Shown one piece after another: positions 1 through 64,000 of a stretch of DNA of 64,000 bases. The translations under genes were made by a program, and so were the position numbers. The notes beneath the pieces were generated by a model. That model was not told where the DNA came from. It did not search any database and was given only the letters and a program-made list of their open reading frames with translations. Every line of letters begins with the position of its first letter. Positions within the stretch are counted from its first letter, which is position 1. The stretch is from Dyadobacter fanqingshengii (GTDB taxonomy: Bacteria; Bacteroidota; Bacteroidia; Cytophagales; Spirosomataceae). The DNA lies in contig NZ_CP098806.1 of the NCBI RefSeq assembly GCF_023822005.2, forward strand, positions 1,240,001 to 1,304,000, read 5' to 3'.

Positions 1-1037
1 AGGGATTTCCAAAAGGACAGCCAAATGTTGCACATTTGACGGCAGCCAAAGCTGCATTAATTCAGGTGGTTAACAGCGGCAAATATCGGTTAATGGATAA
101 TTTTCATGACAATTTCGCAGCTGAAACGCGTAACAATGCCGAGTCTGTTTTTGAAGTGCAGTATTCGGTAACGGCTGCGGACGGTTCCGGTGGTAACCAG
201 GGCGATGAGCTTACTTATATGTATCCCAATGGCCCCGGCGGTTGCTGTGGATTTTATCAGGCTTCGCAAAATTTGGTGAATGCTTTTAAAACCGATGCGA
301 AAGGCCTGCCGATGATCCAGACATTCAATGACGAAGATGTGAAAAATGATGAAGGCCTGCTTTCATCCGCTCCGTTTGAACCTTACACAGGCCGGCTCGA
401 CGCCCGCCTGGACTGGACTGTCGGCCGTCGCGGCATTCCTTACATTGACTGGGGCGTGCATCCAGGCCGTTTCTGGATCCGTGACCAGTCCTATGCAGGT
501 CCTTATTCATCCAAAAAGCAAATCGTAAGTAAAGCCGAATCCGGCAAGACCGGAAACCCGAGACAAAGTACAAACAACTATCGCTTAATGCGTTACGACC
601 ACGTTATACTGTGGCTGGCAGAATGCGAGGTGGAACTTGGCAACCTTGAAAAAGCGAGGGAATACGTGAACCTGATTAGAAAAAGGGCTGCTAATCCGGG
701 TGGATTTGTAAAAACGGATGCCGGCAAACCGGCTGCCAATTATGTAGTAGGCCTTTATAATGATCCCTGGACCAATGCTGCCACTGCGCGCGAAGCCGTA
801 CGATTCGAGAATCGCCTTGAATTTGCGATGGAAGGTCACCGGTTTTTTGATCTGGTAAGATGGGGGATCTCAGTAAATGTGCTGAATAAATATCTTGACA
901 AAGAGAAAAATTTACGGACTTACCTCAGCGGGGCCAAATTTGAAGAAAAACACCAATATTACCCGATCCCGCAGCAGGCAATTGTTTACAGTACCAAAAA
1001 TGGCCAGGCTACTTTACAGCAAAACCCTGGTTATTAA
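1..1037 (+). CDS. RagB/SusD family nutrient uptake protein (3' part, cut by window start)
   Basis: The frame is open back to the first bases of the window, so this is the C-terminal portion of a larger gene whose start lies outside. Visible marks of the SusD family are an AAKAAL helix near the left edge (TPR-like core), the stretch LWLAECEVELGNLEKAREYVNLIR, and the near-C-terminal ENRLEFAMEGHRFFDLVRWG followed by YYPIP and a final QNPGY. SusD proteins are surface lipoproteins that cap a SusC TonB-dependent porin and bind oligosaccharides. The partner SusC is expected just upstream, outside the window. The genes downstream (DUF1553/DUF1501) are on the same strand and probably belong to the same locus. 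The substrate cannot be told from the sequence. Confidence 0.93.
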   Translation, partial: GFPKGQPNVAHLTAAKAALIQVVNSGKYRLMDNFHDNFAAETRNNAESVFEVQYSVTAADGSGGNQGDELTYMYPNGPGGCCGFYQASQNLVNAFKTDAKGLPMIQTFNDEDVKNDEGLLSSAPFEPYTGRLDARLDWTVGRRGIPYIDWGVHPGRFWIRDQSYAGPYSSKKQIVSKAESGKTGNPRQSTNNYRLMRYDHVILWLAECEVELGNLEKAREYVNLIRKRAANPGGFVKTDAGKPAANYVVGLYNDPWTNAATAREAVRFENRLEFAMEGHRFFDLVRWGISVNVLNKYLDKEKNLRTYLSGAKFEEKHQYYPIPQQAIVYSTKNGQATLQQNPGY

Positions 1038-1047
1038 CGTTATATAT

Positions 1048-1082
1048 AGCAAAGAGGCTGTTTAGCAAACATCCTCTTTGCT
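1048..1082 (+). terminator. Hairpin after the susD-like gene
   Basis: A 10-bp perfect stem (AGCAAAGAGG at 1048 pairing with CCTCTTTGCT ending at 1082) is continued by an inner stem TGTTT/AAACA after one mismatch, with a 3-base loop. It sits 10 bases after the stop codon. Only a weak T-rich stretch follows, so it may be a partial terminator or an mRNA-stabilising hairpin that lowers expression of the downstream genes. Confidence 0.55.
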
Positions 1083-1108
1083 TGAATTATTATTTAAATA
1101 ACCCATTA

Positions 1109-4100
1109 ATGTTCAGGAATTTCATCAAATATTGCTTCATATGGCCTCTTGGAGGCGCTTTACTGGCCTCTTGCGCCGGCAAAGCGGAACTGCCCGATGA
1201 TGTTGCAGCAGAAATGTCGACACTATCCCAGCCCATTGATTATACTTATGATGTGAAGCCGATTCTCTCGGACCGCTGTTTCGCTTGCCACGGACCGGAT
1301 GCTAATCACCAGAAAGCAGGTTTGCGACTGGATCTGGCCAATGCTGCTTACGAAAAGGAAACAGAAAGCGGGCTGAAAGCTATCAAGCCGGGAAACTCGG
1401 ATAAAAGTGAATTGGTGCACAGGATCCTTTCAACCGATCCCGAAATATTGATGCCGACGCCGGAATCACATTTGTCGCTGACTGCACGCGAAAAGGCGAT
1501 TCTGGTAAAATGGGTGGAAGAAGGTGCTGAATATAAGCCGCATTGGGCATTTACCCGTGTTGAAAAACCAAAGGTTCCCAAAGTGAAAAACGATTGGGTC
1601 AAAAACGACATCGACCGTTTCATCCTCAGCAAACTCGAAGAAAAAGGCATTAAACCAGCACCGGAAGCCGAAAAAACAACATTGTTAAGGCGTGCCTATC
1701 TGGACATTACCGGCTTGCCGCCCACGCCCGAAGAAGTGAAAGCATTCCTGGCCGACAAATCGCCGAAAGCATACGAAAATGCAGTTGATAAGCTTTTAGC
1801 ATCGCCGCATTATGGAGAGCATATGGCCGTTTCCTGGCTTGATGCGGCTCGTTACGCTGACACGCACGGTTATCAGGACGATGGCATGCGCACGGCATGG
1901 CCATTCCGCGACTGGGTGATCAAATCTTTTAACCAAAACCAGCCTTACGACCAGTTCGTAACCTGGCAGCTCGCTGGTGATATGTTACCGAAACCCACAC
2001 GCGATCAGATGGTTGCAACGGGCTTTAATCGGATGCACCAGCAAAGTCAGGAAGGTGGGATTATCCCCGAAGAATACCGGACGGCTTATGTAATGGACCG
2101 CGTGGACACTTTTGGTAAAACATTCCTTGGGATAAGCGTTGAATGTGCCCGCTGCCACGACCACAAATACGACCCGATAAGCCACAAGGATTACTATTCG
2201 CTTTATTCGTTTTTTAATAATAACAATGAAAACGGGCAGATCCCTTACAATGGAGAGGCGAGCCCGAGCATTACTTTGCCGACACCGGAGGCCGACGCGA
2301 AGCTGAAATTCATTCATGCAAACCTCACCAGAGAGAATACGGAAAGAGAGAAACGCATTGCCATAGCCGATCAAAATTTCCAAAACTGGCTTACCACCGC
2401 GGAAACTGAACCTGACAAAGCATTGCTTCCGGCTTCGAAAGACCTTGTGGGGCATTTTACATTCGATGAACCCAAAGGAAAGGAATTCAAAAACCTGGCT
2501 GATCCGAAGCACATGGCCAAATCAGAAGGCGACGACAGCTTGTCGAATGTGGCTTCGCGCCCTGGAAAAATTGGCAAAGCGCGGTATATGTATGGTGAGA
2601 ATTCGGTTGGGTTTGGCGATAAATTTGCGTTTTTCGAGCGCAATCAACCATTCAGCATTAGCATTTGGCTTAATCTCCATGATCCTGCCGTCAGCGGCTC
2701 GCTCATTCACAAGTCCAACGGCGTCATGAATGGTTATCGTGGTTGGAATATTTTCCGCGAAAAAGATGGCCGTATCCGGTTGATGATGAGTCATGTATGG
2801 CCCGAAAATGCGATAGAGGTCCAGACCGTTGAGAAATTTCCGATGAACAAATGGACGCAGATCGGCTTTTCTTATGATGGTCTTAGCAAAGCCAATGGTT
2901 TGAAATTATATGTCAATGGTCAGCCTGCCAAAGTGGTGGTTCACAATGATAACCTCACCGAAAGCATCCTTTATGGGAAGAATAAAACGAACTGGTATGT
3001 TGACAAGCTGAACATTGGCCGCTTGTCCGATCAACGCACCAAGAATTTTGAAGTAGACGAATTCAGGATCTACACAAGGCCACTCACGAGCCTGGAAATG
3101 CTGGGCCTTTATACATTGAAAAATGAACTGGTAACAGCCATCAAAACACCGGCTGCAACACGCAAACCAGCACAATTGGCATCATTAAAGGAATATTATT
3201 TCAATAATGTTGATCCTGAATTTACGAAACACCTGGCCGAAAGCAGAAAGCTGATCGGGGAGGAGACGGAAATTTTGGATAAAGAAATTGATGTGATGGT
3301 GATGAAGGAGCGCAAGTTTCCGCGTAAGGCGTTCATTCTCAATCGCGGCGCTTATGATGCGCCGGGTAAGCCCGTTAATCCGGATACACCCGATAGTTTC
3401 TTTAAAATACCCAAAAGTTTTCCCAAAAACAGGCTCGGACTGGCCAAATGGCTGCTGCACGAGGATCATCCGCTCTTCACACGCGTAACCGTGAACCGGT
3501 TCTGGATGATGTATTTTGGCAAAGGACTGGTGGTTTCCAGCGACGATTTTGGAAACCAGGGCGAATTGCCCACGCATCCGCAACTGCTTGATTATCTGTC
3601 TGCCACATTCCGTCAATCGAACTGGAATGTCAAGGCCATGCAAAAACTGATCGTGACTTCGGCCACTTACAGGCAATCTTCCAATGGAAATCCTGAAACG
3701 CGTGAAAGCGACCCGGATAACAGACTTTATGCCCGCGGCCCGAGTTACCGCATGAGCGCTGAACAAATAAGGGACAATGCATTGGCTTCCAGTAGCTTAC
3801 TTACGCCCAGAATCGGAGGAAAAAGTGCTTATCCTTATCAACCCGATGGCCTTTGGGAAGCGTTAGCAACCAGGAATGAGGTTGTTTACAAGCAGCAGCA
3901 CGGCGATAGTTTGTACAGGCGGAGCTTATATACAGTCTGGAAACGCAGTTCGCCGCCGCCGATGATGTTGAATTTCGATGCAGCGGAAAGGCATTTTTGT
4001 ATCACCAAAAGGCAGAAAACGAGCACGCCATTGCAAGCATTGGTGGTCATGAACGACCCGCAGTTTGTAGAAGCATCCCGCGTGCTGGCGCAGCAAATGC

Positions 4101-4369
4101 TGAAAAAAGGCAAAACATTGGATGAACAGCTTTCTTATGCGTTTACGGCACTCACGAGCAGGGCGCCTAGCAAGAAGGAAATGTCCATTTTGAAAGAGCT
4201 TTATGAAGAAGAATATTCGGATTTCAGCAAGAATCCGAAGCGCGTGAAGGAGATCCTTTCGACGGGAGAATACCCGGTGGACAAAATGTTGGATCCCGCG
4301 CAGGTTGCGGCGGGAACAATTGTGGCCAGCACGGTCATGAACTTTGATGAATTTTTGATCAAGAGATAA
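1109..4369 (+). CDS. PSCyt1/DUF1549/LamG/DUF1553 multidomain lipoprotein
   Basis: Predicted lipoprotein of about 1086 residues. I chose the ATG at 1109 rather than the TTG at 1082 because it gives a clean signal peptide ending in the lipobox LLASC (Cys22). A cytochrome c-type motif CFACH follows at residues 57-61 (planctomycete cytochrome C domain). Next come a DUF1549 region containing a second CxxCH (ECARCHDHKYDP), a LamG/concanavalin-like domain in the middle third, and a DUF1553 region in the last third (KWLLHEDHPLFTRVTVNRFW). This architecture is abundant in Planctomycetes and also occurs in Bacteroidota polysaccharide loci, almost always next to a DUF1501 protein, as here (12 bases downstream). 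The biochemical role is not established; haem-dependent redox chemistry on secreted glycans is a guess. Confidence 0.88.
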   Translation: MFRNFIKYCFIWPLGGALLASCAGKAELPDDVAAEMSTLSQPIDYTYDVKPILSDRCFACHGPDANHQKAGLRLDLANAAYEKETESGLKAIKPGNSDKSELVHRILSTDPEILMPTPESHLSLTAREKAILVKWVEEGAEYKPHWAFTRVEKPKVPKVKNDWVKNDIDRFILSKLEEKGIKPAPEAEKTTLLRRAYLDITGLPPTPEEVKAFLADKSPKAYENAVDKLLASPHYGEHMAVSWLDAARYADTHGYQDDGMRTAWPFRDWVIKSFNQNQPYDQFVTWQLAGDMLPKPTRDQMVATGFNRMHQQSQEGGIIPEEYRTAYVMDRVDTFGKTFLGISVECARCHDHKYDPISHKDYYSLYSFFNNNNENGQIPYNGEASPSITLPTPEADAKLKFIHANLTRENTEREKRIAIADQNFQNWLTTAETEPDKALLPASKDLVGHFTFDEPKGKEFKNLADPKHMAKSEGDDSLSNVASRPGKIGKARYMYGENSVGFGDKFAFFERNQPFSISIWLNLHDPAVSGSLIHKSNGVMNGYRGWNIFREKDGRIRLMMSHVWPENAIEVQTVEKFPMNKWTQIGFSYDGLSKANGLKLYVNGQPAKVVVHNDNLTESILYGKNKTNWYVDKLNIGRLSDQRTKNFEVDEFRIYTRPLTSLEMLGLYTLKNELVTAIKTPAATRKPAQLASLKEYYFNNVDPEFTKHLAESRKLIGEETEILDKEIDVMVMKERKFPRKAFILNRGAYDAPGKPVNPDTPDSFFKIPKSFPKNRLGLAKWLLHEDHPLFTRVTVNRFWMMYFGKGLVVSSDDFGNQGELPTHPQLLDYLSATFRQSNWNVKAMQKLIVTSATYRQSSNGNPETRESDPDNRLYARGPSYRMSAEQIRDNALASSSLLTPRIGGKSAYPYQPDGLWEALATRNEVVYKQQHGDSLYRRSLYTVWKRSSPPPMMLNFDAAERHFCITKRQKTSTPLQALVVMNDPQFVEASRVLAQQMLKKGKTLDEQLSYAFTALTSRAPSKKEMSILKELYEEEYSDFSKNPKRVKEILSTGEYPVDKMLDPAQVAAGTIVASTVMNFDEFLIKR

Positions 4370-4381
4370 AAGAAAACAGTT

Positions 4382-5860
4382 ATGAGCTTTTACAGAGAAC
4401 TTGAAAACCATGTGCACGAGCAGTTAAGCCGACGGAATTTCTTATCAAAAACAAGCCTTGGACTTGGAGCGGCCGCCATGGCTTCCCTATTAAATGCAGA
4501 TGATTCGATGGCGAAGAAAGTTGCTTCTGGAACGCCAGAGGGTGCATCATTACCATTGGGTAAGCCTCATTTTGCACCCAAAGCGAAGCGGATCATTTAC
4601 CTGTTCCAAAGCGGCGCACCCTCGCAGCTGGAACTGTTTGACTATAAGCCAAAATTGGAACAAATGTGGGGCCAGGATCTGCCCGAATCGGTGCGGAAAG
4701 GGCAGCGGTTAACGGGTATGACCGCCGGACAAAGCAGTTTTCCGCTCGCGGCTTCTAAATACAAATTTGCCAAGCACGGTTCCAATGATATGATGATCAG
4801 CGAGTTGATGCCTTACACGTCCAGCATTGTGGATGATGTAACATTCATTCGCTCCATGCACACGGAGGCCATTAACCACGATCCGGCTGTCACGTTTTTC
4901 CAAACGGGAAGCCAGCAAGGCGGGCGTCCTTCGTGGGGATCCTGGATCAGTTACGGGCTTGGTTCAGACAACCAGAATATGCCTTCTTTTGTCGTGTTGC
5001 TTTCCAAAGGCCGCGCAGGCGACCAGCCGCTTTATGCAAAATTATGGAGTAACGGTTTTCTGCCTTCCGTGCATCAGGGCGTTGTTTTCCGCTCCGGCCC
5101 CGACCCGGTTTTTTACCTGAACAATCCCGAAGGCATTGATAAAACAAGCCGCCGCCGAATGCTGAACTCGCTGGCGAAATTACAGCAGGCACAGTTTGAG
5201 AAAATCCTGGACCCCGAGGTAAATTACCGGATGGCACAGTATGAAATGGCTTATCGCATGCAAACGGCGGTGCCGGAAACCATGGATATTTCCAAAGAGC
5301 CGGATTACATTTTTGACCTCTACGGAGAGGAATCCCGCAAGCCTGGAACATTCGCCGCCAACTGCTTACTTGCGCGCAAACTCATTGAAAAGGACGTCAA
5401 ATTCGTTCAGCTTTACCACCAGGGCTGGGATCAGCATGGTAACCTGCCGAATGACATTAAAACTATGGCTAAAAGCGTGGACCAGGCATCCGCAGCATTG
5501 ATTAAGGACTTGAAACAGCGTGGCTTACTCGATGAAACGCTGGTGGTTTGGGGTGGAGAATTCGGGCGTGGTGCTTACTCGCAGGGCAAGCTTACCAAAG
5601 ACAATTACGGCCGCGACCACCATCCGAGAAGCTTCACGATCTGGATGGCAGGCGCGGGCGTTAAGAAAGGTTTCGTGTTTGGAGAAACGGATGAATTTGG
5701 ATACAATGTGATCAAAGATCCTGTGCATGTGCATGACTTTCAGGCAACTGTTATGCATTTATTAGGCGTAGATCACGAACAATTGGTCTTCAAACACCAG
5801 GGCCGCCGCTATCGCCTCACCGACGTGCACGGCAAAGTTGTGAAACCGATATTGACTTAA
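4382..5860 (+). CDS. DUF1501 family protein with Tat-type signal
   Basis: Protein of 492 residues with an N-terminal twin-arginine motif (SRRNFLSKTSLGLGAAAMASLL, Arg17-Arg18), suggesting export in folded form. The body has the alkaline-phosphatase/sulfatase-like fold features of DUF1501: FQSGAPSQLELFDYKP near the start, the conserved YHQGWDQHGNL segment, and GGEFGRG followed by DHHPRSFTIWMAGAGVK near the end. It lacks the Cys/Ser-x-Pro-x-Arg signature of classical sulfatases. It is the regular partner of DUF1553 proteins and is separated from the upstream one by only 12 bases, so the two are presumably cotranscribed and act together in the periplasm or at the outer membrane. Catalytic activity is unproven for the family. 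Confidence 0.9.
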   Translation: MSFYRELENHVHEQLSRRNFLSKTSLGLGAAAMASLLNADDSMAKKVASGTPEGASLPLGKPHFAPKAKRIIYLFQSGAPSQLELFDYKPKLEQMWGQDLPESVRKGQRLTGMTAGQSSFPLAASKYKFAKHGSNDMMISELMPYTSSIVDDVTFIRSMHTEAINHDPAVTFFQTGSQQGGRPSWGSWISYGLGSDNQNMPSFVVLLSKGRAGDQPLYAKLWSNGFLPSVHQGVVFRSGPDPVFYLNNPEGIDKTSRRRMLNSLAKLQQAQFEKILDPEVNYRMAQYEMAYRMQTAVPETMDISKEPDYIFDLYGEESRKPGTFAANCLLARKLIEKDVKFVQLYHQGWDQHGNLPNDIKTMAKSVDQASAALIKDLKQRGLLDETLVVWGGEFGRGAYSQGKLTKDNYGRDHHPRSFTIWMAGAGVKKGFVFGETDEFGYNVIKDPVHVHDFQATVMHLLGVDHEQLVFKHQGRRYRLTDVHGKVVKPILT

Positions 5861-5887
5861 ATAAAGGCACATTTAATGTGCCTTTAT
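5861..5887. terminator. Bidirectional terminator between convergent genes
   Basis: Nearly perfect 27-base palindrome with 13-base arms (ATAAAGGCACATT / AATGTGCCTTTAT) around one central base. It begins directly after the DUF1501 stop and includes the stop codon of the minus-strand permease gene. T-rich ends on both strands suit termination in both directions. Confidence 0.75.
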
Positions 5888-8502
5888 TCACTTCTTAAAC
5901 TTTTCACTGGATTAAGTAATGCAGCTTTAATACTTTGAAAACTGACCGTCAGAATGGCGATCAATACAACTGCAACACCCGCCAGCACAAACATCCACCA
6001 GGCAATGTCAATCCGATAAGCAAATCCTTGCAGCCAGGCGTTCATCAACCACCACGCAACCGGGGAGGCGATGACGATGGCTGCGGCAACGGGTTTCAGG
6101 AAATCTTTGGATAAGAGGCCCACAATGCTGCTTATAGAAGCGCCGAGCACTTTACGTACGCCGATTTCTTTTGTGCGTTGCTCCGCCGTAAATGTTGCCA
6201 AACCGAACAATCCCAGACAGGAAATGAAAATGGCTATAAAAGCAAAATAGTCAGACAACTTGCTCACGATCTGTTCACTCTGATACTGTTGCGCGTAAGA
6301 TTGGTCCGTAAAGGCATAGGTAAAAGGAAATTTTGGATTGACTGTTTTGCAAACACGCTCAATGCCAGCCAGCGTTTCCTTTGTTTTGCTGCCGTCGATG
6401 CGGATAATGGCGCTGCCGGTCTTGTTTTTGGTGTTCATGTAGGCAATAAGCGGCCGGATTTTCTCATGCAGCGATAAAAAATGAAAGTCCTTTATTACGC
6501 CGATGATCACACCGGTTTGATTCCCCCATTTCAATTTCTTACCAATCGGATCTTTGAAGCCGATCACTTTAAGCGCCGTTTCGTTGATCAGGAAAGCCAT
6601 TGAATCCGTCGCAAAATCTTTTGAAAAATCCCTTCCCGCGGCCATTTCGAGTTTCATGGTTTTGGCAAAATCGTAGCCTACGCCTGCGGGCGTAAACCTT
6701 ACCTGATTATTGGCCTCGCTTCCCGGCCACGAGATTCCCTCGGTTCCGGAACCATTTGAGCCCGGCGACGCGGTCATATGCGAGACGCTTGTTACACCAT
6801 TAACCTGCATGAGTGCATTGCGGAAAACGTCATAATTTTTGATCAAATCGCCTTCCATTGGGAAATAAATGAGGTTTTCACGATCATAACCCAGGTTTTT
6901 CGTTTGGACAAACTCAACCTGTCTGTAAATAGTGATCATCCCGACAATCATAATGATGGAAAGCCCGAACTGAAAAACAACTAGTCCTTGTCTTAACCAT
7001 GTGGATTTGCTATCAAATTTCAATGTGCCTTTCAAAACGCGGATCGGATTGATTGAGGACAGGAAAAATGCAGGATAGCTGCCTGCGAGCAGGCCGGTTG
7101 TGAGCAAGAGGCCGGATAATGTCAACCAGAAGCTGGGTTCGCTCAAGGGCAATGACATTTGCTTTCCGGTAAGGTTGTTGAATGATGGCAAAAGCACCGC
7201 CACAAGTAAGACAGCAATGGAAATAGAAAACAGGGTGATCAAAATCGCCTCACCCATAAACTGCCCGACGAGCATGGAACGCATTGCGCCGATCACTTTG
7301 CGGACACCCACTTCCTTGGCTCGTTTTGCAGATCTTGCCGTAGCCAGATTCATAAAATTGATGCAGGCAATAAGCAGTATGAAAACAGCCACCAAGGCAA
7401 ATAATCGGACATATTCAATGCGGCCTCCGTCCATATGGGCATCCTTAATGGTGCTGTTCAAATAATATTCGTGAAATGGCTGCATGGCGAGTTGTGTGCG
7501 GAAAGGCTTGCCCTCGTCGCGGTTGAACTTGTCCAGCAAATGCTTGATTTTCGCTTCTACTTTTGCAGGGTCAGCATCGGCCCTGATCTTGAAAAAAGTG
7601 AGGGGATCTGTGCTGCCCCATTCTTTTGCCCAGTCATTATCCTGCAAAAAACCCTCCCAACTGCGTAAACAGTCAAATTTCAGCGTGCTGTTCAGGCCAA
7701 TGTTTTCAAACACGGCAGTGATCATCAGATTTTTTTGATTATCCATTGTGATGGGCTTACCCATAGCCGCTTCCGGGCTCCCGAAAAAAGTGATAGCCAT
7801 ATCCCGGGAGATCGCCAGGCCGTTGGGATCCTTCAACGCACTTTCGGGAGTGCCTTGTAATATTTTAAAACTGAACATCTTGAAGAAATCAGCACTGGCC
7901 GCATTGGTCTGGCGCTTGTAAATTTTGTCGCCAACCGAGAATGTGGCATCGCTCGGCCATTCATAGGGCGTCGCCATTTCTATTTCAGGAACCGATTTTT
8001 TGAGTTCTTCCGCGAGTGGTCCGGGCGTCCAGATCACGCCTTGCACCTTCCCGCTAAAATATTCGCGCATATAAATCCTGTACAACTGCGTTTTGTTCGC
8101 ATGAAAGCCGTCGACGCTCAACTCGTCTTTGATCCAGAGCATGATCAGCAAGCTGCAAGCCATGCCCAGCGCAAGACCGAGCACATTTACGGCCGAAAAC
8201 GTTTTGCTTTTGACCAGATTGCGGAAGGCGATTTTGAAATAATTTTGAATCATATCATGACTGAAGAAGTGGTTTCCTGAATATTCTTGTGATCTTTTAT
8301 GTTGTGCAAATGGCCTTAACAACTTCATCGCAGTGAATGCATATAGCCATTTGGCCTTAGTTAATCCGGCTGTTTTTTGCCAATACGCATACATTTCCAG
8401 CATATCGCCTTCCGTTTCTTCAAGCGTATTAGGGTCTGCCCACCAGCGTAGCAGCTTGGTGGCCCAGGGCGGCGGGTTTGTATTTTGCTGATTTTTATTC
8501 AC
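5884..8502 (-). CDS. MacB/FtsX-type ABC transporter permease with N-terminal prefix domain (paralog 2)
   Basis: Permease of 872 residues. The first about 85 residues form the soluble prefix seen in Cytophagales permeases linked to PadR regulators (PWATKLLRWWADPNTLEE). Then comes a first membrane helix, a large periplasmic MacB-type domain, a four-helix FtsX block containing TARSAKRAKEVGVRKVIGA, a second periplasmic domain and a final FtsX block containing EQRTKEIGVRKVLGAS. No ATPase domain is present, so a separate MacB-like ATPase must be supplied from elsewhere. The start is a GTG inside the 3' end of the upstream paralog (8-bp overlap, GTGAATAA), giving an N-terminus that aligns with its neighbour. 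The pair looks like a tandem duplication translated by coupling. The substrate is unknown. Confidence 0.92.
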   Translation of the reverse strand: MNKNQQNTNPPPWATKLLRWWADPNTLEETEGDMLEMYAYWQKTAGLTKAKWLYAFTAMKLLRPFAQHKRSQEYSGNHFFSHDMIQNYFKIAFRNLVKSKTFSAVNVLGLALGMACSLLIMLWIKDELSVDGFHANKTQLYRIYMREYFSGKVQGVIWTPGPLAEELKKSVPEIEMATPYEWPSDATFSVGDKIYKRQTNAASADFFKMFSFKILQGTPESALKDPNGLAISRDMAITFFGSPEAAMGKPITMDNQKNLMITAVFENIGLNSTLKFDCLRSWEGFLQDNDWAKEWGSTDPLTFFKIRADADPAKVEAKIKHLLDKFNRDEGKPFRTQLAMQPFHEYYLNSTIKDAHMDGGRIEYVRLFALVAVFILLIACINFMNLATARSAKRAKEVGVRKVIGAMRSMLVGQFMGEAILITLFSISIAVLLVAVLLPSFNNLTGKQMSLPLSEPSFWLTLSGLLLTTGLLAGSYPAFFLSSINPIRVLKGTLKFDSKSTWLRQGLVVFQFGLSIIMIVGMITIYRQVEFVQTKNLGYDRENLIYFPMEGDLIKNYDVFRNALMQVNGVTSVSHMTASPGSNGSGTEGISWPGSEANNQVRFTPAGVGYDFAKTMKLEMAAGRDFSKDFATDSMAFLINETALKVIGFKDPIGKKLKWGNQTGVIIGVIKDFHFLSLHEKIRPLIAYMNTKNKTGSAIIRIDGSKTKETLAGIERVCKTVNPKFPFTYAFTDQSYAQQYQSEQIVSKLSDYFAFIAIFISCLGLFGLATFTAEQRTKEIGVRKVLGASISSIVGLLSKDFLKPVAAAIVIASPVAWWLMNAWLQGFAYRIDIAWWMFVLAGVAVVLIAILTVSFQSIKAALLNPVKSLRSE

Positions 8503-11113
8503 TTCTTAAACTCTTTACGGGATCCAGCAACGCCGCTTTAATGGCTTGATAACTCACTGTCAGTAAAGTGATTCCCAATGCGCCCAGTCCGGTTAATGCG
8601 AATATCCACCAGGAGATTTCTGTGTGATATTTGTAGTTTTTGAGCCAGTCGTTCATGACATACCAGGAAATGGGAATGGAGACAAGGCAGGAAATGATAA
8701 CCAACAGCACAAAATCCTTTGATAACATGCCCCAGAGATTGCTCACTGACGCGCCTAGGACTTTTCGGATGCCTATTTCTTTTGTGCGTTGCTCGGCTAC
8801 AAAAGACGCAAGTCCGAACAACCCGAGACAGGAAATGAAGATCGCCAGGACCGCGAAAAAGCTGGCCAGTTTGCCGATCCGCTCTTCGGTTCCGAACTTT
8901 TTGGAATACTCTTCATCGGCAAAATTATAAGTGAACGGGCTGCCGGGATTGTATTTTTGAAACACAGTTTCCACCTTTCCAATTGCCTCGCTTGCGCTGA
9001 TATCCGGTGTAAGTCGGATGTTAATGACCGAAATGTTCCGATAATTAACGACAAAAAACGAGGGGCTCACGGGCGAGAACGGGTTTTCCTTGATCATATC
9101 TTTCACCACGCCAATGATCCTGAATTGTTTTCCACTGGCCCGCACAAACGAGTCGAGCGGTTTTTTAAGGTTCATCAATTTTGCGGCTGACTCGTTCAGG
9201 ATCATGGCTGAGGAATCCGTTGAAAATGTTCTCGAAAAATCACGGCCCTGTAACATTTGCCAGCCAATGGTTTTGCCGTAGTCATGCGTGACGGAATTGT
9301 GCATCACCAGGGGCTGCGTATCCGGACTTTTTCCTTCCCAGGAAATATCCGTAGTGCCGCCATCCTGAGCAGTTATCACGCCGGAAGATTGAGACATTTC
9401 CTTCACCGCGCCGGTGTTGAGCAGATCCTGCCGCAATGCCTGATAATGTTCCAAAAGCTCAGGCGTGTTCATTTTAACTTCGATCAACCCGTTTTTACTG
9501 TATCCGACGGGGCGATTTTTGGCAAACTGGATCTGCCTGAAAATAATGATCGTGCCGATAATGAGCGTAACTGAAACTGTGAACTGCATCACAACGAGCA
9601 CTTTGCGCGGAATCGCAGCAAAGCGACCGACTGAGAATGTTCCTTTGAGCACTTTCAAAGGCTGGAAAGAGGACAAATAAATCGCTGGATAACTGCCGGC
9701 AATGATGCCGGTTAACAAACAGAAACCAAGTCCTAACAACCAAAAATTAGGATTGAACCATAAAATTGACATTTGCTTCTGCGCAACTCCATTGAAAAAA
9801 GGTAAAGCCGCCGCAGCAAGAAGAATTGAAAGGATGAAGGCTAAAAAAACAACCAACAGCGACTCACTAAAAAACTGGCCAATCAGCTGGCCTCGCAATG
9901 AGCCGATCGCCTTCCTGATGCCGACTTCTTTGGCCCGCTTTTCGGATCTCGCCGTGCTCAGATTCATGAAATTAATGCAGGCCAGCAGCAAAACGAACAC
10001 GCCGATGATGCCAAACAGCCAAACGAACTGGATCAATCCGCCTGTATTTACACCGTTTTTGAATTCTCCGTACAAGTGCCATTTGTTCATAGGATGCAGG
10101 AAAAATTCAGGTTTGTAACGCGGCGGGTCATCCATTTTTGTCCTGATTTCCTTGATTTTAGCCGAGACCTGATTAGGGTCGGCACCATCTTTTAACTGCG
10201 CATAAATTTGGTAACTGTTGCTGTCCCAGTCATTTTCAATGGATTTGGCATAAGGATCATTATTAAGAAGCAAGTTCCAGGGTGTGATATAAAGCGTTTC
10301 TTTGAACGTGCTGTTGTTTGGAAAATCCTCATAAACGCCCGTGACCTTCACGTTCACCTTATTATCAAGTTTTACAAGTTGATTAATCGGGTTCATTTCT
10401 CCGAAGAATGCTTTTGCCAGCGACTCGGACAGCAGAATCGAATTGGCGTCTTTCAGTCCGTTGCTGTGCGAGCCTGCAAGCATTTTTACAGACATCATTT
10501 CCAAAAATGCAGGCTCGACAGAACTTCCTGTTTTTGCAAACTTCTTCTCACCGGCAGCGAGAATCTGGCCTTGCCTTTTGGACATAACCACCGATTTGAA
10601 ATCAGGATATTTCGTACGAAGTTCATCTGCCAGCGGAATGGGCATGACGTCGTAAGTCGATTTTTCAACCTCAAAGGTGACGAATTGAAACAGTTGCACC
10701 ACCCGGTCGTGGTTCTTATGATATTTGTCAAAAGACAATTCGTCATAAACCCACAGGCCGATGAGCATGGCAACGGCCATTCCCACGGACAACCCGCCAA
10801 TGTTAATGGCAGCATATCCTTTGTGTTTCAGGATGTTGCGTAAGGCAATTTTGAAATAATTTTGTATCATAATATGGCTGAATAGATAAGTTTTCGGATA
10901 GTCGTGTGACTTCTTTTGTTGGGCAAATGGCCTTAATAACTTCAACACGCTCAGTGCGTATCGCCAGTTTGCTTGCTGTGAACCAGCGGTTTGCTTCCAG
11001 TAGGCGTACATTTCCAGCAAATCGCCCTCCACTTCTTCCGAAGTGTTGGGGTCGGCCCACCAGCGCAGGAGGGTAGTGGCCCACTGGGGCGGTTCGGGAG
11101 GGTTTCGGCTCAT
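8495..11113 (-). CDS. MacB/FtsX-type ABC transporter permease with N-terminal prefix domain (paralog 1)
   Basis: Permease of 872 residues, the same length and layout as its downstream neighbour. It has a prefix domain (QWATTLLRWWADPNTSEEVEGDLLEMYAYW), a membrane helix near residues 103-125, a periplasmic MacB core, an FtsX block with RSEKRAKEVGIRKAIGS, a second periplasmic domain and a C-terminal FtsX block with EQRTKEIGIRKVLGAS. Both paralogs end in the same PVKSLRSE tail. The ATG lies one base after the stop of the PadR gene, so the three genes form one transcription unit. Family members belong to exporters or mechanotransmission complexes that move lipoproteins, peptides or drugs. No ATPase is encoded here, so the exact role is open. 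Confidence 0.93.
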   Translation of the reverse strand: MSRNPPEPPQWATTLLRWWADPNTSEEVEGDLLEMYAYWKQTAGSQQANWRYALSVLKLLRPFAQQKKSHDYPKTYLFSHIMIQNYFKIALRNILKHKGYAAINIGGLSVGMAVAMLIGLWVYDELSFDKYHKNHDRVVQLFQFVTFEVEKSTYDVMPIPLADELRTKYPDFKSVVMSKRQGQILAAGEKKFAKTGSSVEPAFLEMMSVKMLAGSHSNGLKDANSILLSESLAKAFFGEMNPINQLVKLDNKVNVKVTGVYEDFPNNSTFKETLYITPWNLLLNNDPYAKSIENDWDSNSYQIYAQLKDGADPNQVSAKIKEIRTKMDDPPRYKPEFFLHPMNKWHLYGEFKNGVNTGGLIQFVWLFGIIGVFVLLLACINFMNLSTARSEKRAKEVGIRKAIGSLRGQLIGQFFSESLLVVFLAFILSILLAAAALPFFNGVAQKQMSILWFNPNFWLLGLGFCLLTGIIAGSYPAIYLSSFQPLKVLKGTFSVGRFAAIPRKVLVVMQFTVSVTLIIGTIIIFRQIQFAKNRPVGYSKNGLIEVKMNTPELLEHYQALRQDLLNTGAVKEMSQSSGVITAQDGGTTDISWEGKSPDTQPLVMHNSVTHDYGKTIGWQMLQGRDFSRTFSTDSSAMILNESAAKLMNLKKPLDSFVRASGKQFRIIGVVKDMIKENPFSPVSPSFFVVNYRNISVINIRLTPDISASEAIGKVETVFQKYNPGSPFTYNFADEEYSKKFGTEERIGKLASFFAVLAIFISCLGLFGLASFVAEQRTKEIGIRKVLGASVSNLWGMLSKDFVLLVIISCLVSIPISWYVMNDWLKNYKYHTEISWWIFALTGLGALGITLLTVSYQAIKAALLDPVKSLRSE

Positions 11114-11114
11114 T

Positions 11115-11453
11115 TTAAAGGCCCATTAGTTGCAATGTCTGCGGTGGCAATGCGTTCCATAGCTCCTCACGAACCTGCTTAACTTCCATCAACGCCTTGC
11201 GTCCCAATGCGGTTACGGTAAAAAACCGCTTTCTGCGACCGCCGCGTTCGGCCGTTGCACCGCCCATGGCTGAGGACAGAAAATGTTTTTCTTCCAGCCG
11301 CTGCAATGTTGTGTGCACCGAACTGAACCCTACAACCCGGCCGGTTTTTTGTTCCAATTCCTGCGTTACGGTTACGGCGTATGCTTCTTCGCCCAGGACG
11401 GCGACAGTGAGTAAAATTACTTCTTCAAACTCTCCCAGAAAGGTTCGTTTCAT
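11115..11453 (-). CDS. PadR family transcriptional regulator
   Basis: Winged-helix protein of 112 residues. It opens with LGEFEEVILLTVAVLGEEAYAVTV and contains the classic PadR wing region FSSVHTTLQRLEEKHFLSS followed by GGRRKRFFTVTALGRKALMEVK. PadR proteins repress nearby transporter or stress genes and respond to small ligands. It is the first gene of an operon with the two ABC permeases, a recurrent arrangement in Cytophagales, so it probably controls them and itself. No separate operator could be pinned down in the 218-base divergent region upstream (11454-11671), which is AT-rich and shared with the secreted TIM-barrel gene. Confidence 0.92.
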   Translation of the reverse strand: MKRTFLGEFEEVILLTVAVLGEEAYAVTVTQELEQKTGRVVGFSSVHTTLQRLEEKHFLSSAMGGATAERGGRRKRFFTVTALGRKALMEVKQVREELWNALPPQTLQLMGL

Positions 11454-11671
11454 ATCAAGTTTTTATTTAATACGATAATGTCGATCAAATGTCGTGCCAT
11501 TTTTCGAAAAGCTGCTTTTTAACTAATTGGATCATATTTTGGTCAAAATGAGTGGCAAGAAAATGTTCGCTTTCGAACAACGGACGTGCTCAGGCGGACA
11601 GCTGCACGTTTGTAGGGTATGAATCCAAATTATTCGTCTTACTTAAGCATTATTTAACAAATAATTATAAA

Positions 11672-12532
11672 ATGAAAATCAAAAAAATTCTGATTGCGTC
11701 CATGGTTTTTGTGCTGGGTGTTAACACGCTTTTTGCACAAAAAGGCAAACCCCTTTTTCCTGAAACGCCGGGAATGGTTTCTTATACTTTCCGTAAAAGT
11801 TTGGCCAAAGACCCTGCCGCTACATTGGATACGCTGCAAAAGCTGGGTATTAAGGACATGGAATTTTCGAGCTTGTTTGGTAAAACTGCCGCTGAACTGC
11901 GGAAACTCCTGGATGAGCGCGGCATGAAATGTTCGTCCTTCGGCGTGCAATATCCGGATGCGCTGGATAAAACAAAAGAGGTTGGGGAAAATGCTAAAAT
12001 GCTGGGCGCAAAGTTTGTACGCGTAGCGTGGATCCCGCACAAAGGGCCTTTCACCTTGGAAATGGCTGAGAAAACGGTTGCTGATTTCAATAAGATCGGA
12101 AAACAGCTTAAAGAAGAATTTGGCATTACATTTTGCTATCACAACCATGGTTATGAGTTTGAGAAACATGAAGACGGCACATTAATGGATTACATTATCC
12201 AGAAAACAGATCCTAAATATGTAAGCTTCGAAATTGACTTGCTATGGACCTTTTTCCCTGGTGCCGATCCGGCAGCATTGATCGCTAAATATCCGAAGCG
12301 CTTCAAATTGATGCACATGAAAGATCTTAAAAAAGGAGTGACCGGAAATATGTCTGGTGGAACGCCGGTTGAGAATGATGTGGCCCTGGGAACCGGACAA
12401 CTTGATATTCCGGCGATTTTGAGAGCTGCCAAAAAATCATCCATTGAGCATTATTACATTGAGGACGAAAGCCCGAGCTATGCGACCCAGGTGCCGCAGA
12501 CGATGGCTTATCTGAAAAGTCTTACATACTAA
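11672..12532 (+). CDS. Secreted sugar phosphate isomerase/epimerase-like TIM-barrel protein
   Basis: Protein of 286 residues. An in-frame TTG exists at 11552, but the ATG at 11672 is preferred because it starts a clear signal peptide (MKIKKILIASMVFVLGVNTLFAQ). The mature part is a xylose-isomerase-like TIM barrel (AP endonuclease 2 superfamily). Likely metal ligands lie in CYHNHGYEFEK, FEIDLLWTF, LMHMKD and YIEDESPS. Such exported barrels are common in Bacteroidota and are thought to isomerise or epimerise free sugars or keto-sugars in the periplasm; the substrate is unknown. It stands alone on its strand, ending in a strong terminator and divergent from the PadR operon. Confidence 0.88.
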   Translation: MKIKKILIASMVFVLGVNTLFAQKGKPLFPETPGMVSYTFRKSLAKDPAATLDTLQKLGIKDMEFSSLFGKTAAELRKLLDERGMKCSSFGVQYPDALDKTKEVGENAKMLGAKFVRVAWIPHKGPFTLEMAEKTVADFNKIGKQLKEEFGITFCYHNHGYEFEKHEDGTLMDYIIQKTDPKYVSFEIDLLWTFFPGADPAALIAKYPKRFKLMHMKDLKKGVTGNMSGGTPVENDVALGTGQLDIPAILRAAKKSSIEHYYIEDESPSYATQVPQTMAYLKSLTY

Positions 12533-12568
12533 AAGCAAAAACCCGGACTTGTCCGGGTTTTTGCTTTT
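12531..12568. terminator. Strong intrinsic terminator, perfect 18-bp stem
   Basis: Arms at 12531-12548 and 12551-12568 are exactly complementary with a 2-base TT loop. The core is ACCCGGAC/GTCCGGGT, flanked by A-rich and T-rich tracts. It overlaps the TAA of the TIM-barrel gene and ends 6 bases before the stop of the convergent ankyrin gene, so it can serve both strands. Confidence 0.88.
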
Positions 12569-12573
12569 TAAAG

Positions 12574-13566
12574 TCAACGCAATGCGTTCAGCCGTTCTTT
12601 CAGCGATGTAAATTCCAGCGGCGGGACTTTGCCCCAACTATTGAACTGCTTGTCCTGGTAAGCGACTGCTTTGCGAATATCCCAGCCTCCGGCAATTTGG
12701 TAATCCGGTTTTGCACCATGATTAAGCAGCAGATTGCAGATTTCCCATTGTTCCGATCCAGCCGCTGAGCATAACGCCGAAGAGACGATCACATTTTCAT
12801 CGTATTGGGGTGAAAAAACATTAGGGTCAGCACCGTGTTCCAGAAGCAAACTGACTTTTTTGACTTTAAACGGATCATTGACATCCAGGTAAATCGCTTT
12901 GAACAGAATCGGATATTTGCGTTCTTTTTCAATCGCGTTCGCATCGGCCCCGTTTTTCAGGAACAATTCAAGGAATTCGGGATCATTTTCCAAAACACCA
13001 AAATGTGTTGCAGTGCGCAACGTGTCGGCCGTTTCGATCCTGGCGCCTTTATCCAACAATAATTGAAGGGATTCGAGCACCTTTTCTTTCGGGTTTTTCT
13101 TCGCCTGCATCGCAGCGAAATCCAGCAATGTCACATGGTCCTCACCACTTACATTGAGGTTAGGGACCGGTTGTTCGAGACCAAATTTCAGTTTTTCTAT
13201 GTTAGCATCTGCAATGGCCGCAGCCAGATCACGCCTTAACGGATCCTGGAAATAGTACGTGCCGTTTGCTTTCTCATTTAACTCCTCATCATAACTGTTG
13301 GTCTGGTAATGCGTAATCACACGTCCGAGGCCGAGGTAAAAAACACCCATGGCCAGCGGGTAGATATTGATCACCAGCGCAATGATCCGGGTCGTTTTAT
13401 AAGGCAGATAATTGAGCAATGCGAGTAGGGCAAGCGGGATGTAAACCATCATCAACATGCCGCTCGCCATCCGGTCCGACTGTGTTTTTGAAATGAGCAG
13501 CGTCCATAAGATCCCAAGCGTATACACGCTGACAGCCAACCAGTTAACTAATGTTATCGTTTTCAT
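12574..13566 (-). CDS. Membrane-anchored ankyrin repeat protein
   Basis: Protein of 330 residues. The first about 95 residues contain three hydrophobic segments (around 8-25, 35-53 and 60-83) predicted to span the membrane. The remainder holds ankyrin-type repeats: DHVTLLDFAAMQAKKNP, LQLLLDKGARIETADTLRTATHFG, LELFLKNGADANAIE, VSLLLEHGADPNVF and ICNLLLNHGAKPDY. Ankyrin repeats mediate protein-protein contact; no enzymatic motif is visible. It is a single gene, convergent with the secreted TIM-barrel gene and separated from the exonuclease gene upstream by 81 bases. The partner and role are unknown. Confidence 0.82.
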   Translation of the reverse strand: MKTITLVNWLAVSVYTLGILWTLLISKTQSDRMASGMLMMVYIPLALLALLNYLPYKTTRIIALVINIYPLAMGVFYLGLGRVITHYQTNSYDEELNEKANGTYYFQDPLRRDLAAAIADANIEKLKFGLEQPVPNLNVSGEDHVTLLDFAAMQAKKNPKEKVLESLQLLLDKGARIETADTLRTATHFGVLENDPEFLELFLKNGADANAIEKERKYPILFKAIYLDVNDPFKVKKVSLLLEHGADPNVFSPQYDENVIVSSALCSAAGSEQWEICNLLLNHGAKPDYQIAGGWDIRKAVAYQDKQFNSWGKVPPLEFTSLKERLNALR

Positions 13567-13647
13567 GCAACCAAAATAAGCATTCGGTTGCGTGACAAAT
13601 TGCTTACTTATTTACAGGCAGGTCGGGATTAGTTTGCGGTCAAACTT

Positions 13648-14430
13648 TTATTCTTCCGGATCGGCGATTTCTATCCAGGTCGGTGCGTGGTCACTTGACT
13701 TTTCCCATCCCCGGACGTCCTTGTCCACACCGGCAGCGAGAAGCCGCGCATCAATGTGCGGACTCAGTAAAAAATGATCGATCCTCAGGCCGGCATTGCG
13801 CCCATATGCATTTCTGAAATAGTCCCAGAATGTGTAAATGGTTTCATCAGGATGCAGTTTTCTGATGGCGTCGGTCCAGCCCTGGTCTACGATATTTTTA
13901 AATGCTGCACGCACTTCCGGACGGAAAAGCGCGTCGTCTACCCAGCGCTCGGGTTTGTAAACATCTAGCTCCGTAGGCATAACATTGTAATCGCCGGCCA
14001 GGATAACCGGCACATCATAGGCCAGCAATTCCGCCGCGTGAGCAGCAAACCTTTCAAACCAGCGGAGTTTATATTCCAACTTCGGTCCGGGAGCCGGGTT
14101 ACCATTAGGAAGATAAAGGCATCCGACGAGCATTCCGTTGATAATGGCCTCAATGTAACGGCTGTGCAGGTCTTCGTCGTCGCCCGGAAGCGATCTCCGC
14201 ACTTCTTTCAGCTCCATGCCCCGCGCCAGGATCGCTACGCCATTCCAGCTTTTTTGACCGTGCCAGATCGCATTGTAACCTGCATCCGCGATCGCTTTTT
14301 CCGGAAATTTCTCTTGCGGTGCTTTCAATTCCTGCAAACAAACGACATCCGGTTTGGTCGTTTCCAGCCAGCGCAGCAGCACCGGCAGCCTGCCATTCAC
14401 TCCATTGACATTATAAGTGGCAATTCTCAT
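13648..14430 (-). CDS. xth: Exodeoxyribonuclease III
   Basis: Protein of 260 residues, the normal length for ExoIII/AP endonuclease 1. Family motifs are in order: RIATYNVNGVNGR at the N-terminus, the metal-binding glutamate in CLQELKAP (Glu34), AGDYNVMPTELDVY in the middle, and RIDHFLLSP followed by SDHAPTWIEI with the catalytic histidine at the end. It cleaves abasic sites and degrades 3' ends in base excision repair in the cytoplasm. It lies between the ankyrin gene and the sulfatase gene on the same strand with gaps of 81 and 42 bases, and appears unrelated in function to both. Confidence 0.95.
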   Translation of the reverse strand: MRIATYNVNGVNGRLPVLLRWLETTKPDVVCLQELKAPQEKFPEKAIADAGYNAIWHGQKSWNGVAILARGMELKEVRRSLPGDDEDLHSRYIEAIINGMLVGCLYLPNGNPAPGPKLEYKLRWFERFAAHAAELLAYDVPVILAGDYNVMPTELDVYKPERWVDDALFRPEVRAAFKNIVDQGWTDAIRKLHPDETIYTFWDYFRNAYGRNAGLRIDHFLLSPHIDARLLAAGVDKDVRGWEKSSDHAPTWIEIADPEE

Positions 14431-14472
14431 ATCTGGTGTTCAGGTGATTTTGTGAGGAATGTAATATAAAAA

Positions 14473-16058
14473 TCAGTCCCGGCTTTTGGCTGCGATAGCA
14501 TCGGGTAGGGGAACTTCCGCTCCGGTGCTTTTGAAAACCGGCCATTGCGCGTTCATTTGCTTCAATTGCTTTGAAAAAAGTGCAGCGAGTTCTTTCACCT
14601 TTTCGGGTTTCGAAGCCGCAAGGTCATTTTCTTCTCCGATGTCATTTTTGAGATCATACAGTTCCAGTTTTGCTTTTCTGTAATCGTAAATCAATTTCCA
14701 ATCCCCCTTACGAAATGCGCTGGCATAGTGAATGTTGGGCCCCTCCGCAGCGATCCAGCGGTTGGGATGGTGCCAGACAAGCTCGCGGTTCGCGTCCTTT
14801 AATGCAGGATTTTTAAGTAATGGAAGAAAGCTTTTCCCATCCGTTTGCTGGACCAGTTTGGGATTTTTGATGCCAGCCACGTCCAGGATCGTCGGGAAAA
14901 AATCTTCAATAATCACATATTGGTCCGCCACGGAATTGGCTTTCACCACTTTCGGCCAGCGCACCAGCATAGGCTCACGGATCCCGCCTTCATACACAGA
15001 TCCTTTTCCCGCTTTCAATGGCAAATTATGCGTCCAGGCCTGTCCGCCACGCGAAGGGCTCGTGCTCAGGCCGCCATTATCCGACATGAAAAGGATGATC
15101 GTATTGTTAGCAATCTTGCGTTTATCCAGAAAATCGAGCACATCGCCGAGGCTCTTGTCCATGCCCTCAACTAGCGCGGCATATTTTGCTTCCGTGCTGT
15201 CGAGACCGGTTTTTAAATATTTATCCAAATAGCGCTTATCCGCATTTAAGGGAATATGAACGGCATAATGGGCCAAGTATAAAAAGAACGGCTTCTTGTC
15301 TTCCAAAGGTTTTTCGATTGCTTTCAAAGCCTCGGTTGTAATGGCATCGGTCAGGAAAACATTGGTGCCGTGATATGCTTCCAGGCCAGGCACCGCGTTG
15401 CGGTTGGACTTTCCGTTAACTACATTATCATAATTCTTTTCACCCAGATAACTCGCCGGATGGCCGATGGAGCTGCCAGCAATGTTGATATCAAATCCGA
15501 CATTTTTAGGATCAGAACCGGGCGTGCCCGTCGAACCGAAATGTGCCTTGCCGCTGTGAATGGTGTAATAACCGTTTTGTTTCAGAATAGCCGGCAATGG
15601 TGTCCCGTGAAAAGTGTGCGCAATGTTGGCAACGGGACTAAACCCATTGATGTTCCAGTCGACCGGCTTAACGGTCGGGTCCTCATGATCGGTATTTTTA
15701 TCTTTATCCGGTGATGTCCAATGTGTTACATGCGTGCGGGCTGCGTTTGCGCCTGTAAGCAGGCTCACCCGCGAAGGCGTGCACACTGGCATTGCATAAG
15801 CATTCGTGAACTTCATGCCCTCCCTGGCCATGCGCTCCATATTAGGCGTGTGATAGCGTTTATTCAATGGCGTTGCCTGTGTCCAAAAAGGAACCGAAGT
15901 ATCCTGCCAGCCCATATCGTCGACAAAAAAAACAATAATGTTGGGTTTTTCAGATGCGCCGGTTTGCGCAAAAATTGGAATGAAATTGAGCGGCGCAAAA
16001 GCGAGCAGAGAAAGAGAAATGCGTTTGATATGCGTTTGATAATGCTAATAACAGTCAT
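14473..16058 (-). pseudogene. Sulfatase, frameshifted in the signal peptide by an 11-bp tandem duplication
   Basis: The sulfatase body is intact: the signature CTPSR (cysteine matured to formylglycine) in PVCTPSRVSLLTGANAARTH, then FMSDNGGLS, RWPKV and a normal C-terminus. The longest unbroken frame starts only at the Met of VDDMGWQD (15915), so it would lack the metal-binding Asp pair and any export signal. The missing part is present just upstream in another frame. Starting at the ATG at 16058 and counting only one copy of the 11-bp repeat at 16019-16040, the reading becomes MTVISIIKRISLSLLAFAPL, a signal peptide ending IFAQ, then EKPNIIVFFVDDMGW. With two copies the frame is shifted and ends at 15864. 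As written the gene should make no exported enzyme. It may be a true mutant, a phase-variable state or an assembly error. Confidence 0.85.
16019..16040. repeat. 11-bp tandem duplication inside the sulfatase signal sequence
   Basis: Two exact adjacent copies of ATGCGTTTGAT (16019-16029 and 16030-16040, plus strand). Removing one copy restores a continuous sulfatase reading frame with a standard signal peptide. Short adjacent repeats like this arise and collapse by replication slippage, so the change could be reversible. Confidence 0.95.
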
Positions 16059-16136
16059 TTTGTTTGGGTAGGAAGTCAATTCAATGGATTTTGGGCAAAT
16101 TAAAGATAATCTTTCTGCCTTGAAACAATGAATTTT

Positions 16137-17888
16137 TTACAATGCCACAACGGCCCATGGAGCCAATGTTAAAATGTTGGCTTCCAGTTCATTAGTGGCA
16201 TCTTGCTCTAATGCGAATGTGATTTTTGTGTATTTCAAAGCAGCATTCAGGTCCAGATTAACGGTCTGTTTTTCAGCGGTATGATTGGCAATGAGCAGGC
16301 AGCTTTCTTTTCGTTCCGCTCTTAACATCAACAGGGAAGTGATCTTTAAAGGAAAATCGGACGAAGTAGCTTTAATTTCTGCTGGTTTCCAGTTCAGGCT
16401 AAACTGCAAAAGTGCGCCTACGGGATAAATGTTTGCCTCATCCATAATGCCACCGGGGCCATTGGTTTCAAAATAAGTGATGGAATCGGCTCCGGCTTCG
16501 GCAAGATATTTGATGCTTCCTAATGTCCAGCCAGCTGCCAATTGCGAGGTTTGGCGGCTGTCATAATTATTTTTGGAGGCTTCATTATCGGCTGCCACTG
16601 CCTTGGATCGTGGTTTGAGGGTTATGGGCGACACATGTACTTTTTTTTCGGGAGCAATTGCCCGTGCGCTATTGATCATATCAAACTGCGCCTGCATGTT
16701 GTCGATCATCGTCAGGTCATCTTTCAAATGCGCTAGGGGCGTGAGCGAAAAGGATATAAAGTCAAGGGCTCCATAATCCATCCGGTTACGGTTGAATTCA
16801 GCGAAATGCGTATCTGTTCCGCCTCCCAGTTCAACATGGGGCAATTGTTCACGAATGTTTGGGATGACATTCGCAATGAATTCAGTATTCGTAAGTCCGG
16901 AAATCGCATCGAAGAAAAGGATCGATTTTACAGCGCTTGCATGCTCTGTAATCGCATTCAGGAACATTGGAATATTTTTGTCCTGTGCAGTGCAGAAAAC
17001 AGCCAGTTCCAGCCTGGTTTCACAAAGACGACATTTTTCCAAAGCGAGCATTAGCTGTTCGCGCCAACGATCGTCCGAAAGAAAAATATCTTTTCGTAAA
17101 TGATTTATCTTTAAATGTTTGACAAAGTCCAATTCACGCGCCGAACAACTTGACGCCAGCTGTAAACCGAGCTTGGGAAACGTTGAGTAAGCGTCATTCT
17201 GATAAACTCTAATCGTCTCTGTTAAAGGTTTTTGCAGCGTAATTACATCCGTCACCGTTAGCCTGACCGACTGATTGATCAGTGTTCCTTTCTCTAGCAA
17301 TTTTGGGAAAGGCAATTCCAGTGGTGTGCAATAGGTTTTGTATGAAGCATCAGACCAGTTCCGCTGATCCTCAGTTTCAAAAATATCACCTTCAAAATCC
17401 AACCTTACCCGGCCTGTTTTGCCCACCGGCCATTCCATTGCACGAATGTTCAGAAATGGCTGGTGCGGGCTGATCGCTTCCGGGAAATATTTGTGCGAAA
17501 AATAGCCGTCGGGATGCTCAATGCAGCAAGGCGTCCCGGCAAATTGGTCGGTCGCGTGCAAGACACATAATCCAGCCCTGTTGGTCAAAAAGCTATTCGT
17601 TGCCTGACCCTGAATGTTAAATTGAATGCTGCCATCCGGCGCGCCGGTAATTTCGACTTTCCAATTGAAATGAAAGCCGTTTTCCCGGACCTTGCTGGTG
17701 AATTTCACAGAAAATGAGTTTGCGCTGCTTTTAATTTCCTCGCCGCTGATTTCATGTGATAAAGTATTCCATTCGCGATCACGGATTGCGAAGTAGATCA
17801 TCCGTACAACTTCCTGATTATCAATGCGTATATAACGGAGATTGCCATCCGAATAGTCAGCTTGCACAGGACCGGCTTGAAGCAGCAT
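16137..17888 (-). CDS. apnL: D-apionate lactonase-like protein
   Basis: Cytoplasmic protein of 583 residues without a signal peptide. It resembles the ApnL family by recognition of several blocks: LRYIRIDNQEVVRMIYFAIRDREWNT, CVLHATDQFAGTPCCIEHPDG, SPHQPFLNIRAMEWPV, EDQRNWSDASYKTYCTPL and a C-terminal barrel-like region with SITYFETNGPGGIMD. ApnL opens D-apionolactone to D-apionate in apiose catabolism. Its stop is followed downstream by the sulfatase; upstream, 15 bases away, lies a Gfo/Idh/MocA gene resembling D-apiose dehydrogenase, which makes the lactone. That pairing supports the assignment. No later steps (ApnO, OiaK/OiaT/OiaX-like) are visible in the window, so action on another aldonolactone remains possible. 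Confidence 0.68.
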   Translation of the reverse strand: MLLQAGPVQADYSDGNLRYIRIDNQEVVRMIYFAIRDREWNTLSHEISGEEIKSSANSFSVKFTSKVRENGFHFNWKVEITGAPDGSIQFNIQGQATNSFLTNRAGLCVLHATDQFAGTPCCIEHPDGYFSHKYFPEAISPHQPFLNIRAMEWPVGKTGRVRLDFEGDIFETEDQRNWSDASYKTYCTPLELPFPKLLEKGTLINQSVRLTVTDVITLQKPLTETIRVYQNDAYSTFPKLGLQLASSCSARELDFVKHLKINHLRKDIFLSDDRWREQLMLALEKCRLCETRLELAVFCTAQDKNIPMFLNAITEHASAVKSILFFDAISGLTNTEFIANVIPNIREQLPHVELGGGTDTHFAEFNRNRMDYGALDFISFSLTPLAHLKDDLTMIDNMQAQFDMINSARAIAPEKKVHVSPITLKPRSKAVAADNEASKNNYDSRQTSQLAAGWTLGSIKYLAEAGADSITYFETNGPGGIMDEANIYPVGALLQFSLNWKPAEIKATSSDFPLKITSLLMLRAERKESCLLIANHTAEKQTVNLDLNAALKYTKITFALEQDATNELEANILTLAPWAVVAL

Positions 17889-17903
17889 AAGTGTGGTGGT
17901 TGG

Positions 17904-18929
17904 TTAAAAATGGATGACTTTATTCTCACGGGCAGACTGGTACGCAGCCTGCACCAGCCGCATCGTTTCCAGATTGTCTTTCCCGGTTGTTTCCGCATGC
18001 TTCTTTCCCATAATGCTATCCAGAATATTGCGGTTGCAATCCACAATGGACGAATGCACCACTGCATACTCGGGATCCATCCAGGGATAAGGTTTTGGGT
18101 CAGCGGTCGTTATCACGGTTCCTTTCCGCGTTGTAATCTTGATCATATAATTGTGTAATAACTGAATCGTGCCCTTTTCACCTTCCACCGAAATCAGCGT
18201 TTGCGGAAAAGATTCCTGTTCCGCAATCGTGGCATAAGACATTTCAACAAAACAGGAAATGCCATTTTTCATGCGCAAAAGCACATTAGCAACATCTTCT
18301 CCTCGAATGTCAGGATTAATCCTGGCCGTGTGACAATATAACGACTCGGCCTCGCCAAACAAAAACCTGGAAATGTCCAGCACGTGCGAACCAATGTCGG
18401 TAATGATAAATTGTTCAAGATCTTTTAAGAATGGCTGGTTATCAAACACCGGAAACCCAGAGCAGAAAGCAACATTAGCCTTAAATATTTTGCCAATAAT
18501 CCCATATTCCAATATCTCCTTCAACTTCCTGACCGGAGCCTGGAAACGGAAATTCTCATGAATATAAAACTGAACATTAGCCGCTTTGCAAGTCTCGACC
18601 ATTGCCAGGGAAGTTTCCCAACTCGGCGACATGGGTTTTTGGCAAATCACATTCACGCCCCTTGCGGCAGCTTTTTTGGTAAAAATGGCGTGCGTGTTTA
18701 CGTCGGTGATGATATCCACAAAGTCCAGTTCGGCAGCATGCTGATCGAGAAGTTCATCCACATTGTCGTAAACGAACTCGACGTCATGCTTCAATGCCAG
18801 GGCTTTGGCTTTATCCAGGCTGCGGTTATAGAAAGCAATCGGTTTTACATTTTTGAGCTCATTCCAGCCCGCCAGTTGATATCCCGACCAAAACCCGGTT
18901 CCCAAAACCGCAAACTTGTAAATCCTCAT
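17904..18929 (-). CDS. apsD: Gfo/Idh/MocA oxidoreductase, D-apiose dehydrogenase-like
   Basis: Protein of 341 residues with a Rossmann N-terminus (FAVLGTGFWSGYQLAGW) and the family's CQKPMSPS segment carrying the conserved Lys-Pro. The C-terminal domain contains SGFPVFDNQPFLKDLEQFIITDIGSHVLD and RFLFGEAESLYCHTARINPDIRGEDVANV, which I associate with D-apiose dehydrogenase (ApsD), an NAD-dependent enzyme producing apionolactone. There is no signal peptide, so it is cytoplasmic. It precedes the apionate lactonase-like gene by 15 bases on the same strand, and a GntR-type regulator gene lies just upstream. Assignment to the Gfo/Idh/MocA family is certain; the exact substrate is an inference from sequence blocks and context. 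Confidence 0.72.
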   Translation of the reverse strand: MRIYKFAVLGTGFWSGYQLAGWNELKNVKPIAFYNRSLDKAKALALKHDVEFVYDNVDELLDQHAAELDFVDIITDVNTHAIFTKKAAARGVNVICQKPMSPSWETSLAMVETCKAANVQFYIHENFRFQAPVRKLKEILEYGIIGKIFKANVAFCSGFPVFDNQPFLKDLEQFIITDIGSHVLDISRFLFGEAESLYCHTARINPDIRGEDVANVLLRMKNGISCFVEMSYATIAEQESFPQTLISVEGEKGTIQLLHNYMIKITTRKGTVITTADPKPYPWMDPEYAVVHSSIVDCNRNILDSIMGKKHAETTGKDNLETMRLVQAAYQSARENKVIHF

Positions 18930-18960
18930 AAGGCAAAATGAATGTCAAAATCAGTGGCAT

Positions 18961-19013
18961 CTCTACTGCACTCTACTATTAAACAAATATATTATTTTTT
19001 GTTATGGTAGTAT
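18961..19013. promoter_or_regulatory. Promoter region of the apsD/apnL-like genes with direct and inverted repeats
   Basis: In the 98 bases between the regulator stop and the oxidoreductase start there is a direct repeat of CTCTACT (18961-18967 and 18971-18977). An imperfect dyad also runs from CTACTATTAAACAAA (18973-18987) to TTTGTTATGGTAG (18998-19010), around an AT-rich centre. It is a candidate operator for the GntR/LacI-type protein encoded next door. No binding evidence exists; the dyad is imperfect. Confidence 0.35.
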
Positions 19014-19027
19014 GTCGTTGGCAGAAT

Positions 19028-20041
19028 TTACAGCGATTTACGGCGGATTAGGCTGGAGGGATTGGCAGTTTTCGTGGTGAGTTTTTGATCAATGATTTTA
19101 CTGAGCGTTTGGCCCATTTGTTCAAAATCTGTGGAGATCACAGTGATTCCGCCTTCGAGGATCTCTTTCATCGGCGTGTCGTCATAGGAGATTAATCCAA
19201 CATCCTTTCCTAAATGCAACCCCGTGCGATGCACATGTTTTACAAAATCGATCAGGTCACGATCAGCAAAAAGCAGATAGGCTTCCTGCTTCCTGATCAT
19301 GTCATCGCTGAACTGATCCGCGATCTGACAATCCATTTCAAAATCCTCGCAAAAACGTTTAAAACCTTTGATGATGCCGTCAGGAACGAACTGAAACTGT
19401 CCCTTTGCGAGCACCAGCGTCAGTTTTTTATATTTTTTCAAAAGATCCAGTCCCGATTTCAGCGCTGAATAAATATCATTTTCAAAATCCTGAAAAACGG
19501 CGGCATAATTGCCTGAAACTTCTTCCGCGGCCTTGTCGATGATGACGAGCCTGTCCTTTGAAATGCGGTTTAATGTGGCCGACACATCCTCATTGAAATG
19601 AGGCATGATAACGAAATAATTATAGTTGTTCAAATTATTGGTGATCAGATCGTCGAATAACGCGCGGTCATAATGATGGAAAAACAAGCTAAGCTGGGAT
19701 CCATCCGGAAGCCGGGATTTGAGTGCAAAATATAAGATCTCCTTGTAAGCATTTAATGTATCAAAAAGCAGAAAAACATTAAGTGCTCCTTTCACAGCTG
19801 TGTTCGCAACGTAAAATCCTTTGCCATGTTTCGCCTGGATCACGCCTCTTTTCCGTAAATCCTCATATGCCTTTGCAACCGTCACTTTCGCCACATTTTG
19901 CCAGCTCGACAGCTCACTGATCGACGGCAGTTGCTGCCCATGGTTCAAGGTGCCCTTTTCGATGGAAGAAATCACCTCATTCAGTATCTGCTGGTATTTG
20001 GGTTGTTTTGAAAGGGCATCAATTTTTATCAGGTCTCTCAT
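19028..20041 (-). CDS. GntR-type regulator with LacI-like sensor domain
   Basis: Protein of 337 residues. Residues 1-75 are a GntR winged helix (KYQQILNEVISSIEKGTLNHGQQLPS, then KVTVAKAYEDLRKRGVIQAKHGKGFYV). The remainder is a periplasmic-binding-protein fold like LacI/AraR, ending with GLISYDDTPMKEILEGGITVISTDFEQMG. This AraR-like architecture is typical of sugar-responsive repressors of pentose and other sugar genes. It lies directly upstream of the apiose-like pair on the same strand and is divergent from a TIM-barrel isomerase gene at 20162, so it probably controls both. A sugar or sugar acid of this locus is the likely effector. Confidence 0.9.
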   Translation of the reverse strand: MRDLIKIDALSKQPKYQQILNEVISSIEKGTLNHGQQLPSISELSSWQNVAKVTVAKAYEDLRKRGVIQAKHGKGFYVANTAVKGALNVFLLFDTLNAYKEILYFALKSRLPDGSQLSLFFHHYDRALFDDLITNNLNNYNYFVIMPHFNEDVSATLNRISKDRLVIIDKAAEEVSGNYAAVFQDFENDIYSALKSGLDLLKKYKKLTLVLAKGQFQFVPDGIIKGFKRFCEDFEMDCQIADQFSDDMIRKQEAYLLFADRDLIDFVKHVHRTGLHLGKDVGLISYDDTPMKEILEGGITVISTDFEQMGQTLSKIIDQKLTTKTANPSSLIRRKSL

Positions 20042-20161
20042 CGTAAATTCCGGGGGGCTATATCAGCCTAAATATATCAAAAATATGACAGGACTGACCC
20101 GGAGCCGGTAGAATGCGGATCATGCTGGTCTTTTTCCGGTAAAATCCACCACGATCCAGAC

Positions 20162-21004
20162 ATGAAAATCAAGTTTTATGCGCCGCAATGGGGCAACACA
20201 CTTCCTTTTGACACTTTTTGCAGCAATGTAAAATCCGCAGGTTACGACGGCGTGGAAATGGCGCTGCCTTTTGAAAAGAAGGAAACGGACGAAATTCTGG
20301 GTGCGCTGGCAAAGCACGGCCTGGAACTGATCGGTCAGTACTGGCAGTCGTTTGAGCGGGATATCGATGTGCATGCAGCCAATTATGAGAAGTATCTCCG
20401 AAACCTGATCGCGGCCAAACCCATGTTTATCAATTGCCAGACTGGTAAGGATTATTTCAGTTTTGATCATAACAAGCGGCTTTTTGACCTTGCCGAGTCG
20501 CTCGCAGAAGAATCGGGCATCCGCATTATTCACGAAACCCATCGCGGGAAAAGCCTTTACGCTGCGCACGTCACGCACCAGTATCTTACACGCATCCCAA
20601 ATCTGCGCATCACGCTGGACATCTCACATTGGTGTAACGTGCATGAGTCATTGCTGGAAGATCAAGCCGAGGAAATTGCGTTGGCCATAGCTCATACGGA
20701 CCACATTCACAGCAGGGTAGGGCACGCCGAAGGTCCGCAAGTCAATGATCCGCGAGCCCCGGAATGGGCAGAAACATTGGAAAAACATTTACAATGGTGG
20801 GATCAGGTGGTTGCCACGCATTCGGAAAAGCAAACGCCGCTAACCGTCACAACAGAGTTCGGCCCCGCAACCTACATGCCCTTATTACCCTACTCACAAA
20901 TGCCCGTAGCCAACCAATGGGACATTAACGTACATATGATGAACCTGCTGAAAGCCCGGTATGCGGTAAATACCGATTCCAAAGAATGGAAAGGGACTTT
21001 TTAA
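20162..21004 (+). CDS. Sugar phosphate isomerase/epimerase (TIM barrel, cytoplasmic)
   Basis: Protein of 280 residues without a signal peptide, in the xylose-isomerase-like TIM-barrel superfamily. The start MKIKFYAPQWGNTLPFDTFCSNVKSAGYDGVEMALP is the usual first two strands. Likely metal or catalytic positions are in RIIHETHRGK (Glu/His), ITLDISHW, HIHSRVGHAEG and TVTTEFGPATY. It is divergently transcribed from the GntR/LacI-type regulator, with a 120-base shared intergenic region, suggesting it acts on the same sugar as the apiose-like pair. Members include hydroxypyruvate isomerases and keto-sugar epimerases; the substrate here is not determined. Confidence 0.85.
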   Translation: MKIKFYAPQWGNTLPFDTFCSNVKSAGYDGVEMALPFEKKETDEILGALAKHGLELIGQYWQSFERDIDVHAANYEKYLRNLIAAKPMFINCQTGKDYFSFDHNKRLFDLAESLAEESGIRIIHETHRGKSLYAAHVTHQYLTRIPNLRITLDISHWCNVHESLLEDQAEEIALAIAHTDHIHSRVGHAEGPQVNDPRAPEWAETLEKHLQWWDQVVATHSEKQTPLTVTTEFGPATYMPLLPYSQMPVANQWDINVHMMNLLKARYAVNTDSKEWKGTF

Positions 21005-21024
21005 GAAGACAGCGCTTGTCCGGA

Positions 21025-21327
21025 TTATAAAACCCTCGCGCCGCGTACGGCATAGGGGACCGCTTTGATCAGTTTTGTGTTATTAAATTCTTCAACAACC
21101 ATTATATTTTCTCTCGGAACAATGCCTCTGCTGATCCAGTTCAGCACTGTCTCCACATTCTTGATCTCAAACCGATGGCAATATTCCTTTATAGTAACCC
21201 ACTCAGACAAGTCAACTAATTCACCCTGACTTATCAAGTAGGAACGAGCATCCGCAATTGCTGCATCACCCTCAGCCAGTAACGCTTCAATTTTCTTACT
21301 CAATTCGGTTTTATCGTCGATTTCCAT
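21025..21327 (-). CDS. Small protein with predicted helix-turn-helix
   Basis: Protein of 100 residues, not recognised as a named family. The middle (WVTIKEYCHRFEIKNVETVLNWISRGIVP) reads like an excisionase/MerR-type winged helix in which a T-I-K-E-Y segment begins the recognition unit. The N-terminal 35 residues are acidic and helical. It is preceded on the same strand, 29 bases upstream, by a 49-codon gene (21357-21506). The pair could be a small regulatory or toxin-antitoxin-like unit, but no toxin motif is visible. It is convergent with the TIM-barrel isomerase gene. Confidence 0.6.
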   Translation of the reverse strand: MEIDDKTELSKKIEALLAEGDAAIADARSYLISQGELVDLSEWVTIKEYCHRFEIKNVETVLNWISRGIVPRENIMVVEEFNNTKLIKAVPYAVRGARVL

Positions 21328-21356
21328 ACCCGCGTTATTTTAATGAAATGTCAACT

Positions 21357-21506
21357 TCACTTCTTTTCATACTGCTCAATAAGTTTGACCAACACCGCAA
21401 TTTGATCCAGTATCCGGTCAATTTGATCCTGGGACATTTCCTCAGACATATCCCGCAAAAGCTGTCTCCTGGCAGCAAGGAGCATTCTCAGATGAAAAAC
21501 ATTCAT
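21357..21506 (-). CDS. Short ORF of 49 codons upstream of the HTH gene
   Basis: It starts with MNVFHLRMLLAARRQLLRD and continues as an amphipathic, charge-rich helix (MSEEMSQDQIDRILDQIAVL) ending in EQYEKK. The coding assignment rests on ATG, regular codon composition and the same-strand position 29 bases before the HTH gene. No family is recognised. It could be a small antitoxin or adaptor, or a chance ORF. Confidence 0.45.
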   Translation of the reverse strand: MNVFHLRMLLAARRQLLRDMSEEMSQDQIDRILDQIAVLVKLIEQYEKK

Positions 21507-21539
21507 TTATAATAGTGTGTTAACAATCAAATATAACGA

Positions 21540-21558
21540 TTGTTAGATTACCTAACAA
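21540..21558. promoter_or_regulatory. Inverted repeat in the divergent region before the ClC gene
   Basis: Perfect 7-bp arms TTGTTAG (21540-21546) and CTAACAA (21552-21558) with a 5-base spacer. It sits 34 bases upstream of the short ORF start on the minus strand, in the 221-base region between that ORF and the plus-strand ClC gene. The placement suits an operator, perhaps for the small HTH protein. Confidence 0.4.
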
Positions 21559-21727
21559 AACGCAATGATTGTTCGGGCGGATTCGTTTATTTCCCGGCTC
21601 CGTCCGCATTTTTCCATTTGCTGGAAAAAGCCATTTGTTGATGTCCTCGCCATGCACAAAGGCAAATAGGTGCCGCTTTGAGGAACCAAAATGGAAATGA
21701 GGCGATTGTATTTTATATTAATGTAGC

Positions 21728-23005
21728 ATGGATCAGAAATCTTATCAGGTAAAAAAAAGCAAAAGAGTTACGGGCGTTTTGGTTGCAGCCGCATTTACAG
21801 GCGTTTTGTCCGCATTGATCGCCGACACACTTAAAGTGATCACCGAACATTACGAAGAAAGTTTGCTCGAAAGGATCCATGAAAACACCTATCTCATTTT
21901 TGTATTGCCATTGATAGGCATCACAACGATTCACATGCTCCGGCGATTTCTTTTTCGGAACAAGGCCAATAAGGGCATCAAGGAGGTTTTGGACACCATC
22001 AATAAAAACAGCAATACGCTTCCAGCCTACAAGGTTCCTTCCCATTATTTCAACGGATTTTTAACGGTCATTTTTGGCGGTTCAACAGGCATAGAGGTTT
22101 CCACGGTGGTGGCTACTGCGTCGGTAGGCGCATTATCAAGTCGCAAAGTGAGTTATCTCAAAAAATACAGGACCGATCTGGTGTGTTCCGGGCTCGCTGC
22201 GGGCGTTACCGCGTTATTCAATGCGCCTATTGCCGGTTTTTTGTTTTCATTTGAGGTTTTTACAAAAAGAAAAAGCAAGCTGCACACCGCCAGTGTCATC
22301 ACGGCTGTGCTGGTTTCTTACGTGTTGACCCGTTATTTCTTTTTCAAACAAATTTTCAATTTCAATGTCTCCGTTTGGAACAGTTACGCATTGCCGTATT
22401 TTGTGTTATTGGGCATCATTGCGGGTTTTAATGCGGTTTATTTAACTAAAAGCGTGTTGTTCTTCAAACGCTTTTTCGGCTCTCTAAATAATGATTTTAC
22501 CAAAATCCTGGGCGGATCATTACTGATCTCATTGCTTGTCTTCTTCTTCCCAAGTCTGTATGGTGAAGGCTATGCTGGAATCAATCATCTTATTAAGCTT
22601 ACGCCAGAGGCCGTTATGGCGACCATGTTATCATTGCTTCTAGCGTTGATTTTCAAGCCATTAGCCACTTCAATAACATTGGGCGCGGGTGGTGACGGCG
22701 GCGTTTTTGCGCCCAGTCTTTTCATAGGCGCCTTTCTGGGACTGATCGTTTGCACGGTCTTAAACCACTTTTTCGGTTTGAATTTAATAGCGGTCAATTT
22801 TATGGTCATTGGTATGGCGGCGGTGCTGAGCGGCAGCATTCACGCGCCATTTACTGCGATTTTTTTGGTCTGCGCCATTGCAGATAATTACATGCTTTTT
22901 GTGCCCATTCTGATCGCCAGCCTCGTTTCCAAGGTCGTTGCGCACTTCCTGTTTCCTTACACCGTGTACACGTATAAGGCGCCTGTTTTGGAAAAAGCGC
23001 ACTAA
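21728..23005 (+). CDS. ClC family chloride channel/transporter
   Basis: Integral membrane protein of 425 residues with about ten hydrophobic helices. ClC selectivity motifs are visible: GGSTGIEVST (GSxGIE-like) around residue 118, and GAGGDGGVFAPSLFIGAF (the GxFxP loop) in the last third. It has no C-terminal CBS domains, like many short bacterial ClC proteins. It would conduct chloride or exchange it for protons across the inner membrane. It is a single-gene unit between the small HTH genes and a secreted protein gene. Fluoride specificity (ClC-F) is unlikely because the N-terminal motif is GSTGIE rather than the GREGT type. Confidence 0.92.
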   Translation: MDQKSYQVKKSKRVTGVLVAAAFTGVLSALIADTLKVITEHYEESLLERIHENTYLIFVLPLIGITTIHMLRRFLFRNKANKGIKEVLDTINKNSNTLPAYKVPSHYFNGFLTVIFGGSTGIEVSTVVATASVGALSSRKVSYLKKYRTDLVCSGLAAGVTALFNAPIAGFLFSFEVFTKRKSKLHTASVITAVLVSYVLTRYFFFKQIFNFNVSVWNSYALPYFVLLGIIAGFNAVYLTKSVLFFKRFFGSLNNDFTKILGGSLLISLLVFFFPSLYGEGYAGINHLIKLTPEAVMATMLSLLLALIFKPLATSITLGAGGDGGVFAPSLFIGAFLGLIVCTVLNHFFGLNLIAVNFMVIGMAAVLSGSIHAPFTAIFLVCAIADNYMLFVPILIASLVSKVVAHFLFPYTVYTYKAPVLEKAH

Positions 23006-23049
23006 ATTTCAGCCTCCGGTGAGATATAATGTTGTGGTAAAATTGTGCG

Positions 23050-23088
23050 GAATAATATTTGATTAATTTTAATGATCAAATATTATTC
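23050..23088. repeat. Perfect 14-bp inverted repeat before the next gene
   Basis: GAATAATATTTGAT (23050-23063) pairs exactly with ATCAAATATTATTC (23075-23088) across an 11-base AT-rich loop. It lies 44 bases after the ClC stop and ends 9 bases before the ATG at 23098. It could be a T-tract-free terminator for the ClC transcript, an operator, or an mRNA hairpin affecting translation of the next gene. Confidence 0.6.
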
Positions 23089-23097
23089 TGAGCCCCT

Positions 23098-23904
23098 ATG
23101 ATCCTACGCAATGTGCCATTCTTCTTTCTGTGTGCATTCAGCAGCCTGTTTTCATCATTCTCTTATTCCCAAGCTATAACCGAAATCCGGTCATTTCAGG
23201 TAGCCGAAGCAAAACAGGCCGTTGCTGTGGACGAAGAGCATTTTTACGTGATCAATAACAGCACCATTACCAAACATTCCAAAAGCGACGGTAAGCAAAT
23301 CGCCGTTTGGGACGGCTCAAAAGAAGGCATTAAGCATTTGAACAGCGGTTTGGTAATTAAAGGAAAATTGTATTGCGCCAACACGAACTATCCCGAAATT
23401 CCGATGGCAAGCTCCATTGAAATTTTCGACGTAAACACAATGCAACACGTTGGTAACCATAGTTTTGGCATTGCCGAGCACGGCTCGCTTACCTGGATTG
23501 ATCAAAAAGATGGCTTTTGGTGGAGCGGGTTTGCACATTATGCCGGTAAGGAGGCGAGCGAAGGCAGGGATGTGCGCTGGACGTCGGTTGTGAAATACGA
23601 TTCTGAATGGCGACAGCTGGAGTCCTGGATTTTTCCAAAGCAGATCGTCGACCTTTTTACGCCAAAAAGTAACTCGGGAGGCGCCTGGGGCAAAAACGGG
23701 CTGCTTTATTGCACCGGACACGATCAACCGGAATTGTACGTGATGCGGTTGCCAAAGTCGGGATTTACACTCGAACATGTGAAAACGCTGCCCGCGCCAC
23801 TGCACGGACAAGGAATTGCCATGGATCATTGGACGAAGGATAAACAGATTATTTATGGCATTAACCGTGCCGAAAACAAAGTCATTTCAGCAGAGATCAA
23901 ATAA
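23098..23904 (+). CDS. Secreted beta-propeller-like protein of unknown function
   Basis: Protein of 268 residues with a signal peptide (MILRNVPFFFLCAFSSLFSS to SYSQ). The mature part shows repeated strand units such as HFYVINNSTITKHSKSDGK, LYCANTNYPE and LLYCTGHDQPELYVMRLP, consistent with a YncE/SMP-30-like beta-propeller. No catalytic motif is recognised. It ends 12 bases before the phosphodiesterase gene on the same strand, so the two are probably cotranscribed and both exported. It may bind a ligand for the enzyme or be a stand-alone hydrolase; neither is supported further. Confidence 0.72.
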   Translation: MILRNVPFFFLCAFSSLFSSFSYSQAITEIRSFQVAEAKQAVAVDEEHFYVINNSTITKHSKSDGKQIAVWDGSKEGIKHLNSGLVIKGKLYCANTNYPEIPMASSIEIFDVNTMQHVGNHSFGIAEHGSLTWIDQKDGFWWSGFAHYAGKEASEGRDVRWTSVVKYDSEWRQLESWIFPKQIVDLFTPKSNSGGAWGKNGLLYCTGHDQPELYVMRLPKSGFTLEHVKTLPAPLHGQGIAMDHWTKDKQIIYGINRAENKVISAEIK

Positions 23905-23916
23905 CCGGGACATGCC

Positions 23917-25449
23917 ATGAAAACCAGGTCAGCAACAAGCATCTTAGTCGTAACATTTGGTTTTTTAATGTTCAATGCCTTCGGGCAAAATAACGCGGCC
24001 GCAACATTAGCGATCAAAAATAAAACGCTCATTGTCTTTTTCGACGGGCTAAGGCCAGACTACATTACGAGCGAACAAATGCCTAACCTGTATGCATTCA
24101 GACAAAAATCGTCCGTTGGAAAGCATCATCACAGCGTTTTCCCAACCGTTACCAGGGTGAATTCCGCCTCCTATGCAACGGGTGCTTATCCGGGAACGCA
24201 CGGAATTTTGGGGAATGCCGTCTATTTCCCGGAGGTTAATAAAAACAAAAGCACCGGGACGTCGCACAACGACTTATCCAAAGTGATCGCCGCCATATCA
24301 GAACCATTACTATCCGCCGTCACACTCGGAGAAGTGCTTCAAACTGCTGGCGAAAGAATGATGGTTTTCAGCTCAGGAACAACCGGACAGGCCTTTTTAC
24401 AAAATCACAAAATAAGCGGAGGAGCCATCATTAACCCAAGCCTCATCTTGCCAGATTCATTCAAGGCCCAGGTTTTAGCAGATCTTGGAGAAGTTTCAAC
24501 AGAAGGCTTAAAAAATCAGAACAGGCATAAATGGGTGACGGATGCTTTGTTGAAATACAGCCTGGACAACAAAGCGCCGCTGGTAAGCGCCATCTGGTTT
24601 TCCGACCCGGATGGTGCTGCGCATGAGCATGGAATTGGTTCGGATGAGGCCGTGAACGCCATCAAGTTTGTAGATGCTCAGTTTGGCAGAATTTTGGAAG
24701 CGATCGAATCCCGGGGACTCAAAGAGAAATATAATATCATTATTTCAACCGATCACGGCTTTGTAACGCATGTTGGCAAGGAAGAATTGAGCGATTTTTT
24801 AATAAAAGAAGGGCTCAAAAAAGACAAGGAATCGGACGATGTGATCTTGGCGGAAGGCTCCGTTTATGTAAAAGATCACGATCCCGACAAGATCGAAAAG
24901 ATCGTCACTGCGCTTCACGAGCAGGAATGGGTTGGTGCTATTTTCACCAAAGCGAGAAGCGAAAAGAGTTTAAAAGGATGGGTAGAAGGCACTTTTTCGT
25001 TTGAAGCAGCACATTTCAATCACAAACGCGCAGGTGACATTCTCGTCGCGCCAAATTGGAATGATGAAAAGAACAACAAAGGTTTTGCAGGAACCGATTT
25101 TTCCACAGGCGTCGCAGGTCACGGCGGGTCCAGTCCCTACGAGATCCATATCGAGCTGATGGCAGCAGGCCCCGATTTCAAGAAACTGAAAGACACGGAT
25201 TTACCAACTTCCAACGTCGACATTGCGCCAACTATACTAGGCATTTATGGCCTGCCCGTTCCTCCGCAAATGGACGGTCGGGTTATCAGCGAACTTTTGA
25301 ACAAGCCGGGCGAGTCGGCGGGCAAAATGGTCCAGGAAACGCTGGTGAGTGAAGTTAAATATCCCTGGGGCGTGTACAGGCTGACACTTTATATATCCGT
25401 TTTAGGCAAATATCGTTACTTCACATTTAGCAAAACGGAGCGACGGTAA
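23917..25449 (+). CDS. Secreted alkaline phosphatase superfamily / nucleotide pyrophosphatase-type phosphodiesterase
   Basis: Protein of 510 residues with an N-terminal signal peptide ending near AFGQ. It has the type I phosphodiesterase pattern: the metal-binding Asp in VFFDGLRPDY (Asp43), the nucleophile region FPTVTRVNSASYATG (Thr79 likely), SDPDGAAHEHG and STDHGFVTH with metal ligands, and GHGGSSPYEIHIELMAAGP near the C-terminus. The family hydrolyses phosphodiesters or phosphomonoesters of nucleotides, lipids or sugars in the periplasm. It follows the propeller-like gene by 12 bases and converges on the HigA antitoxin gene with only 13 bases between stops. Confidence 0.9.
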   Translation: MKTRSATSILVVTFGFLMFNAFGQNNAAATLAIKNKTLIVFFDGLRPDYITSEQMPNLYAFRQKSSVGKHHHSVFPTVTRVNSASYATGAYPGTHGILGNAVYFPEVNKNKSTGTSHNDLSKVIAAISEPLLSAVTLGEVLQTAGERMMVFSSGTTGQAFLQNHKISGGAIINPSLILPDSFKAQVLADLGEVSTEGLKNQNRHKWVTDALLKYSLDNKAPLVSAIWFSDPDGAAHEHGIGSDEAVNAIKFVDAQFGRILEAIESRGLKEKYNIIISTDHGFVTHVGKEELSDFLIKEGLKKDKESDDVILAEGSVYVKDHDPDKIEKIVTALHEQEWVGAIFTKARSEKSLKGWVEGTFSFEAAHFNHKRAGDILVAPNWNDEKNNKGFAGTDFSTGVAGHGGSSPYEIHIELMAAGPDFKKLKDTDLPTSNVDIAPTILGIYGLPVPPQMDGRVISELLNKPGESAGKMVQETLVSEVKYPWGVYRLTLYISVLGKYRYFTFSKTERR

Positions 25450-25462
25450 TTGCGGTAAAGAT

Positions 25463-25819
25463 CTATCCGAGAAGTACTTGCGCAGGAATGCCGAGCTTTT
25501 CGTGGAACAATTTTGCAAGCTTCAAGGTCAAGGGTTTTTTTCTGTTCAGTATGGCAGACACGTAACTTTTGCTGCCTACCCAATCCACCAGATCCTTACT
25601 TTTTAATCCTTTCTCTTCCATTTTAAGCTTAATCGCCTCGATCGGATCCGGAGAAGGGATTTTATAATGCACATCTTCATAAGCTTTGATCAAGAGCAAA
25701 GCGATTTCCAGATTGTTTCCTTCTTTGCTTTCAGGATTTGGCTTTTTATCAAATTGCTCATCGATCCATTCGAGCATCAGCTCATACTCGGCATCGCTTT
25801 TAATCAATTTCAATTCCAT
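25463..25819 (-). CDS. higA: HigA-type antitoxin, XRE family
   Basis: Protein of 118 residues. An acidic N-terminal helix region precedes a C-terminal helix-turn-helix of the HigA class: AIKLKMEEKGLKSKDLVDWVGSKSYVSAILNRKKPLTLKLAKLFHEKLGIP. It lies 4 bases downstream of the HigB toxin gene, the toxin-first order characteristic of higBA modules. The antitoxin neutralises HigB by binding it and represses the shared promoter. A perfect palindrome at the higB start is the obvious operator candidate. Confidence 0.88.
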   Translation of the reverse strand: MELKLIKSDAEYELMLEWIDEQFDKKPNPESKEGNNLEIALLLIKAYEDVHYKIPSPDPIEAIKLKMEEKGLKSKDLVDWVGSKSYVSAILNRKKPLTLKLAKLFHEKLGIPAQVLLG

Positions 25820-25823
25820 TTTT

Positions 25824-26132
25824 TCACGGTTTATATTTTATCGATTTCACATCCACTTTATCATAGTCAGAATGGTTTCCGAACCATTTGATCTGGATCG
25901 TTTTGTATTCAAATACAATTCTGACGACCAGTCGGTAATGATTTCCCATAATATTAAACACCACCCGATCATCGCCTACCAAACTTGCCTTTGCAAAGAC
26001 AGCCTTCAATTCCTGAAAACTACTAAATTCCGCATTGATCATTTCCTCATACCATTCTCTTAATGCATTGGAAGCCTGCGGATACATGACGCAATATGCT
26101 AAAAGTGTTTTGCGTGCGATAATATTAAACAT
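25824..26132 (-). CDS. higB: HigB-type toxin, RelE superfamily mRNA interferase
   Basis: Protein of 102 residues. The open frame extends upstream to 26222, but family length and the start MFNIIARKTLLAYCVMYPQA fix the start at 26132. Typical HigB features are NALREWYEEMINAEFSSFQEL, FNIMGNHYRLVVRIVFEYKTIQIKWFGNHSDYDKVDV, including the conserved H/Y residues in the GNHxDYDK end. HigB toxins cleave translated mRNA on the ribosome. It is cotranscribed with the HigA antitoxin. The start codon overlaps a perfect palindrome. Confidence 0.88.
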   Translation of the reverse strand: MFNIIARKTLLAYCVMYPQASNALREWYEEMINAEFSSFQELKAVFAKASLVGDDRVVFNIMGNHYRLVVRIVFEYKTIQIKWFGNHSDYDKVDVKSIKYKP

Positions 26133-26147
26133 AGTAAAGTTTACTAT
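26131..26147. promoter_or_regulatory. Perfect palindrome at the higB start, candidate HigA operator
   Basis: ATAGTAAAGTTTACTAT: 8-bp arms around one central base. It overlaps the first two bases of the higB start codon region. HigA proteins are known to bind palindromes in their own promoter, so autoregulation through this site is likely, possibly combined with an effect on translation initiation. Confidence 0.6.
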
Positions 26148-26248
26148 TAGTGAACAAATGTACATCTTAATTTTTGGATCACAAATCATTAGACGTAACA
26201 TCTTCATACTGGTCACAGGCAAAAGAAGTTTTTTATTTTTTTTAAACC

Positions 26249-26674
26249 CTATGCCCGCTTCGACCGCATCGCCTTCACAGTATCAACTTTATCATCCGCT
26301 GAATACTTATCATATTCTTCGGAATCGCGGCCGTATAGCGCCACTTTCCCTTCGGAGTTGCTGTGGACGCCCCAGCCGTATCTTTTGGTGAGTGGAGAAG
26401 CTCTCAGGCAGGGCTGACCTTTGGAGAAGAATTTTTCGCGTTCCGCTGCGAGCTCATTTTTCTCAAAGCCCTGGCGGGTGGCATAAGTCTGGAAAATGAC
26501 GTCGTCGGATGTGTATTGATATGGATGTTCACTGATCATTTCGAACTGAATGTTCGCCACTGATTTTTCCGAGCCTTTTGCTGGCGGGATTTCGCCGATT
26601 TTTGCCGGGCTGTCTTCGGCGACCTGGATAAATGTGTCGAAGTAATTGGTTGTATGTGTTTTTATATTGCTCAT
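26249..26674 (-). CDS. DUF6157 family protein
   Basis: Protein of 141 residues. The frame is open upstream to 26767, but the ATG at 26674 (MSNIKTHTTNYFDTFIQVAED) matches the beginning of this family as I know it. The conserved end ASPLTKRYGWGVHSNSEGKVALYGRDSEEY and the final KAMRSKRA are clear. The function is unknown; members are small soluble proteins that occur sporadically across bacteria and often appear in accessory regions. It is transcribed from a region shared with the divergent metallo-hydrolase gene. Confidence 0.78.
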   Translation of the reverse strand: MSNIKTHTTNYFDTFIQVAEDSPAKIGEIPPAKGSEKSVANIQFEMISEHPYQYTSDDVIFQTYATRQGFEKNELAAEREKFFSKGQPCLRASPLTKRYGWGVHSNSEGKVALYGRDSEEYDKYSADDKVDTVKAMRSKRA

Positions 26675-26770
26675 GATCTTTTTTGTTGCATAATTAATGT
26701 AATGTAACCAATTTAAAAGGTCTGGAAATAAATACAAAAAGTTAACTTTGAACAAACAACTCGACATAAA

Positions 26771-27526
26771 ATGAAAGCTACATTTGCACTTCTATTTCTA
26801 ATGATTTCCGCTCCGTTATGGGCGCAACTTCCTGCTGCCGATGACCTGCAAACGTCAAAAGGACCGTTGAAAATCCAACCGCTTAATCACGCCACGATGG
26901 CTCTGACCTGGGCCGGAAAAACAATTTACGTCGATCCTTATGCCGGCACAAAAACATTCAAAGGCATTGCTGCGCCGGACCTGATTCTTATAACAGACAT
27001 CCATGGTGACCATTTCGACGCTAAGACACTGGACTCCCTGGATTTGAGCAAAGCGATCATTGTCGCACCGAAGGCTGTCATTGATATGATGTCGGAAAAA
27101 CTTAAAGCCAAAGCAGTTGCGGTTGCCAACGGTCAGACAATCAGTAAACTTGATGTTTCAATCATGGCCATTCCGATGTACAACCTGCCAGAGTCGGCAG
27201 ATGCAAAGCATACCAAGGGTCGTGGCAATGGTTACGTCTTGAAATTTGGCGATAAAACGGTTTACATAAGCGGCGACACAGCCGGCATTCCGGAAATGCG
27301 CGCTTTGAAAAACATTGATGCAGCGTTCGTTTGCATGAACCTGCCCTACACCATGGACGTGCCTGAGGCCGCCTCCGCAGTTCTCGATTTCAAACCAAAA
27401 ATCGTCTATCCATATCACTACCGCGGCCAAAACGGCCTGAGCGACACAGAAGCCTTCAAAAAGCAGGTAAACGCCGGCGACGCGAAGATTGATGTAAGGC
27501 TAAGGGATTGGTATTCGATTAAGTAA
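26771..27526 (+). CDS. Secreted MBL-fold metallo-hydrolase
   Basis: Protein of 251 residues with a signal peptide (MKATFALLFLMISAPLWAQ). The metallo-beta-lactamase fold is shown by NHATMALTWAGKTIYVDPYAG, the metal-binding motif LITDIHGDHFD, a central VYISGDTAG and a C-terminal YPYHYRGQNG, as in UPF0173-like hydrolases. It is exported, unlike many relatives. It is a monocistronic gene ending in a strong bidirectional terminator. The substrate is unknown; the family includes N-acyl-phosphatidylethanolamine hydrolases, lactonases and RNases. Confidence 0.87.
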   Translation: MKATFALLFLMISAPLWAQLPAADDLQTSKGPLKIQPLNHATMALTWAGKTIYVDPYAGTKTFKGIAAPDLILITDIHGDHFDAKTLDSLDLSKAIIVAPKAVIDMMSEKLKAKAVAVANGQTISKLDVSIMAIPMYNLPESADAKHTKGRGNGYVLKFGDKTVYISGDTAGIPEMRALKNIDAAFVCMNLPYTMDVPEAASAVLDFKPKIVYPYHYRGQNGLSDTEAFKKQVNAGDAKIDVRLRDWYSIK

Positions 27527-27541
27527 GGCTGATTTATCAAC

Positions 27542-27586
27542 ACAAAACCCGGAAACTCTTAAAGGCAAAGAGCTTCCGGGTTTTGT
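27542..27586. terminator. Bidirectional terminator between metallo-hydrolase and PIN toxin genes
   Basis: 19-base arms (27542-27560 and 27568-27586) with one mismatch and a 7-base loop. The core is ACCCGGAA/TTCCGGGT, followed by TTTTGTTTT. It lies between the two convergent stop codons. Confidence 0.85.
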
Positions 27587-27598
27587 TTTATGTCTTTA

Positions 27599-27985
27599 TC
27601 AAAATCTTTTCAAAACCGGAATATTTTCGAAATGTCCATCCCTGGTGAATAATGGAATGTTGTAAAAAGTACAAATTGCGGCTATCCAGATGTCATTTTC
27701 AGGGATTGGGCAACCCACATCCCGCAAATGCTTCTTGATACTTGAATACTCCTTTGCAACGGATTCCTGCGTGTCAAGAACCTCGCAGTCCGATATAAAA
27801 GATTCGTAACGTGGGAGATTATAATGTACGCGGCTGGAATTTTTGGCTCCATAAAGCAATTCCCCGCACACAGTGATAGGCAGATAGATCAGATCAAATC
27901 TTTCCAGCATTCTGATTGTCAAGGGATTTCCATTAAGCGCTTCAATTGCAACGTTTGTGTCGATCGCAACGCTACTCAATGCCAT
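27599..27985 (-). CDS. VapC-like PIN domain toxin (ribonuclease)
   Basis: Protein of 128 residues. The acidic PIN-domain quartet can be assigned: Asp9 in VAIDTNVAIEAL, Glu42 in VCGELLYG, Asp98 in PENDIWIAA and Asp116 in FTRDGHF. PIN toxins of the VapC type cut tRNA or rRNA and are held inactive by a partner. Its start overlaps the 3' end of a 75-codon gene by 10 bases, the coupling usual in toxin-antitoxin pairs. Confidence 0.9.
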   Translation of the reverse strand: MALSSVAIDTNVAIEALNGNPLTIRMLERFDLIYLPITVCGELLYGAKNSSRVHYNLPRYESFISDCEVLDTQESVAKEYSSIKKHLRDVGCPIPENDIWIAAICTFYNIPLFTRDGHFENIPVLKRF

Positions 27986-28203
27986 TCGCCGTCAATCCTG
28001 CCAAATTCTTCATTAATAATTTTTGTAACCTCGTTTGCAGCGGAGTCTTCAATAGTGCCAGCATGCGATAGCACGCGTTCCACATTTCGTTTTGATGAAC
28101 TCTGCACTTTGAGGCTTTGTAGGAAGTTTAGCAATTTTGCTTGCAAGGAGCTGCTCTGAGAAACCCAGGCCACATCCTGCTCAATTTTTTCTTGAATAGT
28201 CAT
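27976..28203 (-). CDS. Putative antitoxin partner of the PIN toxin
   Basis: Protein of 75 residues starting at the ATG at 28203; a longer frame to 28269 would run into the LytTR gene and is not needed. The sequence (MTIQEKIEQDVAWVSQSSSL, later FLQSLKVQSSSKRNVERVLS and INEEFGRIDGEWH) is helical and ends in an acidic/aromatic tail that could bind the toxin. I do not recognise an AbrB, RHH or Phd fold. The antitoxin role is inferred from size, order and the 10-bp overlap. Confidence 0.68.
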   Translation of the reverse strand: MTIQEKIEQDVAWVSQSSSLQAKLLNFLQSLKVQSSSKRNVERVLSHAGTIEDSAANEVTKIINEEFGRIDGEWH

Positions 28204-28253
28204 GATAGTGTTGTGAGATAGAGTGTTAAAAGTGATGGCAAGATAGTAAATTT

Positions 28254-29021
28254 TTAGTTTTCCAGCCACGATTTAAAGGCTGGTGCTTTTTCCCGGCTGA
28301 CAATCACTTCCTGAGCAGTTTCCGGCCTGAGCTGGATCTTTAACTTACCATTAAAATAAGTGTGGATCTTCTCGATCGCGCTCACACGAGCGATAAACTG
28401 CCGGTTCAGCCGGAAAAAGCTGGCCGGGTCAACCAATGTTTCCAACTCCTCCAATTTGTAATCGACAAGATATTGCCGCCCGTCCGTTCCGACGAGGCAG
28501 GAGAGTTCATTAGCCGTGTAAAAATAGGCAACCTGATCCTGGTGAATCGGGATCAGTTGTTCGCCATTTTTGACCAGAAAACGCGTCTTGTGCGCCTTCT
28601 TGCTCATTTCCAGACTATCCAGCAGCGACTCTACTTTTCTGGCATAAGCCTTTGGCGAAAAGTCTTCTTTTAACTCATCAAACTTTTTTATCGCGTCGGC
28701 CAACTCCGGTAACTTAATGGGTTTCAGGAGGTAATCAATGCTTTTTACCCGAAAAGCTTTAATGGCGTATTCGTCGTAAGAGGTGGTGAAAACGATGGGG
28801 CTGTGCGCGGGAAATGCTTCGAAAATCTGGAAACTGAGTCCGTCGGAGAGCTGAATATCTGAAAATATCAAATCCACGTGGTGTGCTTCGGCGAACCATA
28901 ACCTGGCCGATTCGACGCTTTCCAGCACGGCAATGATCTCAATCCTGGGATCAAGTTTCCTGATCAGTTTTTCCAGCCGCTCTGCGGCCGGATATTCGTC
29001 TTCTATGATAACAACTTTCAT
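28254..29021 (-). CDS. LytTR family response regulator
   Basis: Protein of 255 residues. The receiver domain occupies residues 1-120, with acidic residues in IIEDEYPAAERL, phospho-acceptor Asp55 in LIFSDIQLSDG and the lysine in LLKPIKLPEL. A LytTR DNA-binding domain follows at about 150-250 (FLVKNGEQLIPIHQDQVAYFYTANE, then SFFRLNRQFIARVSAIEKI). It is downstream of a LytS-like kinase gene by 18 bases and of a TonB receptor gene, on one strand. LytTR proteins bind pairs of short direct repeats about 21 bases apart; such repeats occur upstream of the TonB receptor gene (32587-32640). Confidence 0.95.
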   Translation of the reverse strand: MKVVIIEDEYPAAERLEKLIRKLDPRIEIIAVLESVESARLWFAEAHHVDLIFSDIQLSDGLSFQIFEAFPAHSPIVFTTSYDEYAIKAFRVKSIDYLLKPIKLPELADAIKKFDELKEDFSPKAYARKVESLLDSLEMSKKAHKTRFLVKNGEQLIPIHQDQVAYFYTANELSCLVGTDGRQYLVDYKLEELETLVDPASFFRLNRQFIARVSAIEKIHTYFNGKLKIQLRPETAQEVIVSREKAPAFKSWLEN

Positions 29022-29039
29022 AAATAATGCGGCTATAAC

Positions 29040-30059
29040 CTATGCCAGCTGCGCCAGAAGCGGGATTTTGACGCTGAACACATTATCGTTCCGCGAGATC
29101 TCAACGCGCCGTTCGGTCAGCAGGCTATATCGGTTAATGATGTTTTGTAGTCCAACCCTTGTTGATTTTTCAAGGACGGTTTTTTCCAGGATATTATTGG
29201 CAATAACCAGGTAATTATTGTCTTCGCGAATGGTGATTTTCAAAGGGTTTTCTTTGGAGGCAACATTATGCTTGATGGCATTCTCAATCAGCATTTGCAA
29301 ACTTAGCGGCGTCACATGCTGCCGATACGTTTCGCTGGACAACTCCTTTTCTACCAGCAAATTATCGCGAAAACGAATTTTGTTCAAATACACATAAGCA
29401 TCCACAAAAGCGAGTTCTTCTTCCACCAGCACCGTGTCCTTATTGCGGCTCACCAACACGTATCTGTAAACGTCAGAAAGCCTTTCCAGATAATCCTGCG
29501 CATCTGTGTTATCATCGTCGATCAATGCCGCCAGGGTGTTCATGCTGTTGAACAAAAAATGCGGATCGAGCTGATTTTTAAGCACTTCCAATTGTGATTG
29601 GACGCCTTCGCGCATCAGCGATTCTGTTTTGCGAACATTGGCTTTCCAGGCTTCGAAGAAATAAACGGCCTCATATACAAGGTAAACCAAGAGCGTAGGG
29701 ATGAGACTGATCTTGAATCCCAACATGGTTCCTTCCGACTTCAGAAAGATCTTGCAGAGGACTTCGTCAAGGATCATTGTGACCACGAAGGTGTAGGCGA
29801 GGGCCAGGACGGCTTCGGTTAAAAGGCGTTTGTCAGTTTGGCTGTAATCGGGAAAAAGCCTGCGCATTCTCACGATAATGAAACGGTTCCCTTCCCACAG
29901 CGCCACGGTTATCAGCGCGGAAATCAGCACATTATAAAAAAATATAATGTTCAGCTTCATGAAATTTTCAATATGTATGATCGCCGGAATCAGAAAGGAA
30001 AGCAGGGGAATCCCGACCAACCGCATCCTCCAATCGTTCAATGTATATTTCTCTTTCAT
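29040..30059 (-). CDS. LytS/YehU-type sensor histidine kinase
   Basis: Protein of 339 residues with about four membrane helices (near 14-30, 36-54, 82-103 and 115-137) and no large periplasmic sensor. The His_kinase domain starts at about 155, with the phospho-acceptor His167 in NQLDPHFLFNSMNTLAALI, followed by an ATPase region with LQMLIENAIKHNVASKENP and VGLQNIINRY. It belongs to the LytS/LytR class and is cotranscribed with the LytTR regulator. With the sensor within the membrane, it may report on membrane state or on a ligand delivered by the upstream TonB receptor. Confidence 0.93.
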   Translation of the reverse strand: MKEKYTLNDWRMRLVGIPLLSFLIPAIIHIENFMKLNIIFFYNVLISALITVALWEGNRFIIVRMRRLFPDYSQTDKRLLTEAVLALAYTFVVTMILDEVLCKIFLKSEGTMLGFKISLIPTLLVYLVYEAVYFFEAWKANVRKTESLMREGVQSQLEVLKNQLDPHFLFNSMNTLAALIDDDNTDAQDYLERLSDVYRYVLVSRNKDTVLVEEELAFVDAYVYLNKIRFRDNLLVEKELSSETYRQHVTPLSLQMLIENAIKHNVASKENPLKITIREDNNYLVIANNILEKTVLEKSTRVGLQNIINRYSLLTERRVEISRNDNVFSVKIPLLAQLA

Positions 30060-30080
30060 AAAATGGCTGTGCGGTTTTTT

Positions 30081-30102
30081 GCCGCGACATTCGAGTCGCG
30101 GC
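30081..30102. other. GC-rich hairpin between TonB receptor and kinase genes
   Basis: GCCGCGAC (30081-30088) and GTCGCGGC (30095-30102) form a perfect 8-bp stem with loop ATTCGA. On the transcribed (minus) strand it is followed by A residues, not T residues, so it is not a standard terminator. It may set an mRNA processing point that separates high receptor expression from low kinase/regulator expression. Confidence 0.5.
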
Positions 30103-30121
30103 GAACATATGCAAAATGCAA

Positions 30122-32518
30122 TTAAAAAGTATATCTGAAAAGAGGCACAGGGAAAAAACCTTGCTGATACTGAGTCGCCAAGCTGTTTGTCCGTGGGTTA
30201 TAAGTTTGCTGGAACACATTCTGATTGGCGGTCACATTTTGCAGATCCAATGCAAATTCCATCGTGCTTCTTAAATATTCTTTTCTGAACGAAAACCGGA
30301 GATCGGTGCGGAAGTAGGGATCCTGGCGAAGCGAGAACGCCCTTCTTTCATCATAAACTGCATCTCCGCGAATTCTCGAAGCTTCCAGGTTTAACGGTGA
30401 AATGTATTTTCCGCCCACGAGCGTCGACCGGATGCTGGCGCTCAGCACATTGTTTTTATTCCTGCCAATCTTAATTTCCTTACCAGCCAGCACATTCAAA
30501 ACATATCGCGTATTGAAAGCAGTATTACGCTCAATTTTGTCGCTACCCTTGTATTTTGATTCAAATAACGAACTGGTAATCAGGAAATAATAACCTTTGT
30601 TGAAATATCTTTCCAAAGTCAGCTCGATCCCGATATTCTTCCCGGTTCCCTCATTCACCAGGCTGTCGCGGTCAGAGGGGCCGAAGGAACTGCCCATATT
30701 GAGTGCTGAAAATGACGACTTGGTTTTTTCAACGGGTGCGTTATTAATCGTTTGATAGTAAGGTTCTATTTTTAATAACAGGTTCTCTGTCAGTCTGTTT
30801 TCATAGCTGAGCACAAAATGATGGCTTCTGGTGTAATCCAGTTCTTTGTTTGTATAAACAGCTCCGGCAGGTGTTTTTGTCTGTACAAAATAGGTATAAA
30901 CATCCTGCGCCTGACTGTTCATCCCATAACCGGCGCTCAGTGACTGCCCGTTTTTGAATGCATACTGAAAACCAAATCTTGGTTCCACGGCAATTTTATC
31001 ATTCAGACTATAATGCTGAAAGTGAACACCAGTCGTGAGCAACATACTTCTGTTGATCCTGTATTTCCATTGACCGTAAGCCTGAGTCAGCAATGAGTTT
31101 TCGCCTTTCACATTCACACGCACCGTATCAAATTTTCCAGCCTGATACATGTTTCGGTTATAGAGATCAAAATTGAGCAAATCGGTCGTCACGCCACCAT
31201 AAAGGCTGTGTTTTGCATTGATTTTGTGCCGAAGATTAAGGGACGCTGAATATTTTTGTGTTTTAAAACGCCCTTCGGAATTGGCAAAGGCTTCCCGCGT
31301 GACGGTACTGATCGAATCGCCGTTGAACTTCTGATCCGTCGTGCTCATGCCGAGCGTCAGTTTTGCAAATGTTTTGGCCGAAATATTATGCTCGTAAGAC
31401 ACGCCAAGAATGTTAGTCGCGTATCTCACCTTTGTGTTGCTATTTTCGGTCCCATATAAATCTGTAACCGTCGTATCCACATCATTACCAAGGAATTGGA
31501 CATCGCTGGCGCCGATGATGCCAAACAATGTCAGCTTGCCTTTCGCACCCGTGGGAACAGCCACTTTGAAATTAAGATCCTGATAATCAGGGACAGCATT
31601 ACCAGTTCCAAAGTTAATGCCAAGCGCCTTGAACACCCCGAGTGTAGAATAGCGGTAATTCAGAAGATAGGAAGCCTTTGATTTTTTGGAAAAAGGCCCT
31701 TCGGCTCCCAGCTCAAAACCATTAAAGCCAACCTGCCCGAGAAACTCCGATTGCTCGTTATTTCCTTCACGCATACGCAGGTCAAAAACCGCGGATAATG
31801 CATTCCCATATTGCGCAGGGAAAGCGCTGGTCATGAAGTCCGATTTGGCCAAAACATTGTTATTCAGCAAACTAACGGGACCGCCTGTGGCCGATAATGA
31901 GCCAAAATGGTTTGGATTCGGAATGTTGAGACCTTCCAGCTGCCAAAGCATTCCGGTCGGGGAATTGCCGCGTACAACAATGTCGTTCCGGGAATCGTCG
32001 CCGGAAACCACGCCCGCATAGTTCGCTGCCATTCTGGACGGATCTCCCAAAGATCCCGCATAACGTTTCGTGTCTTCAATGTTGAAAGAGCGCCCGCTAA
32101 CGAGCGATAATTCGTTGTTAGTCTTCGATTTGTCATTGCTTCGGTCGGCTGTAACCACCACTTCGTTCAGCGCCTGCACATTTTCGGTCATGGTAACATT
32201 CACAATCACTTCCTTGCCCGAAGTCAGCAGGACATTAGAAAGCCGCTGCTCCTCGTAGCCCACAGACGTGATGCGGAATGTTTGCCTTCCCTGTGGCACG
32301 CCCGTGATTTTAAAGGCTCCATTTACATCGGTTATCGCACCGATCGGGTTTGAACCTTCTGGCTGCACGAGCATAACAGAGGCGCCTATGACGGGAGTTT
32401 GTGAAACTTCGTCACGGATCACGCCCCTGATCGTCTGCGTCGCCTGTTGCGCGAAGGCCTGTCCGGCAGCAAGCTGCCCCGCGACGAATAGAAGAGTAAA
32501 TAGTAATAATTTTTTCAT
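30122..32518 (-). CDS. TonB-dependent receptor with carboxypeptidase-like regulatory domain
   Basis: Outer-membrane protein of 798 residues. Signal peptide MKKLLLFTLLFVAGQLAAGQ, then a CarboxypepD_reg-like domain (IRGVIRDEVSQTPVIGASVML), a TonB box-like stretch NEVVVTADRS, a plug domain (DDSRNDIVVRGNSPTGMLWQLEGLNIPNPNHFG) and a barrel ending in an aromatic residue (FPVPLFRYTF). No SusD partner follows, so it imports or senses something other than a SusCD glycan, for example a siderophore, peptide or small molecule. It heads a transcription unit with the LytS kinase and LytTR regulator. Three phased direct repeats lie 69-122 bases before its start. Confidence 0.93.
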   Translation of the reverse strand: MKKLLLFTLLFVAGQLAAGQAFAQQATQTIRGVIRDEVSQTPVIGASVMLVQPEGSNPIGAITDVNGAFKITGVPQGRQTFRITSVGYEEQRLSNVLLTSGKEVIVNVTMTENVQALNEVVVTADRSNDKSKTNNELSLVSGRSFNIEDTKRYAGSLGDPSRMAANYAGVVSGDDSRNDIVVRGNSPTGMLWQLEGLNIPNPNHFGSLSATGGPVSLLNNNVLAKSDFMTSAFPAQYGNALSAVFDLRMREGNNEQSEFLGQVGFNGFELGAEGPFSKKSKASYLLNYRYSTLGVFKALGINFGTGNAVPDYQDLNFKVAVPTGAKGKLTLFGIIGASDVQFLGNDVDTTVTDLYGTENSNTKVRYATNILGVSYEHNISAKTFAKLTLGMSTTDQKFNGDSISTVTREAFANSEGRFKTQKYSASLNLRHKINAKHSLYGGVTTDLLNFDLYNRNMYQAGKFDTVRVNVKGENSLLTQAYGQWKYRINRSMLLTTGVHFQHYSLNDKIAVEPRFGFQYAFKNGQSLSAGYGMNSQAQDVYTYFVQTKTPAGAVYTNKELDYTRSHHFVLSYENRLTENLLLKIEPYYQTINNAPVEKTKSSFSALNMGSSFGPSDRDSLVNEGTGKNIGIELTLERYFNKGYYFLITSSLFESKYKGSDKIERNTAFNTRYVLNVLAGKEIKIGRNKNNVLSASIRSTLVGGKYISPLNLEASRIRGDAVYDERRAFSLRQDPYFRTDLRFSFRKEYLRSTMEFALDLQNVTANQNVFQQTYNPRTNSLATQYQQGFFPVPLFRYTF

Positions 32519-32586
32519 GGCTAATATCTTGATTGAATGATGTTACAAATCTTGCAGGATATCATTTCTGAAACATTGCACAGCAG

Positions 32587-32640
32587 GCGAAGCGTAAAAT
32601 GCAAAGGGCGAAACGTAATGCGGAAGGGGGGAAGCGTAAA
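32587..32640. promoter_or_regulatory. Three 21-bp-phased direct repeats, candidate LytTR binding array
   Basis: GCGAAGCGTAAA at 32587, GCGAAACGTAAT at 32608 and GGGAAGCGTAAA at 32629: start-to-start spacing is exactly 21 bases, two helical turns. Read on the strand of the TonB receptor gene they are TTTACGCTTCGC-like, resembling the short direct repeats separated by about 12 bases that LytTR regulators bind. The gene they precede is in the same unit as a LytTR regulator. Confidence 0.65.
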
Positions 32641-32744
32641 TCGTACAACGGGTCCCTGGTTTCTACTGCTTTTCCAACCGGGAATTGTCGCAAAATGCCC
32701 CCCAATTTGTCGTATTATCCCTGTTACAGACCGCCGTGTTGCCT

Positions 32745-32752
32745 TATTTTTG
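32745..32752 (+). promoter_or_regulatory. Candidate Bacteroidota -7 element for the VOC gene
   Basis: TATTTTTG fits the TAnnTTTG -7 consensus of the Bacteroidota housekeeping sigma factor and lies 26 bases before the ATG. No convincing TTTG -33 element is visible at 19-21 bases upstream, so confidence is low. Confidence 0.35.
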
Positions 32753-32778
32753 TTTTAAGCACCGATTTAACATAAAAA

Positions 32779-33213
32779 ATGGCAACGCGCATTTCACCCT
32801 ATCTGACATTCAATGGCAATTGTAAGGAGGCGATGCACTTCTATAAAGAATGTTTTGGGGGAAATCTTACGCTCGAAACCATCGGCGACACGCCATTTGC
32901 CATTGAATTTCCCGAAGGCATGCACGACCAGGTCATGCACGCCATGCTGACCAACCGGGAGTTTACGATCATGGCGACCGATTTTATGGGCTCTCAGGAT
33001 TTTACCGCGGCCAGTGATATCTCTATCGCATTGTTATTTGATGATCAGGAGGAAATTATCCGTTGTTTCACGAAACTTGCGGCAGAAGGGAAAGTGATTT
33101 ATGCATTGAATGATCAGATCAATGATGACCTCTTCGGTGTGGTCCAGGATCAGTTTGACATTATCTGGATGTTCAATTACAACATCACATTAACTGCAAA
33201 GCATTCTGCGTGA
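32779..33213 (+). CDS. VOC family protein (PhnB-like)
   Basis: Protein of 144 residues with the two-module vicinal-oxygen-chelate fold. It opens with MATRISPYLTFNGNCKEAMHFYKECFGG, the PhnB/glyoxalase-like beginning, and ends with GVVQDQFDIIWMFNY, typical of the second half. Family members include glyoxalase, antibiotic-resistance and 3-demethylubiquinone methyltransferase-like proteins; the PhnB type has no assigned reaction. It is monocistronic, divergent from the TonB receptor unit and 78 bases before the ECF sigma gene. Confidence 0.9.
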   Translation: MATRISPYLTFNGNCKEAMHFYKECFGGNLTLETIGDTPFAIEFPEGMHDQVMHAMLTNREFTIMATDFMGSQDFTAASDISIALLFDDQEEIIRCFTKLAAEGKVIYALNDQINDDLFGVVQDQFDIIWMFNYNITLTAKHSA

Positions 33214-33291
33214 CCGGCACAGCGCCCGGAACTGAATCTTCAATTATCTTCATAATCTTTTACAACCCCAGGCAACCGTTGCAGGGGTGAG

Positions 33292-33882
33292 ATGATTATT
33301 AACACAGTTCATCGCCAAATTATCTTGACTACACTTTCCATTCTTGCCGAAGCTCAGAAAAATGACCCTGTTGCACAGCGGAAAATTTTCGACACGTATG
33401 GAAAACAGTTATACCGGTTGGCAAAACGATATTTGTCAGACCATGATCTGGCGCAAGATGCTGTTGCAGAGTCATTTTACATTGTTTTACAAAAAGTAGC
33501 AGCAGCCAGTTTTATTGCGGTTCCTCCATTTGAAATGTGGATGAAGCGCATATTGGTAAATGAATGTTTGAAAATAATCCGCCGCGACCGCAGGTTTGAA
33601 TTTTTGCCTGATCAGGAGGAGGTTTCTATTGCCGTTGTAGATAACGACTTAATTGAAAGCCTGACCGCAGAAACCATTTTTCAGGTCATTGAACAACTTC
33701 CTGTGGGTTACCGGACGGTCTTTAATTTATACGAAATAGAAGGCTACACACACCCGGAAATAGCAAAACTGCTCGGTATCAGCACCGGGACTTCAAAATC
33801 ACAACTTAGCAAGGCCAAATCAATGCTGCAAAAGAGAATCATAGAACTCGACCCAATTTATGCACAACGAAAAATTATTTAA
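33292..33882 (+). CDS. ECF-type RNA polymerase sigma factor
   Basis: Protein of 196 residues. Region 2 is AQRKIFDTYGKQLYRLAKRYLSDHDLAQDAVAESFYIV, and region 4 is LPVGYRTVFNLYEIEGYTHPEIAKLLGISTGTSKSQLSKAK, the standard sigma-70 ECF helix-turn-helix. It directs RNA polymerase to a small regulon under an extracytoplasmic signal. Its 3' end overlaps the next gene by 23 bases; that gene encodes a single-pass membrane protein likely to be its anti-sigma factor. Confidence 0.94.
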   Translation: MIINTVHRQIILTTLSILAEAQKNDPVAQRKIFDTYGKQLYRLAKRYLSDHDLAQDAVAESFYIVLQKVAAASFIAVPPFEMWMKRILVNECLKIIRRDRRFEFLPDQEEVSIAVVDNDLIESLTAETIFQVIEQLPVGYRTVFNLYEIEGYTHPEIAKLLGISTGTSKSQLSKAKSMLQKRIIELDPIYAQRKII

Positions 33883-34591
33883 CAAAATAAAAGACCTGGC
33901 CTTAAACGACCATCCCGATGACGAAAAATGGGATGCAGAAGAAGTTTGGGGAAAGATCAAGCAAAAAGATAAGAGGCGGAGCAGGTGGATTTGGTATCTG
34001 CTTCCAGCTGCAGCCAGTGTCCTGATCGCTATTTTCTGGATGTGGCCAAATGATAAAAAGGAAATGTCAGTGGTTAAGGAAAGCATCGAGAATGTTGAAA
34101 AACAACGCACAGTGCAAACTCATTCTGATAAACACTTATCCGTCGTAAAAGAAGTAGAAGAGAAACCCAAAGTTCGGCCTCATCGGGCGACTGTCCAGCG
34201 AGTTGAAATCATGAAAGAGCCAATCCTTGAAATTGAAGCAGCCACAGTCAATGATCAAATGTTTGGCGTGAATCCGGAGAAAATGTTTGAAAATAATCCT
34301 GAACTCGTTGCACAAGCAAATCCGGATTCTTTGGCATTAACAGAGACAAAACCAACATTGCCCGTAAAGGAGCGGGTTTTGACAGCGGAGATTGAATTGC
34401 CTGGTCGGCAGGAAGAAATCCCGCTCACAGCATTGCAAATCATGTTCAAAAAGGCAAAAGAGGAACGTGAAACAAGGCGGCTGCGAACCCGCTACATTGA
34501 CAATGACAAGGCTTTCTGGTCTTTCGTACGTCATAGTTTTGTCGAAAATCCCACGGTGGTTGCGCCGGACAATCCTTCAAAGCAACACTAG
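33860..34591 (+). CDS. Putative anti-sigma factor, single-pass membrane protein
   Basis: Protein of 243 residues. The N-terminal about 45 residues are charged and helical (LFNKIKDLALNDHPDDEKWDAEEVW), suited to binding a sigma factor. One membrane helix follows at about 48-65 (WYLLPAAASVLIAIFWMW), then a long, low-complexity, Lys/Glu/Pro-rich periplasmic tail. It is translationally coupled to the ECF sigma gene by a 23-base overlap. No zinc-binding anti-sigma motif is visible, so the role is inferred from topology and position. Confidence 0.72.
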   Translation: MHNEKLFNKIKDLALNDHPDDEKWDAEEVWGKIKQKDKRRSRWIWYLLPAAASVLIAIFWMWPNDKKEMSVVKESIENVEKQRTVQTHSDKHLSVVKEVEEKPKVRPHRATVQRVEIMKEPILEIEAATVNDQMFGVNPEKMFENNPELVAQANPDSLALTETKPTLPVKERVLTAEIELPGRQEEIPLTALQIMFKKAKEERETRRLRTRYIDNDKAFWSFVRHSFVENPTVVAPDNPSKQH

Positions 34592-34625
34592 TTTTATCTT
34601 ATTATATACTTAAAATCTATTAGCC

Positions 34626-35690
34626 ATGAACTTACTTTTTGTTTGTTTAACAACATTGCTTTGCCCACTTTCAAACGCCGCTGAGCCGGATACCATCATT
34701 CTGAAAGCCGGAAGCAATAGCAAAGTGATCTTTTACGGAAAGACCGGAGAAGATCTAAAAAATCTCGAACAGCTGGATCTGAACCGCATTATTAGGGACC
34801 TGAATTTCAGGCAGGCAAACCAGGACACCGCGCAGGTCCTCAATGTTAAGCTTGAAAACGCTGCTTTTGTGAATTCCGAAATGCCGAATCCGACAGGATG
34901 GCGTGAGAAATTTTTGCAAAACACATTCCTTAATTTGCATCTGGGCACAGGATCCCACGTCAACAGATATGTTTTTTTTAACCCGCCGCCAAGTGCGCTG
35001 AATCATCCGACTGCCACGTTACAAAGTCAGATTCTGCTGCGTAACAAGCTCTCATTGAGTGCTTCGGTATTGCATGATATGAAACTGGTGACAATGCCAA
35101 AAGCGAATCTTTCCTTGCGTTATGGCATCGGGGCAGGTGTCACTATCCAGCAATATGTACATTGGAATATTTTGGAAAATGTTCCTAATGAGGACGTTAG
35201 CGAAGTTTCCGGCCGTGCATTCTCGCTTTTGGGAAGGGAGGGGATCGCGGCTTCCCAATCTGATTTTAATGCGTTTCAAACCTTTGCTCAGGTTGCGCCC
35301 AGGTTTTCTCTCAAAAATGCAAAAGGGCAATCGACCTGGTATTTCAGCATTGGGGCGAGACTTAATTACAATAAGATCTTTGAAAACATGGATCCGGCTG
35401 CCCAAAGTGCCGTCTTGAATGTGAACACGCCGGACGGCGGCAAAACCACGACAATTAGCCCGATCATATCCGGGAAAGGATACGAGCTTAGAGGTAAAAA
35501 CAGCAATTTCGGGGTCAGTTATCTTGCTGAAATCGGTTACAAGGCGGTGGGATTGTTCGTTAATTACTATCCCAATTATCTCCCGGTTCATACGAAGGTC
35601 CAACCAGGTGTAACGGGATCGGGTGCAGGTTATAACCAGCGAAATGGCAAACTGGGTTATATTTCCTTTGGTGTAAAGCTTGGGAGATAA
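34626..35690 (+). CDS. Secreted, probably outer-membrane, protein of unknown function
   Basis: Protein of 354 residues with a signal peptide (MNLLFVCLTTLLCPLSNA). After about 100 residues, strand-rich alternating sequence with aromatic residues (KLSLSASVLHDMKLVTMP, SLRYGIGAGVTIQQYVHW, FGVSYLAEIGYKAVGLFVNYYPNY) and a last stretch LGYISFGVKLGR suggest a small outer-membrane beta-barrel. It is 34 bases after the anti-sigma-like gene and may be the output or sensor of that ECF system. Its 3' end overlaps the convergent AraC gene by 34 bases. No named family is recognised. Confidence 0.65.
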   Translation: MNLLFVCLTTLLCPLSNAAEPDTIILKAGSNSKVIFYGKTGEDLKNLEQLDLNRIIRDLNFRQANQDTAQVLNVKLENAAFVNSEMPNPTGWREKFLQNTFLNLHLGTGSHVNRYVFFNPPPSALNHPTATLQSQILLRNKLSLSASVLHDMKLVTMPKANLSLRYGIGAGVTIQQYVHWNILENVPNEDVSEVSGRAFSLLGREGIAASQSDFNAFQTFAQVAPRFSLKNAKGQSTWYFSIGARLNYNKIFENMDPAAQSAVLNVNTPDGGKTTTISPIISGKGYELRGKNSNFGVSYLAEIGYKAVGLFVNYYPNYLPVHTKVQPGVTGSGAGYNQRNGKLGYISFGVKLGR

Positions 35691-36556
35691 GCCGGCTGCT
35701 TGCCCTTTTTAAACTCGAAAGGCGTCTGTCCCCGCAACTTTTTGAACGCGTGTATGAAATGCGAAACATTCTCGAATCCGACCTGAAAGCAAATTTGCGT
35801 GACCGATTCTTCGCTTTTGATCAACAACTCACACGCATAACGAACGCGCAGGTCGGTAACATACTGGATCAATGTCTGGCCGGTTTGTGATTTGAAATAG
35901 CGGCAGAATGCGCTTTCGTTCATATTAGCCAGATCCGCCACTTCATTCAGGAAAATCTGCCCGGTGAAATGTTCATGTAAATAAGCCTTCACCTGACTAA
36001 GCCGGTTGCTGTTCTTCGCCAGCGAGCGCCCAGGTGCATAAGGTGTCGAAAGCGGTTGCAAATGTGGTGAAACCGCCATTTTATGCAGTAGCGACATCAG
36101 AAACATCAGTTGTTCGAAGCCCTCCATCCGGATCAACGTTTGCAGCTGCGCCGCGATTTCGGAGCGAAGTGGTTCCAGTAATTTGATTCCGGCTGCAGCT
36201 TTATCCAGAAGCGTCGCAATGGCACTGGTTTCTGGCAATTGAAAGAAATCTTTGCCTACAAAGTCCTCGGAAAACCGAACAACCATTGCTTCCGACATCA
36301 CGCCTGAATCGGGTTGGTAATAAATGTTGTCGTTTTTCCAGTAATGCGGCAGGTTTTTCCCTATTAAAATTACCTCGCCACTTTCAAAGCGCTCGATGCA
36401 GTTGCCGATGAAACGCGTTCCTGCGCCACTAATGACATGGTTTAGCTCAATTTCGGGATGAAAATGCCAGGGATTGGTAAAAAAGGGGACAAATTCATGC
36501 CGCAGGTCAAACGACCGGGCATCATTCTGCGGAACATTCAGTCGGTTGGGACGCAT
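35657..36556 (-). CDS. AraC family regulator with cupin sensor domain
   Basis: About 299 residues from the ATG at 36556; an ATG at 36622 in the same frame is also possible. The N-terminal half is an AraC-type cupin (FFTNPWHFHPEIELNHVISGAGTRF). The last about 100 residues hold the double helix-turn-helix: VKAYLHEHFTGQIFLNEVADLANMNESAFCRYFKSQTGQ, then CELLIKSEESVTQICFQVGFENVSHFIHAFKKLRGQTP. It is divergent from the operon at 36709-41781 with 152 bases between starts, and so is the likely activator of that operon in response to its sugar substrate. Confidence 0.9.
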   Translation of the reverse strand: MRPNRLNVPQNDARSFDLRHEFVPFFTNPWHFHPEIELNHVISGAGTRFIGNCIERFESGEVILIGKNLPHYWKNDNIYYQPDSGVMSEAMVVRFSEDFVGKDFFQLPETSAIATLLDKAAAGIKLLEPLRSEIAAQLQTLIRMEGFEQLMFLMSLLHKMAVSPHLQPLSTPYAPGRSLAKNSNRLSQVKAYLHEHFTGQIFLNEVADLANMNESAFCRYFKSQTGQTLIQYVTDLRVRYACELLIKSEESVTQICFQVGFENVSHFIHAFKKLRGQTPFEFKKGKQPAYLPSFTPKEI

Positions 36557-36708
36557 GTAGTTTAGAAAAAAGAGCTTGGACTTTGTCGCCAAGTTTGCAA
36601 TATCACTTACAATGTAATTCAAGATGCAAATAAAATGTTATTTATTGCAAAAAGACCATTAGAAAAATGAATGTTTTTAATTGAATTTTGCAAGAAACGA
36701 ATTTAAAT

Positions 36709-37437
36709 ATGATGCGAATTTCCTTCCTTTTACTCTTCGTAATGTTTACCGGTTTGTCCGGCCAGGCCCAAAACAAAAATTCGCTTTCAAAATCCGAGCA
36801 GGATGCAGGATGGAAATTGCTATTCGACGGCAAAACCACAAATGGCTGGCGTGGCGCTTACAGCACGGTGTTTCCGAAACACGGATGGGTTGTAAAGGAC
36901 GGTGAGTTGCGAGGAGAACTTTCTGAAGGCGCAGAATCGGGTGACGCGGGCGACATTGTGACGCAGAAAAAATACAGGAATTTCGAATTGGTATTCGAAT
37001 GGAAGCTTGGAAAAGGCGGCAATTCTGGTGTGAAATATTTTATTGAAGAGCGACTGCCAAAACCCGAGAAAGGATCGCAAGCGGGTTACGAATATCAGCT
37101 TATCGACGATGCCACCTACATTTATCAGGACAAGCTTTTGCCGCAGGACTTGAAAACAGCTTCCATTTATGACGTCATGGCAGCCGAAAAACCGGATGTA
37201 AAAATGGAGGTTTGGCACATTTCAAAAATAAAAATAGAAAACGAGCAGATTGAACACTGGCTGGATGAGGTCAAGGTGCTGGATGTGAACAGGAAAGATG
37301 CCGCATTCAAGCAAGGGATCATGGATAGTAAATACAAAGATTATCAGGGCTTTGGCTCCATTCCGGAGGGTTACATTCTTTTCCAGGACCACGGTCACAG
37401 CGTCGCATTTCGGAACATCAAAATCAGGGAATTATGA
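36709..37437 (+). CDS. DUF1080 family protein (3-keto-disaccharide hydrolase fold), secreted
   Basis: Protein of 242 residues starting at the ATG at 36709, giving a signal peptide MMRISFLLLFVMFTGLSGQAQ. The body is a LamG-like jelly roll with DUF1080 hallmarks: WKLLFDGKTTNGWRGAY, KKYRNFELVFEWKLGKGGNSGVKYF, GYEYQLIDD and GYILFQDHGHSVAFRNIKIREL. Some DUF1080 members hydrolyse 3-keto-glycosides produced by Gfo/Idh/MocA oxidoreductases. Here the next gene, overlapping by ATGA, is exactly such an oxidoreductase, and an isomerase and transporter follow. This strongly supports a keto-sugar pathway role in the periplasm. Confidence 0.88.
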   Translation: MMRISFLLLFVMFTGLSGQAQNKNSLSKSEQDAGWKLLFDGKTTNGWRGAYSTVFPKHGWVVKDGELRGELSEGAESGDAGDIVTQKKYRNFELVFEWKLGKGGNSGVKYFIEERLPKPEKGSQAGYEYQLIDDATYIYQDKLLPQDLKTASIYDVMAAEKPDVKMEVWHISKIKIENEQIEHWLDEVKVLDVNRKDAAFKQGIMDSKYKDYQGFGSIPEGYILFQDHGHSVAFRNIKIREL

Positions 37438-38795
37438 ACCGCAGAAATTTTATTGAAAAATCGGCTGCGGCTGCGGCAATGATCGGCTTTCCTACCATTG
37501 TTCCGGCATCTGTTTTTGGTAAAAATGCGCCTTCTAACAGGGTAACGGTTGGTTTAATCGGCACGGGCAGGCAGGGCTTCGGCCAGAATTTGCAAGGCGC
37601 GGACTTGGAAACGATCAGTGCGCGGGTGCCGGGATTGCTTGAAATTCCCGAAGCGCAGATTCTGGCAGTTTGCGATGTGGACAGCTGGCGAATGGCTCAG
37701 GCTAAGCAGGTTGTGGAGACACATTATAGCAAAAGCAAGCCGGGAGGCGCGTACAAAGGTTGTTCTGAACACCAGGATTTCCGGGAAATTATCGCCAGAA
37801 AAGACATTGACGCCGTCATGATCTCGACACCGGATTACTGGCACGTTCCCATGGCCATGATGGCTGCACGCGCTAAAAAACACGTGAGCTGCGAAAAGCC
37901 GCTCAGTATGAGCGTACATCAGGGCCGAGACCTTGTGGAAGCCATTAAAAAGTATGGCATTGTAAATCGGACAGACAGTGAATTTCGTTCGGTAAGGCCT
38001 CAGAATCACGCTGTTGAGCTAGTTCGCAACGGTCGTATCGGGCAGTTGCAGAAAGTGGAGATCACTTTTCCTTCCGATCCGGATCCGGTTCCAAGCCAGG
38101 CTGATATGCCTGTTCCGAAGGAGTTAAACTATGATCTCTGGCTCGGCCCCATGCCTTACGTGCCTTACACGGATATGCGCGTGCATACCCCATTTGATTT
38201 GAAAAAAAGGCCAAACTGGATGCGTGTGGACACTTATGCGCAGGGGATGATCTCGAATTGGGGCGCACATTATTTCGACATGGCGCAATGGGCTAATAAC
38301 AGCGAATATTCCGGCCCGGTGGAGGTGGAAGGCAGCGGCGAGTTTCCGAAAAGTCTTTGGAACTCCATGATCAATTTTCAGGTGAGTTACCGTTATGCAA
38401 ATGGGGTTGAAATGACGTGTCAGCAAACGCCAACCAGCAAGCCGGGCATCCGTTACACCGGTTCGGAAGGGTGGATTTATGTGGAAGGTTTTCCAGGCGC
38501 AATTACAGCCGGTAACCCGGCCATACTTAATTCGAAACCCACTTCCAGTGAGCTGGATTTATCCAAAACCCTGTGGGATAAGGCCGATTTTATCGAAGCC
38601 GTGAGGAACAATCGCAAGACATTGGAACCATTGGAAGTAGGTCACCGCACGATCTCCATTTCGCAAATAGGGCTTATCGCCTGCCAGACCGGCCAGAAAC
38701 TGAAATGGAATCCTGAAAAGGAGCTTTTTGACGGCAATAATGCTGCAAACGCATTGCTGGCTGCTCCTTTGGCCAGAAAAGAATGGGTTTTGTAA
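37434..38795 (+). CDS. Tat-exported Gfo/Idh/MocA family oxidoreductase
   Basis: Protein of 453 residues with a twin-arginine signal (MNRRNFIEKSAAAAAMIGFP), so it is exported with a bound cofactor. The Rossmann motif is VTVGLIGTGRQGFG; the family's EKPLSMSV lysine segment is present, followed by a C-terminal domain with WGAHYFDMAQWA and TGSEGWIYVEG. Such exported members oxidise or reduce sugars at C3 with tightly bound NAD. The start codon overlaps the preceding DUF1080 gene (ATGA), showing coupled translation and supporting oxidation of a glycoside to a keto form that the hydrolase then splits. Confidence 0.92.
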   Translation: MNRRNFIEKSAAAAAMIGFPTIVPASVFGKNAPSNRVTVGLIGTGRQGFGQNLQGADLETISARVPGLLEIPEAQILAVCDVDSWRMAQAKQVVETHYSKSKPGGAYKGCSEHQDFREIIARKDIDAVMISTPDYWHVPMAMMAARAKKHVSCEKPLSMSVHQGRDLVEAIKKYGIVNRTDSEFRSVRPQNHAVELVRNGRIGQLQKVEITFPSDPDPVPSQADMPVPKELNYDLWLGPMPYVPYTDMRVHTPFDLKKRPNWMRVDTYAQGMISNWGAHYFDMAQWANNSEYSGPVEVEGSGEFPKSLWNSMINFQVSYRYANGVEMTCQQTPTSKPGIRYTGSEGWIYVEGFPGAITAGNPAILNSKPTSSELDLSKTLWDKADFIEAVRNNRKTLEPLEVGHRTISISQIGLIACQTGQKLKWNPEKELFDGNNAANALLAAPLARKEWVL

Positions 38796-38813
38796 TCCTA
38801 ATCAAAGCATGCT

Positions 38814-39698
38814 ATGAAATACTTTTTGCTGATCTTTAATTTTTGTTTGCAAATGGGACATTGTTCCGGTCAAGGTATTGATAATGAATTTTTTACACTT
38901 CATAATATCATCCGCGGGGACTCAGTTTACAGCACATTTGATAAGCAGGTTGCGCTCATTAAAAAGGCAGGATTTGACGGAATTGAGATAAACCAGACCG
39001 AGAGTTTTGAAGGGATGAAAGCGGCTTTGGACAAGCATCATTTCAAAGGATCGTACTTCTATGTAAAGCTCAATCTGGAAGAGCCGTATATGGATCCGCG
39101 TCTGCCTGAATTCATTAAGGCGTTAAAAGGAAGCGGAACCATCATTGCGCCTTACATTATCAGTGAATCAAAACGTTACAAGTCATCCGACGGACAAGCA
39201 GACACGCTGACTGTCAGACTAGTCCGGCAACTCGCAGATCTGGCAGCTGCCTCCGGTCTGGACTTGGCAATCTATCCGCATTATGGCTTTTATGTCGAAA
39301 AAACAGATCATGCATTGGCCCTGGTTAAGAAGATCGACCGCAAAAATTCAGGGTTAACCTTCAATCTCTGCCACTGGCTCGCAACCACCACTGCCGACGA
39401 ACGCAAAACGCTTCACGAGCAGCTTATGGCCATGAAACCGCATCTGAAAATGATCACCATATCGGGTGCTAATGACGTGATCACGGACAAAAAGAATGTT
39501 TGGGATGATTACATTTTGCCGCTTGGTCAGGGCACATTTGATACTTACGGTTTGGTAAAATATGTCGTGAAAGATCTCGGTTTCAAGGGCCCGATCGGTG
39601 TTCAATGCTATAATATCAAAGGCAATAAGCCATTGCTGATCAGCAGCACCATGGAAGTCTGGAAGCGTTACGAAGCCAATTTAACGAGCAGAAAATGA
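38814..39698 (+). CDS. Secreted sugar phosphate isomerase/epimerase-like TIM barrel
   Basis: Protein of 294 residues with a signal peptide (MKYFLLIFNFCLQMGHCSGQ). The TIM-barrel features of the xylose-isomerase-like superfamily are FDKQVALIKKAGFDGIEINQ, LAIYPHYGFYVEKTDHALALV, LTFNLCHWLATT and GPIGVQCYNIKG. It starts 18 bases after the oxidoreductase gene and overlaps the MFS gene by 4 bases, so it is an integral part of the operon. A likely job is isomerisation or epimerisation of a keto-sugar intermediate. Confidence 0.87.
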   Translation: MKYFLLIFNFCLQMGHCSGQGIDNEFFTLHNIIRGDSVYSTFDKQVALIKKAGFDGIEINQTESFEGMKAALDKHHFKGSYFYVKLNLEEPYMDPRLPEFIKALKGSGTIIAPYIISESKRYKSSDGQADTLTVRLVRQLADLAAASGLDLAIYPHYGFYVEKTDHALALVKKIDRKNSGLTFNLCHWLATTTADERKTLHEQLMAMKPHLKMITISGANDVITDKKNVWDDYILPLGQGTFDTYGLVKYVVKDLGFKGPIGVQCYNIKGNKPLLISSTMEVWKRYEANLTSRK

Positions 39699-40981
39699 AC
39701 ACCTTGGCAGAAAATCCGCAAGAGCTCATTATCAATAAACCTTCTGTCATGCGCTGGTGGATTTGCGCCTTGCTGTTTTTCGCCACGACCATTAATTATA
39801 TTGACCGCCAGGTGCTTGCGATTCTTGCGCCTCAACTGCAAACGGAGATCGGCTGGTCGGAAGTCGAATATGGCTACATTGTCACCGCGTTTCAGTTTTC
39901 ATACGCCATCGGACTTTTGCTCGCCGGGAAGCTGATCGATTATCTAGGGACTAAGAAGGGTTATATCATTTCAATTTTCATATGGTCGCTGGCGGCGGTT
40001 GGGCACGCTTTTGCGGGCTCGGCGGCTGGTTTTGGTGTAGCAAGGCTGGCTTTGGGCATGGGCGAATCGGGTAATTTTCCGGCGGCGATAAAAGTCATTT
40101 CGGAATGGTTTCCGAGAAAAGAAAGGGCGCTGGCTACGGGGATTTTTAACTCAGGGTCCAATATCGGGGCCATTGTCGCGCCGCTGGTTGTGCCATTCAT
40201 TGCCATCCATTATGGCTGGCGATGGGCGTTCATTATCACCGGAATGCTTGGTTTCGTCTGGTTGTTATTTTGGATAAAAGCTTTCAAAGCGCCCGAAAAA
40301 CACCCTGATGTTAATCACGAAGAACTTGCCCTGATCAATTCTGACCAGGTTGCCGAAGATGCGCCATCGGCTACAATGCTCGAAATCCTGAAAACCAGAA
40401 AGGCCTGGGCGCTGGCTGCGGGCAAATTTCTCACCGATCCGATCTGGTGGTTTTTCCTTTACTGGCTTCCCAAATTTCTGAATCAGACTTACCACATTAA
40501 CATTGACAAAATGGGTTTGCCACTGATTACGGCTTATTTGATCGCAGATGCGGGAAGCATTGGTGGCGGCTGGATTTCTTCCAAATTCCTGAAAATGGGC
40601 TGGTCGGTGAACGCCGCGCGGAAAACGACACTGCTGATCTGCGCCTTGATGGTCATGCCTATTTATTTCGTTTCCGGCATCGGAACGCTCTGGCCTGCGG
40701 TGCTGCTGATCGGACTGGGCATGGCGGCGCATACGGGCTGGTCCGCGAACATGTATACATTGGCAACTGATTTTTTTCCTAGGAAAGACACGGGCAAAAT
40801 CGTGGGATTCATCGGCATGGCCGGCGCGGTGGGCGGCATGCTGATGGCCACCGCTACGGGACATTTGCTGGAAGCCACAGGCAGTTTTAAAAGCATTTTC
40901 ATCGTCGCCGCTTCCATGTATTCGTTAGCGTTAGTCATCATTCACCTGCTTGTCCCCAACATTGATTCTGTAAAATCTTAG
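39695..40981 (+). CDS. MFS transporter, hexuronate/ACS-type
   Basis: Inner-membrane protein of 428 residues with about 12 helices. The start WWICALLFFATTINYIDRQVLAILAPQLQ and the loop between helices 2 and 3 (GKLIDYLGTKKGY) match the anion:cation symporter branch that includes ExuT. These carry hexuronates and other sugar acids with protons. It overlaps the isomerase gene by ATGA and precedes the PhyH gene by 11 bases. In this operon it probably brings the released or isomerised sugar into the cytoplasm. Confidence 0.93.
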   Translation: MNTLAENPQELIINKPSVMRWWICALLFFATTINYIDRQVLAILAPQLQTEIGWSEVEYGYIVTAFQFSYAIGLLLAGKLIDYLGTKKGYIISIFIWSLAAVGHAFAGSAAGFGVARLALGMGESGNFPAAIKVISEWFPRKERALATGIFNSGSNIGAIVAPLVVPFIAIHYGWRWAFIITGMLGFVWLLFWIKAFKAPEKHPDVNHEELALINSDQVAEDAPSATMLEILKTRKAWALAAGKFLTDPIWWFFLYWLPKFLNQTYHINIDKMGLPLITAYLIADAGSIGGGWISSKFLKMGWSVNAARKTTLLICALMVMPIYFVSGIGTLWPAVLLIGLGMAAHTGWSANMYTLATDFFPRKDTGKIVGFIGMAGAVGGMLMATATGHLLEATGSFKSIFIVAASMYSLALVIIHLLVPNIDSVKS

Positions 40982-40992
40982 ACTTCATAATC

Positions 40993-41781
40993 ATGCAGTT
41001 TACCCCTGAACACCTCGAATCTTATCATCGCGACGGTTACGTTGTGGTGCGTGAATTTTTCTCCAGAAACGAAGTAGACCTGCTCTATCGCGTAGCAACA
41101 AGCGACGATGTGATCACCAGCAAAAGTTACGACCGGATTGACGCCGCCGGCCTCAAAACCAAGCTGGCGCTCTGGTACGCGCTTGATGAGAGCATTTACA
41201 GTAAATTCGCTCGTTCTGAGCGCATTGTAAATGCAGTGGAACAGATTCTGGATGGAAAAGCTGCGCACTACCATTCCAAATTAATGCAAAAGGAACCCAG
41301 GACGGGCGGTGCGTGGGAGTGGCATCAGGATTATGGATATTGGTATAAAAACAATGGGTTCCTATTGCCTGAAATGCTGAGTGTTATCACCGCATTAACG
41401 CCCGCAACAAAGAAAAACGGTTGTCTTCAAATGATCCGTGGCTCGCATAAAATGGGTCGCGTGGAGCATGGCTTCGCGGGTGAGCAGGTGGGTGCGGATA
41501 TGGAAAAGGTGAACGAAGCATTGAAGATCATGCCGCTGGATTACCTGGAAATGGGAGCGGGAGATACTGCGTTTTTCCACTGCAATGTGTTGCATGCTTC
41601 TGCTGCGAACTTGTCGGATCATCCGCGGTGGTCCATTATTACCGCTTATAATCTCGCCAGCAACAAACCCTACAAAGATGTTCACACAAGCAGTTATACG
41701 CCTGTTGACCCTTTCAAAGGCGACCTGCTCACCGAAGAGATTGTCAGCATTTCAGATCAGGCGGATTTCCTGATAAAATAG
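40993..41781 (+). CDS. Phytanoyl-CoA dioxygenase (PhyH) family protein
   Basis: Cytoplasmic protein of 262 residues with the Fe(II)/2-oxoglutarate oxygenase facial triad. EWHQDYGYW gives the His-x-Asp pair, and FHCNVLHASAANLSDHPRWSIITAYN gives the distal His and the 2-oxoglutarate-binding Arg. The start HLESYHRDGYVVVREFFS is the family's usual beginning. It is the last gene of the operon at 36709-41781, so it presumably hydroxylates a sugar-derived or linked small molecule taken up by the MFS protein. The substrate is unknown; the presence of an oxygenase in a keto-sugar operon is notable. Confidence 0.9.
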   Translation: MQFTPEHLESYHRDGYVVVREFFSRNEVDLLYRVATSDDVITSKSYDRIDAAGLKTKLALWYALDESIYSKFARSERIVNAVEQILDGKAAHYHSKLMQKEPRTGGAWEWHQDYGYWYKNNGFLLPEMLSVITALTPATKKNGCLQMIRGSHKMGRVEHGFAGEQVGADMEKVNEALKIMPLDYLEMGAGDTAFFHCNVLHASAANLSDHPRWSIITAYNLASNKPYKDVHTSSYTPVDPFKGDLLTEEIVSISDQADFLIK

Positions 41782-41823
41782 ACATTCAGTCCATCAGAAA
41801 CCGGCATGTGTCGCGGAAAAGGC

Positions 41824-41853
41824 TTGTTTACCAGAGCATATTCTTGTACTTTG
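41824..41853 (+). promoter_or_regulatory. Candidate promoter of the NarL-type two-component genes
   Basis: TTG at 41824-41826 and TACTTTG at 41847-41853 are separated by 20 bases, close to the Bacteroidota arrangement of TTTG and TAnnTTTG (the -7 element is one base short). The kinase ATG follows 38 bases downstream. Recognition is by eye only. Confidence 0.35.
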
Positions 41854-41891
41854 GTGAACATTCTTAAAACCTTGAACCATTGCCTGTTACC

Positions 41892-42944
41892 ATGCGCTTT
41901 ACGCTCTCGTTTCTGTTGGTAATCTCTTCACAATGGTGCTTTGCGCAATTGCAGATCGGGAAGTTTTTGGTTAATGGCAAACCGCGCACGTTTTCACGCG
42001 ACACGATCCAGCTCAAAGCGGGCGATAATGATCTCATTTTAGAATTCAAGAGCATTAAGGCCGATTCGGTTTCTTACCTTTACAGGTTGGAAGGGGTTGA
42101 TAATGAATGGATTGAATCCCGCTATCCTGTTTCCCGATATGTTGGCCTGGATGCCGGTAATTATATTTATCATATCAAAGCGCAGGCGGGCGGGCGGCAG
42201 CTTTCCCAATCTGAAATCTATATTAAGAAAGAGCAGGGATTTTGGAATCAATGGTGGTTTATTCCTTCTATTGTGGTTTACATTTTGGTGCTCATCGGCG
42301 TCAGCATTTATTTATTCCTGCTTTACGATTTCCGGCAAAAGCTGCGCATGCAGCACGTCAGGAATAAGATCGCTGCTGACTTGCACGATGAAGTGGGCTC
42401 AAACCTGAACAGCATTGCGATTTTTGTAGAAGTTTTACGAAAAAATGCACCGCCTGAAATGCTTCCCGTTCTGGAAAAGATCATTGCCAATTCCAAGGAA
42501 TCCGTTTCGCTGATGCAGGATACGGTCTGGACGATCAATCCGAAGAATGATAGCATTTACAAACTTTTCGACCGTATGGAGTCCTTTGCCTCGGGCGTTT
42601 TGTCTAGCCGGGACATTGGTTTTGATTTCAAGGTGGAAACAGATCTTGGGCAGGTTAACTTCACAATGGACCAGCGCAAAAGCGTTTATCTGATCTTCAA
42701 AGAAGCCATCAACAACATTGTAAAACATGCCGAAGCCAGCATGGTCTGGGTACACGTGTCGCGCTCCCGGGACACGGTCCACATTGGAATTGAAGACAAC
42801 GGGATAGGGTTCGATATGGCCGCTGAAAGCAATGGGAATGGTCTCGCAAATTTCAGGGATCGCGCCAATGAGGCTGGTATCCAGTTATTTATAGAGTCTG
42901 AAAAAGGGAAAGGGACGCGTCTTAAAACGGACATTGCACTCTAA
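41892..42944 (+). CDS. NarL-type sensor histidine kinase with triple-tyrosine domain
   Basis: About 350 residues from the ATG at 41892 (a TTG 12 bases earlier is possible). It has a signal peptide (MRFTLSFLLVISSQWCFAQ), a short periplasmic Y_Y_Y-like beta domain (VSYLYRLEGVDNEWIESRYPVSRYVGLDAGNYIYHIKA), one membrane helix near 120-145, then HisKA_3 with NKIAADLHDEVGSNLNSIAIFVE (phospho-acceptor His) and an HATPase domain ending GNGLANFRDRANEAGI. This resembles a reduced hybrid-sensor lacking the propeller repeats. It pairs with the LuxR-type regulator 107 bases downstream. Confidence 0.93.
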   Translation: MRFTLSFLLVISSQWCFAQLQIGKFLVNGKPRTFSRDTIQLKAGDNDLILEFKSIKADSVSYLYRLEGVDNEWIESRYPVSRYVGLDAGNYIYHIKAQAGGRQLSQSEIYIKKEQGFWNQWWFIPSIVVYILVLIGVSIYLFLLYDFRQKLRMQHVRNKIAADLHDEVGSNLNSIAIFVEVLRKNAPPEMLPVLEKIIANSKESVSLMQDTVWTINPKNDSIYKLFDRMESFASGVLSSRDIGFDFKVETDLGQVNFTMDQRKSVYLIFKEAINNIVKHAEASMVWVHVSRSRDTVHIGIEDNGIGFDMAAESNGNGLANFRDRANEAGIQLFIESEKGKGTRLKTDIAL

Positions 42945-43051
42945 TGTACGGATAAAATATCCATAGAATTGTTGATATTTTATCCTGAAATAAGCTGCGA
43001 AATTTGTCATCAGCAAGTGTTCAACTTATCACCTGAAAAAAGGTCAATTGC

Positions 43052-43687
43052 ATGATTCGCGTCTTACTTTTTGAGGATAATAAAAATCTGCGGGAAAGCC
43101 TCGCCATGTATCTGTCCGCAGCCGACGGCATCTGGTTCATTGACGCTTACCCAAACGCAAAAGAAGCGTGGCCGATCGTAAAAAAACACAAGCCGGATGT
43201 GGTGCTCATGGACATTCAAATGCCGCAAAGGTCAGGCATTGACGCTATGGTCGAAATCCGGAAAAATGCGCCGCATGTGAAAGTCCTGATACAAACGGTT
43301 TTCGAGGACGACGACAAGATTTTCCAGGCGATCTGTTCCGGCGCATCGGGTTACATCATTAAGAATCCCAACCCGGAAGTTTACGTCAAAGCGATCCAGG
43401 AAGTGAATACGGGTGGCTCGCACCTGTCGCCTTCCATTGCGCGTCGTGTGCTGGAAATGTTTCAGCATCAGTTTGTTAAGAGCGAGCTAACCTTTGTGGA
43501 GCTTACCCAGCGCGAGCAGCAGGTTTTGCGACATATGGTAAAAGGAATGAGTTATAAAATGATCGCGGATGCCTGCAATATTTCGTTCAGCACCGTTGCT
43601 ACACATGTGAACCACATTTACGAAAAGCTTCATGTCAATTCCGCTCCCGAAGCTGTTGTAAAAGCATTGGAATGGCGGCTTGTATAA
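43052..43687 (+). CDS. NarL/FixJ family response regulator
   Basis: Protein of 211 residues. The receiver domain has acidic residues in LLFEDNKNLRE, phospho-acceptor Asp54 in VVLMDIQMPQRSG and the lysine in YIIKNPNPEVY. The C-terminal LuxR-type helix-turn-helix spans about 145-205 (LTQREQQVLRHMVKGMSYKMIADACNISFSTVATHVNHIYEKL). It is cotranscribed with or follows the NarL-type kinase, and the protease gene starts only 14 bases after its stop, so this pair may control the downstream protease/membrane protein genes. Confidence 0.95.
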   Translation: MIRVLLFEDNKNLRESLAMYLSAADGIWFIDAYPNAKEAWPIVKKHKPDVVLMDIQMPQRSGIDAMVEIRKNAPHVKVLIQTVFEDDDKIFQAICSGASGYIIKNPNPEVYVKAIQEVNTGGSHLSPSIARRVLEMFQHQFVKSELTFVELTQREQQVLRHMVKGMSYKMIADACNISFSTVATHVNHIYEKLHVNSAPEAVVKALEWRLV

Positions 43688-43701
43688 CCCCCTGAACTAA
43701 A

Positions 43702-44937
43702 ATGAGCGTTTCCAACTTTCCAAACATCCGGCAGGTGCATTCCACCATTTGCTGGGCGGCCTGCATCGAAATGGTCGCACGGTTTCTGCACGGGCAGGGC
43801 GATTTCGACAACATTCCGAGATCTGAAATGCCCTTACAGCGTCGCATTCTGAAAGAATATTACACAATCGAAGGCACTTTAAATGCTAACCTGACTATGC
43901 TGACTACTTTTTGCGCGATAGGAGATGGTTATCCGTCCCTGCGCCCCGAGAAAAAATATTATCAGGAAATCCTGAAAAAGGTTTTTGGTATTCATGCGAA
44001 ACAGCGCTTTCAGGCAAATATTCCAAGTTTTACTTCGCTGAGACGCTACACAGAGGCAGGTAAACCGGTCATTCTCGGTATGAAATATCCGGGCATTCAA
44101 AACGGTAACCATGCGGTGGTGGTAACGAATTGCCAGGTCAGTGAAGGAGTGAAACTGTTACGTGTAGTTGATCCGTTCGCAAACCAGCAAAGGACCGACA
44201 TTTGCACAACGGGACCCGGAAAAATTGCCTATTTAGATTATAATAACCTCCAAAACAGGAATGGCCAGGAACCTTCGCTCGTTTCGGTGACGACCAATTT
44301 TTTAAAAATGGCCGTGGCTTTGCAGACTGTCCTGCCAATGGAAGATGCAAGTTTGGAACCTTCCGATATGCAGCATGCTGGCGGTATTGAAGACATCCGG
44401 AATATGGTGATGGGATTTTTCCTGGACGAATCCATTTTCAGGGTCCGGTTAGAGGATCTGAAAGTCCGGGAAACGGTTATTACGTCGCATTACCAAACGC
44501 TTTCTGCGTTTTTGAACGGCGAGCCTGCCGAAGAGCTGAAACTGCTCAAAGTGCTGGCGGGAAAAAAGGAAAGCCTCGAAATCATGATCTCCGAAAAACC
44601 GGCCACAGATAAAGCGCGTGCCGTTTATGAGTTTGTCGGCATCCGTGAAAGCTATTTTACGGACGAGAATGTGGCCAGCGTCAAGTTGAAGTTCGGCGGG
44701 CATGGAACCGGAAAGCAGGTGAATCATTTTGAACCCAATTATACGCTGCTGCATCTGCAACCCGGCGATCTCACCTTCATGGTTTTCAAACAGGGTGAAG
44801 AAAGATGCTACGTTTCGCTCTCCGACCTCCCGACCATTGGCATACATTACAAAGAACCTTATTCCTTCGAAGAACTGCGGACCATTATTCTGAAAGTATT
44901 CCCAAAATATGTTGAATATGAGACTTTTACCAAATAA
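43702..44937 (+). CDS. Papain-like cysteine protease, cytoplasmic
   Basis: Protein of 411 residues without a signal peptide. The N-terminal about 170 residues fit a papain-like/C39-like fold: Gln11 and Cys17 in RQVHSTICWAACIEMVARF, His137 in QNGNHAVVVTNCQ and Asp157 in LLRVVDPFANQ make a complete Gln-Cys-His-Asp set. The remaining about 240 residues match nothing I recognise and may bind a partner. The gene starts 14 bases after a response-regulator gene and is followed by a small orphan protein and a multi-pass membrane protein. Possible roles include processing of a peptide or of a neighbour's product. Confidence 0.8.
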   Translation: MSVSNFPNIRQVHSTICWAACIEMVARFLHGQGDFDNIPRSEMPLQRRILKEYYTIEGTLNANLTMLTTFCAIGDGYPSLRPEKKYYQEILKKVFGIHAKQRFQANIPSFTSLRRYTEAGKPVILGMKYPGIQNGNHAVVVTNCQVSEGVKLLRVVDPFANQQRTDICTTGPGKIAYLDYNNLQNRNGQEPSLVSVTTNFLKMAVALQTVLPMEDASLEPSDMQHAGGIEDIRNMVMGFFLDESIFRVRLEDLKVRETVITSHYQTLSAFLNGEPAEELKLLKVLAGKKESLEIMISEKPATDKARAVYEFVGIRESYFTDENVASVKLKFGGHGTGKQVNHFEPNYTLLHLQPGDLTFMVFKQGEERCYVSLSDLPTIGIHYKEPYSFEELRTIILKVFPKYVEYETFTK

Positions 44938-44959
44938 CTAAAATTCAAACGACCCCATC

Positions 44960-45364
44960 ATGCCAAATTTTATCATTAATAAGACAGATTTCGAGGAAGT
45001 TACGATCAACCCGGTGCCGTTGCCGACAGGTTTTACACAGAAATGCCGGACGAAGGCGAGCATTTTTCGAACCATGAATTCCGGGAAGCGAGCCGATGGT
45101 ATTTTGATCCGCATTATCAAGCGCGCCAATGGAAAGCCTGATATCAGGATTTTCAAATATCTTAAAAAGCAGGATATTGGGAGCGGATTTGTCGTCGAGC
45201 GCGGCGTTCTGGAAGATCAGATGCTCAGAGGGTCGTTCATCGTTTTAAACATTTACATTTACAACGAACCCAGCCGTTCCCTTATCATTGCAGGCAGTGA
45301 CGCGAAGTGCGGGCAAGAAGGTGGTGACGCGGGAGAAGGTGTAAAAGTGCGCATTCCAACATGA
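44960..45364 (+). CDS. Small orphan protein between protease and membrane protein
   Basis: Protein of 134 residues, no signal peptide and no recognised family. It is strand-rich (NFIINKTDFEEVTINPVPLP, FIVLNIYIYNEPSRSLIIAG) with a basic middle (IRIIKRANGKPDIRIFKYLKK) and a C-terminal Gly-rich patch (GQEGGDAGEGVKV). It starts 22 bases after the protease gene and overlaps the next gene by ATGA, so the three are translationally linked. It is a candidate substrate or regulator of the protease; this is inference from position only. Confidence 0.6.
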   Translation: MPNFIINKTDFEEVTINPVPLPTGFTQKCRTKASIFRTMNSGKRADGILIRIIKRANGKPDIRIFKYLKKQDIGSGFVVERGVLEDQMLRGSFIVLNIYIYNEPSRSLIIAGSDAKCGQEGGDAGEGVKVRIPT

Positions 45365-46071
45365 CAGAATCGGAGTTTGGACAATTAGTAATCAAGATCG
45401 GATATGCACTTTTAGCAGCAAGAGGCGCCATAGCAGGCGTTTTTTTGCTGCGTTATGGCGGCGTACCGGACTATGCTGTGTTGCGGCCATTGTTCTGGTA
45501 CGCATTGTTTGCGCTGGTAACTGCGATCTTCGAATCATCATTTATCGGTCTGGTTAATACATTTCCAGATTTTTTTGTGCCTTATCTCACGCGATTTGAA
45601 ATTGACGACACATTTTTTATTTCGCCACTTTATTATTTAAATGAATTCTGGTTTCTGGGACTTTTTTTCAGTCGCATTGTGAAAGGGCAGACGGGAAAGC
45701 TTATCCGCATTGTTTCCGTTTGTTTATTTGTTTTGGAGATCCTTAATACGCTGTTTGGCGAAGGTTATAAGGATGCACAGAAGATCGGGTCATTCTGCCT
45801 TGCATTGTATCTGATCGTGGTTTCCGTATTATTTTTCAAACAGCATTTTATCAATAAAATTGGCAATTCGCTCAGCACGGATGCACTTAATCTGATCGTT
45901 TGGGGCTTTTTCTGCATTAATACATTCTCCATCCTGATCCTTTTCTTCTCCGACAGGCTTTATAACGATCTGCCCTCGTTGTTTTACCAAATCAGCATGG
46001 GGCGTATGGCAATCGAGATTTTTGGCCTGCTGCTGATCGCTTACGGGGTCAGGCTATTCAAGCCGTCCTGA
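45361..46071 (+). CDS. Multi-pass membrane protein (about seven helices) of unknown function
   Basis: Protein of 236 residues with about six to seven hydrophobic helices (for example IGYALLAARGAIAGVFLLRY, LFWYALFALVTAIFESSFI, LIRIVSVCLFVLEILNTLF, FCLALYLIVVSVLFF, LIVWGFFCINTFSILILFF and AIEIFGLLLIAYGVRLF). No soluble domain is attached. The start overlaps the stop of the small orphan gene by ATGA. It resembles in layout the 7TM sensor modules of Bacteroidota but carries no output domain. It could be the membrane partner of the cytoplasmic protease. Confidence 0.62.
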   Translation: MTESEFGQLVIKIGYALLAARGAIAGVFLLRYGGVPDYAVLRPLFWYALFALVTAIFESSFIGLVNTFPDFFVPYLTRFEIDDTFFISPLYYLNEFWFLGLFFSRIVKGQTGKLIRIVSVCLFVLEILNTLFGEGYKDAQKIGSFCLALYLIVVSVLFFKQHFINKIGNSLSTDALNLIVWGFFCINTFSILILFFSDRLYNDLPSLFYQISMGRMAIEIFGLLLIAYGVRLFKPS

Positions 46072-46139
46072 ATTAAATCTGCGCATCACTTTTAAAAATG
46101 CCGAATTAAAAACAGCCTAGCAGCGTTCCAAATGGAGGA

Positions 46140-46805
46140 ATGAACGTTTATTTCGCTTGCATGCTCCGGTTTTTAAGTCTTTCTGTTTTGTTTTCGTTGA
46201 TAATCGCAAATGCTTTCGCGCAACGCGACTGGAAGCTTGTTACTGAATCCGAAGGCATCAGGGTGTTTTCGCAAAGTGTTCCCGGTTCCAGGATCAATGC
46301 ATTGCGTGTTGAATGTGAAGTAAAGGCAAGTGCCGGCGAATTGGTTGCCATGTTGCTGGACGTAAAAGCCGCCGAAGCCTGGGTGTTTCATACCAAATCC
46401 TGCGATTTGCTGAAAAAAGTTTCTCCCTCAGAGTTGTATTATTATTCTGAGGTTAGCATGCCCTGGCCGCTTTCAAACCGTGATTTTGTGGCTCATATCC
46501 GAGTAAGCCAGGATAAGCTTACGAAAATTGTGACGGTGGATGCACCCGCAGTCCCCGGGTTCGTAGCGCATAAGGAAGGCATTGTCCGCATAAGCCATTC
46601 GAAGGGTATCTGGATTATTAAACCGCTATCCAAAGATAAAATCAACATCGTATACACATTACAGGTCGATCCCGGCGGTGACATTCCTGCCTGGGTTGTG
46701 AACACTTTTTCAGCCCAGGGACCATTGCACAGTTTTCGTAAAATGAAGCAGGAACTGCAAGCCGGGGAATACAAAAATGCGGCGGCCGAATTTATCATTA
46801 ACTAA
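46140..46805 (+). CDS. Secreted START-domain-like lipid-binding protein
   Basis: Protein of 221 residues with a signal peptide ending AFAQ. The body follows the START/SRPBCC helix-grip pattern: RDWKLVTESEGIRVFSQSVPGS, VECEVKASAGELVAMLLDV, YYYSEVSMPWPLSNRDFVAHI and IWIIKPLSKDKINIVYTLQVDPGGDIPAWVVN, then a C-terminal helix. Similar exported START proteins bind lipids or hydrophobic ligands in the periplasm. The ATG at 46140 follows GGAGGA; an in-frame ATG 21 bases later is an alternative. It stands alone between the membrane protein gene and the convergent nitrilase gene. Confidence 0.83.
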   Translation: MNVYFACMLRFLSLSVLFSLIIANAFAQRDWKLVTESEGIRVFSQSVPGSRINALRVECEVKASAGELVAMLLDVKAAEAWVFHTKSCDLLKKVSPSELYYYSEVSMPWPLSNRDFVAHIRVSQDKLTKIVTVDAPAVPGFVAHKEGIVRISHSKGIWIIKPLSKDKINIVYTLQVDPGGDIPAWVVNTFSAQGPLHSFRKMKQELQAGEYKNAAAEFIIN

Positions 46806-46838
46806 ACCCGTCCGCGCATCGATCTCTTATTCAGGTGC

Positions 46839-47783
46839 TTAGGTTAACCAAACCACTTTCTGACTAGAAGCATGTTCGGCACCGATAATGTCCTTGTAAA
46901 GTTCAGGGCGGCGCGCCATTTTATAGCGGTAACCACCTGCCTGTGTCAATTTTTCCGGGGTTAATGTAGCGATGGCGATGTCATTATCCAGTTTCCGGCA
47001 TTCCGCAATGATGTCACCAAATGGATCCAGGATCATCGAACATCCGTTTTTCAACTGGTCGTCATCCATACCGATCGGGTTGGAGAAAACGGCATAAATG
47101 GCATTATCATAAGCGCGGGCCGGCAGCCATTTCATGAGCCATGCCCGACCTTTCAGCCCGTCAAATTCCAGTCTGAGCGAGGTTGGATCTTCCTGTCTTT
47201 TTTCCCACAAAGCCGGGTCCGCGAAGCCTGCACCTGGCCGCGTCGAAGGCGTCATCATGGTCACGTGCGGCATGAAAATAATGTCAGCACCCAGCAATGT
47301 TGTCGCCCGAACATTCTCTACAATGTTGTTATCATAGCAAATCAAAATCCCGCAATTCCAGCCGTAAAGATTGAAAATAACGTATTCATTGCCCGGTGTG
47401 AGATGTCCGTTGATGAACGGGTGCAGCTTTCTGAATTTGGCGATTAAACCTGTTTTATCAACGCAGACATAGGCTTTAAACAGATTTCCTTCTTCGTCCT
47501 TTTCGAAAAGTCCGGCCAAAACTGCAATGTTATGCCTGGTAGCAATTTCAATGAGTTTTTGAATGCTTGGCCCGTCGGGAATGATTTCAGCGAGTTCGGT
47601 CAGCTGAGCGCGATCAAGCTTTCTTGCAAATGAATAACCAGTGACACAGCATTCATGGAATGCGATCACCTGTGCACCGTCAGTAGCTGCTTTGCCCGCG
47701 AGATTATCGATGGTTTCGAGGTTATAGGCCTTATCACCGCTTCTGTTTTCAAACTGCGCTGTTGCTATTTTAAGATTTTCCAT
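46839..47783 (-). CDS. Carbon-nitrogen hydrolase (nitrilase superfamily)
   Basis: Protein of 314 residues from the ATG at 47783; the longer frame to 47846 adds residues outside the family fold. The catalytic triad can be placed: Glu in AFHECCVTGYSF, Lys in FRKLHPF and Cys in CGILICYDNNIVE. Members hydrolyse amides, nitriles or carbamoyl groups (N-carbamoyl-putrescine, beta-ureidopropionate and similar). No signal peptide, so cytoplasmic. It lies 65 bases downstream of an AraC-type regulator gene on the same strand, which may regulate it. Confidence 0.9.
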   Translation of the reverse strand: MENLKIATAQFENRSGDKAYNLETIDNLAGKAATDGAQVIAFHECCVTGYSFARKLDRAQLTELAEIIPDGPSIQKLIEIATRHNIAVLAGLFEKDEEGNLFKAYVCVDKTGLIAKFRKLHPFINGHLTPGNEYVIFNLYGWNCGILICYDNNIVENVRATTLLGADIIFMPHVTMMTPSTRPGAGFADPALWEKRQEDPTSLRLEFDGLKGRAWLMKWLPARAYDNAIYAVFSNPIGMDDDQLKNGCSMILDPFGDIIAECRKLDNDIAIATLTPEKLTQAGGYRYKMARRPELYKDIIGAEHASSQKVVWLT

Positions 47784-47848
47784 GGTCCCGTTTTTAATTG
47801 CAAAACTAAACGCAACGGAAAAGCCCGAATTGTAAAAATCCGACAAAA

Positions 47849-48670
47849 TTAAACTATGCTTGGAACCGAGATCTGCATCAAATTTACTGCCAGCCGGTTC
47901 GTATTTTGATCGTACTGCGAAGGGGTGATGCCAGCCAGATCCGCAAAATCCTTGATAAAATGCGCCTGATCGTAATAACCGGCCTCGTAACCCAGCGCGG
48001 TTAATGACATGTCGGGGCTGTTTTTTCTGAGTTTGAGATAACGCTGCAAGCGTGCAATGCGGCAGTATAATTTTGGAGAAAGACCAATGTGAAGGTCAAA
48101 CGCACGTTCCAAACTTCTTTCCGTAACAGACAGCTTTTCTGCGAGCACACGGACTGGAACGGGTGAGCATGCATTGTCTATCATTTTAGTACAAGCAGTT
48201 ACAAGCCTGATATCGTGTTTGTTATATGCTAATTGACTCATTAAAAAAGATTCAATGACCTCGATACGAGCATGATGATCCTGCGCACCCAAAACCTGAT
48301 CCGTTAATGGGCCAGCCGTTTGAGGGAAAATTTCAGCTAATGCAAGTGTTTGGTTCGCAAGTGATTTCGCGGGCATTTTCATAAATGCTGAAAGTCCGAA
48401 CGGTTTGAAAACCACAATGAGCATGCCGATTTTTGTTCCGGAAATTAAGTCAAAATGATGGTTAACCTGCCCGTATATAAAGCTTTCCGGGTGTTTAACG
48501 GGGGCTTTGGAATGAAAATCCTGTTGCAAAAAAGCATCACCAAAATGAAATGCAATGCCCGGGTGTCCGTCCGGAAAGAAACGATGCCTGGACGGCCGGA
48601 CTGCATGATCTTCAAGGATCAGATAATGCAGAATGTACGGAGCCAGCGCTGGTGATGGATATAATTGCAT
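47849..48670 (-). CDS. AraC-type transcriptional regulator
   Basis: Protein of 273 residues. The N-terminal half (YILHYLILEDHAVRPSRHRFFPDGHPGIAFHFG) resembles the DUF6597-type sensor domain seen in Bacteroidota AraC proteins. The C-terminal 100 residues contain two helix-turn-helix units (PVRVLAEKLSVTERSLERAFDLHIGLSPKLYCRIARLQRYLKL, then SLTALGYEAGYYDQAHFIKDFADLAGITPSQY). It is 65 bases upstream of the nitrilase-family gene on the same strand and is probably its local regulator. Confidence 0.9.
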   Translation of the reverse strand: MQLYPSPALAPYILHYLILEDHAVRPSRHRFFPDGHPGIAFHFGDAFLQQDFHSKAPVKHPESFIYGQVNHHFDLISGTKIGMLIVVFKPFGLSAFMKMPAKSLANQTLALAEIFPQTAGPLTDQVLGAQDHHARIEVIESFLMSQLAYNKHDIRLVTACTKMIDNACSPVPVRVLAEKLSVTERSLERAFDLHIGLSPKLYCRIARLQRYLKLRKNSPDMSLTALGYEAGYYDQAHFIKDFADLAGITPSQYDQNTNRLAVNLMQISVPSIV

Positions 48671-48741
48671 GGGCTATTGTTCAGAATAGTCCATGCAAAG
48701 TAATGATTTCGGTTGTAAATGTGCACGCGCTGCGCGTTTTA

Positions 48742-50211
48742 TCAAAATTGAAAATAGATAAAGGAGCTTGTGCTTTTCTGAGTTAGAATAATCAGGATCA
48801 GCATAATAGACCAGATTGTCCCCAGAAGCCACCAGGGAAATCTGCCGAAAACTGATCGAACGGTTTTGTCTCGCATATACCAGTGTGTGCAGAAAAGGGC
48901 GACCGTCACAATGGCAATTTTAAGCATATCAGGTGTTGCCAGCATTTTGGGGCCTTGCGTGATCACACCGAACATGCAAAGCAACATGCGCATGGCCGAC
49001 CCAAAGTCCGGTGACCGGAAAAAGACCCAGGTAATGTTGACAAGAAATAATGTAAACAAGGCCAGCAGAAAATTGGACATGTTTTTGCTCCGGATTGGGA
49101 TGATCGTGGCTTGAATCACCATATCTTCGGCCAGGGACGTGTTTTTTTGTCTTTTCGGAATGCCGCGGATCAGTCGTTCAATGCACAGGAACAAGCCATG
49201 CAAACCACCCCAAATCACAAAATTCCATGAAGCGCCGTGCCAAAGTCCGCCTAGTAACATGGTGATCATTAGGTTGATATATGTTCTGAAACCGCCTGAT
49301 CGGTTTCCGCCAAGCGGAATATACAGATAGTCGCGAAGCCAGGTGGATAACGTAATGTGCCATCTGCGCCAGAAATCGGAAAAGCCGATGGCGGCGTATG
49401 GGAATCGGAAATTTTCGGGCAAAGTAAAGCCCAGGCAAAGCGAAACGCCGATTGCACAAGTGGAGTAACCGGCAAAATCGCAGAAAATCTGAGCTGAAAA
49501 GGCCAGCACTGCCGACCAGGCGTCCAGTGGATTAACCGGAAAGGGCAAACTGAAAATGAAGTCCGCCGGTTCGGCCATCCAGCCATCCGCAATCACAACC
49601 TTCATAAACAACCCCAGCGAAAGCAGGAAAAGTCCCCACAACATTTGATAGGAGGTCGCTTTACGCGGTTCTTTAAATTGCGGTATCAGATCCTCAGGAC
49701 GAACGATAGGGCCGGCAACCAAATGCGGGAAGTAGGTAACGAACAAGGCGAAGTTGAGGAACGATGGTTCCGGTGCAAACTTGCGTCTGTATACGTCGAT
49801 CGTGTAGGACAATGTTACGAAGGTGTAAAATGAAATCCCTACCGGAAGGATAATGTCCGGTTTTACTGCCTGAAACACAATGCCCATACTGGCCATTAAC
49901 GCCGTGAAGTTTTCGAGCAGGAAGCCGCCGTATTTAAAATAACTCAGCATGCCCAGGTTCAGAACAAGGCTTACTGCCAGCCACATTTTCCGGCGCATTT
50001 TGTCTTCGGTTACGGAAATGAGGCGCGCCATGTAATAATCCACGACCGTAGAAAGCCACAGCAGCAGGATAAAAGGCGGATTCCAGAGCGCATAAAACAG
50101 ATAACTGGCCAGTAACAGGTTGATTTTTTTGGTTTTCCATGAAAACGGCAGGTTATGCAAAACCAGCAGCAAGATGAAAAACAGAACGAAAGTATATGAG
50201 TTGAATACCAT
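48742..50211 (-). CDS. MBOAT family O-acyltransferase (AlgI/DltB-like)
   Basis: Inner-membrane protein of 489 residues with about ten or more helices. The MBOAT core is visible: NFRFPYAAIGFSDFWRRWHITLSTWLRDYLYIPLGGNR and the active-site histidine His325 in GGLWHGASWNFVIWGGLHG. Such proteins transfer acyl groups, usually acetyl, to exported polysaccharides, as AlgI does for alginate. The gene follows, by one base, a gene for an SGNH-like protein with one membrane anchor, which in known systems completes the transfer outside. The acceptor glycan is not known; no polysaccharide synthesis genes are nearby. Confidence 0.93.
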   Translation of the reverse strand: MVFNSYTFVLFFILLLVLHNLPFSWKTKKINLLLASYLFYALWNPPFILLLWLSTVVDYYMARLISVTEDKMRRKMWLAVSLVLNLGMLSYFKYGGFLLENFTALMASMGIVFQAVKPDIILPVGISFYTFVTLSYTIDVYRRKFAPEPSFLNFALFVTYFPHLVAGPIVRPEDLIPQFKEPRKATSYQMLWGLFLLSLGLFMKVVIADGWMAEPADFIFSLPFPVNPLDAWSAVLAFSAQIFCDFAGYSTCAIGVSLCLGFTLPENFRFPYAAIGFSDFWRRWHITLSTWLRDYLYIPLGGNRSGGFRTYINLMITMLLGGLWHGASWNFVIWGGLHGLFLCIERLIRGIPKRQKNTSLAEDMVIQATIIPIRSKNMSNFLLALFTLFLVNITWVFFRSPDFGSAMRMLLCMFGVITQGPKMLATPDMLKIAIVTVALFCTHWYMRDKTVRSVFGRFPWWLLGTIWSIMLILIILTQKSTSSFIYFQF

Positions 50212-50212
50212 G

Positions 50213-51271
50213 TTATTGAATTTTTGGAATGGCTGATGTTTTGCGAAGTGTTACCCGATTTTTCTCTTCAATAATCCGGATCAGGTCTTTTGTAAATGGC
50301 TTTGTATCAGCCGGGCTTAAATGCGACCAGTCGGGACATATATACTTGGAGAGTTCCGGGTAATCAGTGAAATGGATGCCGGGTGCGCCTGTTTCTCTTA
50401 AAAGCCGGTCCCAGTAGAGCTCGCGGGGATGGGTTTGCTTTTCGGCTGACCAAGCTGGATCACTGGAAGGCATCCTCAAAAATGTGACACTGCCGCCTCT
50501 CGCCCTGATCTTGTCAACCGACCCCTTCACGGAAGAAATAATGTTAGAAAGCGTGTCTCCCGAAAAGCCCCGTTTGGTTTCCAGCATGCCCAGGTAGCTC
50601 CACACATATTGGACGCCGTGTTGCACAGCCGTATCCGCCATAAATGCGTCACTAAAAACCTCCTGTCTGTTCGCCATTGTATAGCCCATTTGCAGGGGGA
50701 AATTCGGGAAAACAAATACGCCGGGGCGACTTTCTATGGGCAGCCTTTTGAGCAGCGAATTGAGCGAAAAGCGCTCCTCATCCAGGAAAATAAGGTTGCT
50801 TTCCAGGATATGGTTCAGTTGAAAACTGACCTGCTGCGAAAGCGACCATCTGGGATAAAATGCCAGTCGTTTGGCCGCCCTGTCTTCCATAAATGAGCCA
50901 TCGGCGGAGAAGAAAAGTCCCTCGGTAATGCCTACCAGCACTGTGCCTTTGAACTTGGGATCATTCGCCAGATCGCGCAGGATGGGGCGGGGCGATGTGC
51001 CAACCAACGCCAGCTGCACGGGCTTGTAACCCGTTTCTTTTTCCCAGGTTTCCTGGTCAATGTCAAACTTTACGCGTGACGAGCCAATGATGACTGGCTG
51101 GCCGGGTGCGGTGTTGTAGATCTTTTTTCGGTTGTGCGCCCAGAGACTTTCATCGTCGTTGAACGAAAGCGCGAAACCCTGGTTGCGCCAATAGATTTCC
51201 CAGCCTGCAACAAATAATAAGACGAGAGCGAGTGCCAGCCAGGCCGCTTTTTTGTAATCGTGAGTTTCCAT
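50213..51271 (-). CDS. Membrane-anchored SGNH-like protein, partner of MBOAT acyltransferase
   Basis: Protein of 352 residues with one N-terminal membrane helix (AAWLALALVLLFVAGWEIYW, near 9-28) and an extracytoplasmic body. VIIGSSRVKFDID (Ser64) looks like the first block of an SGNH hydrolase/AlgJ-AlgX-type fold. DWSHLSPADTKPFTKDLI near the end supplies the Asp-x-x-His block. This is the usual second component of AlgI-type O-acetylation. It is separated from the MBOAT gene by one base, so the two are coupled. The name of the family is uncertain. Confidence 0.75.
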   Translation of the reverse strand: METHDYKKAAWLALALVLLFVAGWEIYWRNQGFALSFNDDESLWAHNRKKIYNTAPGQPVIIGSSRVKFDIDQETWEKETGYKPVQLALVGTSPRPILRDLANDPKFKGTVLVGITEGLFFSADGSFMEDRAAKRLAFYPRWSLSQQVSFQLNHILESNLIFLDEERFSLNSLLKRLPIESRPGVFVFPNFPLQMGYTMANRQEVFSDAFMADTAVQHGVQYVWSYLGMLETKRGFSGDTLSNIISSVKGSVDKIRARGGSVTFLRMPSSDPAWSAEKQTHPRELYWDRLLRETGAPGIHFTDYPELSKYICPDWSHLSPADTKPFTKDLIRIIEEKNRVTLRKTSAIPKIQ

Positions 51272-51649
51272 GAATGTGAATTTTAGGAACGGATGGGGAT
51301 TTGCAGTTAATTGTTTTTCGGTTACAATTGATTGTATATCAATTAATTGTAAATAAATATAATGCTATCCGAGACAATCCGGCACTGAAAAAACACCAAA
51401 CGTGGGGTGTTGTTATTTAGCGGTCACGTTTCGCGTAGTTCCACCCAGAGGCCCTTCACGTACATCTCCGCAGTTTTTCCTTATTGGATTATTTTATTTA
51501 AAAATTAGATAAAATTCTTCTCCGGTAAGGTTTGATTAATCTTTTATTAATCATTTCTTAATAAGCCCTGCATTACTTTGACCCATGGTTTGGCCAACCT
51601 TGATATCATTGAAGCTTCACGTTGCTGTCACCGACTTTAAAAGAACTCT
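51272..51649. other. 378-base divergent intergenic region with two short dyads
   Basis: No gene is visible here. It separates the minus-strand SGNH/MBOAT genes from the plus-strand SusC gene and is AT-rich at both ends. Two perfect inverted repeats with 5-base spacers are present: AATTGAT/ATCAATT (51326-51344), nearer the SGNH gene, and TGATTAAT/ATTAATCA (51533-51553), nearer SusC. TACTTTG at 51574-51580 could be part of a -7 element for the SusC promoter. Both dyads are operator candidates without further support. Confidence 0.5.
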
Positions 51650-54600
51650 ATGGAAAATCGACTTTTATTAGAACCGGAAGTGTTACGAACCTTCCAAAAA
51701 TACCTGCTGCATTTCTGCCTCGCCGTCACGCTGCTGGCGGGGCATCCGGTCATCGCGCAGTCGGCCGGTGAAACCAACATTTCGGGAGAAATCAAGGATG
51801 AAAAGAATGGCGCTATCCCGGGTGCGAGCATCGTGTTACAAGGCTCCGCAAAAGGAACCACAACCGACGCAAACGGCAAATTTTCAATGAGCGTGCCCCG
51901 ATCCGGCTCGGTGCTGATCGTGAGTTTTTTGGGATATAAGCGCCAGGAAATTGCGGTTGGCAATCAAACAGAGTTTGACATCAAACTCGAACCGAGCACG
52001 GATGACTTGCAAGAGGTGGTGGTGGTAGGATATGGAACGCAGCGGAAGCAAACCCTTACGGGCGCAATTTCAAATATTATCTCCGAGGACATTAAAACCA
52101 CCACGCATACGAGCCTGGCGCAAAGCCTTCAGGGAAAAGTGGCCGGTGTGCAGATCCGCCAGAATTCGGGTGAACCGGGTTCATTCAGCACAAGCATTAA
52201 CATTCGCGGGTTCGGCGAGCCGCTTTACGTCGTGGACGGCGTGGCGCGTGACGGCGGTTATGAATTTCAAAAGATCAACCCGGACGACATTGAAAGCATT
52301 TCGGTGCTAAAAGATGCTTCGGCTGCGATTTTCGGGATCCGGGCGGGTAATGGTGTGGTGATCGTGACGACAAAAAAAGGAAGCAAGGGAAAGCCTAAAT
52401 TCAGTTACAATGCGGTTTATGGTCGGCAAAGCCCAACGGACGTTCCGCAAATGACCTCTGCTTTGCAATGGGCTGAAATGCGCAATGACGCTGCTAAAAA
52501 TTTAGGTGAAAATCCGGTTTATACGGCTGAGGAAATCGAAAAATTCAGAACGGGAGCGCCTGGCTACGAGGGAACGGATTGGTATAAAACGGTTTTAAAT
52601 AAATCAGCTTCCCAGCAGCAACATTTTCTCTCCGCTTCCGGCGGGGAAGGAGCTGTGACCTATTTTACCAGTTTTGGTTTTCAAAATGAAAACGGTCTTT
52701 TGAAAAGTAAGGATATGGGTTATAAAAAGTACACATTTAGGGCTAATGTAGGCATTGATTTGACCCAAAACCTGAAAGCGGACCTGATCCTTTCCGGGCT
52801 TTTTGACAAAAGAGATCAGCCGGGAGACAACTTTTTCAATATTTACAAAGGCACCAGAATCGCATTGGCGACGGAGCGGCCTTTTGCCAATGACAACCCG
52901 AAATATCCTTCCCTGCTCAGCGGAGGCTATAATCCGGTTGCGCTGGCCGACGGTGACATGACGGGATACAACGAGGAAGCCAACAAATTTTTCCAATCCA
53001 CTTTTGCGTTGACTTACTCAGTTCCTTTTGTTCCGGGGTTGAAAGTGAAGGGTTTGGTGGCTTATGACAGCAACAATTATCGCAATAAGTCTGTCTCCAA
53101 AAGCTACAACCTTTACACCTACGACGCGGCGACGGACAAATACACAGCCCATTTGCAACGTAATCCTTCGCGAATAGGCAATAATTTTTCAGACAATAAT
53201 CGCGTCACATTTCAGGGACAATTGCTTTATAACACCGTGATCGCTAAAAATCACAATGTGGGTGCGACATTGGTTTACGAGCAGCAGGAATCCAAAAACC
53301 GCTGGGCCGGCTTAGGTCGGGAATATGCATTTTATACCAATGACCAGATTGACCAGGCCGGGCTTAATAACCAGACAACCAGTGGTTCCGAGAGCGAATA
53401 CGCGAGCCAGTCATTTGTGGGAAGGCTGAATTACGACTTTAAGGAAAAATATTTGCTTGAAGTTGCGGCCCGATATGACGGCTCTTACCGGTATCACCCG
53501 GATCGTCGCTGGGGATTGTTCCCGGTGGTTTCTGCCGGCTGGCGGATCACGGAAGAGCCGTTTATGGACAACATTCCTTTGATTTCCAATCTTAAACTGA
53601 GAGGTTCTTACGGCCTGGTAGGCGCTGATGCGGGTGCGCCATTCCAGTATGTGCCCGGCTTCTCGCTCACGGGTGGCGGCGGTTACGAATTTACCAATGG
53701 CAATTACACAACCGGAGCAGCATCTCCTGCCATTGTAAATGAACAATTAACCTGGTTTAAGTCTAAAATCAAGGACGTCGGCATTGACATCGGGCTTTGG
53801 GATAACCGTGTGGATCTGACTTTCGATGTGTATCAACGGGATCGCAAGGGATTGCTGGCCAGAAGAAATGTATCATTACCCAACACTTTCGGCGGAACAT
53901 TACCGGACGAAAACCTGAACAGCGACCGCGTTCAGGGAATCGAATTTTCGGCTGCTTATAATGGTCAGATCCGTGATTTTAAATATGGTATTTCAGGAAA
54001 CTTCAACTTTGCCCGCACCATGAACCGCTATGTGGAAAGAGGCGATTTCCTGAACAGTATGGATAAATGGAAGACCGGGACAACGAATCGCTGGAACGAC
54101 GTCGTTTGGGCTTACCAGCTGGAAGGCCAGTTTCAGAACAAAGATGAAGTGATTTACGCTCCGATACAGAATGGTGATCTGGGTAATACCCGTGAGCTTC
54201 CGGGGGATTTTAAATACAAAGATGTGGATGGAAACGGCATGATCGATGGTAATGACGCATTGCCATTGTTCTTCGGCGGCGATCCTAAAATGTATTACGG
54301 CGTTACACTCAATGCATCCTGGAAAGGTTTCGACTTCACAGCGCTATTCCAGGGATCTGGGAAATACAGCGTGCGTTTCCGGGAAGTGTATGCGGAGGTT
54401 TTTGCTTTTCGAGGGAACACGCCGGAATATTTTTACGACAGATGGCATCTGGATGGTGATAATGAGTGGATTCCGGGTAAATGGCCTGCTTCCCGCTTCA
54501 ATTATAATGTGGGAGCCATGTATGCCGAAAGTTCGGCCTGGCGGAAAGATGCATCTTATCTGCGTTTCAAAAGCGCGCAGCTTGGTTACACATTCAACCT

Positions 54601-54784
54601 TAGCTGGCTGAAAAAGATCGGAATTGACGACGTCCGCGTCTATGGCAATGCACACAACATTTTCACCTGGGCCGATCCGTTCGTGAAGCCGTTTGATCCC
54701 GAAAAAATTGAAGGGTTGTTCGGTGCCGGGCTTACTTATCCGGTCACAAGAAGCTACAACTTTGGTATTAATGTTACATTCTAA
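51650..54784 (+). CDS. SusC/RagA family TonB-linked outer membrane protein
   Basis: Protein of 1044 residues. A signal sequence ending near VIAQ is followed by a CarboxypepD_reg-like domain (ISGEIKDEKNGAIPGASIVLQGSAKGTTTDANGKFSM), a TonB box/plug junction DDLQEVVVVGYGTQRKQTLTGAI, a plug (LAQSLQGKVAGVQIRQNSG, VDGVARDG, ISVLKDASAAIFGIRAGNGVVIVTTKKG) and a barrel ending NFGINVTF. It imports oligosaccharides together with the SusD encoded 11 bases downstream. It opens a polysaccharide utilisation locus that also contains a DUF3823 lipoprotein and a GH71/99-like enzyme. Confidence 0.97.
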   Translation: MENRLLLEPEVLRTFQKYLLHFCLAVTLLAGHPVIAQSAGETNISGEIKDEKNGAIPGASIVLQGSAKGTTTDANGKFSMSVPRSGSVLIVSFLGYKRQEIAVGNQTEFDIKLEPSTDDLQEVVVVGYGTQRKQTLTGAISNIISEDIKTTTHTSLAQSLQGKVAGVQIRQNSGEPGSFSTSINIRGFGEPLYVVDGVARDGGYEFQKINPDDIESISVLKDASAAIFGIRAGNGVVIVTTKKGSKGKPKFSYNAVYGRQSPTDVPQMTSALQWAEMRNDAAKNLGENPVYTAEEIEKFRTGAPGYEGTDWYKTVLNKSASQQQHFLSASGGEGAVTYFTSFGFQNENGLLKSKDMGYKKYTFRANVGIDLTQNLKADLILSGLFDKRDQPGDNFFNIYKGTRIALATERPFANDNPKYPSLLSGGYNPVALADGDMTGYNEEANKFFQSTFALTYSVPFVPGLKVKGLVAYDSNNYRNKSVSKSYNLYTYDAATDKYTAHLQRNPSRIGNNFSDNNRVTFQGQLLYNTVIAKNHNVGATLVYEQQESKNRWAGLGREYAFYTNDQIDQAGLNNQTTSGSESEYASQSFVGRLNYDFKEKYLLEVAARYDGSYRYHPDRRWGLFPVVSAGWRITEEPFMDNIPLISNLKLRGSYGLVGADAGAPFQYVPGFSLTGGGGYEFTNGNYTTGAASPAIVNEQLTWFKSKIKDVGIDIGLWDNRVDLTFDVYQRDRKGLLARRNVSLPNTFGGTLPDENLNSDRVQGIEFSAAYNGQIRDFKYGISGNFNFARTMNRYVERGDFLNSMDKWKTGTTNRWNDVVWAYQLEGQFQNKDEVIYAPIQNGDLGNTRELPGDFKYKDVDGNGMIDGNDALPLFFGGDPKMYYGVTLNASWKGFDFTALFQGSGKYSVRFREVYAEVFAFRGNTPEYFYDRWHLDGDNEWIPGKWPASRFNYNVGAMYAESSAWRKDASYLRFKSAQLGYTFNLSWLKKIGIDDVRVYGNAHNIFTWADPFVKPFDPEKIEGLFGAGLTYPVTRSYNFGINVTF

Positions 54785-54795
54785 CAGCTGAGAAA

Positions 54796-56691
54796 ATGAA
54801 ATTGACCAAACATATATTAATGCTCCTTCTGCTGTTAACCGCCATTAGCTGCGACAATGTGCTGGACAAGCAGCCATTGGACAAGTTGCAGGGAGAAAAC
54901 CTTTTTTCAAATCCGGAAGGGGTGAAATTGTACATGGCGAACTTGTATTATCAGTTGCCAATCGAAGACTTTACCTTTTTCAGACAGGGTTTTAACTGGA
55001 ACACGGGCGACCCGAACAATGGTGGATTTGCGCCCGCTATGATTACGGACGAAGCGGTTCACACGGAATTCGGTGATTTTATTGGTAATGATGATTTTCA
55101 ATGGTGGGACCAGGGTTATAAGTTGATCCGGGACACCAACATTCTGATCGACATTATTCCTACACTGGATGTGAGCGAGGACGAAACCAAAGCGCTTGTG
55201 GGTGAAAGTGCCTTCATCCGTGCGTATGCCTATTTTGCATTGGTTAAAAGATATGGCGGCGTTCCCTTGATCACGGCTGTGCAGAAATATGAAGGTGATG
55301 TGGAAGCGCTGAAAGTCCCACGCAGCACAGAAAAAGAGACCTGGGATTTTGTATTGAAGGAATGCGACATTGCAATAGCGAATTTGGCGGATTCATGGCC
55401 GGGCGGCGAAAGGCGTGCTACGAAATGGGTGGCATATGCGCTCAAATCCAGGGCTGCATTGCACGCTGCATCTTTGGCCAAATACGGGGAGAGAGCGCCA
55501 ATTTCGGGAACTGCCGTGGATCAGAAACTGGTTGGCATTGACAAATCGGCTGCTGCCGAATACTACAAGGCCGCTATTGAAGCATCTGAGGCCATTATCA
55601 ATTCCGGGAAATTTGCCCTCTACAAGCCTGCGCCGGCCAATCCCGAAGAGGCTGCTGAAAATTACCGCAAGCTTTTTGAAGATCCCAATATTGCGCCAGC
55701 CGAGGCTATTTTCATCAAAGGTTTTGCACGGCCCGGCGCGGGGACCGGGCACAATTACGGGATCTGGTATCAACCCAACCAGACTGCCAACGGCTGGCCG
55801 CATCCGGGCCGCATGAACCCGACACTGGACTTGATCGATGCTTATGAAAGTTACACAAACCCGGGACAAAACGCACCGGTCACGACGACCGTCGCGGGTA
55901 ATGATGTGAATGATTACAATGGTTTTGACCCGGCAAAAAACTACAAACGATATAACGATCCTGCCGGGATTTACAAGGATAAAGATGCGCGTTTGTGGGC
56001 AACGGCAATCTTGCCGGGAACGCCCTGGAAAGGACAGAAAATCATCATTCAGGCCGGATTCGTGAAGCCGGACGGCAACGCACAATTATTCGGCGGTGAC
56101 CCGATTAAAGTGGGTAGCGCGACCATTTATCCTTACGGAGCCGCGGATCGCACGCAATATTCAGGGTTCGACACCTGGGGCGGAAATAATACCCGGACGG
56201 GCGTGAGCTTCAAGAAATTTCTTAGCGAGGGCGTGAATGTTGCGCCGGGTTGGAATCAGACGGTTTCTGACTGGGCCGACTTCCGTTACGCCGAAATCCT
56301 GCTAAACTACGCAGAAGCCATCGTCGAAAGCGGCACTGGAACGGCAATCAAAGGAGCTCAGGCATTGAATGACATCCGCCGCCGGGCCGGCCACACGAAA
56401 GACATTCCGTTAACGATCGATAATGTGATCCGGGAAAGAAGGGTGGAGCTGGCGTTTGAAAATAAGCGGTTCTGGGACCTGGTAAGAAGGCGCGAATATC
56501 ATACGCTATTCAACAACCGCGTGCGCCATGCGCTCATTCCCGTGCTCGACCTGCGCGTGACACCTGCGAAATATATTTTTATCCGCCAGAACATTGCGCG
56601 CCTGAATCCGGCAACCTTCGATTACAAGCAATATTATCGCTACATCCCGGGCGTTGGGTCAAACGGATTGGTTCAAAATCCTCAATATTAA
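54796..56691 (+). CDS. RagB/SusD family nutrient uptake outer membrane protein
   Basis: Lipoprotein of 631 residues with lipobox TAISC (Cys19). SusD features: LDKQPLDKLQGENLFSNPEGVKLYMANLY at the start, a TPR-like helix region with GESAFIRAYAYFALVKRYGGVPLI, WVAYALKSRAALHAASLAKYG and the C-terminal VIRERRVELAFENKRFWDLVRR, finishing with LVQNPQY. It caps the SusC porin 11 bases upstream and binds the glycan at the cell surface. At 631 residues it is longer than many SusD proteins, with an extra loop region around 290-450. Confidence 0.97.
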   Translation: MKLTKHILMLLLLLTAISCDNVLDKQPLDKLQGENLFSNPEGVKLYMANLYYQLPIEDFTFFRQGFNWNTGDPNNGGFAPAMITDEAVHTEFGDFIGNDDFQWWDQGYKLIRDTNILIDIIPTLDVSEDETKALVGESAFIRAYAYFALVKRYGGVPLITAVQKYEGDVEALKVPRSTEKETWDFVLKECDIAIANLADSWPGGERRATKWVAYALKSRAALHAASLAKYGERAPISGTAVDQKLVGIDKSAAAEYYKAAIEASEAIINSGKFALYKPAPANPEEAAENYRKLFEDPNIAPAEAIFIKGFARPGAGTGHNYGIWYQPNQTANGWPHPGRMNPTLDLIDAYESYTNPGQNAPVTTTVAGNDVNDYNGFDPAKNYKRYNDPAGIYKDKDARLWATAILPGTPWKGQKIIIQAGFVKPDGNAQLFGGDPIKVGSATIYPYGAADRTQYSGFDTWGGNNTRTGVSFKKFLSEGVNVAPGWNQTVSDWADFRYAEILLNYAEAIVESGTGTAIKGAQALNDIRRRAGHTKDIPLTIDNVIRERRVELAFENKRFWDLVRRREYHTLFNNRVRHALIPVLDLRVTPAKYIFIRQNIARLNPATFDYKQYYRYIPGVGSNGLVQNPQY

Positions 56692-56739
56692 TGGCTGGCA
56701 CGAATGCAATGTTGATCTTCATTATTATTCAATTTGACT

Positions 56740-57429
56740 ATGAAAACAGTACAAAAATATGTCCTGGCGCTTGGGCTGATGTTCGCGACAGTGAGTTGCA
56801 AGATAGATAATTACCCCGCGCCGGACGCGCAGCTTTATGGGACTTTTCTGGATGCGGAAACCAATGAGCCCGTGGAGCAGGACATTATCCGCGGGAGCAC
56901 CATTGAGTTTATTGAGCACGGGTATGCGTCTCAGACGAAGCAGGTTATGATCGTGAAAAACGACGGGACTTATCGTAATAACCTGATTTTTGCAAATCAA
57001 TATACCATTACGCCCGTGCGCGGAAATTTTGTTCCTGCTGAGCCGCAGGACGTGACGGTTGCGGGTGAAACCAAGCTGGATTTCAAGGTCCAGCCTTATA
57101 TTCGGGTGAAAGATGTGAAGATCGAAAAGTCCGGTTCCAAGGTGATCGCGACGTTCAAAATCCAGCAGACCGTGATCAATAATGTGAAGAAAATCGGTTT
57201 GTATGCGCATCCGGAGCCCTCGGTAGGAGAGCCCATGCGAACGGTTTTGGCTGAAACGGAGATTAATGGTGCAACTGATCCCAAGAAGGTTTACAAGCTG
57301 GAAATAGACATTCCTTCGAACAGCAATAACCTGAAAGCCGGCAGCCAGTATTTTTTCCGGGTCGGAGCGATCATCGATGCGCCGGAATCCAAATTCAACT
57401 ATGCAAAGGCTGTGCGAGTGGCGTTGTGA
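56740..57429 (+). CDS. DUF3823 domain lipoprotein
   Basis: Lipoprotein of 229 residues from the ATG at 56740 (a TTG six bases earlier is in frame). Lipobox ATVSC places the acylated Cys at residue 20. An N-terminal beta-sandwich typical of DUF3823 follows (YPAPDAQLYGTFLDAETNEPVEQDIIRGSTIEFIEHGY, VPAEPQDVTVAGETKLDFKVQPYIRV), then a second strand-rich part. DUF3823 proteins occur immediately after SusD in Bacteroidota loci and are thought to be surface glycan-binding proteins of the SusE type. The next gene starts within 24 bases. Confidence 0.85.
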   Translation: MKTVQKYVLALGLMFATVSCKIDNYPAPDAQLYGTFLDAETNEPVEQDIIRGSTIEFIEHGYASQTKQVMIVKNDGTYRNNLIFANQYTITPVRGNFVPAEPQDVTVAGETKLDFKVQPYIRVKDVKIEKSGSKVIATFKIQQTVINNVKKIGLYAHPEPSVGEPMRTVLAETEINGATDPKKVYKLEIDIPSNSNNLKAGSQYFFRVGAIIDAPESKFNYAKAVRVAL

Positions 57430-57449
57430 TTAAAACTAAACCTTTAACT

Positions 57450-58760
57450 ATGAATTTCTTTAAATTCCTGATACTCTTACCTTTTCTTTCATTCAGCTGC
57501 AATGGTGCGGATGATGATAAACAAAATGTTGATTCTAAACCAATTGAAGAAGTGAAGTACGATGAGACCGGCGTGCTTTTCAAAAGCTACAAGGGCCTCG
57601 TTATGGCCGGCTACCAGGGCTGGTTTACAGCCGAGGGCGACGGTGCGGGACGCGGTTGGCATCATTACCAGAAAGGCGGGAAGTTTGAGCCAGGCGCTAC
57701 TTCCATAGACTTTTGGCCCGATGTGACGGATTATTCCAAAACTTATAAAACAGCCTTTCAATACAAAAGCGGCGAGGCGGCGCAAGTTTATAGCCCCTAT
57801 GACGAAGAAAGTGTAGACCTGCATTTTAAATGGATGAAAGAGCACGGCATTGACGGCGTTTATATGCAGCGTTTTGTGTCCGAAGTGAAAGGGGAAAGCG
57901 GCAAAAAACATTTCGATAAAGTGCTTGCCAATGCATTAAAAGCTTCCAAAAAATATGGTCGTGCAATCAGCGTCATGTACGATCTGAGCGGTTCAACTTC
58001 TGCGGATATGGACTTTATTGTTAAAGATTGGGAAGAGTTGCAAAGCACCTTCAAGCTTTTTGATAACAAAGAAAACCCGCAATATCTGCGGCATAACGGC
58101 CGTCCGCTGCTGGCGATCTGGGGAGTGGGATTTAATGATGGCCGCAAATACACCATTGCCGACATTCAAAAATTGCTGGAAAAAGTGAAAGGACCGACTA
58201 AAAAGGCCTCGATCTTGCTAGGCGTGCCTTATTATTGGCGGAGCCTGGGAAAAGACACGGAAAATTCGACTTTACTTCACACAATTGTTAAGACCGTGGA
58301 TGTGGTGATGCCCTGGGCAGTGGGGCGATATAATGCTTCCACTTACACGGATGTTGCAGGGCCAAATTTGCCCGCTGACATTGCCTGGTGCAAAGCGAAT
58401 AATCTCGACTATGCGCCGTTGGTGTTTCCTGGTTTCAGCTGGGGCAACTTAAAGAATGACAAGTCATTATACAACCAGATCCCGCGTGGGAAAGGCGATT
58501 TTTTATGGCAGCAAATTGCTGGCGCCAAGCTTTCCGGCGCGGAAGTATTGTACGTGGCCATGTTTGACGAAGTGGACGAAGGTACGGCCATTTTCAAATG
58601 CAAGCGGGAAGGGGAGCTGCCTGAAAATGGGGACGGAAAATTTGTTGGCATTGAGCCAGAGTTGAAAACGGACCATTATCTGTGGCTCACCGGGCAAGGC
58701 GCGAAATGGTTTCACGGGGAATCGGGATTCAGCGCTAAGAAACCTGAACGACCGCATTAA
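57450..58760 (+). CDS. GH71/99-like glycoside hydrolase, lipoprotein
   Basis: Lipoprotein of 436 residues from the ATG at 57450; an earlier in-frame GTG overlaps the previous stop. Lipobox LSFSC gives Cys17. The body is a TIM-barrel-like glycosidase of the family 71/99-like group: VMAGYQGWFTAEGDGAGRGWHHYQ, VDLHFKWMKEHGIDGVYMQRFVSEV, RAISVMYDLSGST, HNGRPLLAIWGVGFND and EVLYVAMFDEVDEGTAIFK. Acidic residues in MYDLSG and DEVDEGT are candidate catalytic groups. GH99 relatives cut alpha-mannan; the activity here is unproven. It is the enzyme of the SusCD locus. Confidence 0.86.
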   Translation: MNFFKFLILLPFLSFSCNGADDDKQNVDSKPIEEVKYDETGVLFKSYKGLVMAGYQGWFTAEGDGAGRGWHHYQKGGKFEPGATSIDFWPDVTDYSKTYKTAFQYKSGEAAQVYSPYDEESVDLHFKWMKEHGIDGVYMQRFVSEVKGESGKKHFDKVLANALKASKKYGRAISVMYDLSGSTSADMDFIVKDWEELQSTFKLFDNKENPQYLRHNGRPLLAIWGVGFNDGRKYTIADIQKLLEKVKGPTKKASILLGVPYYWRSLGKDTENSTLLHTIVKTVDVVMPWAVGRYNASTYTDVAGPNLPADIAWCKANNLDYAPLVFPGFSWGNLKNDKSLYNQIPRGKGDFLWQQIAGAKLSGAEVLYVAMFDEVDEGTAIFKCKREGELPENGDGKFVGIEPELKTDHYLWLTGQGAKWFHGESGFSAKKPERPH

Positions 58761-58778
58761 GAGAATCGGAAGTGGCCG

Positions 58779-61358
58779 TCAGGAATGCAAAACTTCCGGC
58801 ATGTCTTTTTGAAACTCTTCCCCGTAAATCCGCATGTATTCTCTGGCAAAATTTTCGAAAGTTGTTTTGGCCAGAGAATGCTTGCCCAACAGCGCCAAAG
58901 CCTTGCATTTGATGGTCATTGCTTCTTCATTTACCGGGTCAAAATAGAAAATGTAATTAGCGACTTTGATCATAAATTCAGGATCATCCGTAATTTTCAC
59001 CGAAGCCGCGTAACGCAAGTAAGCATCAACTATTTCGTTGGAAATCTCAGATTTGAAACTATCCAGCCACTCATATTCAAGATCAGCCAGGAACGTCCCG
59101 CGTTTACTGATCTGGGAAAGGTCCACAATGTCTTGCTTGGAAAGCACACGCTTATCCGACACCAGTTTTAAATATTCAGCATAATCGACGTGAATGTGCT
59201 CATAGTCGATGTTAACACGCCAATATCCGCTCTCCTTGGAAATGTGACACCATTTCAATTTGTCCAAAATCCCTTTCAACTTGGCAATGTTCACCGCCCG
59301 GTTGTTCCGCGCGCTTTCCGACGATTTATCAAACCAAAGCAACTCCTTCAATTTTTCAGAACTGATCCCTTCCCTGCGAACGGAATGTAATAAGATCACT
59401 AAAAACAGTTCTTTGAGCAAAGGCGTAAATAGTCGCGTTATCTCAGTCCCTTGATCATCAAATAATTGCAGGTTACCAAACAGCATAATGCTGCTGTGAA
59501 GCGGGACAAGCCTGGTTTCAATGCTTTTTTCAGGAATGTCCGTGATCAGAGCAGGCTGGAAAGTAACTTCCTTAGCCATGATCTTTTCAGCCGGAACCGG
59601 CGCAACCTGTGATGTTACAAAATTTGGTTTTCTCCTTTTGTAAAAATAAAACCCGGCAACAACGGCCATTACCGCCCCAATAAACCAAAGCACATTTCCT
59701 GACCTAGCAGATGCCTGAGCAATGGCCGGAACTATTGCCAATGGTGGTGAGAAAAGGGAATAAATGGAAACCTTCGTTTGATTTTTATCAGTCCTGAATA
59801 GCGTTACCGCCACAAATCTGCCGGTTGATTCATCAAAAAACAGATCCGCAAATGATTCTGTATCAATGAATTCAAACGGAATCTTTGAGCCGACGACCTT
59901 ATATTCCGGTTTTGAAAGCGAGCCTGTAATGAGCTGCAATGCAGAGTTAAATTTGTCTTTTGGGAAAATCAGCGCATAGTACGCGCCTTCTTTCTCCCTG
60001 ACAATCATCGAATTTGCAAATACGAAATCTTCTTCCGGAATTTTCAGATCGTAGATTTTCTTGAACGAACCTGTTTTAGAATTGAAGAAAATCAGGTCAT
60101 ACCAGTTTCTCGGGTTCAGGATCTGCCGGCCGGTTACACTTCCATAACCGCCCATAATATATGCCCCGCCCGTTGCTTCACCCGCAGCGGCCAGATAACG
60201 AGGCGAAAAAACACTGTCCTGCCGACTCACCTGCGACCATTGTCCCGTTCCCGGATGATACTTTTGAATGATGTTTTTATATTCAAGATGGCCGTAACCG
60301 CCTAAAATATATATTGTTGAGTCTGTTTTGGAATAGAATTTATTGGCATGCAGGAAATGCGTTTTCAGTTCAGCTTTCACATCGGTTTTATCCCATTTAC
60401 CACTGATTGTGTCGAAATGCGAAACCTGTTTTTCATTGATAAAAAGATTGTAAATCCGGTTCGTGGACTTTTCATAAAACACTTGGTTATCCATGAAAAG
60501 CGACTGTTGCTGAGACTGATACGGAATGCGCTTTACCTGATTGCTCGAAATGCGATGCATTGTCAATGTGTCAGTGCCAACAATGTACACGATCCCGGTT
60601 TGCTGGTCGCAAGTGACCCGGGCGGGACCTTGCACTACGAATGTTTGCAGCGGCTGCCATTCATAATGCATCTTCTTGATCCATAGTGGATTAGCTACAA
60701 GACCGTCTGTATTCTTTATGCTTCCGACTGCTTTTGTGCCACTCATTTCATCGAGATTCCAGCGATATTTTTCGTCGCCGTTCTCAGCAATGGCAATGTT
60801 CCGGATCTTCATGGGCGGAACGTCCGTGGTGTTGAAGTTTTTATATTTATTAGCACCAAAAAGAATCTTGAAACAGCCATTTTTTTCGAGCGTCACGGCC
60901 TGTTTAAACTGCTGCGTTCCACTAAAAACAGTGAGTGTCCCTGCCTTTTTGTCGAATACCAGCCGTATTTTGTTCCAGTTCTGGTAAAGGGAAGTTTCGT
61001 CAATATCAAAAGCGATTTTGGAGAATTTATCGCCAATCACCACTTTGAAACGGTCTCTATTGAGGGAAGAGTTGTCGTAAAGAATATCAATGTTCTTCCG
61101 GTCATTTTCGATCAGCCTCACAATGTAGCCGAAGTAGTTCTTTTTATGTTTGAGAAAGGAGACTTCAAACGAAATCTCAAAATTTTCGTCAAAACAAAGG
61201 GGTTTGTCCGGCGAAAGATCCAGGCCTGTCCTTTTATCCTGCACCGATTCAAAACTCTCAAAACCAAGCCCATAAGACTGGGCCGGGCACAAATTGATCA
61301 TCCCGTAAAAAAACTGGATAGCAAGCAGGACAAAAAAAATTTTCAAACTTTTACACAT
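58779..61358 (-). CDS. Membrane-spanning LamG/Kelch sensor fused to a winged-helix and BTAD-like DNA-binding region
   Basis: About 859 residues from the ATG at 61358 (an upstream ATG at 61391 is possible). It has a signal peptide (MCKSLKIFFVLLAIQFFYG), a LamG-like jelly roll at about 30-200, and a Kelch-type propeller at about 230-540 (IYILGGYGHLEYKNIIQKYHPGTGQW, GGAYIMGGYGSVTGRQ). One membrane helix follows at about 555-573 (SGNVLWFIGAVMAVVAGFYFY), then a cytoplasmic winged-helix region (LFTPLLKELFLVILLHSVRREGISSEKLKELLW) and a BTAD-like helical end. This looks like a one-component regulator that senses outside and binds DNA inside. It is convergent with the SusCD locus ending at 58760 and is a candidate sensor for it. 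Confidence 0.78.
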   Translation of the reverse strand: MCKSLKIFFVLLAIQFFYGMINLCPAQSYGLGFESFESVQDKRTGLDLSPDKPLCFDENFEISFEVSFLKHKKNYFGYIVRLIENDRKNIDILYDNSSLNRDRFKVVIGDKFSKIAFDIDETSLYQNWNKIRLVFDKKAGTLTVFSGTQQFKQAVTLEKNGCFKILFGANKYKNFNTTDVPPMKIRNIAIAENGDEKYRWNLDEMSGTKAVGSIKNTDGLVANPLWIKKMHYEWQPLQTFVVQGPARVTCDQQTGIVYIVGTDTLTMHRISSNQVKRIPYQSQQQSLFMDNQVFYEKSTNRIYNLFINEKQVSHFDTISGKWDKTDVKAELKTHFLHANKFYSKTDSTIYILGGYGHLEYKNIIQKYHPGTGQWSQVSRQDSVFSPRYLAAAGEATGGAYIMGGYGSVTGRQILNPRNWYDLIFFNSKTGSFKKIYDLKIPEEDFVFANSMIVREKEGAYYALIFPKDKFNSALQLITGSLSKPEYKVVGSKIPFEFIDTESFADLFFDESTGRFVAVTLFRTDKNQTKVSIYSLFSPPLAIVPAIAQASARSGNVLWFIGAVMAVVAGFYFYKRRKPNFVTSQVAPVPAEKIMAKEVTFQPALITDIPEKSIETRLVPLHSSIMLFGNLQLFDDQGTEITRLFTPLLKELFLVILLHSVRREGISSEKLKELLWFDKSSESARNNRAVNIAKLKGILDKLKWCHISKESGYWRVNIDYEHIHVDYAEYLKLVSDKRVLSKQDIVDLSQISKRGTFLADLEYEWLDSFKSEISNEIVDAYLRYAASVKITDDPEFMIKVANYIFYFDPVNEEAMTIKCKALALLGKHSLAKTTFENFAREYMRIYGEEFQKDMPEVLHS

Positions 61359-61481
61359 ATTCAAACGACCACGATCTGGCAGGGTGCGCAATTAGTAAAT
61401 ATTAAGATTTTTTTGGCTTCATTTTACTTTATCCCTTATTTATTTGTTTCGCCAACAATTCACAACCCACTGATAACAAGC

Positions 61482-61515
61482 AAAAAGGCACCGGAATGAT
61501 TTCCGATGCCTTTTT
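61482..61515. terminator. Terminator for the LolA-fold gene
   Basis: 15-base arms (61482-61496 and 61501-61515) with one mismatch and a TGAT loop, A-rich on one side and T-rich on the other. It lies 21 bases after the stop of the minus-strand gene at 61537, and on that strand the stem is followed by a T run. Confidence 0.82.
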
Positions 61516-61536
61516 AAGTTTGCAGAAGCGTTTCTG

Positions 61537-62253
61537 CTATTTCACCGGCCTTTTGAAAATTGCCGAGTCTACGGGCGTATTTACAGATACTTTGCTGGTA
61601 ATAAAGGACATAGTGCCCATTTGCGCATTAGTGATGTCCATCGTATTTGGAAATTTAACACCTTCAACCTCCTTATAGTCCGAAAGATCAATTTCGCCGC
61701 TCTGGCCATTCATATCTACTTTTACCCTGCTTACCAGGTAAGTTTCAGCGTCGAGATATTCATCCATTGTCGTTCCTTCTTTTGAAGTCACTTTCAAATG
61801 GTAAACGTCTTTTTTGTCCAGTTTCTCTTTGCCAACGAGCTCTACTTTGTTTCCTTTTTCCTTATAATTAACCAGGCCGCCAAAGGGATCAAGTGACGCG
61901 ATCTGCTGTTTCAGCTGGTCGGCAGGCATATCCTCAGGTTCGCCTGTGCCACCCATTTGCGTGGGGCGGATCATCCAGCCTTTGGAATCGTCCACCACCT
62001 GGACCATTGAATTACCCATTACAGTCGACTCATTGCGAAGCGATTTTCCAACGACGAGAACCGTTTTGGTTGGGATTTCCATGCCTTGGACAGCCAGTGA
62101 GCGCTCGGTAATGACCGTGTTAACTGCCTTAATTTTATCCATTCCGCCCAAAGCAGTTACATGTTTGTCCACGATTTCGTCGACCGTTTGCGCAAAAGAG
62201 CCTGCCGAGATCAAAGCCGCTGCAAAAGCGACGAACATTTTGGTTGTTTTCAT
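61537..62253 (-). CDS. Outer membrane lipoprotein-sorting (LolA-fold) protein
   Basis: Protein of 238 residues with a signal peptide (MKTTKMFVAFAAALISAGSFAQ). It continues with TVDEIVDKHVTALGGMDKIKAVNTV, the usual beginning of this Bacteroidota family. The rest is an antiparallel sheet resembling LolA/LolB half-barrels (KVELVGKEKLDKKDVYHLKVTSKEGTTMDEYLDAETYLVSRV), ending DSAIFKRPVK. Proteins of this type are exported and probably bind lipid or lipoprotein acyl chains. It is 60 bases downstream of the TonB-receptor-like gene on the same strand. Confidence 0.87.
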   Translation of the reverse strand: MKTTKMFVAFAAALISAGSFAQTVDEIVDKHVTALGGMDKIKAVNTVITERSLAVQGMEIPTKTVLVVGKSLRNESTVMGNSMVQVVDDSKGWMIRPTQMGGTGEPEDMPADQLKQQIASLDPFGGLVNYKEKGNKVELVGKEKLDKKDVYHLKVTSKEGTTMDEYLDAETYLVSRVKVDMNGQSGEIDLSDYKEVEGVKFPNTMDITNAQMGTMSFITSKVSVNTPVDSAIFKRPVK

Positions 62254-62313
62254 ACGTAGGTTTATTTGGAGTTAAATTAGTTTGTTTTCTTTAAAGTATT
62301 GATTGTGAATTTA

Positions 62314-64000
62314 CTACCGGGGAGCATTGCCGCCGCCCGCAGGAGCGGGTCCCGATTGTCCGCTGCCTTCGCTCTTCACGTCGTCGTTGTTAACCGACTT
62401 GGCTTTGCGTTTCGGAGCATCCATCGTCATCTTTCCGATTTTATAGGTAAATGTCAGCCTTACACCGCGGTTGTACATAAAAATATCGTTAACCTGGTTG
62501 AAATCGGGAGACGTCAATTCTGTATGCATTTTGAAACGTCTGCTCAGGAAGTTTTCGGCAGCTAAGCCCAAACTTGCTTTTTTATCCGCAAATTCTTTTT
62601 TCACACCCACGGTGTAAAAGCCAAACCCGCCCTGATGTCCCTGCAACTGAACCGTATTTCCTTGCATAAAGCCGAATGCCTGGGCTCCCCAGCCATTTTT
62701 GAATGTTGCCTGAGAAAACAAACCGCCGCTCACGACGAAACCTGAATTATCCAATGTTCTGGAGACGCCTTTTTCCAGTGTCTGGCCTGTTAATGTGGTG
62801 TAATAAAGATTTGAGAATATCCCGAAACTGATCTTCGTAGTTGCTGCGACATTCGCAAACAAGTTCAAACCATAAGCATGTTGCTTTCCGATGTTCTCGT
62901 AAGTGGTGATAATCGCTCCCGCTAGTGTATCCGACGGCTGGCGCACCTGCGTGATCGCATTATTGGTCACCCGGCCAAAGAACGTTGCGTTGATGAACGT
63001 TTTCTTAATGTTTTTGCTCAATCCCAATTCAAAGTTATTGGTCAGTTCCGGTCTTAGTTCCGGGTTACCAATGGTAATGTTCTGCGGGTTGGCCGAGTTG
63101 AAGTTCGGGTTCAGCTGCTGTAAACCAGGACGCTGGATCCGACGGTTATAACCCAGTTTCAAGGTTGTTCCCTTGAACGTTTTGGAAGCATTTACACTCG
63201 GCACAAGCACACCATAATTACCCACACCAACCGTTCCTTCATTTGTGCTGGCATCAATGAATGTATGCTCATAGCGCAAACCACCTTTAAATGTGTAGCG
63301 TTTTTTGGTTGTATAAGTGTAAGAAGTGTAACCTGCTGCAATATTTTGGTGATAAGTCAAATCCCCCGCCGGTTGATCCAGTTCGGGGCGGAAATCACCA
63401 GTTGGATCAGCGATCAGGAAGTTGTAGGCGCTCGTAACTTCCCGGAAAATGGCTTTTCCACCAAATTCCAGCATTTGATTCTTTTTGATAGGCGTTTGAT
63501 AATCAGACTGTAACGTAAATTCCTGGTTAATGCTCTTGTTTAAATTGCGCTGGCGGTTGAGAAGCTCGTTGCTGCCGTTCAAAATATCCGCGTCAAAATC
63601 ATTGGTCAGATCATTACGGCTGTAAAGTGTTGAAATGCTCCATTCCTGCTGCGGTTTGAATGTATGCAGGTAATCAATGTTCGCATCTATCGTTCCCGAA
63701 AGGTTTTTTGCATCTACATTACGCGCTGAATTCAAGTCCATTGAACCCGTTTTCATAATGCGTGTTATCAGATCCTGCTGGCTGCGGAAGTTGCGCACAC
63801 CATAACGAACGCCTGCTGTAATGCTTTGATTCTTAGCCAGATCATAATCAAAACCAAGGTTATAATTTCCAAATAATCCACGGCTCGATCCGTCACCGGT
63901 CTGGCGCGTCACTGTAGACACATCATCCACAATGCTGGTTTGTTCCAGGGTTGTTTTAGTGATCGTGTTGTACATCCCACGACCAAAACCGCCAATGGTA
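62314..64000 (-). CDS. TonB-dependent receptor / outer membrane beta-barrel family protein (5' end beyond window)
   Basis: The frame is open to the right edge (TIGGFGRGMYNTI before the internal Met at 63975), so at least 560 C-terminal residues of a larger protein are seen. The sequence is a beta-barrel of the Bacteroidota OMP_b-brl_3 type: SITAGVRYGVRNFRSQQDL, KRYTFKGGLRYEHTFIDAST, LKLGYNRRIQRPGLQQLNPNF and ITIGNPELRPELTNNFELGLSK. The C-terminus carries an unusual hydrophilic tail (KRKAKSVNNDDVKSEGSG then a Pro/Gly/Ala-rich end) after the last strand. The N-terminal carboxypeptidase-like and plug domains are presumably outside the window. Confidence 0.92.
   Translation of the reverse strand, partial: TIGGFGRGMYNTITKTTLEQTSIVDDVSTVTRQTGDGSSRGLFGNYNLGFDYDLAKNQSITAGVRYGVRNFRSQQDLITRIMKTGSMDLNSARNVDAKNLSGTIDANIDYLHTFKPQQEWSISTLYSRNDLTNDFDADILNGSNELLNRQRNLNKSINQEFTLQSDYQTPIKKNQMLEFGGKAIFREVTSAYNFLIADPTGDFRPELDQPAGDLTYHQNIAAGYTSYTYTTKKRYTFKGGLRYEHTFIDASTNEGTVGVGNYGVLVPSVNASKTFKGTTLKLGYNRRIQRPGLQQLNPNFNSANPQNITIGNPELRPELTNNFELGLSKNIKKTFINATFFGRVTNNAITQVRQPSDTLAGAIITTYENIGKQHAYGLNLFANVAATTKISFGIFSNLYYTTLTGQTLEKGVSRTLDNSGFVVSGGLFSQATFKNGWGAQAFGFMQGNTVQLQGHQGGFGFYTVGVKKEFADKKASLGLAAENFLSRRFKMHTELTSPDFNQVNDIFMYNRGVRLTFTYKIGKMTMDAPKRKAKSVNNDDVKSEGSGQSGPAPAGGGNAPR

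Follow-up and report, generated by a model that had tools for sequence, protein, structure and literature searches.

The question posed by this locus of Dyadobacter fanqingshengii is whether a sulfatase gene carrying a short tandem duplication within its first codons has been lost, is switched on and off by copy number, or has been misassembled, these being the three options offered by the initial annotation. On the basis of the window (the whole stretch of 64,000 nucleotides studied here, C1:1240001-1304000) and of comparisons across the genus, we found recent loss by slippage to be the best supported of the three, given that the 11-nt insertion is derived and that the gene body is constrained. 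A recent slippage-type duplication, a known kind of loss-of-function mutation, has probably disrupted the reading frame of the sulfatase in the strain that was sequenced.

The 11-bp unit, ATGCGTTTGAT on the plus strand, is present in two exact and adjacent copies at 16019-16029 and 16030-16040, just as the initial annotation had described, and base 16041 also fits the repeat period, so that 23 bp are periodic (2.1 copies). Both copies sit within the first codons of the minus-strand sulfatase gene, the features of which are as follows.

16056..16058, minus strand: the original ATG start, which aligns with the start codons of D. psychrophilus and a second relative, G006
16030..16040, minus strand: one repeat copy, with the matching base 16041 (sequence read, ortholog scan, and alignment)
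16019..16029, minus strand: the other repeat copy, ATGCGTTTGAT in plus-strand letters (sequence read)
15864..16058, minus strand: ORF that begins at the original ATG, ending after 64 aa and out of frame past the duplication
14476..16044, minus strand: open sulfatase frame of 523 codons with no standard start ahead of the Asp pair (PF00884 at full length; SGSH_C also matched)
15916..15921, minus strand: the Asp-Asp codons (VDDMGW), directly ahead of the ATG at 15915
14473..15915, minus strand: 480-aa ORF, the longest that a standard start opens in the sulfatase frame; it lacks both the signal-peptide stretch and the Asp-Asp pair

Translation of the two-copy sequence from the ATG at 16058 yields 64 aa and then a stop at 15866-15864, the very truncation that had been claimed. 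The sulfatase frame opens at 16044, where it is bounded by a TAG at 16047-16045, and runs to its natural stop at 14475-14473. Reading of the sequence found no ATG, GTG, or TTG in this frame between 16044 and 15915; the assertion that 15915, beyond the Asp pair, is the sole remaining start accordingly holds for these three codons, near-cognate codons having gone unmentioned. The reading frame of the sulfatase depends on the copy number of the unit, being lost with two copies and intact in relatives without the extra copy. An exact period-11 pair is expected by chance at a mean of 0.4 per 2.32 Mb, or about 0.011 per 64 kb (five first-order Markov sequences).

The open frame at 14476-16044 matches PF00884 with 158.1 bits, above the curated cutoff, over profile positions 1 to 301 of 301, and the 480-aa ORF from 15915 enters the profile only at position 23. 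The VDDMGW, CTPSR, and SDNGG motifs, as read from the translations, all fall in the sulfatase frame, with the Asp pair lying ahead of the one standard start that remains. A CTPSR signature indicates maturation to formylglycine. The genome contains FGE-family (PF03781) loci, this being the family of the sulfatase maturation enzyme, and the best of them lies about 2 kb after another sulfatase; it also has one SPASM-domain locus. By analogy with the S1_16 sulfatases, as described in the available part of PMC11760155, the Asp-Asp pair would supply metal ligands. The best match among solved structures is 6USS, known only as "Sulfatase" (595 bits), followed by 7OZA, which is matched over nearly the full length (576 bits). 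The latter is BT3796 of Bacteroides thetaiotaomicron, which the accessible portions of PMC10154620 and PMC11760155 place in S1_16 and describe as active on 4-sulfated galactose and N-acetylgalactosamine. The D. fanqingshengii frame shares with BT3796 the CTPSR, Asp-Asp, and SDN motifs in addition to this near full-length similarity, whereas no standard start leads in frame into its Asp pair and signal-peptide stretch (the signal peptide being judged by eye from the first codons). We accordingly predict that the gene product is a secreted carbohydrate sulfatase of the Cys type and a relative of subfamily S1_16. PF00884 matches were recovered at 16 loci elsewhere in the genome, one of them below the cutoff. 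A close backup copy was sought and rejected, as only this locus matches at an E value of 1e-50 or better in its own genome. Within the window, a weak sulfatase-family match below the cutoff also occurs at 5414-5770 on the plus strand, inside a 496-codon open frame.

To establish which copy state is ancestral, orthologs were collected from 48 genomes of the genus, including that of D. fanqingshengii itself, 37 of which have a match at an E value of 1e-50 or better. The loci compared are the best 30 of these 37, one per genome and hence 29 from other genomes; five further entries of 51 to 74% identity, and all weaker ones, lie outside the comparison. All of the 29 orthologs examined have an in-frame ATG 33 to 60 codons ahead of the Asp pair, D. 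fanqingshengii alone being without this start, and no period-11 tandem repeat was detected in any of them in the 180 nt scanned at this place. The claim that an intact sulfatase has been thrown out of frame inside its signal peptide thus agrees with the orthologs, each of which keeps the lost start and lacks the repeat. Among the 29, none carries both copies together with a genuine start elsewhere, an outcome by which the initial annotation would have been refuted; a different genuine start is ruled out in those examined by the ATG at the expected place. Relative to D. psychrophilus (locus L002 of genome G022, taken as D. psychrophilus DSM 22270) and G006 (locus L003), D. fanqingshengii has 11 extra nt at the repeat, with the ATG context and the next codons being alignable. 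Two further relatives, G035 and G021, are likewise without the 11 nt, although the alignment is poorer. The nearest database protein among cluster representatives, P0001 (91% identical), has an intact N terminus.

The presence of the ATG without the repeat in all 29 orthologs, together with the 11-nt gap in the relatives, indicates that the insertion is derived; the case for a real insertion draws chiefly on the alignment, in which the relatives lack the 11 nt. As far as the compared genomes show, the one-copy state is the ancestral one, and the duplication is confined to the D. fanqingshengii lineage. Since the periodicity spans 12 matches, a single matching base would have been present at the ancestral junction, as might be expected of ordinary slippage with no long microhomology. 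Five of the 29 ortholog matches (L007, L008, L012, L026, and L029) cross one stop codon; in each, the ATG-led frame is open through the active-site motif, on account of which we interpret the stop as the natural terminus.

A different origin for the extra 11 nt would be an artifact, either an error of assembly or consensus or a minority culture variant taken up by the assembly. An exact 11-bp duplication is atypical as a read error. The assembly amounts to 6.27 Mb in 2 contigs and is 99.73% complete, and of 229 D. psychrophilus genes with an ortholog in D. fanqingshengii, 228 are full-length and open there, with 1 split between two frames; the 229 derive from 275 D. psychrophilus genes in 400 kb compared at ≥75% identity with 2.32 Mb, the other 46 being uncounted, and this test is blind to start losses. 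When 228 orthologs were screened for an earliest possible start more than 12 residues late, 5 were recovered, among which the sulfatase has the largest offset (44 residues). In the other four the alignment begins at query residue 24 or later, as against residue 7 in the sulfatase, and these may for that reason be overlong models in the relative. What speaks for an artifact is a split gene nearby, at C1:1224141-1228353, which implies that errors or pseudogenes do occur in this assembly. With a 99.73% complete two-contig genome and 228 of 229 orthologs unbroken, the assembly is otherwise clean enough for a stray 11-bp error to be unlikely, and the option of misassembly was weakened by the same count; we regard an artifact as improbable. 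The split gene, which lies outside the window, corresponds to a 1,404-aa gene of D. psychrophilus, and no tandem repeat was seen at its break, the only repeat of at least 4 bp in the 200 bp read being a 6-bp pair away from the break. The reverse comparison (274 D. fanqingshengii genes, 229 orthologs) gave 216 full, 2 split, and 11 partial orthologs, with in-frame stops in 6; the D. psychrophilus region concerned (G022:C18:960001-1360000, L231-L250) hence has 6 in-frame-stop and 2 split cases of 229, more than D. fanqingshengii.

The age of the event can be gauged from selection on the gene body. Over the 481 codons from the Asp pair onwards, pairwise comparison of the sulfatase gives dN/dS ratios of 0.032 (D. 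psychrophilus), 0.033 (G006), and 0.038 (G035). Counting private codon changes only where the sister species and G006 agree, we found 5 nonsynonymous and 61 synonymous changes in D. fanqingshengii and 8 and 69 in its sister D. psychrophilus (Fisher P = 0.77). At residues invariant in the other four sequences, changes number 3/356 in D. fanqingshengii, 6/359 in D. psychrophilus, and 11/364 in G006. On a neutral branch, about 200 nonsynonymous changes would be expected to accompany 61 synonymous ones; the 5 seen therefore limit the unconstrained part of the branch to at most about 5%, a bound that assumed 335 synonymous sites where the dN/dS computation implies about 320 and that is loose in absolute time because dS to D. 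psychrophilus is about 1. An old pseudogene is thus rejected, there being no decay and a dN/dS ratio near 0.03. These patterns suggest that the gene was functional until recently, or is partly so still, and that the duplication is probably a recent event. No inactivation and very recent inactivation leave an identical selection signal.

Another alternative is that the two-copy gene still yields a secreted enzyme, through either a near-cognate start or transcriptional slippage on a run of T residues that lies between the duplication and the Asp pair.

15925..15932, minus strand: eight-T run on the coding strand

Near-cognate codons in the sulfatase frame upstream of 15915 comprise ATC at 16029, CTG at 16008, and ATT at five places from 16020 onward, of which ATC 16029, ATT 16020, and CTG 16008 precede or open the signal-peptide-like stretch, as judged by eye; any of these three could serve as a weak start and would leave a plausible signal peptide. 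No other of the 30 loci has a run of eight T, at most five being present in the remaining 29, and the intact constraint on the body is likewise what a gene with residual output would display. Against these points, ATC, ATT, and CTG are rare and weak start codons, an in-frame ATG is found in 29/29 relatives, and sense-strand runs of at least eight T number 34 in 1,708 rough gene models (2.32 Mb), which makes the run at 15925-15932 unremarkable. While near-cognate starts or T-run slippage could provide traces of enzyme, we think it very unlikely that the secreted enzyme is still made by this route. Neither promoter nor terminator signals were found near the start in a scan of the sigma-70 type, by which Bacteroidota promoters are not covered.

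The recent loss of the gene by duplication has to be set, finally, against a genuine phase-variation switch, in which both copy forms would coexist in the population and the toggle would be kept by selection for the secreted enzyme. The length of the unit, which is not a multiple of three, its location ahead of the mature enzyme, and the strong constraint on the sulfatase body are all compatible with such a switch, as is the overrepresentation of period-11 pairs in the 2.32 Mb of its own chromosome examined (C1:1-2320000), where 4 exact pairs were observed against 0.4 expected from five Markov simulations. The corresponding observed and expected counts are 145 and 145.6 for period 7, 39 and 38.8 for period 8, and 23 and 7.4 for period 9; the period-11 excess suggests that such duplications may arise above the chance rate. 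However, among the 14 exact tandem repeats of period 10 or more in the same 2.32 Mb, ORF geometry indicates that the sulfatase repeat alone breaks a gene start. The other 13 are intergenic, adjacent to genes, or inside open ORFs (ORF geometry; 5 read closely), and a genome-wide pattern of start-breaking duplications was accordingly rejected for lack of a second case among these 14. Also present in this part of the chromosome are a 15-bp array of nearly five copies within a 1,051-codon ORF (C1:938349-938421) and a 16-bp unit in three copies beside two convergent ORFs (C1:1546899-1546946).

Comparison with simple-sequence-repeat contingency loci, which operate by slipped-strand mispairing, points in the same direction. 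The sulfatase resembles these in having, toward the 5' end of a gene whose product is secreted, a unit of a length not divisible by three, but with 2.1 copies of the 11-mer it has no long hypermutable tract, and the repeat is kept in 0/29 of the relatives examined. Switching by two copies is expected to be much slower than at contingency loci, with their long tracts. A second parallel is with the pneumococcal capsule genes, for which reversible sequence duplications in serotypes 3, 8, and 37 were reportedly described by Waite et al. in 2001 and 2003. In both systems a duplication within the frame silences a gene whose remainder is intact, and reversion is expected once the extra copy is lost; an exact tandem duplication within an ORF, derived in comparison with intact relatives, is what characterizes the inactivating duplications of the capsule type and is what we found here. 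Unlike the capsule genes, for which switching was reported in culture, the D. fanqingshengii sulfatase is known from one genome sequence, and the gene is one for a secreted sulfatase in a Bacteroidota host of another habitat. The accessible text of PMC4243769 terms the capsule-gene duplications reversible, and that of PMC4022640, citing Waite et al. (2001, 2003), expects reversion at about 1e-5 or less for capsule-gene insertions of at most nine bp, both of which lend the idea of a switch some credence. In the agr system of Staphylococcus aureus, the available part of PMC6686034 reports one reversible duplication plus inversion and, to the detriment of that idea, one agrA duplication without revertants. 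Reversible frameshift indels in another bacterium are described in PMC8339072, in the available part of which the words "tandem" and "duplication" are absent, and neither word occurs in the text of a phase-variation review (PMC11868660). No report of a duplication-switched sulfatase was found among the titles and abstract openings of the papers listed on Dyadobacter sulfatases and on phase variation of Bacteroides sulfatases.

The suggestion of an on/off switch therefore stands insofar as reversion is possible in principle, but a selected or frequent switch is without support, as there are two copies, an unconserved repeat, and no second case; we consider a genuine phase-variation switch highly improbable. 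The same low standing attaches to a slow reversible switch on a secreted glycan sulfatase, in which short duplications would often arise and collapse, populations would be mixed, and the gene would be preserved during its one-copy periods. Were this true, the excess of 11-bp pairs in D. fanqingshengii would be a trace of a general duplication process, and if both copy forms exist, reversible duplication switching would extend to glycan use in a Dyadobacter.

In the preferred scenario of recent loss, a spontaneous 11-bp tandem duplication, produced by replication slippage or a similar process within the signal-peptide codons, would have left the sulfatase gene of the sequenced strain out of frame. 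The outcome would be no active enzyme or only traces via near-cognate starts, and loss of one copy would restore the frame at low frequency. Judging from what is accessible of the capsule and agr duplication papers (PMC4022640, PMC4243769, and PMC6686034), the likely state is an off allele able to return at low frequency. The locus then offers a clean case of a gene apparently lost through a short tandem duplication, with its body otherwise intact, which automated annotation may label as a pseudogene or as a wrongly shortened enzyme.

The genes that flank the sulfatase are encoded on the same strand.

13648..14430, minus strand: gene of the exonuclease/endonuclease family (PF03372), located 42 bp past the stop of the sulfatase
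16137..17888, minus strand: D-apionate lactonase-like gene, the upstream neighbor (295 bits, below the NCBIfam cutoff of 750)

Early termination within the sulfatase could lower expression of the PF03372 gene by polarity. On the upstream side, a block comprising the apionate lactonase-like gene, a Gfo/Idh oxidoreductase, and a GntR regulator (16137-20041) separates the sulfatase from a divergent isomerase-like TIM-barrel gene. This three-gene block was not found beside the sulfatase in G006 and G035 (20-kb stretches, E value cutoff of 1e-20), in both of which about 300 bp separate the TIM-barrel gene from the sulfatase match; in G021, the sulfatase alone was found in the stretch searched. The neighboring genes are conserved with D. 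psychrophilus, which shares the three-gene block, the lactonase being 70% identical and the other genes compared 85 to 96% identical.
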